A DNA stretch of 64,000 nt, from the NCBI GenBank assembly GCA_900315165.1, contig OMXZ01000003.1, positions 1 to 64,000 of the forward strand. The letters run 5' to 3'. Positions 1 to 64,000 of the stretch are shown one piece after another. A program made the translations under genes and the position numbers. Under the pieces are notes generated by a model that had not been told where the DNA came from, made no database searches, and saw nothing but the letters and a program-made list of their open reading frames with translations. This DNA is from an uncultured Actinomycetes bacterium (lineage in GTDB: Bacteria; Actinomycetota; Coriobacteriia; Coriobacteriales; Atopobiaceae). The number at the start of each line of letters is the position of its first letter. Within the stretch, counting starts at the first letter, position 1.

Positions 1-938
1 TCGAGCGCCGCCTTGGAGCAAGCGACGATGCCGTCGAAGACGATCTTGCCGTTGTACTGCTCGACCTCGGACGCGTTGGAGATGCTGCGGTCGAAGAGCG
101 CATAGGGCAGCGCGGGCGAGATGGTCGTCGTGAGGAAGGAGCCGTGCTCCTTGAAGAGGCTGATGATCTCCTCGGTCGGCTGGGCGCCGTGCTCGATGGA
201 GTCGACGCCGCACTCGAGTGCGACCTTGAGGCCCTCCACGCCCTCCACGTGCGCCGCGACCTTGAAGCCGCAGGCATGTGCCTCGTCGCAAGCCGCCTTG
301 ACCATCTCGGGCGGCATCTTGAGCTCTCCGGGGACGCCCTTGGCCTTGGCGTCCATCACGCCGCCGGTGATCATGAGCTTGATAAAGTCGACGCCCTGCC
401 GCTGTCCCTTGCGCACCAGCTGGCGCGCCTCCTCGGGGCTGGTCGCAGGCACGGCGACGGAGCCGGCCATATGGCCGCCGGGCACGGAGATGCCCTCGTT
501 GCTCGTGATGATGCGGGGACCGATCTGCCGTCCCGCATTGATCGCATCGCGCACGCGGGTGTCGAGGTCGCGCAGGCCGCCGACCGTGCGGATGGTCGTG
601 GCGCCGCTCATGAGCTCGATCTTTGCGTACTCCCCCACCAGCCTGTGGGCGACCGCGGCAGAGACGGGATTGGAGAAGAGCCTCTCGACCAGGGCCGTGT
701 TGTCGCGCTGCTTCTTCTGCGGCTTGCCGTTGCCCGCGAGGTGCACATGCATGTTGATGAGGCCGGGCAGCAGGTAGCGGCCGCCGAGGTCGACGACCTC
801 GCAGCCGGCGATGCCATCGAGGCTCTCCACGATATCCGTGATCTTTCCGTCCTCGACGATCACGGCACGGCCGGTCTGGGGCTCCATATGCTCCGTGCCG
901 TCGAGGATGATGCCGTTCACGTAGGCGTAGCGGGTCAT
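1..938 (-). CDS. Amidohydrolase family metal-dependent hydrolase (C-terminus outside window)
   Basis: This reading frame stays open from the ATG at 938 to the window edge, so only about 312 N-terminal residues are visible. Read by eye, it has the amidohydrolase layout. A short N-terminal beta domain is followed by an LPGLINMHVH stretch with the HxH metal pair near residues 64 and 66. Then come a FIKLM segment holding the likely carboxylated lysine, an AAHVEG histidine and a SIEHG histidine. This pattern resembles imidazolonepropionase-like and Xaa-Pro-dipeptidase-like members. The substrate cannot be told. AAAGGAG lies just upstream. It is the third gene of an operon behind the deaminase gene (gap 26 bp). 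Confidence 0.75.
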   Translation of the reverse strand, partial: MTRYAYVNGIILDGTEHMEPQTGRAVIVEDGKITDIVESLDGIAGCEVVDLGGRYLLPGLINMHVHLAGNGKPQKKQRDNTALVERLFSNPVSAAVAHRLVGEYAKIELMSGATTIRTVGGLRDLDTRVRDAINAGRQIGPRIITSNEGISVPGGHMAGSVAVPATSPEEARQLVRKGQRQGVDFIKLMITGGVMDAKAKGVPGELKMPPEMVKAACDEAHACGFKVAAHVEGVEGLKVALECGVDSIEHGAQPTEEIISLFKEHGSFLTTTISPALPYALFDRSISNASEVEQYNGKIVFDGIVACSKAAL

Positions 939-964
939 ATGTGCTCCTTTATGCGAAATCGGGA

Positions 965-2290
965 CTAGGCGGTGAGGCGGTGCGTCAGCTCGGCGCAGGT
1001 CGCGTAGACCTCCTCGGGGTCGACGCCGACATGATAGCGCTCGGTCCCGTCGAAGCGGTCGTAGAGGACCTTGCCCGCAATCATGGTCATCTTGACGTTG
1101 GACTTGGAGCCCGCGTAAACGACGTTGGCCGCGATGTTGTGGAGGGGCTGCATGTTGGGCTGGTCGAGGTCGATCAGGACGAGGTCGGCCAGCTTGCCGG
1201 CGGCGACGCAGTCCGCATCGGGGATCTGCATGATGTGGGCCCCGTTGTAGGTGGCCATGCGCAGTACGTCGTAGGCGGGCACTGCGGAGGCGTCATGCTC
1301 GCGCAGCTTGGCAAGGGCGGTCACAAGGAACATCTCGCGGAACATGTCGAGGCAGTTGTTGGAGGCAGGACCGTCCGTGCCGATCGCGACGGGGATGCCC
1401 GCCTCGAGATAGGCACTGATCGGGGCGATGCCGCTCGCGAGCTTGGCGTTGGACGCCGGGTTGGTGACGACGCCGATGCCCTTGTCGCGCATGATGGCGC
1501 GGTCCTCCTCGTTGGTCCAGACGAGGTGGTAGCCCGCGCCGCCGTAGTCGAACATGCCCAGGTCAGCCAGGTAGGCGATGGGCGTCTTGCCATAGCGCTC
1601 GATGCAGCCTTCGGTCTCGGCCTTCGTCTCCTCGCAGTGCGTGAAGACGGGCGCCTGATAGCGGCGGGCCATGTCGGCGAACTGCGCCATCAGCTCGGGT
1701 GAGCAGGTGTACTCGGCGTGAAAGCCGATCTGGAAGCTCGTGAGGTCGCTTGTGCCGTTGAGCTCCTTGTACCAGCGCTCGACGTCGGCCGCGGACTGGG
1801 AGAAGTTGTTGCACGAGCCGACCTGCACGCAGCGCATGCCCAGGTCGTTGCAGGCCTCCGCGATGGTCTCGGGTGTGAGGTACATCTCCATGATCGAGGT
1901 GACGCCGGTCGTGAGGTACTCGAGGATGGCGAGCTTGGTAAGGTCACGTATGTCGTCGGGCGTGAGGCGGGCCTCGAAGGGGAAGACCTGGTTGTTGAGC
2001 CAGTCCTGCAGGGGCAGGTCATCGGCGTGCGAACGCAGGAAGGTCATCGCAGAGTGCGTGTGCGCGTCTTTGAAGCCGGGCATAAGCAGGTTGCCGCCGC
2101 AGTCGATCTCGCGGTCGAAGGCCGGCGCCGTGCCATCGGTCCCGCCAGTCGCCGCAGCATCCGTCTTGCCGTCTCCCACATAGGCGATGCGGTCGCCATC
2201 GACCCAGACCTCACCCTCGAAGATGGGCTGGTCGGATGCTTTCGCGCCCGCCATGGTCAAGATCCGTGCGTTGTAGAGCCTTGTCTTCAT
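965..2290 (-). CDS. MTA/SAH deaminase-like amidohydrolase
   Basis: The 441-residue protein belongs to the amidohydrolase superfamily and resembles 5-methylthioadenosine/S-adenosylhomocysteine deaminases and related aminohydrolases. Visible metal and catalytic motifs are PGFKDAHTH (HxH at 77 and 79), GFHAEYTC, FTHCEET and IGTDGPASNN, in the usual order. The start MKTRLYNARI is preceded by AAGGGGT. A longer open frame upstream overlaps the patatin gene and is not needed. It sits 37 bp behind the patatin gene and 26 bp ahead of another amidohydrolase, so the three are probably co-transcribed. The exact substrate (adenosine-type or another deaminated ring) is uncertain. Confidence 0.8.
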   Translation of the reverse strand: MKTRLYNARILTMAGAKASDQPIFEGEVWVDGDRIAYVGDGKTDAAATGGTDGTAPAFDREIDCGGNLLMPGFKDAHTHSAMTFLRSHADDLPLQDWLNNQVFPFEARLTPDDIRDLTKLAILEYLTTGVTSIMEMYLTPETIAEACNDLGMRCVQVGSCNNFSQSAADVERWYKELNGTSDLTSFQIGFHAEYTCSPELMAQFADMARRYQAPVFTHCEETKAETEGCIERYGKTPIAYLADLGMFDYGGAGYHLVWTNEEDRAIMRDKGIGVVTNPASNAKLASGIAPISAYLEAGIPVAIGTDGPASNNCLDMFREMFLVTALAKLREHDASAVPAYDVLRMATYNGAHIMQIPDADCVAAGKLADLVLIDLDQPNMQPLHNIAANVVYAGSKSNVKMTMIAGKVLYDRFDGTERYHVGVDPEEVYATCAELTHRLTA

Positions 2291-2327
2291 ATCGACTACC
2301 CCTTGGAAGAATGTCTGGTCTGGCTGC

Positions 2328-3371
2328 TTACTCCGCGGCAAGATAGGCGCGCAGGCGCGGGAGCTCGCGGACCATGTCGTTGTAGCCGAGCCAATAGAGC
2401 TCGCCGAGCTTCTCGACATCGCCCTCGAACCGGCTCACCGTCACGGGCTCGCTCGGCGCCAGCACAAACACGCGCCCGGCATCCTCATCCTGGTCGAGCT
2501 CGTCAAGCAGCTGGTTGTAGCGCATATGGTTGCTCGACATCGCCTCGGCCAAAAGCGGATAGGTGCGACCGTACATCGTCTCGATCAGGCGCTGGGTGGC
2601 GTCGCTTTCGGGATCGGCACGGAAACCGCGGTCGCGGGTCTTGATGACCATGACCTTCTTGCAGCCCAGGTGGAAGGCCTTCTTATAGGGGATGTGGTTG
2701 TCCAGGCCGCCGTCGAGGTAGGGCGTGCCGTCGATCCGCACCGGCAGCGACACATAGGGCACGGTCGCCGAGGCACGGACGGCCTGTTCGAAATCGACGT
2801 TGTCGCTCTTCTCGAAATAATGGTCGCGGCCGTTGGTGCAATCGGTCGCCGTCACATAGAAGGCGCGGCTCGGGTTGTAGAGACGCTGGTAGTCGATGTG
2901 GGCCTCGGGAGCCAGCTCGTTGAAGAAGTAGGAGAAGCCCGTGATGCCGTGGTCGCGCACCATGGCTCCCGCGCCGCAGTAGTTGGTGTCGTGACGATAG
3001 GTCAAGTTGAGGCGGGCGGCCGTGCCGATCTGGCCGGACAGGTAGCAGATGCCCGACATCGCGCCACCGGACACACCGATGGTGATGCGGAAGTTGATGT
3101 CGTCCATCATCAGGGCGTCGAGGGCGCCCTGGGTATAGATCACGCGCCAGGCGCCGCCCTCCAGCACGATCGCGCCTTCGGTGATCGCGCTGCTCGCGCG
3201 TCCGGACGGGAGATAGCCAACCTTGCTGTACACGCGATGGCCGGGCAGCGCGACGGGCAGGTCCACATCCGGCAGGGGGAGGTCGGGGACGGGGATCTGC
3301 TTGATCGGTAGGTCGGTCATGACGTCCGGGACGGGGACGTTCTTCACGGGGATCTGCGGGATAGAAATCAC
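2328..3371 (-). CDS. Patatin-like phospholipase family protein
   Basis: This protein of about 347 residues has the patatin Ser-Asp dyad. The nucleophile elbow GVSGG (Ser about 101) follows an oxyanion-type VLEGGAW segment, and the catalytic Asp sits in a later LDGGL motif. The N-terminus carries an unusual proline-rich run of near repeats (IPQIPV, VPDV, KQIPVPDLPLPDVDLP). I chose the GTG at 3371 because GAGAGGCG lies upstream; an in-frame ATG further upstream (MKLGERH) is possible. It is the first gene of the patatin-deaminase-amidohydrolase operon. Known family members act as lipid acyl hydrolases. The link to the amidohydrolases is not obvious. Confidence 0.8.
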   Translation of the reverse strand: MISIPQIPVKNVPVPDVMTDLPIKQIPVPDLPLPDVDLPVALPGHRVYSKVGYLPSGRASSAITEGAIVLEGGAWRVIYTQGALDALMMDDINFRITIGVSGGAMSGICYLSGQIGTAARLNLTYRHDTNYCGAGAMVRDHGITGFSYFFNELAPEAHIDYQRLYNPSRAFYVTATDCTNGRDHYFEKSDNVDFEQAVRASATVPYVSLPVRIDGTPYLDGGLDNHIPYKKAFHLGCKKVMVIKTRDRGFRADPESDATQRLIETMYGRTYPLLAEAMSSNHMRYNQLLDELDQDEDAGRVFVLAPSEPVTVSRFEGDVEKLGELYWLGYNDMVRELPRLRAYLAAE

Positions 3372-3512
3372 GGTAGTCGCCTCTCGTACTTTGCCATCCG
3401 CCTTAGTATCGCGGTTGCAACCGCGTTTATCAGCCGAGAATGTGTGCCGCTCGCCCAATTTCATCACTTTATGACAGGGTTGCCGAAGGTTTAGGGTGCC
3501 AATGGGTGCAAT

Positions 3513-3578
3513 GCCAATAGGGGACGTTTCCCTTCTGTCACACGAGCGCATGACAGAAGGGAAGCGTCCCCTATTGGC
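3513..3578. repeat. Long intergenic inverted repeat (REP-like)
   Basis: Two 28-nt arms (3513-3540 and 3551-3578) are complementary with one mismatch and enclose a 10-nt loop. The arms contain the core GGGGACGTTTC, which recurs in a second palindrome at 49029-49055. It lies in the divergent gap between the patatin and ygjV-like genes and has no T-tract, so it looks more like a REP-type repeat than a terminator. Confidence 0.7.
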
Positions 3579-3758
3579 GCCTCAAGGTTTCCGCTTCTTT
3601 TCGGTCGTGCGTGAACCGGCAGGAATATGTCATTTGACGCTCTTGTGGTGATTGGCGAAATCGTAAAAATTCCCATTCCAACGTGCAAGAATACCGCTCG
3701 GCTGTGTGCGTAACACATTGGTCACATTCAATACCTTCAACGCAAGAGGAGTGCACCC

Positions 3759-4346
3759 GTGCCCTATATGAACATGTCACCGTCGGTCATCGTGGCCCAG
3801 GTCGTCCTCACCGTGCTCCTTCTCGCCGGCCCCTATGCCAAGAGCCGGTTCGGCTATCTGATGATGGTCGCCCTGTCCAACGTGGCATCGCTCGCGGTCT
3901 TCGTCCTCAACGGTGACGCCGCCGCCTCGCTCTCCCTCGTCCTCATCAACCTGCGCTCGATCGCCTACCTCTACCAGGGCCGCGCCAAGACCGACGCCAT
4001 CCCCTTCCTCTGCTTGATCGCGCAGACCGTCGCCCTTATCCCGTCTTTCAGCACCTCCATGCTTGCCAACCCCCTCTCGCTTCTGCCCATGGCGCTCACG
4101 ATGTACGCGACCGCCTTCATGTGGTGGTCCAAGAACCTGCAGCACATGCGCCTGCACACCGCCGTGAACGACCTCCTCTGGGGCGTCTATGACCTGACCA
4201 CCGGTCTGCCCATCGCCGGCTTCACCGATATCTCCTCCGCCGTCGTCTCGCTTTCCGCCTATGCGGTCCGCAAGCGCACGCACGCCGACGCGGATGCCGA
4301 CGTGCATGCCGAGCTGCCTGCCGCCACCGTCGAGCAGGTTGCCTAG
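3759..4346 (+). CDS. YgjV-like integral membrane protein
   Basis: A 195-residue protein with several hydrophobic segments spread over residues 8-160 and a hydrophilic, Asp/Ala/His-rich tail. Length, the NLRSIAYLYQGRAK segment and the small membrane bundle resemble the bacterial inner-membrane Imp-YgjV family, whose function is unknown. The GTG start at 3759 follows AGAGGAG at good spacing; an in-frame ATG lies four codons on. It stands alone, divergent from the patatin operon and convergent with a GH1 gene, with a shared stem-loop at its 3' end. Confidence 0.6.
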   Translation: MPYMNMSPSVIVAQVVLTVLLLAGPYAKSRFGYLMMVALSNVASLAVFVLNGDAAASLSLVLINLRSIAYLYQGRAKTDAIPFLCLIAQTVALIPSFSTSMLANPLSLLPMALTMYATAFMWWSKNLQHMRLHTAVNDLLWGVYDLTTGLPIAGFTDISSAVVSLSAYAVRKRTHADADADVHAELPAATVEQVA

Positions 4347-4388
4347 GCGCATCGCTCTTCGCCGAGCACCACAACCCGTCAGATGAGA

Positions 4389-4427
4389 AACGGCGCGGTC
4401 CCCGGAGCCTCCGGGAGCCGCGCCGTT
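4389..4427. terminator. Stem-loop between convergent genes
   Basis: A GC-rich inverted repeat has arms 4389-4405 and 4411-4427 beginning AACGGCGCGG, with two mismatches near the loop. It lies between the convergent ygjV-like and GH1 genes. No long T-run follows on the plus strand, but the position suits a bidirectional terminator. Confidence 0.55.
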
Positions 4428-4459
4428 CGCCTAACGGGGGAAGTACTGCAGACCGCGCC

Positions 4460-5887
4460 TTATGCCAGGTCGCTCAGGTCCGCACCGTTGGACGCGATGA
4501 CCTTCTTGTACCAGTAGAAGGAATCCTTGCGGTAGCGGTCGAGCGTGCCGACCTTCTCATCGGTGGTGTCGACATAGATGAAGCCGTAGCGCTTGCGGAT
4601 GCCCTCGTGGGTGGAGACCAGGTCGAGCGCCGACCAGGGCAGGTAGCCCATCATTTCGACGCCGTCGGAGATGGCCAGCTGCAGCTGCTCGATGTGGTCG
4701 CGCAGGTACTTGATGCGGTACTGGTCGTGGACCTTGCCGTCCTCGGTCAAGGTGTCGTAGGCGCCCAGGCCGTTCTCGGTGGTAATCATGGGCAGGTGGT
4801 AGCGGCTGTACATCTCGCGCATGGTGTTGCGGTAGCCCATGGGGTCGATTTCCCAGCCGAACTCGGTCTTGGGCAGGTTGGGGTTGGACACGTTCATGAA
4901 GTAACCGGCTTCGGCGCCGCCCTTCTGCTGGTCGACCTTGCCGTCGCCTGCAGCGAAGTCGGCAGGGCACTTCTGCACCGTTGAGGTGTTGTAGTAGTTG
5001 AAGCCGATGAAGTCGGGGTGCGCCGCCTTCATGATGTCCATGTCGCCCGGCTCGATGTCCGGCGTCGCGTCGTGTTCTTCGAGGTAACGCCAAATCAGGT
5101 TGTTATAGACGCCGTAGACAGCCATATCGAGGTAGATCCAGTTGCGCATGGCGTTGAACTCCTGGGCCGCCTGGATATCCTCGGGCTTGCAGCTGGCGGG
5201 GTAGACAAGCGAGATGTTGGGCGCAGGAGCGATCTTGGCCTCGGGCAGCATCTCATGGCACATCTTCATGACCTTTGCCTGCGCGAGCAGCATGTGGTGG
5301 TTCTGCTGGTAGGTCTCCTTTATCACATTGGTGCAGCCCTCGGGGATGTGCATGGTGCCGATCACGGGGCCGACGAGCGTCAGCATATTCTGCTCGTTGA
5401 TGGTCAGCCAATACTTCACGCGGTCGCCGAAGTTCTCGAAGAGGACCTTGGCATACTCGACGAACCAGTCGACGGACTCGCGATTGCCCCAGCTGCCGCG
5501 CTGGTCAAGTGCGTCGGGCATGTCGAAGTGGAACATGGTGACCAGCGGCTCGATGCCGTGGGCCAGGCAGCAGTCGATGACCTTGTTGTAATGGTCGATG
5601 CCGGCCTGGTTGACCTCGCCCGTGCCCTGAGGCAGGATGCGGGTCCAGGCGATGGAGAAGCGATACATCTTGAAGCCCATCTCGGCCATAAGGGCGATGT
5701 CTTCCTCAAAGCGATGGTAGTGGTCGGCGCAGATGTCCAGCGAGGCCGTGCCGGCAGGCAGCTCCTTCACGTCCTGACAGGACGGGCCTTTGCCGTCGCT
5801 GAGATTCGCGCCCTCGACCTGATAGGCCGAGGTCGAGGCACCCCAGAAGAAGTCCTTGGGGAACGGCTTGAGATTCTTGTCGAGCAT
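4460..5887 (-). CDS. GH1 6-phospho-beta-glucosidase
   Basis: This complete 475-residue family 1 glycosidase should hydrolyse 6-phosphorylated beta-glucosides (such as cellobiose-6P or aryl-glucoside-6P) in the cytoplasm after PTS uptake. The acid/base is Glu165 in LTINEQN and the nucleophile is Glu371 in TTENGLG. The phosphate-binding signature is present near the C-terminus: Ser425, Lys432 and Tyr434 in STHEGIRKRYG. An AGGAGG ribosome site precedes the ATG. A TATACT-like -10 lies at 5966-5971 upstream. No PTS gene or antiterminator is adjacent. Of the five intact GH1 genes here it is closest in motif style to the one ending at 30379 (both have NEQN). Confidence 0.9.
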   Translation of the reverse strand: MLDKNLKPFPKDFFWGASTSAYQVEGANLSDGKGPSCQDVKELPAGTASLDICADHYHRFEEDIALMAEMGFKMYRFSIAWTRILPQGTGEVNQAGIDHYNKVIDCCLAHGIEPLVTMFHFDMPDALDQRGSWGNRESVDWFVEYAKVLFENFGDRVKYWLTINEQNMLTLVGPVIGTMHIPEGCTNVIKETYQQNHHMLLAQAKVMKMCHEMLPEAKIAPAPNISLVYPASCKPEDIQAAQEFNAMRNWIYLDMAVYGVYNNLIWRYLEEHDATPDIEPGDMDIMKAAHPDFIGFNYYNTSTVQKCPADFAAGDGKVDQQKGGAEAGYFMNVSNPNLPKTEFGWEIDPMGYRNTMREMYSRYHLPMITTENGLGAYDTLTEDGKVHDQYRIKYLRDHIEQLQLAISDGVEMMGYLPWSALDLVSTHEGIRKRYGFIYVDTTDEKVGTLDRYRKDSFYWYKKVIASNGADLSDLA

Positions 5888-6077
5888 ACAGTCCTCCTCT
5901 TTTCCATGCCTGTCCTGTCAGACCGTCCGCCGCGGCACTCAGCAGCGACTTACGTGTCATCTGAAAGTATAAAGGGCGGGGCGGACACCATCTCGCCAAG
6001 GCGGTGGTTGGCACGGCGTTTCAGGCGAGGGGCATTGCAGGGCAAGGTTGCCGCGAACGGATAGGGACGGAGTCCAG

Positions 6078-6112
6078 AAAAAACGCCCGACGGAAAGGCG
6101 TTCCGTCGGGCG
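6078..6112 (-). terminator. Rho-independent terminator
   Basis: A perfect 12-bp stem (6084-6095 with 6101-6112, five-base loop) is followed on the minus strand by six T residues (6083-6078). It lies just beyond the stop of the small gene at 6159-6335, which supports that gene being a real transcript. Confidence 0.85.
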
Positions 6113-6158
6113 CTGAAGGCGCGGGCGTTTCGAGGGGCGCCCGCCTCCCTTTGACGAT

Positions 6159-6335
6159 CTAGTTGTACAGCGACAGGAGGCCGCTGCGAACGAGCGCCGC
6201 ACGGCTGGCGCTCGCCGCCACATCGAGGCGGTTGTCGCGCGCATCGGGGCGCACGATGGCAGTGATCATGCGGTCGATCAGGTTGACCGAATACTTGGCG
6301 CCGGTATTGCCGTTGTTCTGCACCTGCGAGCTCAT
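6159..6335 (-). CDS. Small orphan protein, 58 aa
   Basis: A 58-residue open frame starts MSSQVQNNGN and ends SGLLSLYN. AGGGGA sits six bases before the ATG, and a strong terminator follows the stop 46 bp downstream. The protein is soluble and rich in Asn, Ser, Ala and Arg, with a likely amphipathic helix around VNLIDRMITAIV; I recognise no family. It is divergent from a LysR regulator across a 134-bp AT-rich gap, the usual position of a LysR target gene. Confidence 0.6.
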   Translation of the reverse strand: MSSQVQNNGNTGAKYSVNLIDRMITAIVRPDARDNRLDVAASASRAALVRSGLLSLYN

Positions 6336-6431
6336 TGCGTTCCCCTATCTTTCAAGCGCCTCACGTGCGCTTTCCTTCCTGTGTAATGAGAGCTTATGTC
6401 TTTGTTTCTTGGACGTAAAGCGCAATAATAT

Positions 6432-6462
6432 CAATCATGTGTTGACGATTACGCAATGATTG
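6432..6462. promoter_or_regulatory. Candidate LysR operator
   Basis: A perfect inverted repeat, CAATCAT (6432-6438) and ATGATTG (6456-6462), with a 17-nt spacer lies directly before the LysR start. It also covers a TTGACG hexamer. Its size and place fit an autoregulatory LysR site between divergent genes. Confidence 0.45.
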
Positions 6463-6469
6463 GATAGGC

Positions 6470-7372
6470 ATGGACACGAGCAAATGTCAGGCGCTCCTGA
6501 CCGTCCTGGAAAAGGGCAATCTGGCGCACGCGGCCGAGGAACTCGGCTACACCACCTCAGGCATCAGCCGCATGATGAGCTCGCTCGAGGGCGAGGTCGG
6601 CTTCCCGCTGCTCGTCCGCTCGAAGACCGGCGTCAGGCCCACACCCGACTGCACGCGGATGCTGCCGACCTTCACTCAGCTCGCTTCCCTGGGCGAAAGC
6701 TGCGAGGAACAGGCCTCCCTTATCCGCGGCGTCGAGGTCGGCCGCGTGCGCGTCGGCTGCGCCTACCGTCCCTTCTACAAGCCCATCGCCGAGCTCCTGA
6801 CGGAATTCTCGCAGGCCCACCCCACGGTGGAGGTCGACTTTACCGCCCGCAACAGTACGCCCCTCGTGCGCCAGATAGAGCGCGGTGCCCTCGACCTGGC
6901 GGTCATCAGTCACCGCGAGGGTGACGTCACCTGGACGACCCTGCTCGAGGACCCCATGGTCGCGCTGGTCCCCGCCGACCATCCCCTCGCGGAGGCCGAC
7001 TCCTACCCGATCAGGGGCTTCGCGCAGGACCCCTTCATCATGCTCTACCCCGACGAGGAGAGCGACAACTCACGCACGCTCGCGACCCACGGCATCCAGC
7101 CCAACTCGCACAACACGGTACTCGAGCTACGCGACGCCTTCGAGCTGGTCTCGGTGGGACTGGGCGTCACGATGATCAACAACATCTACGCCGATGTGCC
7201 CGACGACCGGGTGCGCGTGCTGCCCATCAGGCCCGCGGTCAACGTCCCGATCGGCGTCGCGACGCCGGCACCCGGCCTCGCCTCGCCCGCCGCGCGCGCC
7301 TTCGCCGAGTTTGCCATGCCACGGCTCTCCCGCGTGGCCCACGACCTCGCAGGCCACAAGTCCCGCGGGTAA
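6470..7372 (+). CDS. LysR family transcriptional regulator
   Basis: A 300-residue protein of standard LysR length. Residues 1-60 form the winged helix-turn-helix (KGNLAHAAEELGYTTSGISR, then MMSSLEGEVGFPLLVR). The rest is a periplasmic-binding-protein-like effector domain with the typical VRVGCAYRP and LDLAVIS strands. The ligand is unknown. It is divergent from the 58-residue orphan gene and convergent with the histidine kinase gene, nine bases apart. The start codon is close to a candidate operator, suggesting self-control. Confidence 0.88.
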   Translation: MDTSKCQALLTVLEKGNLAHAAEELGYTTSGISRMMSSLEGEVGFPLLVRSKTGVRPTPDCTRMLPTFTQLASLGESCEEQASLIRGVEVGRVRVGCAYRPFYKPIAELLTEFSQAHPTVEVDFTARNSTPLVRQIERGALDLAVISHREGDVTWTTLLEDPMVALVPADHPLAEADSYPIRGFAQDPFIMLYPDEESDNSRTLATHGIQPNSHNTVLELRDAFELVSVGLGVTMINNIYADVPDDRVRVLPIRPAVNVPIGVATPAPGLASPAARAFAEFAMPRLSRVAHDLAGHKSRG

Positions 7373-7381
7373 GACGGGACG

Positions 7382-8386
7382 TCACACCTCGACCGTACAG
7401 GTGACCACGAAGGCCTTGGTGTAGGTCCCGTAGGGCTGCACGAGATGGATCTGGTAGCCGTGCATGTTGACGATTGTCTTGGCGATGGAGAGCCCCAAGC
7501 CCGAGCCGCCGCCGCTGCGCGCCGCGTCGCCCCGCGCAAAAGGCTCGAAGAGCTCCCCCACGTCTTGCGAGATCGGCTCGCCAGTGTCCGCGACCACAAT
7601 ATCGGCCACCCCGGCCCGCCGTCCAAGCGCAAGGGTGATCACCGTGCCTGGCCCATTGTGGCGCGCGGCATTGGCAATCAGATTGGCGACCACCCGTCCC
7701 AGCTGGCGCTCGTCCGCATAGACGGCAAGCGGCTCCTCGGGCACCTCCACGCGCAGCTCCATGCCTGCGTCCTCCACGTCGGTATAGGCGGCGGCCGCCT
7801 CGCGCAGGAGCAGCTGGGGCAGGTCGATGCGCCTGCGGTTGAGCCGGTAGCCCTCGCTGTCGAGCTGCACGTAGTCGAAGAGGATGTTGACGAGGTCGGC
7901 CATCTTGTCCGCCTTGGCCGTGATGGAATGCAGGTAGCGCTGGCGCGTCGCCTCGTCGGCCACCATACCATCGGCAAGCGCCTGCGCCAGCCCCGAGATG
8001 CCCATCACAGGCGTGCGCAGGTCATGGGCCATGTCGGAGATCATGAGGTTGCGCCGGCGGAAATACTGGGCGCGCTCGGCGTTGCGCGCCTCCTGCTCCG
8101 CCGCGATGCGCCGCTCGGTCACGTGGGTGAAGGCGAGTGCCCCGAGCACGACTGGCGCGACGACAAGTGCAATCAGGATGAGCAGGCGCAGGAGGGAGCG
8201 CAAGGTCCCGGCAAGCGTGTGCGAGCCCGTCGCAAGCGCCGCCGTGACCGGCACCAGGAGGTCCTCCTCCAACGAGACCACCACCAGCTCGGCAAGGACG
8301 ACGAAGGTAGCGACAGCGATGAAGCGCTTGATGATGAAGGACCGCATCGGCTCCGCGGTCTTGTCGTGTTCCTCTTGCCGCGCCAT
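7382..8386 (-). CDS. Sensor histidine kinase
   Basis: This 334-residue kinase has two membrane helices (about 22-39 and 67-87) around a short extracytoplasmic loop. The HisKA box is SDMAHDLRTP with phospho-acceptor His121. A HATPase domain follows, with N-box NLIANAARHN, DTGEPI and the G-box GSGLGLSIA. The short loop suggests it senses a membrane or intramembrane signal. Its ATG abuts the stop codon of the response regulator gene (TAG then ATG), so the two are translationally coupled. Confidence 0.92.
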   Translation of the reverse strand: MARQEEHDKTAEPMRSFIIKRFIAVATFVVLAELVVVSLEEDLLVPVTAALATGSHTLAGTLRSLLRLLILIALVVAPVVLGALAFTHVTERRIAAEQEARNAERAQYFRRRNLMISDMAHDLRTPVMGISGLAQALADGMVADEATRQRYLHSITAKADKMADLVNILFDYVQLDSEGYRLNRRRIDLPQLLLREAAAAYTDVEDAGMELRVEVPEEPLAVYADERQLGRVVANLIANAARHNGPGTVITLALGRRAGVADIVVADTGEPISQDVGELFEPFARGDAARSGGGSGLGLSIAKTIVNMHGYQIHLVQPYGTYTKAFVVTCTVEV

Positions 8387-9088
8387 CTAGCGCTCCAACC
8401 GATAGCCGAGGCCGCGGATCGTGGCGATGTAGGCGCCAGGGCCATCCGACAGCTTCGCGCGCAACTTGCTGATGCAGACCATCACGCTATTGTCCGCCGC
8501 GATGTATTCCTCGCCCCAACCGCACTCGTAAATCTGCTGCTTGGTGAAGACCCGCCCCGGGTGCTCCATCAGCATGGCCATGATCCGATACTCCACCGGC
8601 GTGAGGTCGATGGATTCGCCAGCGCGCGTGAGCTGACAGGCGTCCACGTCGAGCACCAGGTCGCGCACGCGGAGCTCCCGATGCGCATCGGCCGCGCCAT
8701 CGCCCACCGCAGCAGGCCCGTAGGCGCGGCGCAGGTTGGACCGGACGCGCGCGACCGCCTCGAGTGGGTTGAAGGGCTTGACCAAATAGTCGTCCGCCCC
8801 AAGGTCGAGACCGAGGATCTTCTCGGGATCCTGTCCCTTGGCCGATATGACGATCACGGGGATATTGCTCGCCTCGCGCAGGCGCTTGAGGACCTGGTAG
8901 CCGTCGAGCCTGGGCATCATGATATCGAGCAAGCAGAGGTCGACGTGCTGATCGACGAGCACCGCGAGGGCCTCCTCGCCATCGCCCGCCTCGAGCACGC
9001 GGTAGCCCGCATTCTCGAGATACAGGCGCAGGACCTCGCGGATGTCCCGCTCGTCGTCTGCCACCAGAATGCTGTACTGCTCGGCCAT
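8387..9088 (-). CDS. OmpR/PhoB-type response regulator
   Basis: A 233-residue two-domain regulator. The receiver domain (1-120) has the acidic pair in ADDERD, phospho-acceptor Asp55 in LLDIMMP and the VKPFNP lysine. The C-terminal winged helix has LTPVEYRIMAMLMEHPGRVF and ends in IRGLGYRLER. The start MAEQYS follows GGAGGGGAG; an upstream in-frame extension is spurious. It is first in an operon with the kinase. The target genes are not visible. Confidence 0.93.
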   Translation of the reverse strand: MAEQYSILVADDERDIREVLRLYLENAGYRVLEAGDGEEALAVLVDQHVDLCLLDIMMPRLDGYQVLKRLREASNIPVIVISAKGQDPEKILGLDLGADDYLVKPFNPLEAVARVRSNLRRAYGPAAVGDGAADAHRELRVRDLVLDVDACQLTRAGESIDLTPVEYRIMAMLMEHPGRVFTKQQIYECGWGEEYIAADNSVMVCISKLRAKLSDGPGAYIATIRGLGYRLER

Positions 9089-9186
9089 GATCTCCCCTCC
9101 AACTCCCCCCATTATACGGGGCGATGCAAGGGTGGCCACACCGTCGTATGCGCGGGTGGCCGCCACAAAGGCAATCGATATGTTCG

Positions 9187-10323
9187 CTATTCGAGCAGGT
9201 CGTCTGGGGTATCGCCCGGGTCATTCGATGCGTCGGCCGGCTGCTCCGGCTCGGACACGGGCGGCATCGGAATCGGCGCGGGCGTCTCGTCAACCTTCTG
9301 CGGCTCGACCGGCTGTACGGGCTGCTGGGCAAAGGGCATCGGCTGCGCATAGCCCATCGAAGGATCGACCGGGACGGGCTGGCCCGTACCCGCGGGCGGC
9401 ACGGTACCCTGAGGCAGGCCGGCCTGCGGCTGATAGCCGTTGCCGTAACGGAGCGCCTCATAGAGGGCCGCCTCGGTGGCCGCGCGGTAAGGGCCGACGT
9501 AGAAGAGGCTGAGCAGGCCAAAGGTCATGGCGGACAGGAGGTCCCAGCCGAGGAAGGAGAGGTCGAGCACGAACATGTTCCACTTCTGACCGTCCGTCAG
9601 GCGCTTGCTCTCGGCAAAGGCCGCCTTGTAACCCATCTGCGGATTCTCGGCGATCAGGTAGGGAATCATGCGGTACTCGTACGACTTGACGATACCGGGA
9701 ATCACGAAAAGCAGGCTCCACAGGCAGGTGAAGAGGTCGCGGAGGAACATGGTCTTCACGCCCTGCAGATAGTTATTGTCGAATCCGGAGGCCAGCTCCT
9801 TGGTTTCGGCGGGACGGTTGAGGTTGGTGAGGAAGAACTTGCGGGAGCCGACCTCGAGCGGGTTCAGCAGGAAGGCGTCCACCGCGAAGGAGGCTGCAGC
9901 GACAACGAGCCCGATCAACAGCGCCCCTGCGGCAAAGGCGAGGTAAACGCCCAGCGGGACGCCCTGGAAGGGGTTCACGATGTGCACATAATCGCCGTCG
10001 CCGGCATCGACTTCGATGCCATCCTCATCGACGTACACCGAGTCACCATCGCTCTTGACGTCGATCCCGTCCTCGTCGAAATCGACGCTGTCGCCCTTAT
10101 CAAAATCCCCGTCATAGTCCGATCCGTCGTGCCCCTCCGTCGCATAGCTGTCGTACTCGACGGTTGCGGGCTGCGTCACTGCGCCGGGCGCCCCGGAGGC
10201 CCCGGACGCAAGCGCTGTGCCGCCGATCGCGATGGCGAGCACCAGCGCCATCAGCACCGATTTCCAGTAGTTGGCCTTGAAGCTTGCCTTGCCCTTGGCC
10301 TTGAGTTCCGAACGTACCCACAT
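9187..10323 (-). CDS. DUF975 family membrane protein with acidic insert
   Basis: A 378-residue membrane protein. It starts with the DUF975-like soluble head (MWVRSELKAKGKASFKANYW), then a membrane helix. Residues about 55-115 form a very acidic insert rich in Asp and Gly with short repeats such as DEDGI and DGD. Four or so more helices follow, including SLLFVIPGIVKSYEYRMIPY, typical of DUF975. The tail is proline-rich and low complexity. Function is unknown. The Asp/Gly insert could bind divalent cations, but that is a guess from composition. Confidence 0.75.
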   Translation of the reverse strand: MWVRSELKAKGKASFKANYWKSVLMALVLAIAIGGTALASGASGAPGAVTQPATVEYDSYATEGHDGSDYDGDFDKGDSVDFDEDGIDVKSDGDSVYVDEDGIEVDAGDGDYVHIVNPFQGVPLGVYLAFAAGALLIGLVVAAASFAVDAFLLNPLEVGSRKFFLTNLNRPAETKELASGFDNNYLQGVKTMFLRDLFTCLWSLLFVIPGIVKSYEYRMIPYLIAENPQMGYKAAFAESKRLTDGQKWNMFVLDLSFLGWDLLSAMTFGLLSLFYVGPYRAATEAALYEALRYGNGYQPQAGLPQGTVPPAGTGQPVPVDPSMGYAQPMPFAQQPVQPVEPQKVDETPAPIPMPPVSEPEQPADASNDPGDTPDDLLE

Positions 10324-10507
10324 GGTCTATCCCTTTCCTATCGCACCGCTGTGCGTGCCGCGCCAAAGCGCCGAAATCGCATCACCGCACATGCTTTCTT
10401 GACCTTGCATCTCCGATGGTAGGGAGCTGACCTTTCCGCCCAATGGTGCGCAACCTTTCGGTTGTCTTAACCTCCATTCGCCCCCTGGAGATGGTTCTGC
10501 ACCATTC

Positions 10508-10682
10508 ACGACAACGAACACGTAGCTGCTGGCAAGGGCTACGTAGGCCCGGACAACAATAACGTCGATCTGCGAGCTAGGAAGTTCCCTAGGTCGCAGA
10601 TCGACGTGTTCGTCGTCGGCGGCTACGCGTTCGTCGTCGGCGGCTACGCGTTCGTCGTTGGCGATTACGTGTTCGTTGTCAG
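10508..10682. repeat. Dyad-symmetric 21-bp word array A
   Basis: An imperfect hairpin of about 170 nt built from 21-nt units that share a word like GACGACGAACGCGTAG. On the minus strand the right arm has four units; the left arm has three degenerate units. The inner arms match closely (10564-10581 with 10588-10605, core GTCGATCTGCGA) and the outer ends match too (10510-10525 with 10665-10680). The outer and inner centres differ by 10.5 bp, which is exactly one extra 21-nt unit on the right arm. It sits between the DUF975 start and the 3' end of the GH1 pseudogene. The remaining intergenic sequence (10324-10507) shows no gene. Confidence 0.85.
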
Positions 10683-10722
10683 GAAAGGTCACTGGCAAGT
10701 GGTCGCGAGAAGGACCGATACC

Positions 10723-11858
<1,136 letters not shown>

Positions 11859-11880
11859 CTACCTGCTTATCTATTACATT

Positions 11881-12051
11881 CTATGCGGTGGCGAACTTTT
11901 CGAGCACCCTGAGGCGGGGCTGGATGTCGTCAACGAGATCCTCGGCATCATACGCGAGGACCTCGAGGTCCGCCACGGCAGTAGCAATGCGCCCGCATAG
12001 CCGCCCTTCCGCCTCGCTGACGAGATAGACGCTCAAAGAAGTGTCAGCCAT
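11881..12051 (-). CDS. Short 56-aa protein behind HipB-like gene (possible HipA remnant)
   Basis: A 56-residue frame begins MADTSLSVYLVSEAEGRL and ends VLEKFATA. Its ATG overlaps the stop of the HipB-like gene (TGATG), which is typical of a translationally coupled toxin-antitoxin pair. The opening could correspond to the first strands of a HipA N-terminal domain, but the protein stops where HipA would continue, so it may be a truncated toxin. A different small partner protein is the alternative. There is no strong independent evidence of function. Confidence 0.45.
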   Translation of the reverse strand: MADTSLSVYLVSEAEGRLCGRIATAVADLEVLAYDAEDLVDDIQPRLRVLEKFATA

Positions 12052-12278
12052 CACTCCTCACCCCTCACACGGGCGAAAATATCGATGCCCAGCATCTGAG
12101 CGACCCGAACGACCTTGTCGAATTCCGAGCTCCCTTTGCCGTGCTCGAGGTTGGAGATGAAGGTGATACCCACGCCCGAACCGTCGGCGAGCTCTTGCTG
12201 GGTGAAACCCTGTGCCTTGCGGACCCGCCGTATGAGTTGCCCGAGTTCCGCAGCATCCCCGACGCGATAGCCATCCAT
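12051..12278 (-). CDS. HipB-like XRE family regulator
   Basis: A 75-residue helix-turn-helix protein. The core RKAQGFTQQELADGSGVGIT followed by FISNLEHGK and then VVRVAQMLGIDIFARVR matches HipB-type antitoxins (TQQxLAxxSGV...FISxLExGK). In such systems it represses its own operon and neutralises the HipA kinase. Here no full hipA follows, only a 56-residue frame overlapping by one base. It starts at the ATG at 12278, 11 bp after the TSUP stop, so it may be transcribed with the upstream permease genes. Confidence 0.8.
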   Translation of the reverse strand: MDGYRVGDAAELGQLIRRVRKAQGFTQQELADGSGVGITFISNLEHGKGSSEFDKVVRVAQMLGIDIFARVRGEE

Positions 12279-12289
12279 ATTGACTCCTT

Positions 12290-13087
12290 TTACGCCAAGA
12301 AGCCTCGGACGGTCTGGATGAAGAAGAGCGTCAGCACGCCTAGCATGATCGGGCGTGCGATGCGCATGCCGTCGGCATGGAAACGGTTGGAACCCACATA
12401 GTTGCCCAGCATGCAGCACGCGCTCCCGAGCAGGGCTGGCCCCACCAGCACCTTGCCTGCCGTGAAGAAGACCAGCGTGCTCGCAAGGTTGGTCGCTGTG
12501 AAAACCGCCTTGGAGAGGCCATTGGCCGTTTGCATGCTCACGCGCGCGAGCGCCGTCAGCGCCACGATGAGGAAGGTCCCGCTGCCCGGTCCATAGAAAC
12601 CGTCGTAGAAGCTTGCGCCGAAGGTGATGACCACGCACAGGGCGAGCGTCCGTCGCGGCGGCAACGGGGCAGAAGCGTCCCCCAGGTCGCGATGGGTGAG
12701 CACATAGGCCGCAACCAGCGGCAACACCACCAGCATGGCCGCCTTGAGGATGTCCTCCGGTACCAGCAACGCCGTCCGCGCACCAAGGGCGGAAGCGATC
12801 AGCCCCGCCACCACGCAGGCAGGCGCGAGCGCCCAGTCCACATACCCGTGCCGATGGAACTGCACCGCCGCCGTCGCCGAACCCAAGAGGCCCGACACGT
12901 GATTGGTACCGATGGCCGCATGCGGGGGCAGCCCGACCATCAGATAGCAGGGCAGCGAAATCAGCCCTCCCCCGCCGGCGATGGCGTCCACAAAGCCGGA
13001 AAGGAAGGTGCCAACAGCAAGCACGAGCATGGGGCCCCAACCTGCGAGCCCCATCAGTTCCGGTATGTCAACGAGCGGTGCGGTCAC
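12290..13087 (-). CDS. TSUP (TauE/SafE) family permease
   Basis: About 265 residues, mostly hydrophobic, with the two-fold TSUP repeat pattern. The first half has FLSGFVDAIAGGGGLISLP and the second half YDGFYGPGSGTFLIVALT, both hallmark glycine-rich segments. Around eight membrane helices are expected. Family members move sulfite, sulfonates or other small organic anions. I chose the GTG at 13087, which overlaps the TAG of the CMD-cupin gene by one base; a later ATG (MGLAGW) is possible. The overlap suggests co-expression with the CMD-cupin protein. Confidence 0.82.
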   Translation of the reverse strand: MTAPLVDIPELMGLAGWGPMLVLAVGTFLSGFVDAIAGGGGLISLPCYLMVGLPPHAAIGTNHVSGLLGSATAAVQFHRHGYVDWALAPACVVAGLIASALGARTALLVPEDILKAAMLVVLPLVAAYVLTHRDLGDASAPLPPRRTLALCVVITFGASFYDGFYGPGSGTFLIVALTALARVSMQTANGLSKAVFTATNLASTLVFFTAGKVLVGPALLGSACCMLGNYVGSNRFHADGMRIARPIMLGVLTLFFIQTVRGFLA

Positions 13088-13848
13088 TACTTCAACTGAG
13101 CGTAGGCTTCGGGATCGACCGGCTCGAGCCACTCGTTGCTCGCGTTGTCGCCCGGAATCTCGAAGGCAAGGTGGGAAAACCAGCTATCAGGTGCGGCGCC
13201 GTGCCAGTGCTTGGCGCCCTCGGGGATCTCGATGACCGTGCCGGGCGTCATCTCGACGGGCTCCTTCCCCCACTCCTGGTAGTAGCCGCGACCACCGACA
13301 GCGATTAGCAGCTGGCCGCCGCCCTTGTCCGCGTGGTGGACATGCCAGTGGTTGCGGCAGCCCGGCTCGAAGGTCACGTTGTGAATCGGGAAGGGATCGC
13401 CGCAGACGGGCGCCAGGCAGCTCTGACCATCGAAGAACTTGCCATAGGGGTTGGGTTCGCCGATCGGGAAGAAAATCTCCTGCTGGAAAGCGTCCTTGCC
13501 GTTGTCGGCGTCGGCCACGGGCTCGTCATCAGCCCAGACCTCCTTGGCCATATTGAAGACGGCCCAGGCGGTCGGCCAGCCCGTGTAGAAGCCAGCATGG
13601 GTAATGATCGCAGCGATCTCCTGCTTGGTCACGCCGTTCTTCTTGGCGTTCATCAGGTGGTACTTGAGGGAGGAGTCCATGAGACCACGGCCCATGAAGG
13701 TGACGACCGTGATGATGGAGCGGGTCTTGAGGTCGAGCGTGTCGTCGCTCCAGACCTCGCCGAAGAGGATATCGTCGTTGTAGCGCGCAAAATCGGGGGC
13801 GAACTCGCCCAGGCTTTCGCGTCCCGCCGTCTGCACAACCTTGGGCAT
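13087..13848 (-). CDS. Carboxymuconolactone decarboxylase-cupin fusion protein
   Basis: A 253-residue two-domain protein. Residues 1-110 resemble the carboxymuconolactone decarboxylase/AhpD fold (RSIITVVTFMGRG, then KYHLMNAKKNGVTKQEIAAI and HAGFYTGWP). Residues 140-245 form a cupin barrel with metal-ligand motif HWHVHH (167-172) and a second HWHG motif. This fusion occurs widely; the family includes decarboxylases and peroxidase-like proteins. The CxxC of true AhpD is not visible, so peroxidase activity is doubtful. The start MPKVVQ follows AAAGGA. It overlaps the TSUP gene downstream. Confidence 0.85.
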   Translation of the reverse strand: MPKVVQTAGRESLGEFAPDFARYNDDILFGEVWSDDTLDLKTRSIITVVTFMGRGLMDSSLKYHLMNAKKNGVTKQEIAAIITHAGFYTGWPTAWAVFNMAKEVWADDEPVADADNGKDAFQQEIFFPIGEPNPYGKFFDGQSCLAPVCGDPFPIHNVTFEPGCRNHWHVHHADKGGGQLLIAVGGRGYYQEWGKEPVEMTPGTVIEIPEGAKHWHGAAPDSWFSHLAFEIPGDNASNEWLEPVDPEAYAQLK

Positions 13849-14086
13849 AGCTGATCCTTTCTCCATCGGCCGGCCGATGCATGTACCTTGACTACCTGCT
13901 ATTTCCCTACCTGCTGCACCTATTATCCGCCCTCTGTCCCCCTATGCGTCAATAACCTTGTTTCTATGGGATCTATACGTCCTGGGCATAGTATGCCGTC
14001 CCACGAAACCCGTATCCCATTGGCTACCAGCCGCGTTATGAGCATGCTAGGATGGGCGAAAGGTCGCGCGAAGAGGAGCGAGTTTT

Positions 14087-14753
14087 ATGCGTATGAGCAA
14101 AGAGGTTGAGGTCGACGGGCCATTCGGCAGCAGCGGCAAGTTCATGTATGTCTTCGGTCTGGTCTTCGTCGTGGTCGGTGTCATCGCTGCGCTCATGTTC
14201 TTTGGCATCGCCCACGCGGCCGGCGAGATGCTGCTCGGCCTGGGCGGGCTCTTCATTCTGGCCATCTTCGGCGGCGTCGGCGGCTTCATCGCCTACCTCG
14301 GTCACAAGAAGATGCACGAAAACGACGCCATCCTATCCGACGGCGTGGAGTACCAGGGCAAGATCTACGATTACGAGCCCGACTACGAGATACTCGTGAA
14401 CGGCCAACCCTGCATCACGCTGGTCGTGCGCTACATGGACTTGGGCCAGGTCAAGGAGGCCCGCGTCCGAACCGACACCTCAAATGCCACGCCCTACCCA
14501 CGGCGGCGCCACCGTCTCCATCCGCATCGCAAACGGCGTCGCCGCGCTCGTGCCGGGATCGGTCAGCAATGCCGTGATCGTGCATCAGGACGACCTGATG
14601 AACCGCGGCTTCGACCCCGATTCCGTGGCCCCCGAGCTCAACGTGCAATGCCCCAACTGCGGCGCCAACGTCACGGTACCCGTGGGCATGTCGCGCTTCT
14701 GCCCCTATTGCAACACTAAGCTCACGCTCGACGGCCAGGGCCGTCTCGTCTAG
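14087..14753 (+). pseudogene. Membrane protein with zinc ribbon, frameshifted
   Basis: The first frame gives about 135 residues: a short head, two membrane helices (YVFGLVFVVVGVIAALMFF and a following glycine-rich one), then a soluble part ending VRTDTSNATPYP. From about 14495 the homologous-looking continuation (THGGATVSIRIANG, SNAVIVHQDD) lies in another frame. It ends in a zinc ribbon with CPNC and CPYC pairs at 14649-14720. The two halves read as one protein of about 220 residues with a frame change near 14490. A true mutation, a sequencing error or programmed frameshifting are all possible; I see no classic slippery site. A good GAGGAG precedes the ATG. Confidence 0.7.
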
Positions 14754-14759
14754 CCCGGC

Positions 14760-15428
14760 CTACATCTCGCGGTACTTGGCCATCATCTCGCTAAAGAGCT
14801 CCTTGGTGGAGGGCGGCGTGTAGGTGATGGTATTGGCGCCGGCCTGGACGGTACGCCTGATGGCCTCCGGCTGGTTGCCGCCACTGGCGATGATGGGCAC
14901 GTCGGGGAAGCCGGCGCGGATCTTGGCCACGACATCGGGCGTCTTGGCGCCGGCGGCCACGTTGAGGATGTTGGCCCCGGCCTTGAGGCGCGCGGCGATG
15001 TCGGTGCGGTCGTTGGCCACCGTGATGATCACGGGGATGTCCACCGCACGGCTCACGGCGAGCAGGTTCAGGTCGGAGATCGGCGCGTTGAGCACAACGC
15101 CCATAGCACCCTGGGCCTCCACGTCCCGCGCCTGGGTGACGGTCCGGATGCCCTTGGTGGTGCCGCCGCCGATGCCGCAGAAGACCGGCACATAGGACGC
15201 GTTGATCAGGGCGTTGGAGATCGCCTGCTGGGGCGTGAAGGGATAGACCGCAAAGACAGCGTCCGCGTCACAGTTGCGGATGAGCGCGATGTCCGTGGAG
15301 AAGAGCAGCGACTTGACGCGCCGGCCGTTGACCACGATACCGCTGCAGTCGTAGCACTCCTTCGGCACGCGCAGGATATGGCGCAGAGAGCTGTCGACGT
15401 AGGGAATCGGCGCGCGTTTTTCTTCCAT
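14760..15428 (-). CDS. TIM-barrel family protein of unknown function
   Basis: A 222-residue protein with the strand pattern of a small beta/alpha barrel. Repeating segments such as AMGVVLNAPIS, IPVIITVANDR, AGANILNVAAG and VPIIASGGNQP occupy the positions of barrel strands. The late IIASGG resembles the phosphate-binding loop of NanE, ThiG or dihydroorotate-dehydrogenase-like barrels. The catalytic residues of those families are not clearly present, so I assign no reaction. It is a monocistronic gene convergent with the frameshifted membrane gene. Confidence 0.6.
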   Translation of the reverse strand: MEEKRAPIPYVDSSLRHILRVPKECYDCSGIVVNGRRVKSLLFSTDIALIRNCDADAVFAVYPFTPQQAISNALINASYVPVFCGIGGGTTKGIRTVTQARDVEAQGAMGVVLNAPISDLNLLAVSRAVDIPVIITVANDRTDIAARLKAGANILNVAAGAKTPDVVAKIRAGFPDVPIIASGGNQPEAIRRTVQAGANTITYTPPSTKELFSEMMAKYREM

Positions 15429-15567
15429 CTGTGGACCCGCTTTCTCAGCCGTCGTTTTCGATGCGGATAGTATCCCCGCGGACGTCCCTTTTAGTCACGC
15501 TCGCCTAGGAGACATCGGGATGTCCTCCCCATCTGAGATAATGCAGACGGAAAGGTCATTCCCATGA

Positions 15568-17076
<1,509 letters not shown>

Positions 17077-17104
17077 CTGGGAACCCCGTTAGCACGATTG
17101 CAAC

Positions 17105-17137
17105 GGACGGGCCTCTCCAGCGAGGTCCGTCTTTTTA
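17105..17137 (+). terminator. Rho-independent terminator after GH1
   Basis: The stem ACGGGCCTC/GAGGTCCGT (one wobble, six-base loop) is followed by CTTTTT at 17131-17136. It lies 30 bp after the GH1 stop and fits the end of that transcript. Confidence 0.85.
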
Positions 17138-17197
17138 TATAATCACAAACTTTGGTCCTGGCTCGTGTAGTCTTGGACTTAATCGACAGGTAGCGGC

Positions 17198-17266
17198 GGG
17201 CGCAGAAGTCCCTCTATAGCAAGACAGCCGCCCCTAGGAAGACGGCTGTCTGCGGACTCTGCGCCC
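17198..17266. repeat. Nested stem-loop of unknown role
   Basis: The outer arms, 17198-17211 and 17254-17266, pair through GGGCGCAG/CTGCGCCC and GTCC/GGAC with one bulged base. The inner arms AGACAGCCG (17222-17230) and CGGCTGTCT (17243-17251) pair perfectly. It lies about 100 bp before the HAD phosphatase start. No T-run follows and I could not match it to a riboswitch class. Confidence 0.55.
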
Positions 17267-17369
17267 AAAACACCTGAAACCTGACGGGAGGACGCTACCA
17301 TGGCGCCCCGTGCTATTGCCAGTATACCCGAAGCGCAAGTAGTGCGCACGTCTGTTTTGGGGGGTCTCG

Positions 17370-18149
17370 ATGATCAGGTCCGTCTTCCTCGATTTGGACG
17401 GCACGTTGTACGACACCGCGGCGCACTGCGTCCCCGACTCCGCCCTGCGCGCCGTCGCGGGACTGCATGCCCGCGGCATCCGCGTCTTCGTCGCAAGCGG
17501 CCGCCACATAAGCGAGCTCCATGGACTGCCGCTCGACGAGCTCGCCTTCGACGGCATGGTCCTTACCAACGGGTCCGTCTGCGTGGACGGCAAGGGTGAG
17601 ATGTTCTACGGCGAGCTACTCCCGCGCACAACGGTCGATGCGCTTGCCGACGAGATGAGACGCGACTTCTTTTCCTGCCAGTTCTTCGAGCCGACAGACT
17701 CCCACCTCGACTTCGTCGACGAGCGGGTGGCACGAGCCTGCAACCTGGAGCATCCGCTCCCCCTCGCCCAGCTCAATCTGGTCCGAGAGCGTGACTTCTG
17801 CCAGGCCGTCGCCTTCGCGGACGAGGCTCGCGTGCGCGCCTTCGCCGAAGCCCATCCCGAAATCGTCATCACATCTTGGGCTCCAAATTGCTTCGACATC
17901 GTCCCCGCCCGCGCGGGCAAGACGCGTGGCATTCTCGAGACCCTGCGCTACTTCGGCCTTGACCGCGACGAGTGGCTCGCCGTGGGCGATGGCGAGAATG
18001 ACTGCGAGATGCTCCGCGCGGCGACCTACGGCGTCGCGATGGGCAACGCCGTCGACGACTGCAAGGCGGGCGCCGACTACGTAACTGACGACATCGCCGA
18101 AGACGGCCTGCTCAAAGCTTTCGTCCACTACGGTTTGATCGAGGGCTAG
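17370..18149 (+). CDS. Cof-type HAD-IIB phosphatase
   Basis: A 259-residue HAD hydrolase. Motif I is FLDLDGTLYD with the nucleophile Asp at residue 8 or so. Motif II is the serine or threonine in VLTNGS. The lysine motif sits in ARAGKTRGI, and motif IV is VGDGENDCEML. The cap type and the late GVAMGNAVDDCKAGADYVT segment are typical of the Cof/YidA subfamily, which dephosphorylates sugar phosphates and nucleotides. The substrate is unknown. It is 12 bp ahead of the ThpR-DUF188 gene, so the two are probably co-transcribed. Confidence 0.88.
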   Translation: MIRSVFLDLDGTLYDTAAHCVPDSALRAVAGLHARGIRVFVASGRHISELHGLPLDELAFDGMVLTNGSVCVDGKGEMFYGELLPRTTVDALADEMRRDFFSCQFFEPTDSHLDFVDERVARACNLEHPLPLAQLNLVRERDFCQAVAFADEARVRAFAEAHPEIVITSWAPNCFDIVPARAGKTRGILETLRYFGLDRDEWLAVGDGENDCEMLRAATYGVAMGNAVDDCKAGADYVTDDIAEDGLLKAFVHYGLIEG

Positions 18150-18161
18150 GAGATGGGGCCC

Positions 18162-19274
18162 ATGGCAGAGGATGCGAACAAGCGACTCTTCCTGGCGCTG
18201 CTGCCGGATGACGCGACGCGCAAAGCCCTGGTCGCCTCGCAAGGGCTGGTGGCACCCCATCTCGCCAAACCCAAGCCGACGACACCAGGCAACCTGCATG
18301 TGACGCTCGCCTTCCTTGGAGCATGCGACGAGCTGCAGGAAGCCGCCGCAGCACGGGCATTGGAAAAAACGGCCGCCGCCTGTCGACCTTTCGACCTCGC
18401 TCTCGGCGGGCTCGGCTGTTTCGACAAGCGCCATGGCGGCTCCATCGTCTGGCGTGGGGTCGACGGGGACACCGACGCCCTTCATGCCCTCCACGACGCG
18501 CTCGTGGACGCGTTGGCAGACGAGGGTTTCGAGCTCGAAAGCTCTCCCTATATCCCGCATATCACGCTCTTTCGCGGATCGCGACCCGCGGCGGACACAC
18601 CTCTCACCGAAACCCTCTATGACCTAGGCGAACAGCTCGAAGGCAACGCGGCAGTCTGGCATATTAACGCCGCCAGCCTCATGTGGAGCCATCGGCCTGC
18701 CGAGACGGATCTCCTCACTTACGACGAGATTGCCCACACTGAGCTCATGGGGCATGAAGAAAGGCTAACGGAGCTGGAGCTACGGCCCCGTACGCTCTTC
18801 ATCGATGCGGACGCCTGCCCCGTGACCCGCGAGGCAATCGACTGCGCACGCAAAGCCCACCTGCCCGTCGTGATCGCAGGTAACACCACCCAGAACCTCG
18901 AACGGCACATCCGTCCCGACGACCCGCGTCGTGCCGAGGACGCATGGAACGGCTTCTGGGTCGACACGCTCGACGTGAGCATCGGATCCGACAGCGCGGA
19001 CTTCGCAATCGTCGAGCAGCTTGCCCGCGGCGATGTGGTCGTCACGCAAGATATCGGGCTTGCCAGCATCGTGCTCGGAAGGGGTGCCTCTGCTATCGGC
19101 GTGCGCGGGCACGTGTACCGGCGCGAGACCATCGATTCGGCCTTGCTTATCCGCCACGAGGAAAAGAAGGTCAGGCGTGCAGGTGGCCGGACGGGCGGGC
19201 CCGCCAAGTTCACGGGCAAGGACCGTCGTCGGTTCACGCGAAACCTCATGCGCCTCCTGCGTAAGGAGGATTGA
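18162..19274 (+). CDS. Fusion of RNA 2',3'-cyclic phosphodiesterase (ThpR) and DUF188/YaiI domain
   Basis: A 370-residue protein joining two domains usually encoded separately. Residues 1-190 resemble ThpR/LigT 2H phosphoesterases with both HxT motifs: NLHVTLAFLG (His46) and PHITLFRG (His133). Residues 212-370 match the YaiI/YqxD DUF188 family. Its hallmarks are LFIDADACPVTREAI, then IVEQLARGDVVVTQDIGLAS, and a basic tail (RTGGPAKFTGKDRRRFTRNL). DUF188 has a PIN-like acidic core and is a putative nuclease. I chose the ATG at 18162 for ribosome-site spacing; 18153 is possible. It follows the HAD gene closely. A joint role in RNA end processing is inferred. Confidence 0.85.
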   Translation: MAEDANKRLFLALLPDDATRKALVASQGLVAPHLAKPKPTTPGNLHVTLAFLGACDELQEAAAARALEKTAAACRPFDLALGGLGCFDKRHGGSIVWRGVDGDTDALHALHDALVDALADEGFELESSPYIPHITLFRGSRPAADTPLTETLYDLGEQLEGNAAVWHINAASLMWSHRPAETDLLTYDEIAHTELMGHEERLTELELRPRTLFIDADACPVTREAIDCARKAHLPVVIAGNTTQNLERHIRPDDPRRAEDAWNGFWVDTLDVSIGSDSADFAIVEQLARGDVVVTQDIGLASIVLGRGASAIGVRGHVYRRETIDSALLIRHEEKKVRRAGGRTGGPAKFTGKDRRRFTRNLMRLLRKED

Positions 19275-19321
19275 GCTCACACCACGGTGAGCGTCGGCTG
19301 CTGCTTCGCGACCAGTAGCGA

Positions 19322-20095
19322 CTACTTCGCAAACAGCTTACGCACGACACGGCGCAGCACCGGACGCGGCAGGAAGCGCGTGGCTGTTACCATGATCTTG
19401 TTGGTAACGCCAGGCACCGCCACGACCTTCCCTGCCATCAGGCTGGCATAGCCATAGGCCGCCACGTCAGCCGGGTCGGCGATCACGGCCTGGCGGGCGA
19501 CGGACAGGGGGCCCGCTTCCGCAACGTCCCAGAACTCCGTCTTGGTCGTCCCCGGGCAGAGCGCCGTGGCCGTCACACCCGTGCCGCGCAGCTCCTCGGC
19601 GAGCGCCTCGGTCAGCGAGAGCACATAGGCCTTGGAGGCGAAATAGGTCGCCATCCCCGGGCCCGCCTCGAAGGCGGCCACGCTCGCGACGTTGAGAATC
19701 TTGCCCCGATGCCAGTCGAGCATGTCGCCCAGGTAGTAATAGGTAAGATCGGTCAGCGCGCGGATGTTGAGCTCGATCATGCGGTCGAGCTTGCCTACAT
19801 CCGCCTTGGCGAAGTCCGCGCAGTCGCCGAAGCCCGCATTGTTGACCAGCACGTCGACGACGATGCCCTCGCGTTTGGTGTAGTCCGTCAGGGCAACCAG
19901 GCCCTCGGGGGTCGCGAGGTCGGCCGCCACGGTATGGGCCACGACGCCATAGCTTGCGAGCAAATCCTCCGCGAGCGCCTCGAGCCGGTCCTTCCTGCGC
20001 GCGACGAGGACCAGGCCGTAGCCGTGTTCGGCGAAGAGACACGCGAATTCCCTGCCCAGCCCGCTCGACGCTCCCGTGATCAACGCATATGCCAT
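19322..20095 (-). CDS. Short-chain dehydrogenase/reductase
   Basis: A 257-residue SDR. The cofactor loop TGASSGLG lies at residues 7-14, with a following VARRK that favours NADP. NNAG is at the end of beta 4. The catalytic serine is in NVASVAAF and the YxxxK motif in YFASK. The C-terminal part (KIMVTATRFLPRPVLRRVV) is like that of the YqjQ/DltE-like group of uncharacterised SDRs. It stands alone, separated from metY by a terminator. The substrate is unknown. Confidence 0.88.
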   Translation of the reverse strand: MAYALITGASSGLGREFACLFAEHGYGLVLVARRKDRLEALAEDLLASYGVVAHTVAADLATPEGLVALTDYTKREGIVVDVLVNNAGFGDCADFAKADVGKLDRMIELNIRALTDLTYYYLGDMLDWHRGKILNVASVAAFEAGPGMATYFASKAYVLSLTEALAEELRGTGVTATALCPGTTKTEFWDVAEAGPLSVARQAVIADPADVAAYGYASLMAGKVVAVPGVTNKIMVTATRFLPRPVLRRVVRKLFAK

Positions 20096-20153
20096 GAGAC
20101 TGCCTCCCAGCCGGTCTGTATGTCCTTCCCGATTGTGGCATACTGCGACAAGA

Positions 20154-20190
20154 AAAACGACGCGAGGTGGCTGAAGTCTCGCGCCGTTTT
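20154..20190. terminator. Terminator between metY and SDR genes
   Basis: The arms AAAACGACGCGAG (20154-20166) and CTCGCGCCGTTTT (20178-20190) pair with one mismatch. On the minus strand the stem ends in a TTTTT run, so it can terminate the metY transcript. A second 7-bp GCCGCCC/GGGCGGC hairpin lies at 20212-20233. Confidence 0.75.
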
Positions 20191-20250
20191 CGGAACACCT
20201 ACGTTACGCGTGCCGCCCGAGTCGCGGGGCGGCGGCAGCCTAGTTGACCC

Positions 20251-21573
20251 TTACGCCTTGGCGATGGCCTGATCGAGATCGGCGATGATGTCGTCGACGT
20301 CCTCGATGCCCACGGACAGGCGGATGAGGTCCTCGGAGAGATGCGCCTCCTGCAGCTGCTCGGCCGTGAGCTGGCTGTGCGTGGTGGAGGCGGGGTGGAT
20401 GATCAGGGACTTGGCATCGCCCACGTTGGCCAGGTGGGTGAAGAGCTTGACGTTGTCCACGACCTTGAGGCCGGCCTCACGACCACCCTTGACGCCGAAG
20501 ACGAGCGCGCCGCCGTAGGCGTCGTGGTGGAAGAGGCGCTTGGCCGTGTCGTGGCTCGGGTCGTTTTCGAGGCCGGCGTAGCGGACCCACGTGACCTTGG
20601 GGTTGGCCTCGAGGAACTTGGCGACGGCCAGGGCGTTGTCGGAGTGGCGCTGGACGCGCAGGGACAGGTCCTCGATGCCGATGCCGATCAGCTGGGCGGC
20701 ATAGGGCGACAGGGTCGGACCGAAGTCGCGCAGCTTATTGGCCAGGACACGCGTGGAGAAGGGGGCCGCCGGCGCCGCGTCGGCGAAGACCAGGCCGTGG
20801 TAGGAGGGGTCGGGCTTGGCCAGGGTGCTCCACTTGTCGGGGTCCTGCTTCCAGTCGAACTTGCCCGTGTCGATGACCGCGCCGCCCAGGGTGTTGCCGT
20901 GGCCGTTGATCCACTTGGTGAGGGACTCGATCACGACCGCCGCGCCGTCGTCGGCCGGACGGTAGATGTAGGGCGTCGCAAAGGTGTTGTCCACGAAGAC
21001 GGGCACGGGCGAGGGCAGGGAGTTGGCCGCCTCAACGATGGCCGGGACGTCGGCCACGTCGACCAGCGGGTTGCCGATGGTCTCGACATACCAGAGCTTG
21101 GTCTTGGGGGTCGTGGCCGCGACGAAGGCGTCGATGTCGTTGTTCTCGACGAAGGTCGTCTTGACGCCGAGGTCACCCAGGGTGTGCAGGAAGATGTTCC
21201 AGGTACCGCCGTACAGGGAGTCGGAGGCGACGATCTCGTCGCCGGCACCCACGAGGTTGGTGAGCGCGAGAATCTCGGCGGCGTGACCGGACGCAACGGC
21301 GACGGCACCCGCGGCGCCCTCGATGGCGGCCAGACGGGCAGCGACGGAGTCGGTGGTGGTGTTGGTCAGACGGCCGTAGACGTTGCCGGGGACCGTCAGG
21401 GCGAACTTGCCGGCACCGTCGGCGGCATCCTTGAACTCGAAGGCCGCGGAGGCGTAGATGGGCAGGGCGGCGGAGCCGGTCACGGGGTCGGGCGCAAGGC
21501 CGGCATGGATCTGCAGGGTGTTGAAGTGCTTCTCGACGTCCTGGGCAAACTCGGGGTTCAGTTCAAAAGCCAT
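20251..21573 (-). CDS. metY: O-acetylhomoserine aminocarboxypropyltransferase (sulfhydrylase)
   Basis: A 440-residue PLP enzyme of the Cys/Met metabolism family. It should make homocysteine from O-acetylhomoserine and sulfide (direct sulfhydrylation). The long MetY form is recognisable from QIHAGLAPDPVTGSAALPIY, the NVYGRLTNTTTD segment and PLP-lysine about 220 in VIESLTKWINGHG. AAGGAG precedes the ATG at 21573. The leader upstream is over 250 bp and contains a small ORF plus several hairpins. The promoter carries a box also found at the trans-sulfuration operon near 49.1 kb, suggesting joint sulfur control. Confidence 0.93.
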   Translation of the reverse strand: MAFELNPEFAQDVEKHFNTLQIHAGLAPDPVTGSAALPIYASAAFEFKDAADGAGKFALTVPGNVYGRLTNTTTDSVAARLAAIEGAAGAVAVASGHAAEILALTNLVGAGDEIVASDSLYGGTWNIFLHTLGDLGVKTTFVENNDIDAFVAATTPKTKLWYVETIGNPLVDVADVPAIVEAANSLPSPVPVFVDNTFATPYIYRPADDGAAVVIESLTKWINGHGNTLGGAVIDTGKFDWKQDPDKWSTLAKPDPSYHGLVFADAAPAAPFSTRVLANKLRDFGPTLSPYAAQLIGIGIEDLSLRVQRHSDNALAVAKFLEANPKVTWVRYAGLENDPSHDTAKRLFHHDAYGGALVFGVKGGREAGLKVVDNVKLFTHLANVGDAKSLIIHPASTTHSQLTAEQLQEAHLSEDLIRLSVGIEDVDDIIADLDQAIAKA

Positions 21574-21741
21574 GATGTGCTCCTTTGTGAGAAAAGTTTC
21601 GTGAACGAGAGGTGCGTGCAAAGGCAATCACGAAGCGATCAGCCACTTCGCATACGGGAAAGCCCGGAACTCTGGTCACCAGGAGCCTGAATTGTTGGGA
21701 AGTCTTCTCAGCTAAAAGGAGTAGCTCGGAGAAAGAATGCC

Positions 21742-21828
21742 TCAGGCAGCCCAGACCGCGAAGAGCCCGGGCTTCAGCATGAAGAGACCCATGCAGATAA
21801 GGCGGTTGTATACGTGCTTCTTCTTCAT
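21742..21828 (-). CDS. Candidate 28-aa leader peptide upstream of metY
   Basis: A short frame of 28 codons begins MKKKHVYNRLICMGLF and ends in VWAA. It has a strong AAAGGGGTG ribosome site, better than many genes here. It lies 43 bp downstream of the proposed metY -10 and 168 bp before the metY ATG, so it is in the metY leader transcript. It contains one Cys next to Met (residues 12-13) and another Met at 17. After it come stem-loops, for example TTCTCCGAGCTA pairing with TAGCTGAGAA. Translation-coupled attenuation in response to a sulfur amino acid is a plausible inference, but not shown. Confidence 0.5.
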   Translation of the reverse strand: MKKKHVYNRLICMGLFMLKPGLFAVWAA

Positions 21829-21870
21829 GCCGTCACCCCTTTCTTCGGTCGGCTGCCGTTCGTTGCGGAT

Positions 21871-21901
21871 AATCCTAGCAACTTGCTTCTATTCAAGCAA
21901 G
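21871..21901 (-). promoter_or_regulatory. metY promoter with overlapping operator
   Basis: Read on the minus strand, TTGCTT (21900-21895) and TAGGAT (21877-21872) are spaced 17 bp apart. The spacer contains the inverted repeat CTTGCTT/AAGCAAG. The plus-strand box AATCCTAGCAACTT (21871-21884) matches the box at 49136-49149 in 12 of 14 positions. Confidence 0.6.
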
Positions 21902-21993
21902 CGTTTTTTCTTTTCTTTTGTGTTACGCCTTGCCGTTATCATGGAAGCAGCTGTACTGTGCCCTCGTCCGATGCCCCATCCGAGGAGGCCGTC

Positions 21994-23502
21994 ATGGCAG
22001 ATGCGCCCGTCTTCAGCGGAAACCCCGACTACGGTATCCCCGACTTCAACTATCACGACTACATCTGCGCCCACGACCACGAGGGCTACGAGCTGGTCGA
22101 TAAGGGCAAGGACAGCCTCACGCTCGAGACTACCTATGCCACCGGCGCCGTCACCATCTGGGACGAGGAGATCGTCGAGTTTTCCATCGCCAACAAGGCC
22201 ACGGGCGAGAACGTCTACTACCTGCACTTCCCCCTCAACGACCGCGACCGCGCCGTCTCGCTTTTCGACGAGTTCGTGGCTGCCCTGATCGACCAGCAGA
22301 ACCACCGCACCGTGAACGTCCTGCTCTCCTGCACCTCGGGCTGGACCACCACGCTCTTTGCCAACAAACTCAACCGCGCGGCAAAGACCCTCTCGCTCGA
22401 CTACAGTTTCGAGGCGGTACCTGTGGGCGACCTCTACGAGCAGGGCATGGCACACGACGTCGTACTGCTCGCCCCGCAGGTCAACTACCTCTATGAGCAG
22501 GCGCGCAACGCCCTGCCCGAGAAGCCCGTCATCCAGATTCCGACCAACCTCTTCGCCACCGAGGACGCCGGCGCCTGCATCCAGCTGGTACGTGACGCGC
22601 TGGAGCGGCAGGACACGCTGAAGAAGGAGGAGGAGCGGGAGAGACCCTGTTCCTGCAAGCCGATTCCCCTGCGCATCCTCTGCATCCTGATGCGGCAGAC
22701 GGCGATCCGCGTGGAGCTGGCCTGGCAGCTCACCGACGGGGAGGAGGTCGTCCGCAAGGGCACCGTAACCAAGAAGAACGGCACGCTGAAGCTTTACCAT
22801 TACGACGGTAAGCGCAGTCGGGACCGCTCCGTCATCACCCCGGCGGACTTCGCCGACCTGATCGGGTCCGTTCTGTGCACCGAACCCGAGGACGCCAAGC
22901 TCGATGCCATCGCCGTCGCCATGATCGGCTCGGTCTGCAAGGGGGTGGTCGGCCTTCCCAATTCCGAATTCGATGGGCTCAACCTGGAGGATTACATCGG
23001 GAGCCGCTTCCACATCCCGACCGTCGTCTCCAACAACGTAAACGCCGCCGCCCTCGGTTGGTATGAGCAGCAGGACACCTACCAGACCATCGTCTTCCAC
23101 TCGCAGAGCCGTGGCATCGTAGTCGGCGGCCAAGGCCTCATCATCGACGGCCACCTGCATGAGGGGAGAAAATCCGATGCCGGCGAGATCCAGCGCTTCC
23201 TCGCCGAGCTCCCCTCGCCCGACGCTCAGCTCTGGCACTACGAGCACCGCGTCTGGGACCCCACGCGCATCGTGCAGATGCTCGCACAGGTCTTCGCCGT
23301 CGACATCGGCACCATCGCCCCTGAGGTCATCTGCGTTCGCTCGCGCCTGACCCCGGACATGGACCAGATCAAGCAGGAGCTCCTCAAGTACGTACCCGAG
23401 GAGGCCATTCCTGACCTCATTTACGTCCCCAATTTCTCGCCTTATGTATACGCGGGTCTCATCGCGATGGCGCAGGACCACCTGGGAAAGGAGGGGGAAT
23501 GA
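21994..23502 (+). CDS. PTS EIIB-like domain fused to ROK-family sugar kinase-like domain
   Basis: A 502-residue protein. Residues 1-100 are an unassigned head. Residues about 107-205 resemble the lactose/cellobiose-type EIIB domain: strand VNVLLSCTSGWTTTLFANKL with phosphorylatable Cys113, and QIPTNLFATEDA further on. Residues about 230-502 have a ROK-like pattern (IAVAMIGSVCKGVVGLP, VVSNNVNAAALGW, GIVVGGQGLIIDGHLHEG, DAGEIQRF). The usual zinc cysteines of ROK proteins are not obvious. AGGAGG precedes the ATG. It overlaps the nitroreductase gene (ATGA). It could be a phosphorylation-sensing regulator or kinase; no EIIA or EIIC lies nearby. Confidence 0.7.
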   Translation: MADAPVFSGNPDYGIPDFNYHDYICAHDHEGYELVDKGKDSLTLETTYATGAVTIWDEEIVEFSIANKATGENVYYLHFPLNDRDRAVSLFDEFVAALIDQQNHRTVNVLLSCTSGWTTTLFANKLNRAAKTLSLDYSFEAVPVGDLYEQGMAHDVVLLAPQVNYLYEQARNALPEKPVIQIPTNLFATEDAGACIQLVRDALERQDTLKKEEERERPCSCKPIPLRILCILMRQTAIRVELAWQLTDGEEVVRKGTVTKKNGTLKLYHYDGKRSRDRSVITPADFADLIGSVLCTEPEDAKLDAIAVAMIGSVCKGVVGLPNSEFDGLNLEDYIGSRFHIPTVVSNNVNAAALGWYEQQDTYQTIVFHSQSRGIVVGGQGLIIDGHLHEGRKSDAGEIQRFLAELPSPDAQLWHYEHRVWDPTRIVQMLAQVFAVDIGTIAPEVICVRSRLTPDMDQIKQELLKYVPEEAIPDLIYVPNFSPYVYAGLIAMAQDHLGKEGE

Positions 23503-24278
23503 ACCCCTTTAGCCAACTCACCGCAGCAGAGCTCGCTGCCGCTGCCGATCGCCGCGTGTCGCAGCGCGCCTATGACGGGCGCCCCGTGGAAGACGAGAAG
23601 ATAGAGCTGCTGCGCGCCTGCCTCGATGCGGCCAATGCGGCAGAGCCTTGTCTCGACTTCCAGCTCTACGGTCCGCTCGACGATGCGGGCAAGGCCGTCG
23701 GGATCAACCGCCGCATGTTCGCGGGTTGCTTCCACTGGTATGCCGCCCTCGTCTGCGATATGAATGACATCGCCTTCGAAAAATGCGGCTACTACGGCGA
23801 ACAGCTCATCCTGCTGGCATCGCATCTGGGGCTTGGTACCTGCTGGGTGGCCGGCACCTTCGACCGCGAGGCCACCCATGCGGAGATAGGTGACGGGCAG
23901 GGCCTGCTCGCCATCGTCCCCATCGGCTACGCACCGGATAAGACGCCCTTTGTCCAGCGCAAGATCCGATCCGGCGTCCGCAGCAGAACCAAGAAGCCCG
24001 CGGAGACGGTCGAGTCAGATATGCCCTACGCCGAGCTGCCCGCCTGGGTGCGCGCCGGTGCCGAGGCAATCATCGCCGGCCCCTCCGCCGTCAACCAGGA
24101 GCCTGTGGTCCTGACCTGGCGCGATGGGCGACTGACCGCACGTTTCATAGTGCGGAAAACCCGCCCCGAGGTCACAGCCGCTGACTTCGGCATCGCCAAG
24201 CTCACCTTCGAGCACCTCTGCGGCAGGCCCGGCCGGTGGGACTGGGGCCAGGGCAGCGCCTACCACCCAGACGACTAA
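23499..24278 (+). CDS. Nitroreductase family protein
   Basis: A 259-residue protein resembling the TM1586-type nitroreductases, in which two half domains form the FMN fold within one chain. Signs are the SQRAYDGRPVEDEKIELL opening, the CGYYGEQLILLASHLGLGTCW helix and a second half with GPSAVNQEPVVLTWRDGRL. Electron partner and substrate are unknown. It starts within the stop of the EIIB-ROK gene (ATGA), so the two are co-translated. Its 3' end overlaps the convergent hypA stop by four bases. Confidence 0.82.
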   Translation: MNPFSQLTAAELAAAADRRVSQRAYDGRPVEDEKIELLRACLDAANAAEPCLDFQLYGPLDDAGKAVGINRRMFAGCFHWYAALVCDMNDIAFEKCGYYGEQLILLASHLGLGTCWVAGTFDREATHAEIGDGQGLLAIVPIGYAPDKTPFVQRKIRSGVRSRTKKPAETVESDMPYAELPAWVRAGAEAIIAGPSAVNQEPVVLTWRDGRLTARFIVRKTRPEVTAADFGIAKLTFEHLCGRPGRWDWGQGSAYHPDD

Positions 24279-24619
24279 CAGGCGGTCACGTCGCGGATCT
24301 GGAACTCGTTGCCCTGCTGGAGCACCGTCTCCCCGCTGCCGCAGTAGGGGCAGGTCCTGCCGTACTCCACGGTCGGATAGGTCTTGCCGCAGGCGTTGCA
24401 GATGGTCACGGCGGGCACCGTCTCGATGGCGAGCTCGGCGCCGCGCAATAGGTCGTGCTTGTCCGAGGCCCACTTCCAGCAGTCGAGCAGATAGTCGGGA
24501 ATCACACCCGACACCTCGCCCATGTCGAGGGTCACGCGCGAGATGGACGTGAGGCCGTTTTCGGCCGCGACGTCCTCCAGCGTGTCGATCATCGCGAAGA
24601 CGACCCCGAGCTCGTGCAT
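24275..24619 (-). CDS. hypA: Hydrogenase/urease nickel insertion protein HypA
   Basis: A 114-residue HypA. It begins MHELGVV, with the nickel-binding His2-Glu3, and has the zinc-ribbon CNAC...CPYC pair in the second half. HypA and HypB deliver nickel to [NiFe]-hydrogenase precursors. It follows hypB with a two-base gap. No hydrogenase structural genes or hypCDEF are visible in the window. Confidence 0.95.
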   Translation of the reverse strand: MHELGVVFAMIDTLEDVAAENGLTSISRVTLDMGEVSGVIPDYLLDCWKWASDKHDLLRGAELAIETVPAVTICNACGKTYPTVEYGRTCPYCGSGETVLQQGNEFQIRDVTAC

Positions 24620-24621
24620 GC

Positions 24622-25290
24622 CTAGGCCTTCCAGGCGGCGACCTGCGCGCGCAGCCAGTCGAGCCAGACGTCCATGCCCTCGCCCGTCTTTGCCGAGAGC
24701 GGCAGGATCCGCACGTCCTTGTTGCGCAGACGCACGTTCTTCTCGAACTCATCCATGTCGAAGTCGAAATAGGGCGCAACGTCCATCTTGCTCACCAGCA
24801 CCACGTCGGACACCTCGAACATGAGCGGGTACTTGAGCGGCTTGTCGTGACCCTCGGGGGTGGAGAGGATCATGGCCTTGGCCGCGGCGCCCGTGTCGAA
24901 CTCGGCTGGGCAAATCAGGTTGCCGACGTTTTCGATAAAGACCAGGTCGAGGCCCTCGTAGCCGAGCTCGGCTAGGCCTTGGTCGGTCATACCCGCATCC
25001 AGGTGACACATGCCGCCGGTGTGGACCTGGACCGCCTTGGCCCCGTGCATGCGGACGGTCTCGGCATCCACGGCCGAATCGACGTCGGCCTCGATTACGC
25101 CGATCTTCATTTCTCCCGCAAGCGCGTCGATCGTCTGCGAGAGCAGGGTCGTCTTGCCCGCACCGGGCGACGACATCAGGTTGACCAGCAACGTCCCCTG
25201 CTCCTTCATGCGGGCGCGCAGCTCGTCGGCGTTGCGGATATTGGAGGCAAAGACGTTCTCCTTGACCTCGATCACACGCACATTGTCCAT
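24622..25290 (-). CDS. hypB: Hydrogenase nickel incorporation GTPase HypB
   Basis: A 222-residue G3E GTPase. Walker A is SSPGAGKTT (40-48). The metal site of the G domain is in GGMCHLD, and the FIENVGNLICPAEFD motif is characteristic of HypB. The guanine-specificity motif is VSKMD, a mild variant of NKxD. It lacks the His-rich or CxxCGC N-terminal nickel-storage segments found in some species. GAGGAG precedes the ATG. It is first in the hypB-hypA operon, divergent from the DUF5131 gene. Confidence 0.95.
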   Translation of the reverse strand: MDNVRVIEVKENVFASNIRNADELRARMKEQGTLLVNLMSSPGAGKTTLLSQTIDALAGEMKIGVIEADVDSAVDAETVRMHGAKAVQVHTGGMCHLDAGMTDQGLAELGYEGLDLVFIENVGNLICPAEFDTGAAAKAMILSTPEGHDKPLKYPLMFEVSDVVLVSKMDVAPYFDFDMDEFEKNVRLRNKDVRILPLSAKTGEGMDVWLDWLRAQVAAWKA

Positions 25291-25330
25291 GGGGTCTCCT
25301 CACCCTCGTCCTCTTTGCGCATCAAAGTAT

Positions 25331-25357
25331 ACGTGATAAGAGGACGAGCAATCACGT
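25331..25357. promoter_or_regulatory. Candidate operator upstream of hypB
   Basis: A perfect inverted repeat, ACGTGAT (25331-25337) and ATCACGT (25351-25357), with a 13-nt spacer lies about 40 bp before hypB. It abuts a minus-strand TATACT. A metal-responsive regulator such as a NikR-type protein is one possibility. Next to it, AACAAATTTGTT (25372-25383) is a second perfect palindrome. Confidence 0.45.
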
Positions 25358-25400
25358 GTTTCTTTTTACCGAACAAATTTGTTTTTAATAGAACGGGTGA

Positions 25401-25429
25401 TTGATTTCCGTCATTTAATTTGCTACAGT
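25401..25429 (+). promoter_or_regulatory. Promoter of DUF5131 gene
   Basis: TTGATT (25401-25406) and TACAGT (25424-25429) are 17 bp apart in an AT-rich island, 26 bp before the ATG. This is one of the clearer housekeeping-type promoters in the window. Confidence 0.55.
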
Positions 25430-25454
25430 TGTTCGCAACGAGAGGAGGCACGCG

Positions 25455-26345
25455 ATGCATGACATCTGGAACCCCTGGCACGGCTGTCACACAGTGAGCG
25501 AGGGTTGCGCCAATTGCTACATGTATCACGAGGATAGGATTCACGACAACGGGGACCCGTCCGTCGTGCGCCGCACGGCGAACATGCGCTATCCCCTCTC
25601 GCGCGACCGTTCCGGTACGTACAAGGTGAAGCCCGGCGAGATGATCCGCGTCTGTATGACCTCCGACTTCTTCGTCGAGGAAGCGGATGCCTGGCGCGAC
25701 GAGGCATGGGACGTCATCGCACGGCGGCCCGACGTGAAATTCTTCTTGCTGACCAAGCGGGCCGAGCGCATCAGGCAATGTCTGCCCCACGACTGGGGAG
25801 ACGGCTGGCCAAACGTGATGCTCAACGTGACCTGCGAGAATCAGCGTCGCGCCGACGAACGCATCCCCCTTCTGTTCGACGTCCCCGCCGCGCACAGGGG
25901 CATCATGTGTGCCCCCTTCATCGGTCCCGTGAGCATCGCGCAGTGGTTGGATGATCGGCATCTCATCGAGCAGGTGCTCTGCGACGGTGAGAATTACGAA
26001 GGCTCGCGACCCTGTCACTACGAATGGGTGCAACGTCTCAGCGACGAGTGCCGTCAGGCTGACGTGACCTTCGATTTCTGCGGGGTCGGCAACAACTTCG
26101 TCAAGGACGGGGTGACGTACCACTTCACCGATCAAACTCAGCAGTCCCGGCAGGCTTTCCGTTCCGGCCTCTCCCATGAGGGGCGTCCGATGGAGTGGGA
26201 CCTGCGCGACCCGCTTGGTCTGCCTATACCGCAGGAGGAGCTCTACCAGCCCTACTTCAACCCGGTAAGATGCGCGGAATGTGGTATGCGTCTCACCTGT
26301 AACGGATGCTCCCGTTGCGGTCGCTGCGGCGTGACAGCGTGGTAA
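25455..26345 (+). CDS. DUF5131 (phage Gp37/Gp68-like) family protein
   Basis: A 296-residue protein whose opening, IWNPWHGCHTVSEGCANCYM, carries the C-x6-C-x2-C cluster (Cys11, 18, 21) typical of the Gp37/Gp68 or DUF5131 family. That family is related to radical SAM-type iron-sulfur proteins and is common in phages and mobile DNA. The middle includes FFLLTKRAERI and NVMLNVTCENQ, also typical. The last 25 residues hold a Cys-rich zinc-ribbon-like tail. The reaction is unknown. The AT-rich promoter region differs from the GC-rich surroundings, which hints at transfer. Confidence 0.82.
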   Translation: MHDIWNPWHGCHTVSEGCANCYMYHEDRIHDNGDPSVVRRTANMRYPLSRDRSGTYKVKPGEMIRVCMTSDFFVEEADAWRDEAWDVIARRPDVKFFLLTKRAERIRQCLPHDWGDGWPNVMLNVTCENQRRADERIPLLFDVPAAHRGIMCAPFIGPVSIAQWLDDRHLIEQVLCDGENYEGSRPCHYEWVQRLSDECRQADVTFDFCGVGNNFVKDGVTYHFTDQTQQSRQAFRSGLSHEGRPMEWDLRDPLGLPIPQEELYQPYFNPVRCAECGMRLTCNGCSRCGRCGVTAW

Positions 26346-26386
26346 TCAAGTAGTCAATCTATTCGGCCGCAAGGGCAGGAGGAGCA

Positions 26387-27082
26387 ATGGCAGACAAGAC
26401 GCAGACGACTATCGACAGGCGCACCGTGACGGTCTATCCCGCGCAGGCCGACGACCCCCTCTCCCTCCCCGTGTTCTACAGTACGGACTTCAAGGAGGCC
26501 GGGGCTGCGGTGCTCGCCCGGTGCCAGAAGCTGGGATGCGCACCCTTCAATCTGGCTGTCATCTCGGACATCGAGTGGGACCAGCTCCTCTCCCCCTGGC
26601 CGCACGAGCCCGTCGTGGAGAAGGACGACAAGTTCGAGGGTCGCTCGCCGGAGTATTTGGGCTGGCTGCTCGGCACCGTTGTGCCGTATGTCGAAGGCCA
26701 GCTGGGCGGCGAACCTGCCGCCTCCTATATCAGCGGCTACTCGATGGCGGGACTTTTCTCGATTTGGGCCCTCTACCAGACGGACTTCTTCGCCGGCGCG
26801 GTCTGTGGGTCGGGCTCGCTCTGGTATCCCGACATGCGCGCATACGCCCTGACCCATGAGCTGCGCAGAAATGACCTGCGCGGCGTCTACTTCTCGCTCG
26901 GCGACCGCGAGACCAAGGTTAAGAACCCCGTGCTTCAGACGACCGAGGACGTCATGCGCGACCTCGTCGACCGCTACACGCAGCTCGGCATCCCCACGGT
27001 CTTCGAAAGCAACCCCGGGAACCACTTCCGCGACGTCGACCTGCGCATGGCGAAAGGCATCACCTGGCTCCTCGCGCAGTAG
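26387..27082 (+). CDS. Esterase-like alpha/beta hydrolase
   Basis: A 231-residue protein resembling the esterase D/enterochelin esterase group. The nucleophile elbow is GYSMAG (Ser119), a likely acid residue sits in LGDRET, and the catalytic His is in GNHFRD near the C-terminus. There is no signal peptide, so it acts in the cytoplasm. AGGAGG precedes the ATG. It follows the DUF5131 gene by 41 bp, possibly on one transcript. The substrate is unknown. Confidence 0.8.
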   Translation: MADKTQTTIDRRTVTVYPAQADDPLSLPVFYSTDFKEAGAAVLARCQKLGCAPFNLAVISDIEWDQLLSPWPHEPVVEKDDKFEGRSPEYLGWLLGTVVPYVEGQLGGEPAASYISGYSMAGLFSIWALYQTDFFAGAVCGSGSLWYPDMRAYALTHELRRNDLRGVYFSLGDRETKVKNPVLQTTEDVMRDLVDRYTQLGIPTVFESNPGNHFRDVDLRMAKGITWLLAQ

Positions 27083-27163
27083 CGGAGACGTGCGGTCGCA
27101 AACGGATCGGCATTTCGTTTCGCGCGAGATGACGGGCAACGTGTACCCTGGGCGGATAGGAGC

Positions 27164-28780
27164 CTACTCCACCGACGCGTTGCCGAATTCCGACATACGC
27201 AGGTCCTCGTTGTGCTCCACCGCCCAGTCGACGCTCCACGGGCGCGTGAAGAGCAGGAGGCGGCGTCCACGCATGTCCTCGACCTTGCAGGTGTCGCGCG
27301 TGAGGTTGAGCGTGGCGAGGTCGAGCTCGCTGGGGTCGTTCTCGATCCAGCGCACAATCTCGTAGGGCAGTGGGGTGCGGTCGACCTTGACGCCGTACTC
27401 GTTTTGCAGGCGCGTCTCGAGCACGTCGAGCTGGAGCACACCGACCACGCCCACGATCACGCTCTCCATGCCCATGCCGACCTCACGGAAGATCTGGATG
27501 GCGCCCTCCTGGGCGAGCTCCTCCATGCCCTTCACGAACTGCTTGCGGCGCAGCGTGTCGACCTGCGTGATGCGGGCGAAGTGCTCGGGCGCAAAGGTCG
27601 GGATACCCGAATAGCGCACGTTCGCCTTGCCCCCGCAGAGGGTATCGCCGATCGAGAAGATGCCCGGGTCGAAGATGCCCACGATGTCGCCGGCCACAGC
27701 CTCGTCCACGGTCGAACGGTCGTCGGCCATCATCGAGGTGCCGGACGCGAGCTTGAGCTTGCGGCCGCTCTGGACGTGGATCGCGTCCATGCCGCGGACG
27801 AACTTGCCCGAGCAGATACGGACGAAGGCGATGCGGTCGCGGTGGTTCTTGTCCATGTTTGCCTGGATCTTGAAGACGAAGCCCGAGAAGTCGGGGCTGG
27901 TCGGCTCGACCACATCCCCCGTCTCGGCGTCCACGTGCGTCGAGGGGCCGGGCGCCAGGCGCAAAAAGTCGCGCAGGAAGGGCTCCACGCCAAAATTGGT
28001 GAGCGCCGAGCCGAAGAAGACCGGGCTGAGCTGGCCCGTGCGCACGGCCTCCAGGTCGAACTCGCTATCGGCGCCGTCGAGCAGCTCGATGTCGTCCGCG
28101 AGGGTCTGGTGGTTCTCGGCCCCGATCAACTCGTCGAGCTCGGGGTCGCCCAGTTCGGCCTCGATCTCCCTGACCTTCTTGGAGGCGTTGGCACGACCGT
28201 CGCCATCAAAGGCGAGAACATGGCGGCTCGCACGGTCGAAGACGCCGCGGAAGTTACGTCCGCTGCCAATCGGCCAGTTCATGGGATAGGTGGAGATGCC
28301 CAGGACGGACTCGATCTCCTCCATCAGGTCGAAGGGGTCGCGGGTGTCGTGGTCGAGTTTGTTCACGAAAGTGAAGATGGGGATGTGGCGTAGGGTGCAG
28401 ACCTTGAAAAGCTTGATGGTCTGGGCCTCGACGCCCTTGGCGCCGTCAATCACCATGACCGCGGAGTCCGCCGCCATGAGCGTGCGGTAGGTGTCCTCGG
28501 AAAAGTCCTGGTGGCCGGGGGTGTCGAGGATGTTCACGCAGCAGTTGTCGTACTCGAACTGCAGGACCGACGAGGTCACGGAGATGCCGCGCTGCTTCTC
28601 GATGTCCATCCAGTCGGACTTGGCGTGCTTGGCGCTCGCCTTGCCCTTGACCGAGCCGGCCGTCTGGATCGTGCCGCTGTAGAGCAGGAGCTTCTCGGTG
28701 AGGGTCGTCTTGCCGGCGTCCGGGTGCGAGATGATCGCAAAGGTGCGGCGGCGCTTGATTTCGTCGGAGAGCGGGAGCAT
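27164..28780 (-). CDS. prfC: Peptide chain release factor 3
   Basis: A 538-residue translational GTPase that recycles RF1/RF2 from the ribosome. The G motifs are SHPDAGKTT, DTPGHQDF and NKLDHD, and the switch region is KSDWMDIEKQRGISVTSS. The order and length match RF3 rather than EF-G, including QRGISVTSSV and the DAETGDVVEPTSP insert. I chose the ATG of MLPLSDEIKRRR after AAAGG; the longer open frame has no ribosome site. It stands alone between the esterase and a GH1 gene. Confidence 0.95.
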   Translation of the reverse strand: MLPLSDEIKRRRTFAIISHPDAGKTTLTEKLLLYSGTIQTAGSVKGKASAKHAKSDWMDIEKQRGISVTSSVLQFEYDNCCVNILDTPGHQDFSEDTYRTLMAADSAVMVIDGAKGVEAQTIKLFKVCTLRHIPIFTFVNKLDHDTRDPFDLMEEIESVLGISTYPMNWPIGSGRNFRGVFDRASRHVLAFDGDGRANASKKVREIEAELGDPELDELIGAENHQTLADDIELLDGADSEFDLEAVRTGQLSPVFFGSALTNFGVEPFLRDFLRLAPGPSTHVDAETGDVVEPTSPDFSGFVFKIQANMDKNHRDRIAFVRICSGKFVRGMDAIHVQSGRKLKLASGTSMMADDRSTVDEAVAGDIVGIFDPGIFSIGDTLCGGKANVRYSGIPTFAPEHFARITQVDTLRRKQFVKGMEELAQEGAIQIFREVGMGMESVIVGVVGVLQLDVLETRLQNEYGVKVDRTPLPYEIVRWIENDPSELDLATLNLTRDTCKVEDMRGRRLLLFTRPWSVDWAVEHNEDLRMSEFGNASVE

Positions 28781-28917
28781 GTGGGGCCTTTCGTACGTCT
28801 GCAAACTCCGCAATCATACTCGCTTCCGCCAGCTTGTGCAGGTCAGACAAGAGGCCCGCCCGGCCGTGCGCGTCGGACGGGCCCCTCAGACATGCATACA
28901 GCTCCACGCCGCTCTGC

Positions 28918-33421
<4,504 letters not shown>

Positions 33422-33422
33422 A

Positions 33423-33545
33423 CAAGCTGACGGCTGCGCCGTCGCAATGGGCAACGCCGATCCGTCCGTCAAAAAGCTGGCCGACCTCGTGGTCGCGGAC
33501 AACGACCACGACGGTATCGTCGAGGCGATCGAGCGCCTCTTCTAG
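33423..33545 (+). pseudogene. Fragment of Cof-type HAD phosphatase (C-terminal 40 residues)
   Basis: The frame reads QADGCAVAMGNADPSVKKLA, then DLVVADNDHDGIVEAIERLF and a TAG at 33543. This is the C-terminal end of a Cof/YidA-type HAD hydrolase, comparable to the end of the intact gene at 17370. The rest of the gene is absent and the GH1 stop lies directly before it. It therefore looks like the scar of a deletion whose other end fell just after the GH1 gene. Confidence 0.75.
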
Positions 33546-33551
33546 CTCGGG

Positions 33552-34031
33552 CTACAGGCTGAGACCGGAAACCCAGCCAACAATCTCGCTGGCAGACGCA
33601 CCGGCAGACAGGCGGCGGCCGCCAAGCACGTGGGCGCCGGAAGCCAGCTGCTGCATGCGCTGCGGGGCCTTACCGAGGCCGCTGCCGCCGCTCGTCGCGA
33701 AGGGGATGATGGTCTTGCCCGCGAAGTCGTAACCCTCGAGGAAGGTGTCGATGATGCGCGGCTCCACATACCACCACACGGGAAAGCCAACGAAGACGGC
33801 GTCGTAGGCTACCATGCCGTCCACATGGGAAGCAATCGCAGGACGTGCGGATTCGTCACCCATCTCGACGCTGCTGCGGGAGGACTTGTTATTCCAATTA
33901 AGGTCAGCGCTTGTATACGCTTGCTCCGGCTTGATTTCGAAGAGGTCGGCGCCCGCCGCCTCCGCGACCTTCTTCGCCACGCGCTCCGTCGTGCCCGTCG
34001 CGCTGAAATACGCCACCAGTGCCTTTGCCAT
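33552..34031 (-). CDS. Flavodoxin-like FMN protein
   Basis: A 159-residue protein with the flavodoxin phosphate loop FSATGTTERVAKK at residues 9-21. Later FMN-contact segments are FVGFPVWWYVEPR and FATSGGSGLGKAP. The WNNKSSRSSVEMGD loop is typical of the group annotated as flavodoxins beside oxidoreductases in gut anaerobes. It probably serves as an electron carrier or NAD(P)H-quinone-type reductase. GAAGGAGGAG precedes the ATG. It has no obvious partner; its 3' end abuts the HAD remnant. Confidence 0.88.
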   Translation of the reverse strand: MAKALVAYFSATGTTERVAKKVAEAAGADLFEIKPEQAYTSADLNWNNKSSRSSVEMGDESARPAIASHVDGMVAYDAVFVGFPVWWYVEPRIIDTFLEGYDFAGKTIIPFATSGGSGLGKAPQRMQQLASGAHVLGGRRLSAGASASEIVGWVSGLSL

Positions 34032-34180
34032 GGTCTCCTCCTTCGGCTTGCTTGCGTACGATGCCATTTTCCCTCGTAGGAGCACCAATTACCAATGCCT
34101 ATGTCAGATACCAACTATGCACGCGAGGTATGGGGGAGGCGACGTAGGCAGCTCTTCGCGGCAACACGGCGGTGACATCC

Positions 34181-34519
34181 TCAGATACCGAAGATGCCGC
34201 CGATGCCGTCAAGTACGCGGGACATTGTCTTGACGTCAAGCGAATCGCCTAGTGACACAGCATGACGTTGGCGCAGATCGACCGCACGTATGCCTTCGAG
34301 ACATATCCAGCCTTGGGCAGCATTCCCCTCAGGAATTGGCACATGCAACGGATGCGTGCTGGGCGTCGAGGTAATCGGGCAGACAACGGTCAGGCTGGAA
34401 AGGACATTGTTAAAGAAGCCAACCGAGACGACTAGCGCGGGTCGGCGCTTCTGCGGCTCATGCCCGAGCGTCGGATCGAAGTCCATCTCGATGAGGTCGC
34501 CCTGCTCAAACAGGCTCAC
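34181..34519 (-). CDS. mazF: MazF/PemK-type mRNA interferase toxin
   Basis: A 112-residue toxin of the MazF family, cutting RNA at short sequence motifs. It has the usual opening QGDLIEMDFDPTLGHEPQKRRPALV, containing the conserved RPALV, then CPITSTPSTHPLHV and the C-terminal helix LDGIGGIFG. It overlaps the antitoxin gene by four bases (ATGA), the normal arrangement for the pair. Confidence 0.92.
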   Translation of the reverse strand: MSLFEQGDLIEMDFDPTLGHEPQKRRPALVVSVGFFNNVLSSLTVVCPITSTPSTHPLHVPIPEGNAAQGWICLEGIRAVDLRQRHAVSLGDSLDVKTMSRVLDGIGGIFGI

Positions 34520-34785
34520 GCGACGTCCTCCTCACCAACGTTTCCGGGGACCTCCTCGCCGACCCTGTCGCCCGACCAGTCGCCCGCAAACTCCTCGAGG
34601 CTCATCTTGCGGGAGCGCTGGTATTTCTTATTGGGCTTGTCGAAGCTCAGCACCAGCGCATTGCGACTCGAGTCGTACTCGATCGCGATCGTGTCCCCGA
34701 CCCGGGCTCCGAGCAGGTCGCAGAGCTCACGCGGTATGCGCACACCCTGGCTATTGCCCCATTTTGAAAGCGTTGCCTGTGACAT
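34516..34785 (-). CDS. mazE: MazE-type AbrB-fold antitoxin
   Basis: An 89-residue protein with an AbrB/SpoVT swapped-hairpin domain (SKWGNSQGVRIPRELCDLLG, then VGDTIAIEYD). A disordered acidic tail follows (GDRVGEEVPGNVGEEDVA) that should cover the toxin. AAGGAAGG precedes the ATG. A palindrome-like promoter element lies directly upstream, as expected for self-repression by the complex. Confidence 0.92.
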   Translation of the reverse strand: MSQATLSKWGNSQGVRIPRELCDLLGARVGDTIAIEYDSSRNALVLSFDKPNKKYQRSRKMSLEEFAGDWSGDRVGEEVPGNVGEEDVA

Positions 34786-34802
34786 AGGCTGTCCTTCCTT
34801 AT

Positions 34803-34820
34803 GTATATCCGCGTATATAC
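34803..34820. promoter_or_regulatory. Candidate mazEF operator
   Basis: GTATATCCGCGTATATAC is an 18-bp imperfect palindrome (one central mismatch pair) 17 bp before the mazE start. It covers TATA-like -10 sequence. Its position fits autoregulation by the MazE-MazF complex. Confidence 0.6.
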
Positions 34821-34938
34821 TAACATGTTGCGCATCGGTAGGCAAGCAGCGCGGCCCGCCAGGCCTTACGGAGAGCTGACAGGGCATTCCTATACTTAGT
34901 ACCAGCATATCCCCGCATCACGACGGCGACAGGAGGAC

Positions 34939-35763
34939 ATGGTGGTGGGAACAAGACGCAGCAAACTGGGCGGCAAAGGACGAAGGCGCACGTGGCTCAA
35001 GTATCTAGCAGGCCTTTTGCTGGTTGCACCATGTTATGCGACAGGCACCCTTCCGCCGCAGGAGACCTCGCGCGCCATCTCGGAGGTGCTGAGCAACCCG
35101 TTCGCCGTACAGCTGCCCGCCCTTCTTCCCATCGCCAAAGCCCTGCTCATGCTGGCGATGCTGAGTCCGCTGCTTCTGCGCGGTGATCACGCCCGCAAGG
35201 CGCTCTATACCTATTACGCTGCGATTCTCGTCGTGGTCGGTTTTCTGCAGAACATGGCACACACCACGGACTACGGCTTTGTCTGGGTCATCGGCAACAC
35301 CGCAATTCAGTTGCTGGTCGCTGCTGGTTTTGCCCGTGCCCTCCTCCGAGAGCACGACGGCTGGGCCCTTGAGCTGCATCCAGAGCGGCTCTGGCTCATC
35401 GCGCCCATGGCGCTCGCCCTCGTCGAGCCCTACACGGCCACATCAGACGGCACGCTGGTCTTCGCCTTCAACGCCGGCGTCCTCGTCAATGACACCGGCG
35501 TCACCTACTGCATGATCACGCCAGTCGTCCTGGGTGCCATACTCATCTGGGGCATGGAGGTCGGCGCAGGTGCCTCGGCCGTCTCCTTCGCCTCGTATGT
35601 CGGCCTGCTTTTCGGCATCCTCAACCTGCTGACCTGGTTTGTCTTCATGCCTGCCAACTGGTGGATGGGCGTCCTCCATCTGCCGCTTGTGATCGTTTCG
35701 GTCGTGGGGCTCGCCTGCCGTCGCCGAGCCAAAGAGAGTGAAGCTCTGGCATCTATCGCTTGA
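34939..35763 (+). CDS. Multi-pass membrane protein of unknown function
   Basis: A 274-residue protein with a basic N-terminus (RRSKLGGKGRRR) and about seven hydrophobic helices between residues 20 and 262. The segments YTYYAAILVVVGFLQNMAHTTD and FNAGVLVNDTGVTYCMITPV stand out between helices. I recognise no family. It is divergent from mazEF and convergent with the AAA ATPase, whose stop codon lies 13 bp away. Confidence 0.65.
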   Translation: MVVGTRRSKLGGKGRRRTWLKYLAGLLLVAPCYATGTLPPQETSRAISEVLSNPFAVQLPALLPIAKALLMLAMLSPLLLRGDHARKALYTYYAAILVVVGFLQNMAHTTDYGFVWVIGNTAIQLLVAAGFARALLREHDGWALELHPERLWLIAPMALALVEPYTATSDGTLVFAFNAGVLVNDTGVTYCMITPVVLGAILIWGMEVGAGASAVSFASYVGLLFGILNLLTWFVFMPANWWMGVLHLPLVIVSVVGLACRRRAKESEALASIA

Positions 35764-35776
35764 AAAGCATTCGCCC

Positions 35777-36931
35777 CTAGTAGCCCAGTCTGGCACTTTC
35801 CCGCTTCAGATAATCACCCATGTGAGGTATGGCAAGCCGGACGAGGCCTTTGCCATCCGCCACAATGATCTGGTCGGCGATGAGGCTGGCACGGTACTTG
35901 TTTGCCCAGCTCATGCTCTTCTTTGTGCGTTTTGGGATATCGACGATGCGCGTCGCGTCGGGTAAATCGGGTAGCATGGCGCGTAAAAATTCGCGTTGCG
36001 GCATAGACAGTCCATCAAACGTCGGCGCGCATACCGCATCCTGGAATGCCTTCACGGCGTCGGTAGCGCCCTGTTCGACGTCTTCCAGCGTAATCTCATC
36101 GGCTTCCCTGCGTTGCGAGGACTGCCACATGTAGTAGCCGACGAGCTGCACCATATAGGGGTAGCCCAGCGCAAAATCGGCAGCCCGCTCAGCTACATCA
36201 AGCGAGATCCTCTTCCCCGACTGACGCGCAACCTTGACATACGCGTCACGCACCTCGAGCGGAGGGACTTCGGCGAGCACATGCTGCTGGCTACGCCTGA
36301 GGAACGTAAGCACCTTGTCGTTCAATAGCTCATCGGTCAGCTGCGGCAGCGCGGCAAGCACAAGGGCGATGCCACGTTTTTCGTCATCGGGGTCGCCCGT
36401 GAGGTCAAGGTCCTGAAGCACTTGCTGGTAGGCAGTGGCGACAGCAACGAGGTCATCATGTGATGCTGCCTGAGACTCGTCGATTGCCAGGACGACACCC
36501 TTGCCCTTTGGAAGCTTGGCGAGGCGCTTCTCAATGGCTTCGCGCAGAGTGAGAGACGTTGCCCGCGAACCGAGCTCGACTCCGCCCAGTGATACGTTCA
36601 CGAGCCCCGGGATCCCCACCGACGGTGCGATGTTCAGTCTATCGAGACGCGGCCCATCATCCTGGAGCGATGCCACGAGTCGATCAACAAGACCCTCGCT
36701 CGCCGAGTCCATCACGACCACCCAGCCGAGGTCTCCCGCGACACGAGCGAGCTCGGTCAGCATGACGGTTTTTCCGAAACCGCGCTGGCCGGAAAGGAGC
36801 ATCAGCCTGCCGGGAGCTCCGGCACCGTTCTTAAGCCCCTCGACAAAGGACTCCACAATGTCTCGGCGGTCGATGAGAACGGGGGGCATTTTGCCCGCAG
36901 TTGGTTTAAAGGGGTTCGCGGTCTTTGGCAT
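35777..36931 (-). CDS. AAA-type ATP-binding protein
   Basis: A 384-residue STAND/AAA-like ATPase. Walker A is GQRGFGKT (48-55), with a Walker B-like VLAIDESQAA. A sensor-type region follows (GIALVLAALPQL) and a C-terminal helical/winged part (FDGLSMPQREFLRAMLPDLP). This layout resembles the bacterial ATPases found beside DNA-binding or defence genes, and the Orc1/Cdc6-like DUF2791 group. GGAGGTG precedes the ATG. Five perfect or near-perfect 10-bp repeats lie directly upstream, suggesting unusual regulation. It is divergent from the AlbA-type gene. Confidence 0.75.
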   Translation of the reverse strand: MPKTANPFKPTAGKMPPVLIDRRDIVESFVEGLKNGAGAPGRLMLLSGQRGFGKTVMLTELARVAGDLGWVVVMDSASEGLVDRLVASLQDDGPRLDRLNIAPSVGIPGLVNVSLGGVELGSRATSLTLREAIEKRLAKLPKGKGVVLAIDESQAASHDDLVAVATAYQQVLQDLDLTGDPDDEKRGIALVLAALPQLTDELLNDKVLTFLRRSQQHVLAEVPPLEVRDAYVKVARQSGKRISLDVAERAADFALGYPYMVQLVGYYMWQSSQRREADEITLEDVEQGATDAVKAFQDAVCAPTFDGLSMPQREFLRAMLPDLPDATRIVDIPKRTKKSMSWANKYRASLIADQIIVADGKGLVRLAIPHMGDYLKRESARLGY

Positions 36932-36957
36932 CGGCACCTCCCGGGCCTCAATTAACA

Positions 36958-37007
36958 TATACCAACTTATACCAACTTATACCAACTTATACCAACTTAT
37001 ACCAACA
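36958..37007. repeat. Five tandem 10-bp repeats in divergent promoter region
   Basis: TATACCAACT is repeated head to tail four times, then TATACCAACA. Looser copies (CATACACCG) follow at 37007-37034. The 10-bp period is about one helical turn, so each copy presents the same DNA face. The array lies 27-76 bp before the ATPase start and about 90 bp before the AlbA-type gene. Confidence 0.9.
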
Positions 37008-37098
37008 TACACCGTTTTGCACTCACATACACCGACTTACACTCCGTGTGCGCCTCTATACTTCTGCTAAGAGAGCGCCCCGCAGAGGAGGTCAGCTG

Positions 37099-38337
37099 AT
37101 GTTCAGTCCCTTTCGCGATGCAGACGGCCGGCCCAAGGCCCTGCCTGATGTAACCTGGGACGACCTTGCCCAGCTCACCGACATGGACGAGGGCTACGTG
37201 CTCGAGTTCAAGCGCGAGCTCTCCCCCTCCGTCCGCCGCAAGATCCCCAAGATCATCGCCTCCTTTGCCAACTCACGCGGCGGCTGGACTGTGATCGGCA
37301 TCACGGACGACACCAAGCAGATCGCACCCATCCCTCGCCCGCAGGCGGACTTCAGCCAGACCGTGGGCGAGCTCTGCCGGCGGCACATCTCCCCTGCTCC
37401 GCCCTTTGACGCGCGCTTCATCGTGGACCCGGCAAACGACCGGCAGGGCGTCGCCCTCATTCAGGTGGCCGAGGGTGACTTCCCGCCCTACGTCGCAGAC
37501 GGCGTGGTCGAGATCCGCGAGGGGTCCACGTCGGGCCCCGCGACCGGCGGCGCCCTGGTCGAGCTCTACGACAAGACGGACCGGCGTCATTCCGAGGTCG
37601 CCGAGTTCTGCCGCAGGACCGTCTACTATCCCGGGGTCACCACGCCGCTTTTTGACCTCTACCTCTTCCGCATGGGTCAGCGCACCGCCGACGCCCCCTC
37701 GCGGGCACGCATCGCGGAACACGTCGAGGCCATGCAAGCCGGCTTTGCGCTGCAGGGCATGGACTGCCACGTGCAGCACGCGCACGACTCGCTCATCGTC
37801 CGCAACCGGCCGCCCCTGCGCGACGGGGAGGCCCACTCGGCCATCGAGCTCTTCGGCGACGAGTCCATGAAGCTCACGGTGCCCGCCGTCCCGCTCAACG
37901 AAGGGGCGCGCGATCATGCCGCATCGATTCTCGCCTCGGTCGACCAGGCCATCCCCGAGGGAAGCCAACTCGTGGACGCCCGCCAGACCCTGCGCCGCGT
38001 GACCCGCATGGCCACCGCCCTCGACCGCTATGTGCGCGAACGCGGTATCAGCTGGCGCAGCTACGCCGTCGCCTATGAGCTCGAAGGGATGGCGGGCATC
38101 GTACTCTGGAGCGACTTGCCCGAATACCTCGCCTACGTGCGCAAACACGGCGCGCTCTTCTGCGGGACCACCGACGGCCGCAGCCGCGTGCGCTATCTGG
38201 ACGACGGCGAGCACGACTCCTTCCGCGCGCGGCAGTTCGCCGCCAGCCACTTCTTCGAGGCCTGCGGCCTGCCGCTCGGCTCGTCCGACCCGGAGGACAA
38301 CGCCCTGGTCGACGCCCTGCTCAGCACCAGTAGGTAG
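37099..38337 (+). CDS. AlbA/Schlafen-type putative DNA-binding protein
   Basis: A 412-residue protein whose N-terminal 150 residues match the AlbA_2/Schlafen AAA-4 domain. Signs are YVLEFKRELSPSVRRKIPKI, then IIASFANSRGGWTVIGITDD, and later IRVA-like strand EGDFPPYVADGVVEIREGST. The C-terminal 250 residues are unassigned. Such proteins occur as transcription regulators and in defence loci. AGAGGAGG precedes the ATG. It is divergent from the AAA ATPase across the 10-bp repeats, which could make the two a functional pair. Confidence 0.75.
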   Translation: MFSPFRDADGRPKALPDVTWDDLAQLTDMDEGYVLEFKRELSPSVRRKIPKIIASFANSRGGWTVIGITDDTKQIAPIPRPQADFSQTVGELCRRHISPAPPFDARFIVDPANDRQGVALIQVAEGDFPPYVADGVVEIREGSTSGPATGGALVELYDKTDRRHSEVAEFCRRTVYYPGVTTPLFDLYLFRMGQRTADAPSRARIAEHVEAMQAGFALQGMDCHVQHAHDSLIVRNRPPLRDGEAHSAIELFGDESMKLTVPAVPLNEGARDHAASILASVDQAIPEGSQLVDARQTLRRVTRMATALDRYVRERGISWRSYAVAYELEGMAGIVLWSDLPEYLAYVRKHGALFCGTTDGRSRVRYLDDGEHDSFRARQFAASHFFEACGLPLGSSDPEDNALVDALLSTSR

Positions 38338-38430
38338 GGCGGTCTTCGCTATGCGTCGCCTGTCTGCCGACTTTCGCTTTCTTTCCCGGCTTTCGCTTTT
38401 TCGCTAAATCCCGCAAGCTCCGCCACCGCG

Positions 38431-38606
38431 GACACAACCGGGATGGCACGCTAATCCGAATCGCCAGGCGCAACACAACCGGAAGGCCAACTTTTCCCAC
38501 GAACACAATTTGAAAAGTACCCCTTCTGGTTGTGTTTGCCAGAAATATCAGCCTTAAGGTTGTGTTCGCATGAGACGGAGGAGAAGAGTGCTTCTTTAGG
38601 TTGTGT
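38431..38606. repeat. Dyad-symmetric word array D
   Basis: Three copies of ACACAACC or ACACAATT start at 38431, 38472 and 38502. Three inverted copies, GGTTGTGT, end at 38535, 38565 and 38606. Each pair is symmetric about the same point, 38518.5, and the spacings mirror (41 and 30 bp; 30 and 41 bp). Flanking bases are also conserved in several copies (GCGAACACAACC, CGGAAGG). It lies between two convergent genes and no protein frame explains it. Confidence 0.85.
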
Positions 38607-38626
38607 TCGTGGCAGGTGCCGCGCGC

Positions 38627-39100
38627 CTACTTCAGCGAGCGATAGTAGGCATAGGTCATAGCCTCGCCCTGCGCGAGGACCTGGGCCTCCGTCACCTCGC
38701 CGAGCAACAGCAGATGGTCGCCGTAGTCGAGGATCTGCTTGATGTCGCAAGACAGCTGCGACAGCGCGCCATCGGCGATCCAGGGGGTGCCCTGCTCGTC
38801 GCAGCGGATCTCGTAGCCCTCGAACTTGTCGATGTCCTTGCTGGAACGCAGGCCGAAGCCCTTGACGAGGTCCATGGGGGCGTCCTTGGCGAGGACGGTC
38901 AGGCTAAAGTGGCCGAAGGGCTTGACGACGTGGGACACATAGCCGCCCTTGTGGAGCGACACGCTGACGACGGACGGCTTGACGTTGACGCTCGAGACGG
39001 CGTCGACCGTGCGGCCGATCGCGCGCTCGCCGTCCACGTCCGCGCAGGTAAAGAGATAGACGCCCGCACCGATGGGCCATAGGGCCTTGTTGTCGATCAT
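38627..39100 (-). CDS. Flavin reductase domain protein
   Basis: A 157-residue split-barrel flavin reductase of the FMN-binding type. It has IGAGVYLFTCADVDGERAIG near the start, then VSSVNVKPSVVSVSLHKGGYV and the GHFSLTVLAKD strand, all matching the family core. Such proteins supply reduced flavin or act as small oxidoreductases in anaerobes. GAGGAG precedes the ATG. It is monocistronic and convergent with the AlbA-type gene. Confidence 0.85.
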   Translation of the reverse strand: MIDNKALWPIGAGVYLFTCADVDGERAIGRTVDAVSSVNVKPSVVSVSLHKGGYVSHVVKPFGHFSLTVLAKDAPMDLVKGFGLRSSKDIDKFEGYEIRCDEQGTPWIADGALSQLSCDIKQILDYGDHLLLLGEVTEAQVLAQGEAMTYAYYRSLK

Positions 39101-39236
39101 GATGAGCTCCTCTCCGAAAGGCGCGCCGACCGGCGACGCGCACACCAGACGTCCGTACTGCCTTCAATCCTAACAATTTGGTGTCCGCTCGCTCGGCTAG
39201 AATTGCGTCAGGAAGCGAAGCGAGAAGGGACGCGAG

Positions 39237-39938
39237 ATGGACTTCATCCTCGACCAGAGCATGGCGGACCTCGGCGTGACCGACGTGGTCACGGCCAAGG
39301 TGTGGGGCGTCGACGTGCATGCGGAGCTCACGGACGAGTTCCGCGCCAAGCAGCAGAAATGGCTGGACTGGGCGCTCAAGGTGGACCCCGATACCCTGGC
39401 TGATAACCGCATCATCAAGGGCTACAACGACCTCACCGCCAGCGTCGGCCGCAGTCTCCGCAAGAACCCGCCCACGGCCATCGCCCTCATCAACAACGTC
39501 AAGCGCCGCGGCTCGATGCCCCACGTCAATTCCGTGGTGGACATCTACAACGTCGAGACCCTCATCTCCTACGAGGCCATCGGCTGCCATGACCTGGATG
39601 TGATCGACTTCCCCATCGAGTACACCGTGCACGGGCGCGAGGACACCTTCACGCCCATCATGGCCAACCCCAAGCGCGTGGCCGAGACGGACTTCGTCTA
39701 CCGCGACCGCAAGGGCATCATGGCCTATCTCGACACACGCGACGCCGATGCCTACAAGCTGACCGACGCCACCAAGAACGTACTCTTCTGCTTCGTCGGC
39801 AACCCGACGACCACGGTGGACGAGCGCATCGAGGAGCTGAAGCGCGTGCTCGCGGACCTCAAGGCCTGCATGCCCGAGCTCACCTACGAGATCCATCATG
39901 TCTCGGTCGGCGCCGACGAGGTCATCGAGCGCGGGTAG
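39237..39938 (+). CDS. B3/B4 tRNA-binding-domain protein (PheT-like)
   Basis: A 233-residue stand-alone relative of the B3/B4 editing region of phenylalanyl-tRNA synthetase beta. Recognisable segments are NRIIKGYNDL, PTAIALINNVKRRGSMPHVN and VVDIYNVETLISYEAIGCHDLD. Free-standing B3/4 proteins may hydrolyse mischarged tRNA or bind amino acids; the role is unproven. It is followed 66 bp later by the ExoIII fusion gene. Confidence 0.82.
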   Translation: MDFILDQSMADLGVTDVVTAKVWGVDVHAELTDEFRAKQQKWLDWALKVDPDTLADNRIIKGYNDLTASVGRSLRKNPPTAIALINNVKRRGSMPHVNSVVDIYNVETLISYEAIGCHDLDVIDFPIEYTVHGREDTFTPIMANPKRVAETDFVYRDRKGIMAYLDTRDADAYKLTDATKNVLFCFVGNPTTTVDERIEELKRVLADLKACMPELTYEIHHVSVGADEVIERG

Positions 39939-40004
39939 CGCACCCGCCGACAAACCGATTGCGTCGAGCCCCTCAACCCATCCGTCCAGCACTCAGGAGG
40001 TCCC

Positions 40005-41348
40005 ATGAAGAAGATGCCGCCCATCGAGAAGGCCTACGAGGCGTACTCCGCCATCGCGGACGGCCGCGTGGAGATGCACGACGGCTACGCCCTGGTGGCC
40101 TCGAGCGACGGGGTCAAGACCTACGAGGTGGCCTGGGGGGGCGACGTCTTTTCCTCCAACGATAACGCCACCTACTGGCAGGGCTATGCTGGCTACCCCG
40201 TACTTGCCGTGCTCATCCTGCAGGGTCGGCTGCCCAAGCCGACCGATGCCTGCCTGGCCGACCTCGCAGGCATCCCTTGGAACGCCCTCAACGAGGCCCA
40301 CAAGCGCGACTACGCTGCGGCGGCCGCCGACGCCCTTGCAGACAAACCGCACGCCGACGAAATCCGCGCCGCCGCCCACGAACTCTACGAAGCACTGGGC
40401 ACGCTGGACCTGACCGTCAAGCGCGGCCGTGCGAAGCACGCGAAAGAAGTCGCCACGGACACGCCGAACGCAGTCGGCACGGTCGCAGCCGTTGCCGCCG
40501 ACCCTTCCGCAAAGCTCGGGACCTACAAGTTCGTCTCGTGGAATATCGACTCGCTCAACGCGGCGCTCACCGGCACGAGCCCCCGCTCCGAGCTCACGCG
40601 CGACGTCCTGCGCACCATCGCCTCCGAGGATCCCGACGTGATCGCGATCCAGGAGACCAAGCTGCCCGCCGCGGGGATGAACAAGAAGCAGGAGACCGCG
40701 CTGGCCGATTTCTTCCCCGGCTACGACCATGTGTGGACCAGCTCGCACGAGCCCGCCCGCAAGGGCTATGCCGGCACGATGGCCCTCTACAAGAAGGGCA
40801 TGGACGTCGCCGCCTCCTATCCCGAGATCGGCGCGCCGGAGCCCATGGACTGTGAGGGCCGCCTGATCACGCTCGACCTGGGCGACCTCTACTTCAACCT
40901 GGTCTACACCCCCAATGCGGGCGACGGCCTGCGCCGCTTGGCCGAGCGCCAAGTCTGGGACGAGCGCTATGCGGACTACCTGGCCGAGCTCGATGCCGAG
41001 AAACCCGTGGTCTCCTGCGGCGACTACAACGTGGCGCACGAGGAGATCGACCTGGCCAACCCTGCCGGCAACCACCAGTCGGCCGGCTTCACGGACGAGG
41101 AGCGCGCAGGCTTCAGCCATCTACTCGCCTGCGGCTTCACCGACAGCTTCCGCCATGCGCATGGCAATATCGAAGGCGCTTACTCCTGGTGGGCCCAGCG
41201 CGTCCGCACGAGCAAGGTCAACAACTCCGGCTGGAGAATCGACTACTTCCTCGTGTCCGACCGCATCGCTGGCCGCGTGCTCCGCTCCGACATGCTCGAC
41301 TCCGGCCCGCGCCAGGACCACTGCCCCATCGTGCTCGAACTGACCTAA
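40005..41348 (+). CDS. Exodeoxyribonuclease III with unassigned N-terminal domain
   Basis: A 447-residue protein. Residues about 172-447 form an ExoIII/AP-endonuclease-type catalytic domain: SWNIDSLNA, IQETKL (metal Glu), CGDYNVAHEEIDLANP (Asp/Asn), the WRIDYFL motif and the terminal DHCPIVLEL His. It should repair abasic DNA sites. The first 150 residues are not part of ExoIII (usual length about 250-280). They look like a small globular alpha/beta domain (GYALVASSDGVKTYEVAWGG) followed by an acidic, Ala-rich linker. I do not recognise it. AGGAGG precedes the ATG. Confidence 0.88.
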   Translation: MKKMPPIEKAYEAYSAIADGRVEMHDGYALVASSDGVKTYEVAWGGDVFSSNDNATYWQGYAGYPVLAVLILQGRLPKPTDACLADLAGIPWNALNEAHKRDYAAAAADALADKPHADEIRAAAHELYEALGTLDLTVKRGRAKHAKEVATDTPNAVGTVAAVAADPSAKLGTYKFVSWNIDSLNAALTGTSPRSELTRDVLRTIASEDPDVIAIQETKLPAAGMNKKQETALADFFPGYDHVWTSSHEPARKGYAGTMALYKKGMDVAASYPEIGAPEPMDCEGRLITLDLGDLYFNLVYTPNAGDGLRRLAERQVWDERYADYLAELDAEKPVVSCGDYNVAHEEIDLANPAGNHQSAGFTDEERAGFSHLLACGFTDSFRHAHGNIEGAYSWWAQRVRTSKVNNSGWRIDYFLVSDRIAGRVLRSDMLDSGPRQDHCPIVLELT

Positions 41349-41483
41349 GTCTTCTCTTTTTAGAGAGCGCACCGAAACCCCGATGTAACGAGCGTTTCAC
41401 AAGCGGTTAGCAACCCTCCCTAAAATTAAGGTATGCGCAGGGCTATCCCTGTCACAGGGCCACCTCTGCCGAAAGGAGGGCGC

Positions 41484-42794
41484 ATGGAAGAACTCGTCAT
41501 GCACGAAGCACGCATCAACGAGCAGCTCGCCCGCTATGGTGTCAAGTTCGGCATCTACAAGAACGGCACCTTCAACGAGCGGCTCTTCCCCTTCGACGCG
41601 ATTCCGCGCGTCATCACGGCCGAGGAGTGGGAGCCGCTCGAGCGCGGCCTCATCCAGCGCGTCGACGCGCTCAACGCCTACCTCGCGGACATCTACGGCG
41701 ACCGTCGGATCGTGCGCGACGGCATCATCCCAGAGGACTTCGCCTTTTCCACCCCCGGCTACCTTGCCCCCTGCGTGGGCATCACGCCGCCCAAGGGCAT
41801 CTACAGCCATATTTCGGGCATCGACCTCGTGCAGTCCAAGGACGGCGACTGGTTCATCCTTGAGGACAACCTGCGCGTACCGAGCGGTGCCTCCTACCCG
41901 CTGATCAGCCGCGGGATCTGCCGCATGTGCAGCCCCGAGACCTTCCGCCGCCACCAGGTGGTGGACAACCGCGGCTACGGTGCGATGCTGCGCGAGGTGA
42001 TGGACAACGTCAATTGCGGCGGCATCAACGTGATCTTTACCCCGGGCCGCTACAACGCCGCCTATTTCGAGCATTCCTACCTGGCCGAGCAGACCGGGTC
42101 GGTCCTGGCCGAGTCGGGCGACCTCTATGTGGAGAACGATCAGGTCTACTACCGCGGTATCGCCGGCGACCAGCGCGTGGGCGCCCTCTACCGCCGCATC
42201 AACGACGACTACCTCGACCCCAACACCTTTCTACCCGAGAGCGTGATCGGCGTCCCCAACCTCATGAGCGCCTACCGCGCGGGCAATGTGGCGATCATCA
42301 ACGCCCCGGGCAACGGCGCTGCGGACGACAAGGGCATCTACTACTTCGTCCCCAAGATGATCCGCTACTACCTCGACGAGGAGCCCATCCTCCACAACGC
42401 CCCCACCTACCTGCCCTTCTACGAGGACGACATGCGCTATGTCATGGACCACTTCGACGACCTCGTGATTAAGGACACCTCGGAGGCGGGCGGCTACGGT
42501 GTGGTCTTCACCTCGACGCTCGACTCGACGAGGCGCGAGGAGCTCCGCCAGAAGGTCATCGCCACACCCCGCCGTTGGATCGCGCAGGAAATCGTGGACT
42601 TCATCGAGCTGCCGGTCCATCTGGCCGAGGGGGACGTCCCGCGCAAGGCCGACCTGCGCGCCTTCGTGCTCACGGGCAAGAAGACCATGGTCTGGCCCAG
42701 CGGCCTCACCCGCTTCTCCCGCGAGGCGGGCAATGCCATCGTCAATTCGAGCCAGGGAGGGGGGTTCAAGGACACATGGGTGCTAGCTCGCTGA
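41484..42794 (+). CDS. Circularly permuted ATP-grasp protein
   Basis: A 436-residue protein of the CP-ATP-grasp (DUF404/407) family. Characteristic parts are FNERLFPFDAIPRVI, the ISGIDLVQSKDGDWFILEDN strand and later the nucleotide-binding GGYGVVFTS segment. ATP-grasp enzymes of this type are thought to ligate amino acids or peptides to an unknown acceptor. GAAAGGAGGG precedes the ATG. It is first in a five-gene overlapping operon with an alpha-E protein, a transglutaminase and two AstE-like proteins. Confidence 0.9.
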   Translation: MEELVMHEARINEQLARYGVKFGIYKNGTFNERLFPFDAIPRVITAEEWEPLERGLIQRVDALNAYLADIYGDRRIVRDGIIPEDFAFSTPGYLAPCVGITPPKGIYSHISGIDLVQSKDGDWFILEDNLRVPSGASYPLISRGICRMCSPETFRRHQVVDNRGYGAMLREVMDNVNCGGINVIFTPGRYNAAYFEHSYLAEQTGSVLAESGDLYVENDQVYYRGIAGDQRVGALYRRINDDYLDPNTFLPESVIGVPNLMSAYRAGNVAIINAPGNGAADDKGIYYFVPKMIRYYLDEEPILHNAPTYLPFYEDDMRYVMDHFDDLVIKDTSEAGGYGVVFTSTLDSTRREELRQKVIATPRRWIAQEIVDFIELPVHLAEGDVPRKADLRAFVLTGKKTMVWPSGLTRFSREAGNAIVNSSQGGGFKDTWVLAR

Positions 42795-43456
42795 CAAAGC
42801 TCGGCCGCCTCTTCTGGCTGGGACGCTACGTGACGCGTGTCTCCATCGAGACCGAGGTGATCGAGAAGATATTCGACGAGTCCATCGACGGCCCAGCCTT
42901 CGACTTTGCCGCCTTCTGCGACAAGCTCGAGATCCCGTCCGACGGCTACGAGGACTCCGACGACTTCATCAGGAAGTTCATGTTCGACAAGGACGACCCT
43001 TTCTCCGTGATCACCAACCTCTCGAACGCCTACGACAACGCCATCGTCCTGCGTGAGACCATCTCCTCGGATGCGCTGTCCTACATCCAGGTGGCCATGA
43101 ACCTCATGGAATCGGCAGCCAAGGGCGTGGCCCCCATGCTCGAGATGCAGGGTGTCCGCGACATGCTCTACGCCTTCCGCGGCTGTGTGGACGACACGCT
43201 CTACGACAACGAGAACCGCTACACGCTCAAGGTGGGCAGCTCCGTGGAGCGTATCGACATGTACATCCGCCTCGGCCTCAATACCGACAAGATGGCCCAC
43301 GAGCTCGACATCCTCCGCTACCGTCTGCGCCGGGTCCCGCTCACCCGCGACGGCAAGCGCCTCGTGCTGCTTGAGGACCTCGCCCCCAACCCCTCGCCCG
43401 TTGAGAACCGCGCGCTGCTGCTAGACTGCATAGAGGGGCTTTTTCCCGACGTATAG
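42776..43456 (+). CDS. Alpha-E domain protein
   Basis: A 226-residue, mostly helical protein of the alpha-E (DUF403) family. It opens with LTKLGRLFWLGRYVTRVSIE and shows the family's conserved LRETISSDALSYI region. It is the standard partner of circularly permuted ATP-grasp proteins; its biochemical role is unknown. It starts inside the ATP-grasp gene (19-bp overlap), so the two are translationally coupled. Confidence 0.88.
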   Translation: MGASSLTKLGRLFWLGRYVTRVSIETEVIEKIFDESIDGPAFDFAAFCDKLEIPSDGYEDSDDFIRKFMFDKDDPFSVITNLSNAYDNAIVLRETISSDALSYIQVAMNLMESAAKGVAPMLEMQGVRDMLYAFRGCVDDTLYDNENRYTLKVGSSVERIDMYIRLGLNTDKMAHELDILRYRLRRVPLTRDGKRLVLLEDLAPNPSPVENRALLLDCIEGLFPDV

Positions 43457-43471
43457 CAGAGGTGAGACGCG

Positions 43472-44254
43472 ATGGGGCGACTTGAGTTCGATTTCATGAC
43501 GCGCATCGACTTCTCGGAGCCGGTACGCGAGCATTACTTCGTTCTGCGGTGTCTGCCGCGCGAGGACCGCGGGATCGTGACCGAGTCGTCCGAGGTGGCC
43601 GTGGGCCCACGGGCGTCGCTCTCGACCCAGCACGACTCCTTCGGCAACGTCCTGACCGTTGGCGCCATCCGCGGCGACCACGACCGCATCGAGTACCGCA
43701 GCCATGGCGTCGTCCGCATCGGCCCCGTCCGGGATGAGGCGTGCGCTGAGCCACATCCGCTCTTCCGCTATCCCTCCCCGCTGACCAAGCCGGACGGTGC
43801 GCTCGAGGCGTTCGCGACCGACTTCGCCGGGCCGCATGCCACCATGGGCGCCCGGACCTGCGCCGACCTCTCCCATGCGGTGCACGAGACGATGACCTAT
43901 GCCCCCTGCACGACGAGCGTGCGCACCACGGCAGCAGAGGCTTTCGCAAAGCGGCAGGGCGTCTGCCAGGACTTCGCCCACATCCTCGCGACGCTGTTGC
44001 GCCTGCTCGGCGTGCCCGCCCGCTATGTGAGCGGCCTGGCCGAGGGCGAGGGCCAGACCCACGCCTGGGTCGGCGCCTATGCGGACGGCCGCTGGCTCGG
44101 GCTGGATCCCACGCGCGACCGCACCACGGACGACGGCTACCTGCCGCTCGCCTATGGCCGCGACTGGTCCGACTGCCCGATCGAGAACGGGTCCTTCCGT
44201 GGGTATGCCAGCCAGACGCAGACGGTCCACTTCACGCTCAGGAGGACGGCATGA
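43472..44254 (+). CDS. Transglutaminase-like cysteine protease family protein
   Basis: A 260-residue protein with the transglutaminase-like triad. The Cys is in KRQGVCQDFAHIL, the His in GEGQTHAWVGAY and the Asp in LGLDPTRD. The N-terminal part (LEFDFMTRIDFSEPV, then HYFVLRCLP) is the beta domain common to the operon-associated type. In this conserved cassette it may cleave or transfer the amide bond formed by the ATP-grasp partner. It overlaps the next gene by four bases. Confidence 0.9.
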   Translation: MGRLEFDFMTRIDFSEPVREHYFVLRCLPREDRGIVTESSEVAVGPRASLSTQHDSFGNVLTVGAIRGDHDRIEYRSHGVVRIGPVRDEACAEPHPLFRYPSPLTKPDGALEAFATDFAGPHATMGARTCADLSHAVHETMTYAPCTTSVRTTAAEAFAKRQGVCQDFAHILATLLRLLGVPARYVSGLAEGEGQTHAWVGAYADGRWLGLDPTRDRTTDDGYLPLAYGRDWSDCPIENGSFRGYASQTQTVHFTLRRTA

Positions 44255-45237
44255 CGGATTCTGCGGCGGGCCTGCAGGTCCGCAAGGACACGGTATCGAG
44301 CTTCGAGATGGGCGTGGGCGAGCGGCTCGTTGTCACGCGCACCCGCTTCGTCCCTGCCGGAACGAGTGGGGACCCCGCCGCAGACGGTACGCAGCGCCTC
44401 TGCCTCGTCACCGGCATCCATGGCGACGAGCTCGAGGGCCAGTACCTCTGCTACGAGGTCGCCCGCCGCATCCGCGAGCATCCCGAGCACCTCACGGGCG
44501 TCGTCGATATCTACCCGGCAGCAAACCCCCTGGGCGTCGGCGCGATCTCCCGCGGCATCCCCCAGTTCGACCTGGACATGAACCGCATCTTCCCCGGCAA
44601 CAACGCCGCCTCCCCCTACGAGGCCATAGCCGCTGACATCGTGGCCAGCCTGCGCGGGGCCACCCTGGTGGTGGACGCCCACGCCAGCAACATCTACCTG
44701 CGCGAGATTCCGCAAATCCGCGTGAACGAGACGGTGCGCGACCGCCTGCTCCCCTGGGCCGTCGCCGCCAACGCCGACTTCGTGTGGGTGCACGCAGACG
44801 CCACCGTCCTGCGCGGCACCCTGGCCTACAGCCTCAACGCACTCGACACCCCCACGCTCGTCCTGGAGATGGGCGTGGGCATGCGTATCACGCAGGCCTA
44901 TGGCGAGCAGCTGGCGGACGGCTTCTTCAACCTGATGCGGCGGGCGGGAGCCTGGGACGGCCCCGTCGCCCCGGTGCGGACGCCCATCGTGAGCGCCGAC
45001 CGGCAGGTGAGCTTCCTCAACGCCGGCACGGCCGGCCTCTTCGTGCCCGTCGCGGCGCACGACCACCGCGTGCGGAAAGACCAGCTCGTCGGCCGCATCC
45101 TCGACCCCGCAAGCGGCACCGTCCTGGAGGAGCTGAAGAGCCCCGTGGACGGCCTGCTCTTCACCCTGCGCGAGTACCCCATCGTCTATCCCGGGTCGCT
45201 CATCGCGCGCGTCCTCGACCTGGCAGAGGAGGCGTAA
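44251..45237 (+). CDS. AstE/aspartoacylase-like M14 zinc hydrolase
   Basis: A 328-residue protein of the succinylglutamate desuccinylase/aspartoacylase type. Zinc ligands are the His and Glu of GIHGDELEG and the later His of VVDAHAS. The substrate loop is DLDMNRIFPG and the catalytic Glu is probably in LVLEMGVG. A C-terminal barrel-like domain follows (VSFLNAGTAGLFVPVA). These enzymes hydrolyse N-acyl amino acids. In this operon it may remove amino acids added by the ATP-grasp protein. ATGA overlap with the transglutaminase gene. Confidence 0.88.
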   Translation: MTDSAAGLQVRKDTVSSFEMGVGERLVVTRTRFVPAGTSGDPAADGTQRLCLVTGIHGDELEGQYLCYEVARRIREHPEHLTGVVDIYPAANPLGVGAISRGIPQFDLDMNRIFPGNNAASPYEAIAADIVASLRGATLVVDAHASNIYLREIPQIRVNETVRDRLLPWAVAANADFVWVHADATVLRGTLAYSLNALDTPTLVLEMGVGMRITQAYGEQLADGFFNLMRRAGAWDGPVAPVRTPIVSADRQVSFLNAGTAGLFVPVAAHDHRVRKDQLVGRILDPASGTVLEELKSPVDGLLFTLREYPIVYPGSLIARVLDLAEEA

Positions 45238-45240
45238 GCC

Positions 45241-46269
45241 ATGCTCGAGAAGACCCTCTTCCGCATCGACCTGCCCTATCGCGACCCTATGGAGGTGCGC
45301 GCCTTTCTTTTCGGCGCGACAGCCGACGGCCGCCGCCTGGGCGAGCCGGATGTTGATCCCGCGGACTTCGAGCAGTCCATCGCCTTCATCGGTGCCATGC
45401 GCGGCGATGAGGTCCAGCAGACCTACATCTGCTCCCGTCTGGTCCACAAGATGCGCAAGATCGAGGCCGACGGCGAGATGGAGCCGGGCCGCCTCGTGAT
45501 GATCGTCCCCTGCGTCAACCCTGCCTCCATGGACATGGGCCGACGCTTCTGGGTGGGCGATGGCACCGACATCAACCGCATGATGCCCGGCTACGACCAG
45601 GGCGAGACGACCCAGCGCATCGCCGCGGGCCTCTTCCGGGGCGTCCAGGGTTTCAGGATGGGCGTGCACTTCTCGAGCTTCTACCTGCGGGGCGACTTCC
45701 TCGACCATGTGCGCGTGATGACGGGGCCGGGCGAGGGGACCGACGAGGGCGAGCTCTTCGGCCTGCCCTATGTGCTGCACCATGTGCCGGGCTCCTTCGA
45801 CACCACCACGCTGCACTACAACTGGCGCCTCTGGGACACCGAGGCCTATACCCTCTACACCCATGTGACGGACCACATCGACGACGAGGCAGCCGCGGTC
45901 ATGGTGCGCGCCTGCCTGCGCTTCATGGACGCACGCGGCATCATCCACCGGCCCTGCCATGGCGGCATGCGGGCGACCACCTTCGACGAGAGCTGCCTTG
46001 TGCGTGTGCAGGTCGGCCGCGGCGGCATCTTCCGCCCCCTCGTCAAGTTGGGGGACCTGGTCTCGGCCGGTCAGGAGATGGCACAGGTCAGCGACCCGCT
46101 CACGGGAGAGGTCGTCGAGACGGTCGCGGCGCCCTCGGGCGGCGTGGTGTTCTTTGCCTGCCGCCAGCCGCTCGTGATCGCGAGCACTCTCGCCTTCCAA
46201 ATCGTCCCGCGCGATGTGGACGCAACGCCCGACAGCCGTCGCGGCAACTTCCTCGATCCCGAGGCTTGA
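45241..46269 (+). CDS. AstE-like M14 paralogue lacking a zinc histidine
   Basis: A 342-residue paralogue of the preceding gene, starting three bases after it. It keeps the order FIGAMRGDEVQQ, IVPCVNP, DINRMMPG, GVHFSSFYLRG and a C-terminal barrel domain. The zinc motif HGDE is RGDE here, so the first zinc His is replaced by Arg. The later His (GVHFS) remains. It may therefore be a non-catalytic partner of its neighbour, or use a different metal site. Tandem pairs of this kind suggest a heteromeric enzyme. Confidence 0.82.
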   Translation: MLEKTLFRIDLPYRDPMEVRAFLFGATADGRRLGEPDVDPADFEQSIAFIGAMRGDEVQQTYICSRLVHKMRKIEADGEMEPGRLVMIVPCVNPASMDMGRRFWVGDGTDINRMMPGYDQGETTQRIAAGLFRGVQGFRMGVHFSSFYLRGDFLDHVRVMTGPGEGTDEGELFGLPYVLHHVPGSFDTTTLHYNWRLWDTEAYTLYTHVTDHIDDEAAAVMVRACLRFMDARGIIHRPCHGGMRATTFDESCLVRVQVGRGGIFRPLVKLGDLVSAGQEMAQVSDPLTGEVVETVAAPSGGVVFFACRQPLVIASTLAFQIVPRDVDATPDSRRGNFLDPEA

Positions 46270-46299
46270 TGCTATAGGGCTCTTTCGCCGCTGGTAGTA

Positions 46300-46314
46300 G
46301 CCTGTGTCACAGGC
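46300..46314. promoter_or_regulatory. 15-bp perfect palindrome, candidate operator
   Basis: GCCTGTGTCACAGGC reads the same on both strands around a central T. It lies seven bases before a TAGAAT -10-like hexamer (46322-46327) and about 40 bp before the small two-gene module. It could be the site by which that module represses itself. Confidence 0.45.
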
Positions 46315-46352
46315 CAGATGCTAGAATTCAATGAAGAAAGGCGGTGACCGGC

Positions 46353-46613
46353 ATGCTGTATGACTATGTTGAGCTCGAGGACGGAACCCAGATTGCCTAC
46401 TCGGACGTCAACGAGGACGAGACGGTCCGCGTGGAGATAGAACGCCCGCGTGATTGGGGCTTCGATTCGGCTACTTGCCTGCTCCCCGCCTATGAATGGT
46501 CGGGGATTGACGGTTTCACCAACGGCGAAATTCTGTCGCTCACGGGCTTCCTGCAGCGCAATGCACCGCTCATCTTCAGATTCGCCCATGAGGGAAACCT
46601 CCGCTATGCCTAA
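46353..46613 (+). CDS. Small partner protein of DUF4160 gene
   Basis: An 86-residue acidic protein (MLYDYVELEDGTQIAYSDVN, later PRDWGFDSATCLLPAYEW). DUF4160 genes usually sit next to a small DUF2442 protein; this one occupies that position but the match is not clear to me. I chose the ATG at 46353 after AAAGGCGGTGA; a GTG at 46344 is possible. It overlaps the DUF4160 gene by eight bases, as in a toxin-antitoxin-like pair. Confidence 0.65.
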   Translation: MLYDYVELEDGTQIAYSDVNEDETVRVEIERPRDWGFDSATCLLPAYEWSGIDGFTNGEILSLTGFLQRNAPLIFRFAHEGNLRYA

Positions 46614-46878
46614 GCTCTACCTCTTCGGCAGCTATATCATCTTTTTCTGGGTCGGTGAGAACGGCGAACCTGTCCATGTCCACGTCTCGGTGAAGCGGCC
46701 GTCGAAGGATTCGACGAAAATCTGGCTTACGCGTGCCGGAGGATGCCTCATTGCAAACAACCGCAGCGACATCCCCGAACGCGACCTGCAGGATCTGCGT
46801 GAATTCATCACCTACAACCACGCAGATATCTGCAAACGATGGGTCGACACCTTCGGAGAGATCGGTTTTATTAGGTAA
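46606..46878 (+). CDS. DUF4160 domain protein
   Basis: A 90-residue protein with the DUF4160 pattern: LYLFGSYIIFFWVGENGEPV, HVHVSVKRPSKD and the C-terminal LQDLREFITYNHADICKRWV helix. Family members form two-gene modules with small DNA-binding or DUF2442 proteins and are suspected toxin-antitoxin components. It overlaps the upstream gene and is convergent with the phosphofructokinase gene, 12 bp away. Confidence 0.78.
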   Translation: MPKLYLFGSYIIFFWVGENGEPVHVHVSVKRPSKDSTKIWLTRAGGCLIANNRSDIPERDLQDLREFITYNHADICKRWVDTFGEIGFIR

Positions 46879-46890
46879 TTGATGATACGC

Positions 46891-48117
46891 CTATAGCGCG
46901 GGTATGTGGTGCGGGAGGCCGTCGACGCAGTAGGGCGCGACCTCGCCGGCCACGAGCGGCCGCACGTATTCGACGAATTCGGAGGTGACGTCCAACCCGT
47001 CGGGCGTGATCCAGGCGCGCGGGATGTGGCGCTCCTTATTGGCCACATCCGCGACGTCTACCAGGCCATACTCCACGGTATAGGGACGGTCGCCCGTGCG
47101 GCGGATCACCGGCATTTTGCCCGTAAGGCCATCCGCCACGGCGCGCACCGCGGTCCCGCCGAGAGCCGAGGCCTCCGCGAGGTCGGTCGCGCTGGCGAGG
47201 TGACTCGCGCACCGCTGGAGGGTCGAGAGCTCGACCGCGCGGGTCTTGAGACCCAGGCGGCCGCCGATGAGTCCAGCCAGATAGCGGCCCGTGCCGGACA
47301 GCGCCGCCGCATGGCCGAAGGCGTCCACCTTGATGGCGCCGGTCGGGGGCTCGCACATGAGCGAGCCGTCGGGCCGGCGGGCGCCCTCGCTCACCGCAAG
47401 GACGACGGTCCGCGTCTCCCCCATCCTATCTGCGACGGCGTCGACCAGCGCGGCCTCGTCCACCGGGGCCTCGGGCGTCAGGATGAAGTGCGGCGCGCCG
47501 AGTCCGTCTTGCCTGGCCAGGACGGACGATGCGGCAAGCCAGCCGGCATCGCGGCCCATAATCTCGACCACGAGCACGTTGTCGAGGTCGTAAACGCTCG
47601 CGTCGCGGGCAAGCTCGGCGACCGATGTGGCGATGAACTTGGCCGCCGACCCGAAGCCCGGCGTGTGGTCGATGCCCTCGAGGTCATTGTCGATCGTCTT
47701 GGGCACGCCGATGAAACGCACGGAGCTCCCGGTTGCCTCGCCATAGGCGGCCAGCTTGGAAATGGTGTCCATGGAGTCGTTGCCGCCGATGTAGAGGACG
47801 GCGTCGATGCCGTTGATGTCGAAGTAGGAGAAGAGGTCCCGATACGGCGCGGGGTCGGCCATCATGTCGGGCAGCTTGAAGCGGCAGGAGCCTAGGTAGC
47901 TCGCGGGGGTCTGGCGCAGCAACTGGAGGTGGGCGGCGGTAGGCAGCGTGAGGTCGAGGTCCACCACGTCCTCCTCGAGGAGACCCTCCACGCCGTGGCG
48001 CATGCCGAGCGTCTTGATGCCCAGGGCGCGCGCCGTCTCGACCACGCCGGCGAGGCTCGCGTTGATGGCGGCGGTAGGACCGCCCGACTGACCGACAAGC
48101 AGGCGACGAATGCCCAT
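46891..48117 (-). CDS. 6-phosphofructokinase, PPi-dependent type
   Basis: A 408-residue phosphofructokinase. Specificity motifs point to pyrophosphate as phosphate donor. The loop GGNDSMDT has Asn-Asp in place of the Asp-Gly of ATP enzymes, and PKTIDND has Lys instead of the Gly of the ATP-type PGTIDND. MGRDAGW is also of the PPi type. The phosphate loop is GQSGGPTAAIN. GGGAAGGGG precedes the ATG. It would catalyse the reversible glycolytic step from fructose-6P, fed by products of the GH1 enzymes. Confidence 0.9.
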   Translation of the reverse strand: MGIRRLLVGQSGGPTAAINASLAGVVETARALGIKTLGMRHGVEGLLEEDVVDLDLTLPTAAHLQLLRQTPASYLGSCRFKLPDMMADPAPYRDLFSYFDINGIDAVLYIGGNDSMDTISKLAAYGEATGSSVRFIGVPKTIDNDLEGIDHTPGFGSAAKFIATSVAELARDASVYDLDNVLVVEIMGRDAGWLAASSVLARQDGLGAPHFILTPEAPVDEAALVDAVADRMGETRTVVLAVSEGARRPDGSLMCEPPTGAIKVDAFGHAAALSGTGRYLAGLIGGRLGLKTRAVELSTLQRCASHLASATDLAEASALGGTAVRAVADGLTGKMPVIRRTGDRPYTVEYGLVDVADVANKERHIPRAWITPDGLDVTSEFVEYVRPLVAGEVAPYCVDGLPHHIPAL

Positions 48118-48247
48118 GGGACCCCTTCCCGAAATTTTTTTCTGCTGTCAAAACGATACCGCAAGTCGCATGGCGTCGCCGTGTCCGACTTGGCAGCGCA
48201 TATTGAACGGCTCATCCGATGGCGGTATCGTCAACGGAAAGCGGCGG

Positions 48248-49021
48248 ATGGGAACGGACATGATCACCAAATACCTTGATATCAACCAGGACGGCTACAG
48301 TGTGCGCTGCAAGCTCATGTGCGGCAGCGACGCCCGCACGCACGACCGCGTGGTCGTCTGCACACACGGCTACGGCGGCAACAAGGACATCGCCTGGATC
48401 GAGAAGTTCGCCGAGAAGCAGACCGGCAAGCACAAGGGCGACGCCGTGCTCGCCTTCGACTGGCCCTGCCATGGCAAGGACGCGCGCAAGAAGCTCGAGC
48501 TTGCCGAGTGCTTCGAATACCTGCGGCTCGCGGTGGGCTACGCGCGAGACACGCTGGGCGCCGCATCCGTCTTCAACTATTCCGTGAGCTTCGGCGCCTA
48601 CCTGACGCTCGCGTATATCCATGCCTTCGGCAATCCCTTCGCCCGCATCGTCTCCCGCTCGACGGGCCTCATGATGGCCCGGCATATGAGGGAGAACGTG
48701 GCACCCGCGGACCTTCCCAAATTCGAGAAGGGCAAGGAGGTCGAAATCGGCTTCGAGCGCAGGTTCAAGATCGACCGCACGCTGGTCGACGACCTCGAGG
48801 CAAACGACATCCGCAAGTTCGAGTACTTCGACTGGGCAGACGACATCCTGCTCATCCATGGCACCAAGGACGAGTACATCCCCATCGAGGAGGCCCGTGC
48901 CTTCGCGGACGCGAACGTGATCGAGCTCATGGAGGTCGGGGGCTCCGACCACGCCTTCCGCAACCCCACCTATATGGACCTGGCCATCCATCGCACGGTC
49001 GAGTTCTTCGCCGGACAATAG
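48248..49021 (+). CDS. Alpha/beta hydrolase
   Basis: A protein of about 257 residues. The oxyanion segment is CTHGYGGNKD, the nucleophile Ser is probably in NYSVSFGAYL (a Ser-Phe-Gly variant of GxSxG), the acid is in IHGTKDEYIP and the His in GGSDHAFRNP. It resembles serine aminopeptidase/lysophospholipase-type hydrolases. Two ATGs (48248 and 48260) fit the ribosome site; I took the first. It is monocistronic. The substrate is unknown. Confidence 0.82.
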   Translation: MGTDMITKYLDINQDGYSVRCKLMCGSDARTHDRVVVCTHGYGGNKDIAWIEKFAEKQTGKHKGDAVLAFDWPCHGKDARKKLELAECFEYLRLAVGYARDTLGAASVFNYSVSFGAYLTLAYIHAFGNPFARIVSRSTGLMMARHMRENVAPADLPKFEKGKEVEIGFERRFKIDRTLVDDLEANDIRKFEYFDWADDILLIHGTKDEYIPIEEARAFADANVIELMEVGGSDHAFRNPTYMDLAIHRTVEFFAGQ

Positions 49022-49028
49022 GGCGTCG

Positions 49029-49055
49029 GACAAAAGGGGACGTTTCTCTTTTGTC
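49029..49055. repeat. REP-like palindrome
   Basis: GACAAAAG (49029-49036) and CTTTTGTC (49048-49055) pair around a core with GGGGACGTTTC. The same core is in the longer repeat at 3513-3578, whose outer sequence differs. It lies eight bases after the alpha/beta hydrolase stop. Confidence 0.65.
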
Positions 49056-49088
49056 AGAGGCCGGGGCAATGTCATGTTTCCATTTAAA

Positions 49089-49159
49089 ATTCCTAGTTGA
49101 CTGATGGGATTTTAAGGTCTATACCTTCAAACAATATTCCTAGCAATTTAGTAGGGTTA
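49089..49159 (+). promoter_or_regulatory. Promoter and two operator boxes of trans-sulfuration operon
   Basis: TTGACT (49097-49102) and TATACC (49120-49125) with 17-bp spacing form a good promoter. Two related boxes flank it: ATTCCTAGTTGACTGATGGG at 49089 and ATTCCTAGCAATTTAGTAGG at 49136. The first covers the -35, the second lies just after the expected start site, so binding should repress. The outer TTAAAATTCC/GGGATTTTAA dyad extends box 1. Confidence 0.6.
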
Positions 49160-49201
49160 TAGAAATCCGACCGGAACGGACGCGCGGGAGAGGAACAGCG
49201 C

Positions 49202-50380
49202 ATGGCACAGGAATCCACTGACACGAACCTCGGACTCGGCTTCGAGAGCCGACTCATCCACGCGGGCACGACGACCGACCCCGCGACCGGCTCGGTCAAT
49301 GTGCCCATCTATCAGACGTCGACCTACCGCCAGGACCACATCCGCGGGGACGTGACCTGGGAATATTCACGCACCGGCAACCCCACCCGCGCGGCGCTCG
49401 AGAGCCTGATCGCCGACCTAGAGGGCGGCATCGCCGGCTTCGCCTTCGCTTCCGGCATGGCGGCCATCACGGCGGTCCTCTCCCTGCTGCACGTCGGCGA
49501 CGAGGTCATCATCCCCACCAATGTCTACGGCGGCACCTATCGCGTGCTCGATAAGGTCTTCAACCATTTCGGCATCACCTACCGCGTCGTCGACACCACC
49601 GACCTCGACGCCGTCGAGGCAGCCATCGGCCCCGCGACCAAGGCGGCCCTGATCGAGAGCCCTGCTAACCCCCTCATGACCGTCACGGACCTGGCAGCCG
49701 TCTCCGAGATTGCCCACCGCCACGGTCTCCTTTCCATCGTGGACAACACCTTCATGACCCCCTACCTGCAGCGTCCCTTGGAGCTGGGTGCCGACATCGT
49801 CCTGCACTCCGCCACCAAGTACCTGGGCGGCCATTCCGACGTGGTCGCGGGCCTCGTGGTCGTGCGTTCCGATGAGCTCGCGCAGCAGCTGGCCTTCATC
49901 CAGAACTCCACGGGCGGCGTGCTCGGGCCCCTCGACTCCTTCCTGCTCGTCCGCGGCATCAAGACCCTGGGCGTCCGCATGGACCGCCACCAGGAAAACG
50001 CCCGCTATCTGGCCGAGTTCCTGCGCGCGATCCCCGCCGTCGCCCGCATCTACTGGCCCGGCTTCGAGGACTTCCCCGGCTACGAGATCAACCGCCACCA
50101 GGCCTCGGGCCCCGGCGTGATGATGAGCTTCGAGCTCGCCAGCGGCTACGACGCCCCCACCTTCTTCCGCTCCACGCGCATGGTCGCCCTGGCCGAGAGC
50201 CTGGGCGGCGTGGAGTCCCTGGTCTGTCACCCTGCGAGCATGACCCACGCCGCGATTCCCAAGGAGGAGCGCGACCGCGTGGGCATCACGGAGGGCCTCA
50301 TCCGCCTCTCGACCGGCATCGAGGACAAAGAGGACATCCTCGCCGATATCGAGCAGGCCATCGAGGCCGCACGCATCTAG
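49202..50380 (+). CDS. Trans-sulfuration PLP enzyme (cystathionine gamma-lyase/gamma-synthase type)
   Basis: A 392-residue Cys/Met-metabolism PLP enzyme. The PLP lysine is Lys206 in LHSATKYLGGHSD. Other signatures are YSRTGNPTR, AFASGMAAITAVLSL and VDNTFMTPYLQRPLELGAD. Paired with a cystathionine beta-synthase-like gene 17 bp downstream, it most resembles MccB (cystathionine gamma-lyase), making cysteine from cystathionine. MetB or MetC activity cannot be excluded by sequence. Two candidate sulfur-response boxes precede it. Confidence 0.88.
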   Translation: MAQESTDTNLGLGFESRLIHAGTTTDPATGSVNVPIYQTSTYRQDHIRGDVTWEYSRTGNPTRAALESLIADLEGGIAGFAFASGMAAITAVLSLLHVGDEVIIPTNVYGGTYRVLDKVFNHFGITYRVVDTTDLDAVEAAIGPATKAALIESPANPLMTVTDLAAVSEIAHRHGLLSIVDNTFMTPYLQRPLELGADIVLHSATKYLGGHSDVVAGLVVVRSDELAQQLAFIQNSTGGVLGPLDSFLLVRGIKTLGVRMDRHQENARYLAEFLRAIPAVARIYWPGFEDFPGYEINRHQASGPGVMMSFELASGYDAPTFFRSTRMVALAESLGGVESLVCHPASMTHAAIPKEERDRVGITEGLIRLSTGIEDKEDILADIEQAIEAARI

Positions 50381-50397
50381 ACAGGAAGAAGGACGTC

Positions 50398-51312
50398 ATG
50401 AAGAAGTACTACGACAGCATGCAGGAACTCGTCGGCAATACCCCCCTGCTCAAGATCAACCAGATGGGCGTCAAGCCCGGCGTGAACGTCTTCGCCAAGC
50501 TCGAGCTCTTGAACCCCGCCGGCTCCGTCAAGGACCGCACCGGCCGCTGGATGGTCCGCGACGCGGAGGCGAAAGGTCTCCTCCACCCGGGCGACACGAT
50601 CGTCGAGGCCACCGCGGGCAACACGGGTCTGGGCATCGCTTTCGCCGCCCTGGGCCGGGGCTACAAGGTCGTTTTCGTTGTGCCCGAGAAGTTCTCGGAG
50701 GAGAAGCAGACCCTCATGCGCGCCCTGGGGGCCGAGATCGTCCACACCCCGCTCGACGAGGGCATGTTGGGCGCCGAGCGCAAGATGAACGAGCTTTTGG
50801 ACGAGATTCCACACGCCGTGGCCCTGCGGCAGTTCCGCAACCTCTCCAACCCGCAGGCACACTATGAGTCCACCGGCCCCGAGATCTGGCGCGACCTGGG
50901 CGGGGACATCCAGTACTTCGTCTCGGGCGCGGGCTCGGGCGGCACCTACACCGGCATCGCGCGCTACCTCAAGGAGCGCAATCCCGACATTCGCTGCATC
51001 CTTGCTGACCCCGTGGGCTCCACGATGGGCGGCGGCGAGCATGGCAACTACCGCATCGAGGGCATCGGCAACGACTTCGTGGCCGACACGATGGACATGG
51101 GCCTGGTGGACGAGGTCATCAAGGTGGGCGACGACGAGGCCTACGGCACCTCGCGCGATCTGGCCCGCAGGGAAGGCGTCTTCGCCGGCTCGTCCTCGGG
51201 TGCCGCACTCTGGGCGGCCCTCCAGGTAGCCGAGCGTATCGACTCGGGAAACATCGTTACCGTCTTCTACGACCGCGGCGACCGCTACTTCTCTGAGCAT
51301 CTCTACGCGTAA
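50398..51312 (+). CDS. Cysteine synthase family protein (cystathionine beta-synthase-like)
   Basis: A 304-residue fold-type II PLP enzyme. The PLP lysine is Lys45 in NPAGSVKDR and the phosphate loop is EATAGNTGLG. The segment DPVGSTMGGGEHGNYRIEGIGND, here noted only by its ends, resembles MccA/CBS-type enzymes more than CysK. With the upstream enzyme it would convert homocysteine plus serine (or O-acetylserine) to cystathionine. It ends next to the word array C. Confidence 0.88.
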   Translation: MKKYYDSMQELVGNTPLLKINQMGVKPGVNVFAKLELLNPAGSVKDRTGRWMVRDAEAKGLLHPGDTIVEATAGNTGLGIAFAALGRGYKVVFVVPEKFSEEKQTLMRALGAEIVHTPLDEGMLGAERKMNELLDEIPHAVALRQFRNLSNPQAHYESTGPEIWRDLGGDIQYFVSGAGSGGTYTGIARYLKERNPDIRCILADPVGSTMGGGEHGNYRIEGIGNDFVADTMDMGLVDEVIKVGDDEAYGTSRDLARREGVFAGSSSGAALWAALQVAERIDSGNIVTVFYDRGDRYFSEHLYA

Positions 51313-51351
51313 GCCGCTAATTGGGTAGGAGCCGTACAGCTACCGAGGAAT

Positions 51352-51596
51352 CACAGACGGAGGGCGCCCGATCGCCGCGCTCCGCCCGAGAGCCACAGAC
51401 GGAAGGCCCGCAAACCAAAATCCACAGACGGAGGCCCTTGGATTCTCGCTCCTCCCAAAGGGCGCCCACAGACGGAAGCCCTCCGATTTTTCGCGACCTG
51501 CATGTTTTCCAGATTGGGCGCTTTCCGTCTGTGGTCCGCTCATTTAGCCGGATGCTTTCCGTCTGTGGATTCAGGAACGAAGGGCTTCCATCTGTG
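51352..51596. repeat. Dyad-symmetric word array C
   Basis: Four copies of CACAGACGG start at 51352, 51394, 51423 and 51467. Three inverted copies (CCGTCTGTG, twice; CCATCTGTG) end at 51533, 51567 and 51596. Two pairs share the centre 51495 exactly; the innermost pair is offset by 5 bp. The first copy has no clear partner. The bases after the word (GAAGGCCC or GAGGCCC) are partly conserved. It lies between convergent genes; 51597-51702 shows no gene. Confidence 0.85.
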
Positions 51597-51702
51597 TGTA
51601 AGGGGCGGCAAGAGCTTGGTTGGCCGTCTCTCATTGGTGATTCGGTGGTGGTAGATGGTGTAGGCGGGGCCTGCGATGGGACCGAAGGCTTTCCGGCGGC
51701 GG

Positions 51703-52500
51703 CTACAGGCCGAGAAGGTCGCGATAGATGGCCTCGTCCGACTCAAGGAAGACGTTGAAGACCACCTGCATGCCGCTATCGGGATGGGCGTCGAGCCAGC
51801 GGCGGACCGCGTCGACCGCGATCTGGGCGGCGCGGCGCGCGGGGAAGCCGAAGACACCCGTGCTGATGCAGCAGAAAGCAATCGTGTGCAGGCCTTCCCC
51901 CGCTGCGGCGTCAAGGCAGCTCCGGTAGCACTCCGCGAGTTGGAGCTCGTGACGGGCGGTCGGATGGCCCTGGGCGATCGGGCCCACCGTGTGGATGACG
52001 CGGCGGGCGAGCAGGTTCCATGCCCGTGTGACCTTGGCCTGGGCCGTCGGCTCCGCGTGCCCCTGCGCCTCCATGATCTGGGCGCACTCCAGGCGCAGCT
52101 GCACGCCCGCGAAGGTGTGGATGGCATTGTCGATGCAGTAGTGGCCGGGCGCCCAGCAGCCGAGCATCCCGGAATTTGCGGCGTTGACGATAGCGTCGAC
52201 GGCAAGCGTTGTGATGTCACCGCGCCAGAGGAAGAGGCGACCGTCGCCCGGGATGGGCGTGGCATCGGTCAGCGTGTGCACGCCCGCCTCCGCGATCAGG
52301 CCTTTCAGGAGCTCATCCTGCTGGGCAAGGAAACCGGCGCTCGCCGGCAGCGGCTGGCGCGTGTTGACATAGGCACGGAAGAGCGAGAAAAGCTCCTCGT
52401 CGGTCGCACCGGCTTCGGCACGTGGTGCCCCCTCCCCGCGCTCGTCGGCCAGCTCATCCACGAGAGACACCAACAGCTCATGCTTTCTTGCCTGATCCAT
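51703..52500 (-). CDS. Zinc-type macrodomain protein (ADP-ribosyl hydrolase)
   Basis: A 265-residue macrodomain. An N-terminal helical extension precedes WRGDITTLAVDAIVNAANSG, then the zinc-macro segment LGCWAPGHYCIDNAIHTFAG and a later STGVFGFPA loop. This subclass removes ADP-ribose from proteins modified by SirTM sirtuins. It lies 11 bp behind such a sirtuin gene. The lipoate ligase LplA2 and GcvH-L that usually complete the locus are not visible on either side. Confidence 0.9.
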   Translation of the reverse strand: MDQARKHELLVSLVDELADERGEGAPRAEAGATDEELFSLFRAYVNTRQPLPASAGFLAQQDELLKGLIAEAGVHTLTDATPIPGDGRLFLWRGDITTLAVDAIVNAANSGMLGCWAPGHYCIDNAIHTFAGVQLRLECAQIMEAQGHAEPTAQAKVTRAWNLLARRVIHTVGPIAQGHPTARHELQLAECYRSCLDAAAGEGLHTIAFCCISTGVFGFPARRAAQIAVDAVRRWLDAHPDSGMQVVFNVFLESDEAIYRDLLGL

Positions 52501-52511
52501 GCCGTGTCCTC

Positions 52512-53372
52512 CTATTCGCTTGCGTTGCGCGTACCGCGCAGGTCGCGCAGGGTGCGGTCGATATCGGCGTCCACCAGGATGCTGCGATCCGCGATCTCGC
52601 GCGGGGCGAAGGCCTGGCCCAGATTGAGGCAGGCATAGGTCGCCCGACGGTTCTTGGCCGTGTACTGCCAGAAAGGATACTTGATAATGCCCGGCGTGTT
52701 GCCCCCGACGCCCAGCTCAAGGTAGAGGACCTTGCCATGGCGGTGCTCGAGCAGGTAGTCATGGTAGCGGTCGGCCGCCTCATGCCAGCCGGCGTCCTCC
52801 ACGAAGGTGTCGTCGGCGCGCAGGTTCATACTCATGGGCTCGCCGCAGCGCGGGCAGCGCGGCACGAGCTCCGTCGGCACGTGCATGTCCTGCTGGAGCT
52901 CGACCATCTGCTTGACGACCGCGTAGTTGTCGTAGGTCTTGGCATGACAGGGGCGGCTGCATTGCCACAGGCCGTAGTCGCCCTGGGTGTAGAAGAGGCG
53001 GTCTTTGTCAAAGCCCGCCAGCTGGAACTGGTGGTCCACGTTGGTCGTGATCGCGAAATAGTCCTTGTCGCGCACAAAGCCGAGCGGGATCCGGTAGGTG
53101 TCCTTGGGCGCGGGCGTGTAGCGGTTGCACCAGATGAACCGGCTCCAATAGGCCCAGTGCTCCTCGAGCGAGGGATAGGGGTAGAAGCCGCCCGAGTACA
53201 TGTCCGAAAACCCGTATTTGCTGCCGAAATCGAAGAAGAGTCGCTTGAAGCGCTCGCCCGAATAGGTGAACCCGGCTGCGGTGGAAAGCCCCGCACCCGC
53301 CCCGACCACGACCGCGTCTGCCTCGTCCAACGCCGTGCGCAACCGGTCTATCTGCTCTTCATACTCCTGCAT
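52512..53372 (-). CDS. Class M sirtuin (SirTM), protein ADP-ribosyltransferase
   Basis: A 286-residue sirtuin with the NAD loop VVGAGAGLSTAAGF (22-35) and TTNVDHQF (109-116). The position of the usual deacetylase His is in YTQGDYG (Gln130), the hallmark change of SirTM, which ADP-ribosylates lipoylated GcvH-L rather than deacetylating. A zinc site is formed by CSRPCH and CPRCGEPM. GGAGG precedes the ATG at 53372; a longer frame upstream lacks support. It is first in an operon with the macrodomain protein. The 273 bp upstream hold no gene that I can see. Confidence 0.9.
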   Translation of the reverse strand: MQEYEEQIDRLRTALDEADAVVVGAGAGLSTAAGFTYSGERFKRLFFDFGSKYGFSDMYSGGFYPYPSLEEHWAYWSRFIWCNRYTPAPKDTYRIPLGFVRDKDYFAITTNVDHQFQLAGFDKDRLFYTQGDYGLWQCSRPCHAKTYDNYAVVKQMVELQQDMHVPTELVPRCPRCGEPMSMNLRADDTFVEDAGWHEAADRYHDYLLEHRHGKVLYLELGVGGNTPGIIKYPFWQYTAKNRRATYACLNLGQAFAPREIADRSILVDADIDRTLRDLRGTRNASE

Positions 53373-53645
53373 GACGGCCTCCTCGCAATAGGTCCCTCTT
53401 TCGACTACGACTTTAAGCGGGACGGTTCCTAAAAGTAAGCAGACACCAAAAAGTTGGGTGGGCACTGCACGGTAACTTACGCCTGCCACCAGCCCAGATG
53501 CACATGGAGGGTCGATGGAGGACGTCCGTGGGTGAGGCTTATAGGGGATGCCCAGGGATACTTTCCGCGCCGGGACAGGCACCTCTCGCGATTCTGGAAT
53601 GCACGTCCTCGGGGGATATGTGAAAATCGGATACGGAGGGGGCCT

Positions 53646-55337
53646 ATGTCACAGGACGATATGCACAGCAGCGGCGCAGGTGCGCAGACAGAGGCGCGCG
53701 CCTATGTCCTGGCCAATTTCGATCGCGCCCTGCGCGAGGGGCATATCAAGGTCAGTTTCCAGCCCATCGTGCGCTCCTTCACCAAGAAGTTCTGCAATTC
53801 CGAGGCGCTCGCCCGCTGGGAGGCGCCCGACTTCAACGGCAACCTTCGGCCCGACTTCTTCGTGCGCGTGCTGGAGGAGGCCCACCTCGTGCACAAACTC
53901 GACCTCTTCGTGCTCGTGGAGGTCGCCCGGGTCCTGCGCTACGAGCTCGACAACGATATCCCCGCCGTGCCCATCTCCGTCAACTTCTCCCGGCTCGACT
54001 TCATTCTCGCGGACATCCCGGAGGCGGTCGCCCGCGTCGTCGAGGAATACGACCTCCCGCCCCACCTCATCTGCATCGAGATTACCGAGACGGCCCTCAT
54101 CGACGACCCAGCGCCCCTGCGCGGGGCCATCGACACCCTTCGCGCCACCGGCTTCCAGGTGTGGTTGGACGACTTCGGTACCGGCTACTCCTCCCTCAAT
54201 GTCCTGAAGGACTTCGGCCTGGACGAGGTCAAGCTCGACATCGAGTTTCTGCGCGATTATGGCGAGCAGAGCCAACGCGCCATCGCCGCCATCGTCTCGA
54301 TGGCTCATGAGCTCGGCCTGCATACCCTGGCCGAGGGCGTCGAGACCGCTGAGCAGGCGGAGTTTTTGGTCTCGATCGGCTGCGAGAAGATGCAGGGGTA
54401 TTTCTTCGCCAGACCCATGTATCTGGATGCGGCGGTCGACTATCCAGAGCAACGCGCCATCGCAGTGGAGACCCCGCGGGAGGAGCGGCTCTTCACGGGC
54501 ATGAAACCGGTCAACATGATCTCGGACGACGCCCTCTCGCTTGCCCTCTACGACAGCGAGGCCTATCGGATCGTCTATGCCAACGCGGCATATAAGCGGG
54601 GCATCCGCGCCGCCGGCTTCCGTTCGCTGGAGTACCTGAACGAGCGCCTCTCGTCCGATCCCGAGCCGGCTTACGAGCGCTATCGCCGCACCGCGCAGGC
54701 CGCCATCCGCGACGGACGGTCCGCCCTGATCTTCCTCGAGGGCGGCCGCTATATGCGCCTCGCCATGGAAAGCCTTTCCCAGACGGACGGTATGGCCCTC
54801 CTCAAGGCGCGGCTGATCGAGCTCGACCGTGACACCTTGGACAACCTGGCCCTCTTCGACCGCCAGGCACGCAACTTCATGTCGCTCTACGACGGCGTCT
54901 ACTATGTACGCGCGAAGGAGGAGCGGGTCGAGGTCATCCGGTCCGTCATGCCGGAATACACGGCGGGCGACACCCTCCCCTTCGACCGCGAGGCCATCGG
55001 GGAGTTCAGCGCCGTGCGGGTCCATCCGCGCGACCGTGCACGATTCCAGCGCTTCATGCGGCTGGGACACCTCACCGAGCTGGCAGAGGTCTCCCCCCGC
55101 AACGAGGCGACCTCGATGTTCCGCATGCGTCGACCCGACGGCAGCTACCGTTGGATGGTCTTCGACGCGATGCTCCTCGACAACGAAACCGAGGGCGACC
55201 TCCTGATAGCCGAGCGCGAGAATCCCCTGTCCAACATGGACGAGCTGGGCGAGATTCTGGGTGAGTACGGTCGTGGGAGCGAGCCCGCGGATGCAGGCGC
55301 CAGCTCTACGCCGCGCGAGCCGTCTCCAGGCAACTGA
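53646..55337 (+). CDS. EAL-domain c-di-GMP phosphodiesterase with C-terminal PAS-like region
   Basis: A 563-residue protein. Residues 25-270 form an EAL domain with all catalytic motifs: NSEALARW (EAL at 53-55), ISVNFSRLDF, IEITETAL, LDDFGTGYSS, VKLDIEF, AEGVETAEQAEFL and QGYFFARPM. It should hydrolyse c-di-GMP to pGpG. Residues 285-545 resemble two PAS-like sensory folds (SLALYDSEAYRIVYANAAYK; RMRRPDGSYRWMVFDAML). No membrane segment. GGAGGGGG precedes the ATG. Its 3' end overlaps the opposite GGDEF-EAL gene by 32 bp. Confidence 0.9.
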   Translation: MSQDDMHSSGAGAQTEARAYVLANFDRALREGHIKVSFQPIVRSFTKKFCNSEALARWEAPDFNGNLRPDFFVRVLEEAHLVHKLDLFVLVEVARVLRYELDNDIPAVPISVNFSRLDFILADIPEAVARVVEEYDLPPHLICIEITETALIDDPAPLRGAIDTLRATGFQVWLDDFGTGYSSLNVLKDFGLDEVKLDIEFLRDYGEQSQRAIAAIVSMAHELGLHTLAEGVETAEQAEFLVSIGCEKMQGYFFARPMYLDAAVDYPEQRAIAVETPREERLFTGMKPVNMISDDALSLALYDSEAYRIVYANAAYKRGIRAAGFRSLEYLNERLSSDPEPAYERYRRTAQAAIRDGRSALIFLEGGRYMRLAMESLSQTDGMALLKARLIELDRDTLDNLALFDRQARNFMSLYDGVYYVRAKEERVEVIRSVMPEYTAGDTLPFDREAIGEFSAVRVHPRDRARFQRFMRLGHLTELAEVSPRNEATSMFRMRRPDGSYRWMVFDAMLLDNETEGDLLIAERENPLSNMDELGEILGEYGRGSEPADAGASSTPREPSPGN

Positions 55338-57417
55338 CGACAAAGCCGCGACGGCGCCCGTCGTTCGTGATGAGCTCGGCTTCCATCTGTCCCGTGAAGG
55401 AGGAGTCGTCGAGCGTGCACGCGGCGGTCTCCCCAACGTCGTTCAAGTCACCGCAGCAGCTGCGGACCACCTGGTAGAACGCATGCTCGTCGGTATTGAT
55501 CGCGGTGTTGAGCTCTTCGAGGGAGGACACGCCCAGACGTCGCATCCTCCGGAGGCCGACCCTTCCGACATAGACGACGCGATAGGCCCCGTCCTCCTCC
55601 ACGATGATGGCGAGGGACTTGTCCCCGTCGAGCGGCAAGAAGTCAGTGCTCGCGACCGGATGGTCTGCATCTAGGACATTGACCCGCAGGAGATTCTCGT
55701 AGAACCGTCGGTCCTCGGGCGACTCGATGGAGAGACCTAGCTCGTTTATTTGCGAGAAGAACTCGTCACCCGGAATCGGCTTGGAGTAGAAGTACCCCTG
55801 CAGGAGTCCGCAGCCGATCTGACGCAGAAACTCGGCCTGCTCGGCAGTCTCCACGCCCTCCGTGACAGACCGGATGCCCAGGCGCTTGGTGAGGTCGACA
55901 ATTTCCGAGAGGATCTGGGGGGTGCGCCTGTTCTGCCCGCGCAGGAACTGCATGTCGATCTTGAGCAGATCAAAATCAAAGTTCTGCAGTGCGTTGAACG
56001 AGCTGTAGCCGCTGCCGAAATCGTCCAGCCAGACCTGGAAGCCGTCCTCGTGGAACCGCTGGACGTGCTGCTCGATGAACTCCTCATGCTCGACCAGGGC
56101 CGATTCCGTGATCTCGATCGCGATCTCGTCGTGGGCGACCCCGTAGCGGGAGAGGATGCCGTTGATGCGCTCGTGGAAATCGGGGACGGCCAGGTCGTGG
56201 CGCGACACGTTGACCGACAGCGGCGGGAAATAACGGCCGGCAACCCTGGCATCACGGATGTCGCGCGCGACCTGTCGGATGATCTCGAGGTCTAGCTCCC
56301 AGACCCGGTGGTTCTCCTCCAGCACCCCGATGAAGCTGGCGGGGCTCAAGAAGCCAAGGGTCGGGTCGATCCAGCGGGCCAGCGCCTCACAGTGCGAGAT
56401 GTTGCCGCTCAATGTGGAGACGAGCGGCTGGTAATAGACCTTGACCCATCCCTGCTCGATGGCTTCTCGATAGTGGCTGAGCACGTAATTCTGCCGGTAG
56501 TAGCGCTCCTCGACCGCGGAGTTGTACCAGCAGAGGTACTCGTCCGGCTGGTCGTGGATGCTGTCGACGGCGCGGCGGGCGCGGTCGAGAGCCGAGGCGC
56601 CGCTCTCCGCCGGGTCGGTGTACTCGTAGATGCCCGCCTCGATATCGAGCGAGTCGCCATTGGCATAGGCACGTACCTGGGCGCGCACCTCGTCCACGCG
56701 GTTGCCCAACTTGTCCTCGGGCAGGATCACCACAAAGTGATCCTCCAGGTAGCGGACGCAGAATTCGGTCGGGAAGACGGTCCTGATGATCGCGCCCGTC
56801 CGGCGGAGCAGCTCGTCGCCCGCCTCGTAGCCGAAGCTGTCGTTGTAGAAGTGCATGCCATGGATGTCGAAGAGGACGACCAAGGGCGTCCCGCCCTCGT
56901 CCAGGATGGACTTGAGCGTGCCCTTCGCGAACTCGCGGAAGTGGTTGCTATTGGGCAGGCCGGTAACATCGTCCAAAAAGTAGCGGTTGTCCTGCCGTTT
57001 CTGATATCGGCTGGCCCAGGCCTCGCTCGTGTTCGTCGCCGCGTCGATATCGATGTAGGTCATCTGGATGAGGCGCGTGCCGTCGGGTGTGTAGTAGGCG
57101 CTCGCCTTGAAGAAGATCGGATGGAAGGTGTCGTCCCCGCGCAGGCTCATGCGCACGATGATCGACAGCTCGTCCTCGGTCGCCAGCGAGCGGGAGGCCT
57201 CGAGGAGCCTGCCCGCGTCGTCCGGGTGCATCTTGCCATAGCTCTTGTTGTTGAGGTATTGCGTGAGGCGGGGGCGGTCCAGGCCAAAGAGCTCGCAGGC
57301 GCCATCGGAGACCAGCAGGACGTGATAGCCGTCCTCACCAACCTGCAGGATGGCGGAGGCGACCTTCGACGCCTCCAATATCTGCCGTGCCTCTTGTGAA
57401 AACTCATACATAGCCAT
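55306..57417 (-). CDS. PAS-GGDEF(degenerate)-EAL protein
   Basis: A 703-residue cytoplasmic protein. Order: PAS domain (about 12-130), GGDEF domain (about 150-290), EAL domain (about 305-560) and a C-terminal region like that of its neighbour. The cyclase signature GGDEF is replaced by LEDHF in CVRYLEDHFVVILPE, so it should not make c-di-GMP but may bind GTP. The EAL motifs are intact (HCEALARW, IEITESAL, LDDFGSGYSS, TEGVETAEQAEFL), so it is a likely phosphodiesterase. It lies beside the pel locus. Confidence 0.9.
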   Translation of the reverse strand: MAMYEFSQEARQILEASKVASAILQVGEDGYHVLLVSDGACELFGLDRPRLTQYLNNKSYGKMHPDDAGRLLEASRSLATEDELSIIVRMSLRGDDTFHPIFFKASAYYTPDGTRLIQMTYIDIDAATNTSEAWASRYQKRQDNRYFLDDVTGLPNSNHFREFAKGTLKSILDEGGTPLVVLFDIHGMHFYNDSFGYEAGDELLRRTGAIIRTVFPTEFCVRYLEDHFVVILPEDKLGNRVDEVRAQVRAYANGDSLDIEAGIYEYTDPAESGASALDRARRAVDSIHDQPDEYLCWYNSAVEERYYRQNYVLSHYREAIEQGWVKVYYQPLVSTLSGNISHCEALARWIDPTLGFLSPASFIGVLEENHRVWELDLEIIRQVARDIRDARVAGRYFPPLSVNVSRHDLAVPDFHERINGILSRYGVAHDEIAIEITESALVEHEEFIEQHVQRFHEDGFQVWLDDFGSGYSSFNALQNFDFDLLKIDMQFLRGQNRRTPQILSEIVDLTKRLGIRSVTEGVETAEQAEFLRQIGCGLLQGYFYSKPIPGDEFFSQINELGLSIESPEDRRFYENLLRVNVLDADHPVASTDFLPLDGDKSLAIIVEEDGAYRVVYVGRVGLRRMRRLGVSSLEELNTAINTDEHAFYQVVRSCCGDLNDVGETAACTLDDSSFTGQMEAELITNDGRRRGFVVSCLETARAA

Positions 57418-57509
57418 CAGCCTATCAACCTTGCGGTTTGTGCCTTGCACACCCGAGAGCTACGTTTAAGCTTGTTTTCAGCAGTTTACTACGTCCCGCG
57501 GGAAGTGCC

Positions 57510-57962
57510 ATGCTCAAAGTCACCATTATCGCCATAGGCAAGCTCAAGGAACACTTCTGGAAGGACGCCTGCTCCGAGTACTTGAAGCGGCTCGGCGCCT
57601 ATGCCAAGGTCACCGTGCGCGAGCTGCCCGACAGCACGCCCGCGCAGGAAGAGAAGCTCATCCTCTCGACGCTCGACACCCTCCCCCGCGGCGCGCACGT
57701 CATCCTCCTCGACATCGGCGGAAACCTGGTCTCGAGCGAGGACCTGGCCCGCCGCTTGGACGGCCTCGCTGTGGGCGGCACCTCGGACGTGGTCTTCATC
57801 ATCGGCGGCAGCGATGGGGTGACGGCAGCCATACGCGCCCGAGCCGACGAGCGCATCAGCTTCGGCCGCATCACCCTGCCCCACAACCTCGCCCGCGTCG
57901 TCCTGCTCGAGCAAGTCTACCGCGCCTGCAAGATCAGCCGCGGCGAGCCCTATCACAAGTAG
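57510..57962 (+). CDS. rlmH: 23S rRNA pseudouridine-1915 N3-methyltransferase
   Basis: A 150-residue SPOUT methyltransferase, slightly shorter than the usual 159. The opening LKVTIIAIGKLKEHFW, the LDIGGNLVSSEDLA strand, the SAM-binding FIIGGSDGV knot loop and the terminal KISRGEPYHK are all diagnostic. The ATG at 57510 has weak ribosome-site support (GGGAAG). It stands alone, divergent from the GGDEF-EAL gene and convergent with pelG across array B. Confidence 0.95.
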   Translation: MLKVTIIAIGKLKEHFWKDACSEYLKRLGAYAKVTVRELPDSTPAQEEKLILSTLDTLPRGAHVILLDIGGNLVSSEDLARRLDGLAVGGTSDVVFIIGGSDGVTAAIRARADERISFGRITLPHNLARVVLLEQVYRACKISRGEPYHK

Positions 57963-57991
57963 GCACACACGTCTGGATTTCCCGCCCCCGC

Positions 57992-58183
57992 GACGACAGC
58001 CACGTAGGTTCCGACGACAAGCTCGTAGGTCCCGACGACAAGCTCGTAGGCGCGAACAACAAGCACGCCGTTTTGCGAGCTAGCACGGGCCGTAGGTCGT
58101 AAATCGGCGTATTCGTCGTCGGGAGGTACGTGGTCGTCGTCGGAGGCTACGTGGTCGTCGTCGGGAGGTACGTGGTCGTCGTC
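57992..58183. repeat. Dyad-symmetric 21-bp word array B
   Basis: Four 21-nt units on the left arm (anchors 57992, 58013, 58034 and about 58055; word like CGACGACAAGCTCGTAGG) face four inverted units on the right arm (ends 58120, 58141, 58162 and 58183). Every pair is symmetric about 58087.5. The unit resembles that of array A and the loop regions also match (GCGAGCTAG... and ...GTAGGTCG). It fills the 241-bp gap between convergent rlmH and pelG. Confidence 0.9.
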
Positions 58184-58203
58184 GGAAGACGCGCAAACCC
58201 CAC

Positions 58204-59637
58204 TCAGGCGCGCTCGCTGAGGCGCTTCAGGAGGCCACGGCGCTCGACCGCCACAAGCGGCTGCTCCGACAGGATCATATAGGGCAGGTTGCGCGTGAAG
58301 AGGTAGAGGCGAAGCCACGCCACGAAGAGGAAGACCAGCGCCCCCACCACAAAACCCGCCGCGTAGTCCTCGACGGGCAGCCACAGGACGGCCGCCAGCG
58401 ACCCGAGCGTGGTCACCAGGGCGAAAGCCACCGTAGCGATGGTGGCGCCATGGGTGTCGTCGAAGTAGAGGTCCATGAGGGTCACGACGTTGCCGATGGA
58501 ATAGGCACAGTAGCCGACGCACAGAAGGATGAAATACGAGCTCATGGCCGGGGTGAAGCCCAAGGGCAGCTGCTCCAGGAAGGCCGACCCCACCGAGATG
58601 CAGAGGGCTGAGGCCAGCAGTTGCTTGCGGGCCAGGTCGCCCAACTCGCGGTCCAGCACCATGAGCATCTCTTCCTGCGTGGCGTCGATGTCCACGATGG
58701 AGCCCGTGGTGTTGAAGAGGTCGTAGTAGCGCCGATAGACGGGATAGAAATTGACCTCGGCCGACGCCACGAAGGTAATCTGCGTGATCAGCCCCGACAG
58801 GAAGGCGAAGAAGGCCGGGATATCGTGTTCGGGCGAGGCGTAGTAGAGCGGGGCGATCTCCTTGCCCAGGGGGCCGAACCACGATATCGCGATGTAGGAA
58901 AAGACCGCCACGTAGTTGCAGACGCCGATGGCCACCAGGTCGCGGTGGTCGGCAACCCAGGCCAGCCACAGGAGATAGTGTTCCTCGGCATGGGGGAAGA
59001 AGCGGTAGAGCAGGGCGATGCTGTAAACCATCATGATGCCGTAGCCCAGGGTGACGCAGGCGAGCAGGAGCCTGAGCTGGGCGCCCCAGACCAGGCAGGT
59101 GGTCAGCGACGCTGCGATGGCCGTGCCCATGGAGATGAGATAGCCCGTCAGGATACCGCGGTAGTCCTTGATGGCCGACAGGTAGGTCGTGGAGATCCAC
59201 ACCACGATGAGCTCGCCGAACAGCATCACGTTGAGCATGACGATCATCGAGCCCTGCCCCGTCGCGAGCTGGAAGGAAAGGCAGAGGACGACGCCCACGG
59301 GCAGGAGCACGGCGAGCGCCCCTTCGAAGGAGGGCAGGACCAGGTCCTCCCGCCCCTCGTAGAGCATGTCGGACACATAGCGCGTGAGCGGCATGGTGAT
59401 GAAACCCGTCAGCACCAGCGAGCCCAGGAGCGCGTAGGTGATCATGCAGGCCAGAAGGTCGCGCTCGTGGCTGGAGATGCCGAAGGATATGCCGATTGCC
59501 TGCACGGCGAAGAGGAAGCCCATGCCGAGCAGCGTGGGCCCCGTCACGATGACGCCGGTGAAGGCGTAGGCGCGCAACTTGCTGATGATGCCCTTACGCG
59601 CGTAGAGTTTCCTCAGCTCGAATCCGATGCCGGCCAT
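58204..59637 (-). CDS. pelG: Pel exopolysaccharide membrane transporter
   Basis: A 477-residue polytopic protein with about 12 membrane helices, of the PelG family within the MOP flippase superfamily. It opens with GIGFELRKLYARKGIISKLR, the usual PelG start, and contains PLTRYVSDMLYEGR and SAIKDYRGILTGYL loops. With PelD and PelE it forms the inner-membrane synthase and export complex for the Pel polysaccharide. GAGGGGAGGGG precedes the ATG. It is last in the pel operon, 11 bp after pelF. Confidence 0.92.
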   Translation of the reverse strand: MAGIGFELRKLYARKGIISKLRAYAFTGVIVTGPTLLGMGFLFAVQAIGISFGISSHERDLLACMITYALLGSLVLTGFITMPLTRYVSDMLYEGREDLVLPSFEGALAVLLPVGVVLCLSFQLATGQGSMIVMLNVMLFGELIVVWISTTYLSAIKDYRGILTGYLISMGTAIAASLTTCLVWGAQLRLLLACVTLGYGIMMVYSIALLYRFFPHAEEHYLLWLAWVADHRDLVAIGVCNYVAVFSYIAISWFGPLGKEIAPLYYASPEHDIPAFFAFLSGLITQITFVASAEVNFYPVYRRYYDLFNTTGSIVDIDATQEEMLMVLDRELGDLARKQLLASALCISVGSAFLEQLPLGFTPAMSSYFILLCVGYCAYSIGNVVTLMDLYFDDTHGATIATVAFALVTTLGSLAAVLWLPVEDYAAGFVVGALVFLFVAWLRLYLFTRNLPYMILSEQPLVAVERRGLLKRLSERA

Positions 59638-59648
59638 GGCCCCTCCCC

Positions 59649-61151
59649 TCAGCCTTCCGTCGAGCCCACCACGGAGCTGGCGATGCCGCCCGCGCCGCCA
59701 TGCCGGATGGCGCCGATGCCCCTGCCCTCGGCGTACGCCGACATCACGTCCTCGTACACCTGATGGTAGCCCTCCATCATCGTGTCGACGCGGTAGTAGC
59801 GCTCGACGCGCCGCTTGCCCGCCTCCCCCATCTGCACGCGCAGGCGGGAGTTGCGGCACATGGTCTCCATGGCGTCGGCGAAGCTCTTCCTGTCCATGGG
59901 GGGCACGACGATGCCGGCGCGGCCGAAGGTGTCGCCGGGGGCGCCTTCCAGAAGCTCGCGGCAGGACCCGACGTCGGTGGTCACAGCGGGGCGGCCCGCC
60001 GCCAGGGACTCCAGGACGCAGAGGGGCTGGCCCTCCGAGATGCTGGAGAGGATGGTGAAATCAAAGGTGCGCATGTATTCGACCGTGTCGACATGGCCGT
60101 CGAAAAAGAGGTTGTGCATGTCGAGGCCGGTCACGAGGTCGCGGCATTCCTGCCCGTATTCCTCGTCATCCGTGTCACCTAGGATGTGCAGCTCCACCGC
60201 ATCCGGCCCCAGGCGCTGGCTCAGCTCGTAGAAGGCGTAGATCATGGTTTTGACATCCTTGATGGGCGCAAGGCGGATGACGGCGCCGATGACCACATGG
60301 TCCTCGGGGGCCTTGGGCGGGACCGCCGCGAAGCGCTCGTAATTGACGCCGTTGCGCACCACGTGGCAGCGCGCAGGATCGGCACCCAGTTCCACCTGGG
60401 TGCCGCGGGCGCCGTCGAAAAGGCTGGTGATGGCGGCGGAATTGGCGTAGCAGAGGTTGGAGAGCATGTAGAAGAACCTGATCCACCTGCGTTTGAAGGT
60501 GGCCTGCACCCAGTCGGCACGGATCAGCTCCTCCTCGCGTTCGCGGCTGTAGATGCCGTGCTCGCTGAGGATCAAGGGCTTGCCCGTGACGATGTGGCCC
60601 ATGGAGGCCAGGACGCCGCCGTAGCCGGTGCAGACCGTGTGGTAGACATCGGCCTGGGGAATGGGACGGCCGAGCAGGTAGAGGACGGGCAGGAGCATGG
60701 ACCGCGAGGTGTGGAACATCTGGGCGAAGGGGGTGTGCGGGTAGCGCTCACGGCAGACCTCGACCACCATGCGCAGGTAGTCCTCGCTCATCAGCACGTC
60801 TCGCGCATCGAAACCGCCCTGGAAGAGGTTGATGAGCGCGCCCCAGTCAGGGTCGTCGCAGGCCACCAGCTGGCCCAGGGCCTCGAGCTGGTCGTCGGAG
60901 AGGCCCAGGTGGCGCTGGCCCCCGCCGAAGGATTCCTTGTCCCGCAGCGGCGTGTCCAGGAAGCACTCGTGGACCTCGGTCACGTTCTTCGGCAGGTCGT
61001 AGGCGTATTTGCCCCGGTCCTCCTCATGGGCGCCGATGGCCCAGAGCACGTATTCGTTTTCGGGTGTGCGGCTGATCACGCCATGCATCCAGGAGGACAC
61101 GCCGCCGTGGACGAAGGGATAGCTTCCCTCGAGCACCATGCAGATCCTCAT
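59649..61151 (-). CDS. pelF: Pel polysaccharide glycosyltransferase
   Basis: A 500-residue GT4-type glycosyltransferase of the PelF type. It starts RICMVLEGSYPFVHGGVSSW, typical of PelF. The donor-binding region has GAVIRLAPIKDVKTMIYAF and the SEGQPLCVLESLAAGRP motif. It polymerises the GalNAc/GlcNAc-containing Pel chain from UDP-sugars at the cytoplasmic face. Its ATG overlaps the stop of the deacetylase-like gene (ATGA). GGGAGG precedes the start. Confidence 0.94.
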   Translation of the reverse strand: MRICMVLEGSYPFVHGGVSSWMHGVISRTPENEYVLWAIGAHEEDRGKYAYDLPKNVTEVHECFLDTPLRDKESFGGGQRHLGLSDDQLEALGQLVACDDPDWGALINLFQGGFDARDVLMSEDYLRMVVEVCRERYPHTPFAQMFHTSRSMLLPVLYLLGRPIPQADVYHTVCTGYGGVLASMGHIVTGKPLILSEHGIYSREREEELIRADWVQATFKRRWIRFFYMLSNLCYANSAAITSLFDGARGTQVELGADPARCHVVRNGVNYERFAAVPPKAPEDHVVIGAVIRLAPIKDVKTMIYAFYELSQRLGPDAVELHILGDTDDEEYGQECRDLVTGLDMHNLFFDGHVDTVEYMRTFDFTILSSISEGQPLCVLESLAAGRPAVTTDVGSCRELLEGAPGDTFGRAGIVVPPMDRKSFADAMETMCRNSRLRVQMGEAGKRRVERYYRVDTMMEGYHQVYEDVMSAYAEGRGIGAIRHGGAGGIASSVVGSTEG

Positions 61152-63013
61152 GATGCCTCCCGGTAGATCGTCACGTGCGGCTCGTCGGCATCCACGAGGT
61201 AGAGGCTGTCGCCCAGCTTGGTCACGCTCCCGCCCGAGACGTGGCCCACCGTCCCCTCGTTCAGGCGGACCATCAGGCGGGCGTCGTCGACAAAGCCGTC
61301 CAGGTCGATCTCGATGGTCGTACCCGTGTCGATGACCTGTGGCGTGACCGTGGCGAAACGCTGGACGGCACCAGCCAGGCCCGACGCAGTCAGGCGCCGG
61401 ATACCGGGGGCGGACTCGTCCACCCAGGTCATATAGTCGCCCAGGGCCCTTTCCATGGCCGCCCACCCCTGTTCGGCACCGCGGTCCGGATCCAGGACAT
61501 CATCGGGATGCGTGAAGCGGGAGTTTACGTAATGGAGGTTGAGCTCCGAGAAGGCCAGGAAAAGATCGTCATCGCTTGTGAACTCGCCCGACAGAATGCG
61601 CGGAGCCTCCACGACACCGTCGGGCGCCACCGTAAACTCCTGGGCATAGGCATCGGTACCCGGCAGGTAGATGCTGCAGATGGCGCGGATGGAAGGGTTC
61701 TGGGCGAGCAGGTCGCGTCCTGCCGGCGAGAGAACGTTCGAGGGCGGCACATAGACATCCGTCTTTGCCTGGGGGAAGTAGGCGGCAGCGTAGGACTGGA
61801 GCTCGTAGACCGAGTCGGCCATGGCCTTCTCGTCCTTCCAGACCTTATAAGTGTCATAGGACTGGTAGTAGTCCCGGTCGTCCACCAGTGGTTGATGATT
61901 GTAGCCGTGCAGCGCCAGCTCGCCGGACTGGCCGAGGAGCAGGCTGCCGTAGTGCTGCGAGGTCGTGGCCGAGGTGGGACGGTAGAACTTCCCGTCGGTC
62001 TTGTCGTCATAGGTCTCGATGAGGGCGCCCGTATAGCGGATGTCGTGCTCGCGCGCGAGGCGGTTCATGGCGGGCCACCAGACCGACGAGTAGAACTGGC
62101 CAATGGACATCTGGTAGTCGCGCTCGATGTATGCGGAATTGCCAAGAGGCTCTGGCGAGGGGCAGTCGTCCAGAAAATAGGTAGAGGAGTCAATCACGGG
62201 ATAGACGCAGGAGTCGCCCAACAGCGAATAGGCCTGCGCATAGACACCGTAGCCCATCCGTGAGTTGAAATTGACGTTCACCGCACAGACCTGGCCCGAC
62301 CCGTAGGAGTTGGTCCAGACCAGGGGGTCGCCCTCCGTGGTGGAAGCCTCGGCCTTGCCGGTGGAGAGGCGTACCCGCAGGGATTCCGTCATGGCCATGT
62401 CCAGCTGGTAGACGGTGTCGCCGCCCACCATGAATCCCGCCTCACACAGGAAGTCCTTCGGGTCGAAGAGCCCGTAGGAGTCCTGCGGGACGGTGCCCAG
62501 GAGGTCGTCGTAGCCGTCGAGGCTCGTCACGTTCACGAAGCCCGTGCCCACGATCAGCCTGCCGCCCCGCTCCACCCAGGGCTTGAGCGTCTCCAGGCAG
62601 GATGCGGCGCGGTTGTAGTCGGGGACGACGAGCAGGACCGTCTGGTAGCCGTCCGGCGCGAAAGAACCCCCTTGGATATCCGCCTCGCGGTACCCGACGC
62701 GCATCTCCCCGAAGGTCTGCTCCCAGGCCGTGCGGGCGTTGACACTGTCTTCGGACGAGGAGTCGTACACGACCAGGGTGTCCGCCGGCGCGGCGACCTT
62801 GACGTGGTCCAGGGGGACCTGCGAGTCGTCAAGCATAAGGCCCGTATAGTCCGACTGCGTTGCCGTGGGCCTATTGACCTCGACAAAGACGGCGATTGCC
62901 ACAGCGAGCAGGATGGCGAAGGAGATGAGGATCGTCTTGTAGGTGTAATGCGGCATGCTGGGGCGCGGCAGGCTCTCGCGTCCCCCGGTATGCCCCCGCA
63001 TCTCATCTGTCAT
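61148..63013 (-). CDS. PelA deacetylase-like DUF2194 membrane-anchored protein
   Basis: A 621-residue protein with a single N-terminal membrane anchor (about 28-46) and a large outer-face part. Residues 50-280 look like a Rossmann/ThuA-like region (DTLVVYDSSSEDSVNARTA). Residues 310-560 are deacetylase-like: DDCPSPEP for the Asp pair, ALHGYNH for the metal His pair, then SRFTHPDDVLD. In Gram-positive pel loci a PelA-type deacetylase occupies this place. It is translationally coupled to pelE upstream and pelF downstream, each by ATGA. Confidence 0.8.
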   Translation of the reverse strand: MTDEMRGHTGGRESLPRPSMPHYTYKTILISFAILLAVAIAVFVEVNRPTATQSDYTGLMLDDSQVPLDHVKVAAPADTLVVYDSSSEDSVNARTAWEQTFGEMRVGYREADIQGGSFAPDGYQTVLLVVPDYNRAASCLETLKPWVERGGRLIVGTGFVNVTSLDGYDDLLGTVPQDSYGLFDPKDFLCEAGFMVGGDTVYQLDMAMTESLRVRLSTGKAEASTTEGDPLVWTNSYGSGQVCAVNVNFNSRMGYGVYAQAYSLLGDSCVYPVIDSSTYFLDDCPSPEPLGNSAYIERDYQMSIGQFYSSVWWPAMNRLAREHDIRYTGALIETYDDKTDGKFYRPTSATTSQHYGSLLLGQSGELALHGYNHQPLVDDRDYYQSYDTYKVWKDEKAMADSVYELQSYAAAYFPQAKTDVYVPPSNVLSPAGRDLLAQNPSIRAICSIYLPGTDAYAQEFTVAPDGVVEAPRILSGEFTSDDDLFLAFSELNLHYVNSRFTHPDDVLDPDRGAEQGWAAMERALGDYMTWVDESAPGIRRLTASGLAGAVQRFATVTPQVIDTGTTIEIDLDGFVDDARLMVRLNEGTVGHVSGGSVTKLGDSLYLVDADEPHVTIYREAS

Positions 63014-63894
63014 ACCCGCCCCCAGAAGTCCAAGGCCTCGCGGACCTCCTCGGTCTTGAGGCCCTTCGCCTGCCCCATGGACGCAACGGTCCGGCGCACG
63101 CCCTGCGCGTCGCGGGCGGCCACATGGTAGCGAAGACGCATCATCCAGATCTCCTGGGATTTGGGCCATGAGACCTCCATGGCGGCAAGAAGGTCATCGG
63201 CAGGCCCCAGCTTGCCGGAATCCACCAGCCTCCTGCTCAGGCGCAGGTCATCGCGGAGGGTCTCCGCCCGATCGCGCTTCTCCCACAGGAGGCTGTCGTA
63301 GAGCTCCTCCATCTGATTTTTCATCTGGCCCTGCAAAAGGTCGGACGCCAGGTAGCGCTCCATGAAGTCTAGGTAGCCCGAAAGGAGCATGACGTTGTCC
63401 GGGTAGCGCTCATGGGAGTCACGGAAGGTGCGAAACTGGCCGTCGAAGGCCTTGGACATCTCGGCCATAGCGGTCGATGCGAAATGCGAGACCTCGGCGT
63501 CACTGTTGCCGCGAGCCTCGGCGATGGAGGAGGCGTAGCGGGTGGGGTCCGTGAGCAGAGCGTCCAGGATGGCCGCGCGCCGCTCGGTGGAGCTCTTGGT
63601 CAGGAGGGCGTCCTGGAGCGGCACGGCATCGGCGGTCTCGTCGTCCTCCAGTTCTATCTGGAGGACGTCGTCCTCGTCGCCGGGCGCCTCGTCCTCAAGC
63701 TCGGACGCCTTCGACCCCGCGATGAGATGGTCGTTTTGGTAGGCGACCACGAGCAGGGCGATCGGCCCCGCCACGGGCACGCACCACGCGATCGCAAGGA
63801 ATGATGCGCTCAAGCGCAGGTAGCCCATACGCCGAAGGACCATCAGGACGAGGCAGGCGGCCGCATGCAGGATGACCAACAGAGGGCCGATCAT
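63010..63894 (-). CDS. pelE: PelE-like inner membrane protein
   Basis: A 294-residue protein with two N-terminal membrane helices (4-20 and 28-51). A negatively charged linker follows (ELEDEAPGDEDDVLQIELED), then about 190 residues of alpha-helical, TPR-like sequence. This is the PelE layout; PelE joins PelD to the rest of the synthase. It overlaps both neighbours by ATGA. Assigned mainly from topology and its place between pelD-like and pelA-like genes. Confidence 0.78.
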   Translation of the reverse strand: MIGPLLVILHAAACLVLMVLRRMGYLRLSASFLAIAWCVPVAGPIALLVVAYQNDHLIAGSKASELEDEAPGDEDDVLQIELEDDETADAVPLQDALLTKSSTERRAAILDALLTDPTRYASSIAEARGNSDAEVSHFASTAMAEMSKAFDGQFRTFRDSHERYPDNVMLLSGYLDFMERYLASDLLQGQMKNQMEELYDSLLWEKRDRAETLRDDLRLSRRLVDSGKLGPADDLLAAMEVSWPKSQEIWMMRLRYHVAARDAQGVRRTVASMGQAKGLKTEEVREALDFWGRV

Positions 63895-64000
63895 AGGGCC
63901 TCCCTGTCGTCGCGGACGACCTCGCAGTCCCAGCCCAGACCGCGGAACCTCTTGAGGAGGGAGTTCTCCGAGCTCTCATCGACCTGCAGGGCCAGCAGGT
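63891..64000 (-). CDS. pelD: C-terminal end of PelD-like protein (start outside window)
   Basis: The last 36 codons are visible: LALQVDESSENSLLKRFRGL, then GWDCEVVRDDREAL and the stop, overlapping pelE by ATGA. The position ahead of pelE is that of pelD. PelD carries a GAF and a degenerate GGDEF domain and activates Pel synthesis on binding c-di-GMP. Too little is visible to confirm by sequence. Confidence 0.5.
   Translation of the reverse strand, partial: LLALQVDESSENSLLKRFRGLGWDCEVVRDDREAL

Follow-up and report, generated by a model that had tools for sequence, protein, structure and literature searches.

The window analyzed here, a 64-kb stretch of DNA, comes from genome G000 (88.7% complete) and contains two convergent genes near its right end, rlmH encoding a SPOUT methyltransferase (57510 to 57962, plus strand; PF02590, E = 3.7e-47) and pelG (58204 to 59637, minus strand; PF16933, E = 5e-113). 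An inverted-array element, array B (57992 to 58183), fills the gap between them, beginning 29 bp past the rlmH stop and ending 20 bp from the pelG stop; its placement between these two genes in a preliminary description of the sequence is thus accurate. By the similarity of its rlmH to those of Collinsella and Slackia, the host belongs to the Coriobacteriales, and probably to the Atopobiaceae. The element consists of 4+4 motifs at a strict 21-bp step. Left motifs start at 57992, 58013, 58034, and 58055 and their mirrored right counterparts end at 58183, 58162, 58141, and 58120, so that each pair sums to 116175, i.e., a common center at 58087.5, exactly as first described. Three whole units make up each arm: on the plus strand, left units 3 (outermost, GACGACAGCCACGTAGGTTCC; 57992 to 58012, 22.4 bits under the unit position weight matrix [PWM]), 2 (58013 to 58033, 26.2 bits), and 1 (58034 to 58054, 26.0 bits), and on the minus strand, right units 1 (58121 to 58141, 25.4 bits), 2 (58142 to 58162, 28.9 bits), and 3 (outermost; 58163 to 58183, 25.4 bits). 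In both arms, the innermost motif is an incomplete unit (58055 to 58068 on the left, 58107 to 58120 on the right) that runs into and is fused to a central palindromic core (58066 to 58109; left half, CGCCGTTTTGCGAGCTAG), which is conserved between genera and shows covariation (alignments A1/A2). Within the array, PWM scores are 20 to 29 bits; a single step beyond it, they are about −20 to −40. A scan for symmetry centers returned 116175 as the best sum, with 65 of 98 positions complementary. The window holds a second copy, array A (10510 to 10680; two left and three right units, center 10584.5), between two minus-strand genes and behind a glycoside hydrolase family 1 gene. Separately, an AT-rich short tandem array with a 10-bp period (AACTTATACC) lies between divergent genes at 36954 to 37044.

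A single-locus reading of array B is too narrow, as the array is one copy of a dispersed family. BLAST with array B found further copies across G000, and a covariance model built from 15 copies (R2) recovered 23 full copies and one partial copy in 2.3 Mb. A hairpin scan located 27 sites in 1.02 Mb of the genome, array B among them, whereas 0.36 Mb of shuffled sequence yielded no site. Most copies are of the 21-bp type, with a core of ∼44 bp (CGTCGATTTGCGAGCTAGGAGG plus its mirror), arms of two to four whole units, and sharp ends; three (C49, C35, and C22) are of a longer-centered type that also occurs in the sister species G002. Across the family, the center is more conserved than the outer ends and unit number is variable. 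The unit consensus is GACAACGACCTCGTAGCCCCC, and the 96 units that share this motif have columns ranging from 98% invariant (C12, G13) to nearly random (positions 9, 19, and 21). Units scoring above 17 bits fall nearly all inside array elements (362 kb scanned). A coding origin of the 21-nucleotide unit as seven codons was rejected, since the conserved columns follow no codon-position pattern. Just behind one element and upstream of a long gene, we also observed a sub-threshold T-box-like match (L003, 1813 to 1907 in G000:C26; 37.5 bits, E = 1.6e-5).

Relatives carry the same core with other arms. G002, in the same genus as G000, and G035 each hold about 10 copies with the same core and different arm units, spaced at 20 to 21 bp in the G002 type and at 17 and 22 bp in G035 arms; G009 and G079 have one core-family copy each. 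The core model matched 10 of 397 genomes of the order, three of them in multiple copies, and essentially none outside it; the survey scored only the best candidates per genome, and absence from the other genomes is therefore not proven. Single weak matches outside the order (G688) were dismissed as chance. Copies C49 and C35 of G000 are orthologous to copies in G002 with different unit numbers (e.g., G000:C49 versus G002:C26), so the comparison of unit number proposed in the preliminary description reveals variation even between orthologs. Several G002 copies are missing from the matching G000 gap. Some individual loci add detail: in G002:C16, two elements flank a gene resembling, by eye, an AbiEi-like antitoxin (L140, 6340 to 8365), and in the matching G000 interval a lone element separates a GDPD gene from its neighbor; on the same contig, what by eye is a HigBA-type toxin-antitoxin pair (L207, 1840 to 2720) occupies the place where G000 has copy C27b. 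The G079 element (L145, 270 to 379 in G079:C114) is of the G000 21-bp type in another genus, reflecting either horizontal transfer or MAG contamination.

Other genomes repeat this architecture with different unit sequences. When 400 kb of G004 was scanned for hairpins irrespective of sequence, one element emerged whose arms are built of a different unit. A pattern search with this unit returned 191 instances in G001 and 48 in G004, two genomes from the genus of the window, and none in G000 or G002; G081 has one further element of this type. The G001/G004 arrays are mirrored with a step of 31 bp (68 of 117 spacings) or 41 bp (39 of 117), two values one helical turn apart, and their inner gap is 61 bp in 17 of 20 elements. 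As in the G000 unit, conserved stretches of the G001/G004 unit occur in blocks; the centers of the G001/G004 elements are not long palindromes. A third kind of unit, at a 41-bp step, is present 479 times in G130, to which we were led by a core pattern search (TGCGNGCT...AGCNCGCA) whose hits were otherwise mostly at chance level. Tandem hairpins with a core-like motif occur in G155, where a series CGCCGANTGCGCGCT...AGCGCGCACTCGGCG with spacers GTCCGTCTGGACGAGAA lies behind a gene (L281, G155:C1:74800-76000) and is probably a distant form of the core. Treating the arrays of G000, G001/G004, and G130 as one class rests on architecture and position, without sequence homology. Many G001 contigs (C11, C16, C24, C25, C28, C30, and C35) start inside an array; the repeats thus interrupt assembly, and true copy numbers exceed those counted.

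This distribution bears on the alternative that each array is a functionless product of neutral tandem-repeat expansion within a chance palindrome. Unit number does differ between orthologous copies (L130 versus L134), and neighboring units are slightly more alike (67.7% identical) than units of different copies (63.5%), but against it stand the recurrence of one architecture at numerous unrelated loci and across several genera, the near invariance of some columns, and the near confinement of units to the elements. Because a family exists, we give this explanation almost no weight.

Array position relative to genes, called on stretches of the genomes with our own hexamer-based finder, is skewed. 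The 42 placeable copies of the core family lie in 18 convergent, 23 tandem, and 1 divergent gaps, and the 20 G001/G004 elements lie in 7, 11, and 2, respectively. Pooled (25 convergent, 34 tandem, and 3 divergent), the 62 elements include 3 in divergent gaps against ∼15 expected from intergenic length (∼24%), and within tandem gaps a copy is usually nearer the 3′ end of the upstream gene. The 3′-end position claimed for array B therefore holds for the whole family, although the scarcity in divergent gaps could merely reflect selection against promoter damage. A role specific to pel, as first proposed, finds no support: genes beside the other copies are unrelated and without common function, no terminator-like site (G+C-rich stem plus U-tract) was found at 57700 to 58500, and in G002 rlmH has neither an array nor pelG behind it and is followed by another gene. 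Two elements lie directly behind transposase genes of IS256 type (Transposase_mut) and IS1595 type (L086, 5666 to 5815, and L143, 1341 to 1463). Neighboring genes were separated at 3 of 5 array junctions versus 6 of 25 controls, too few to conclude from. Since copies are often found next to points of gene gain or loss, an attC-like cassette site was considered, and it was set aside as no attC consensus was seen.

A location at gene ends would also suit a bidirectional RNA element, a long hairpin that is transcribed from either side and terminates transcription or protects 3′ ends, and REP repeats offer a precedent for RNA roles (PMC3733652). Folded as RNA, array B, predicted in the preliminary description to form a hairpin of ∼190 nucleotides, is very stable (−120.8 kcal/mol, z = −6.0), but most pairs of the minimum-energy fold are one unit out of register (sum 116154, 42 pairs), with 16 pairs in the centered register. 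The arms themselves do not vary as a stem would. Mirror units in G000 are 64.3% identical, against the 63.5% for units of different copies; within-copy arm pairing is below column shuffles for 15 G000 copies (499 of 500 shuffles matched or exceeded it), near the shuffled level for 19 copies, and below shuffles in G035; and the two arms have matching second spacers in 2 of 14 G001/G004 elements versus 6 expected. On the sense strand, G-U pairs show no excess over A-C (19 versus 16 in the core). Mirror identity, arm pairing, spacer disagreement, and the G-U/A-C balance, all negative, argue against the arms as a selected RNA stem, and with it against the hairpin of the preliminary description as a selected feature. 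The core does covary in G000 (p ∼0.005) and in a mixed alignment (0 of 500 shuffles reached the observed value, which is inflated by relatedness), and no core covariation was found in G035 alone. This signal favors an RNA element, but it may reflect a cruciform or single-strand role of the center or repair between palindrome halves. Array B has no Rfam match at the gathering score, and a permissive search over the elements gave only sub-threshold matches of microRNA type. With the U-tract lacking and the G001/G004 centers not being long palindromes, an RNA element is in our judgment improbable.

The unit columns instead resemble those of binding sites. Information per column ranges from near zero to nearly two bits, and the conserved columns form blocks; neutral decay of a spread repeat would be uniform and therefore does not account for them. 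Steps of 20 to 21, 31, and 41 bp are close to two, three, and four helical turns and recur in five genomes, which agrees with the earlier suggestion of a protein able to reach all units from the same face. The G035 steps (17 and 22 bp) break this phasing and count against such rows, and since few independent spacing changes lie behind the 21/31/41 series, the phasing could partly be chance. From site-like conservation and the lack of arm covariation, we infer that the arms are rows of duplex-DNA sites for a putative sequence-specific protein. Recognition sites spaced regularly at 21 bp (about two turns) in both mirrored arms, separated by the short palindromic core, would let several protein molecules align on one duplex face per arm, and the proteins of both arms together could form one symmetric complex at a transcription-unit boundary. 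The likeliest role of such a complex would be that of a barrier to read-through from either direction or of an anchor that fixes supercoils; as the core covaries, the center may in addition have a single-strand or cruciform function. We modestly favor this account of array B, as a family copy whose mirrored arms would bear rows of a putative protein in a symmetric boundary complex, over the alternatives.

The foremost of these is a non-autonomous mobile element (MITE/BIME-like), in which units and core would be transposase or recombinase sites, the copies would have no host function, and the 3′-end bias would reflect tolerance. High copy number with a patchy distribution (multi-copy in 3 of 397 genomes by the core model), lineage-specific subfamilies, fast turnover of unit sequence between species, positions not common to G000 and G002 at several loci, and copies adjoining IS256- and IS1595-type transposase genes all fit mobility. 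Against it, the outer ends are not fixed and the number of units differs among copies, conservation peaks at the center and not at the ends, and no target-site duplication was visible by eye in 19 copies. Comparison of G000 with G002 recovered no clean empty site because the intergenic flanks are too diverged. Searches of phages, plasmids, and a viral collection gave no match at the sensitivity used. A genome-wide transposase search, which covered PF01797 (Y1/RAYT) only, found none in G000 (88.7% complete) or G002, and a RAYT-mobilized REP was rejected on this basis; PF01797 is present in G009, G021, and G035. We regard a mobile element as possible though rather unlikely. More tentative still is the extension of the protein-row account to a family-wide, Atopobiaceae-like class, in which a putative protein would bind helically phased mirrored arrays at transcription-unit ends, with site and step (two, three, or four turns) species specific and the architecture kept, as a new boundary or anchoring system of rapidly evolving specificity.

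Should the arrays serve one protein as rows of docking sites, each chromosome would carry from ∼8 (G004) to probably ∼100 (G130) platforms at gene ends. With motif and spacing differing by species, site-protein coevolution could then be studied in a tractable setting, and a connection of palindromic extragenic repeats with the boundaries of transcription units could be put to the test. The literature searched describes no REP system for this group. That literature, with most subscription journals outside its scope, also yielded no description of such repeats in this bacterial group.

Several known systems share parts of this architecture. Eukaryotic foldback transposons, like Tn7-type ends with their repeated transposase sites, have inverted arms of ∼20- to 30-bp tandem sub-repeats. 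The arrays are likewise inverted arms of tandem sub-repeats, but their conserved part is the center, and neither distinct outer ends nor a target duplication or transposase was seen. YPAL, BOX, and NEMIS are small dispersed bacterial palindromes near gene ends that are stable as RNA and have been argued to act as RNA. Our elements are similarly dispersed near gene ends with a stable RNA fold; unlike these, they are mirrored fixed-step unit arrays, and the arm data do not support RNA action. REPINs, which are REP doublets, resemble the arrays in having two inverted recognition motifs, the capacity to form a hairpin, and spread through the genome, but the arrays have ∼4 to 12 units instead of a doublet and do not preserve inter-arm pairing. 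REP/BIME sequences of Escherichia coli, Pseudomonas, and Stenotrophomonas are dispersed extragenic palindromes in inverted groups, species specific and protein binding (PMC3733652, PMC2817692). REP repeats cluster near 3′ ends, in gaps between convergent or unidirectional genes (PMC3733652), as do the extragenic arrays described here. A REP/BIME unit is a 20- to 40-bp palindrome with an unpaired GTAG or CGTC tag at its foot, whereas each arm here comprises a row of evenly spaced units, all in the same orientation, and the two arms flank a single conserved core. The units carry CGTAG and have a weak dyad, and the core begins with CGTC or CGCC, but a tagged hairpin is not the repeating module, and no RAYT-type transposase was found in G000 or G002. 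Dispersed inverted-array repeats constitute a real, unusual, and apparently undescribed class whose nearest known kind is REP/BIME, and because REP repeats have the same 3′-end bias and BIMEs bind proteins (PMC2817692), a BIME-like function is plausible.
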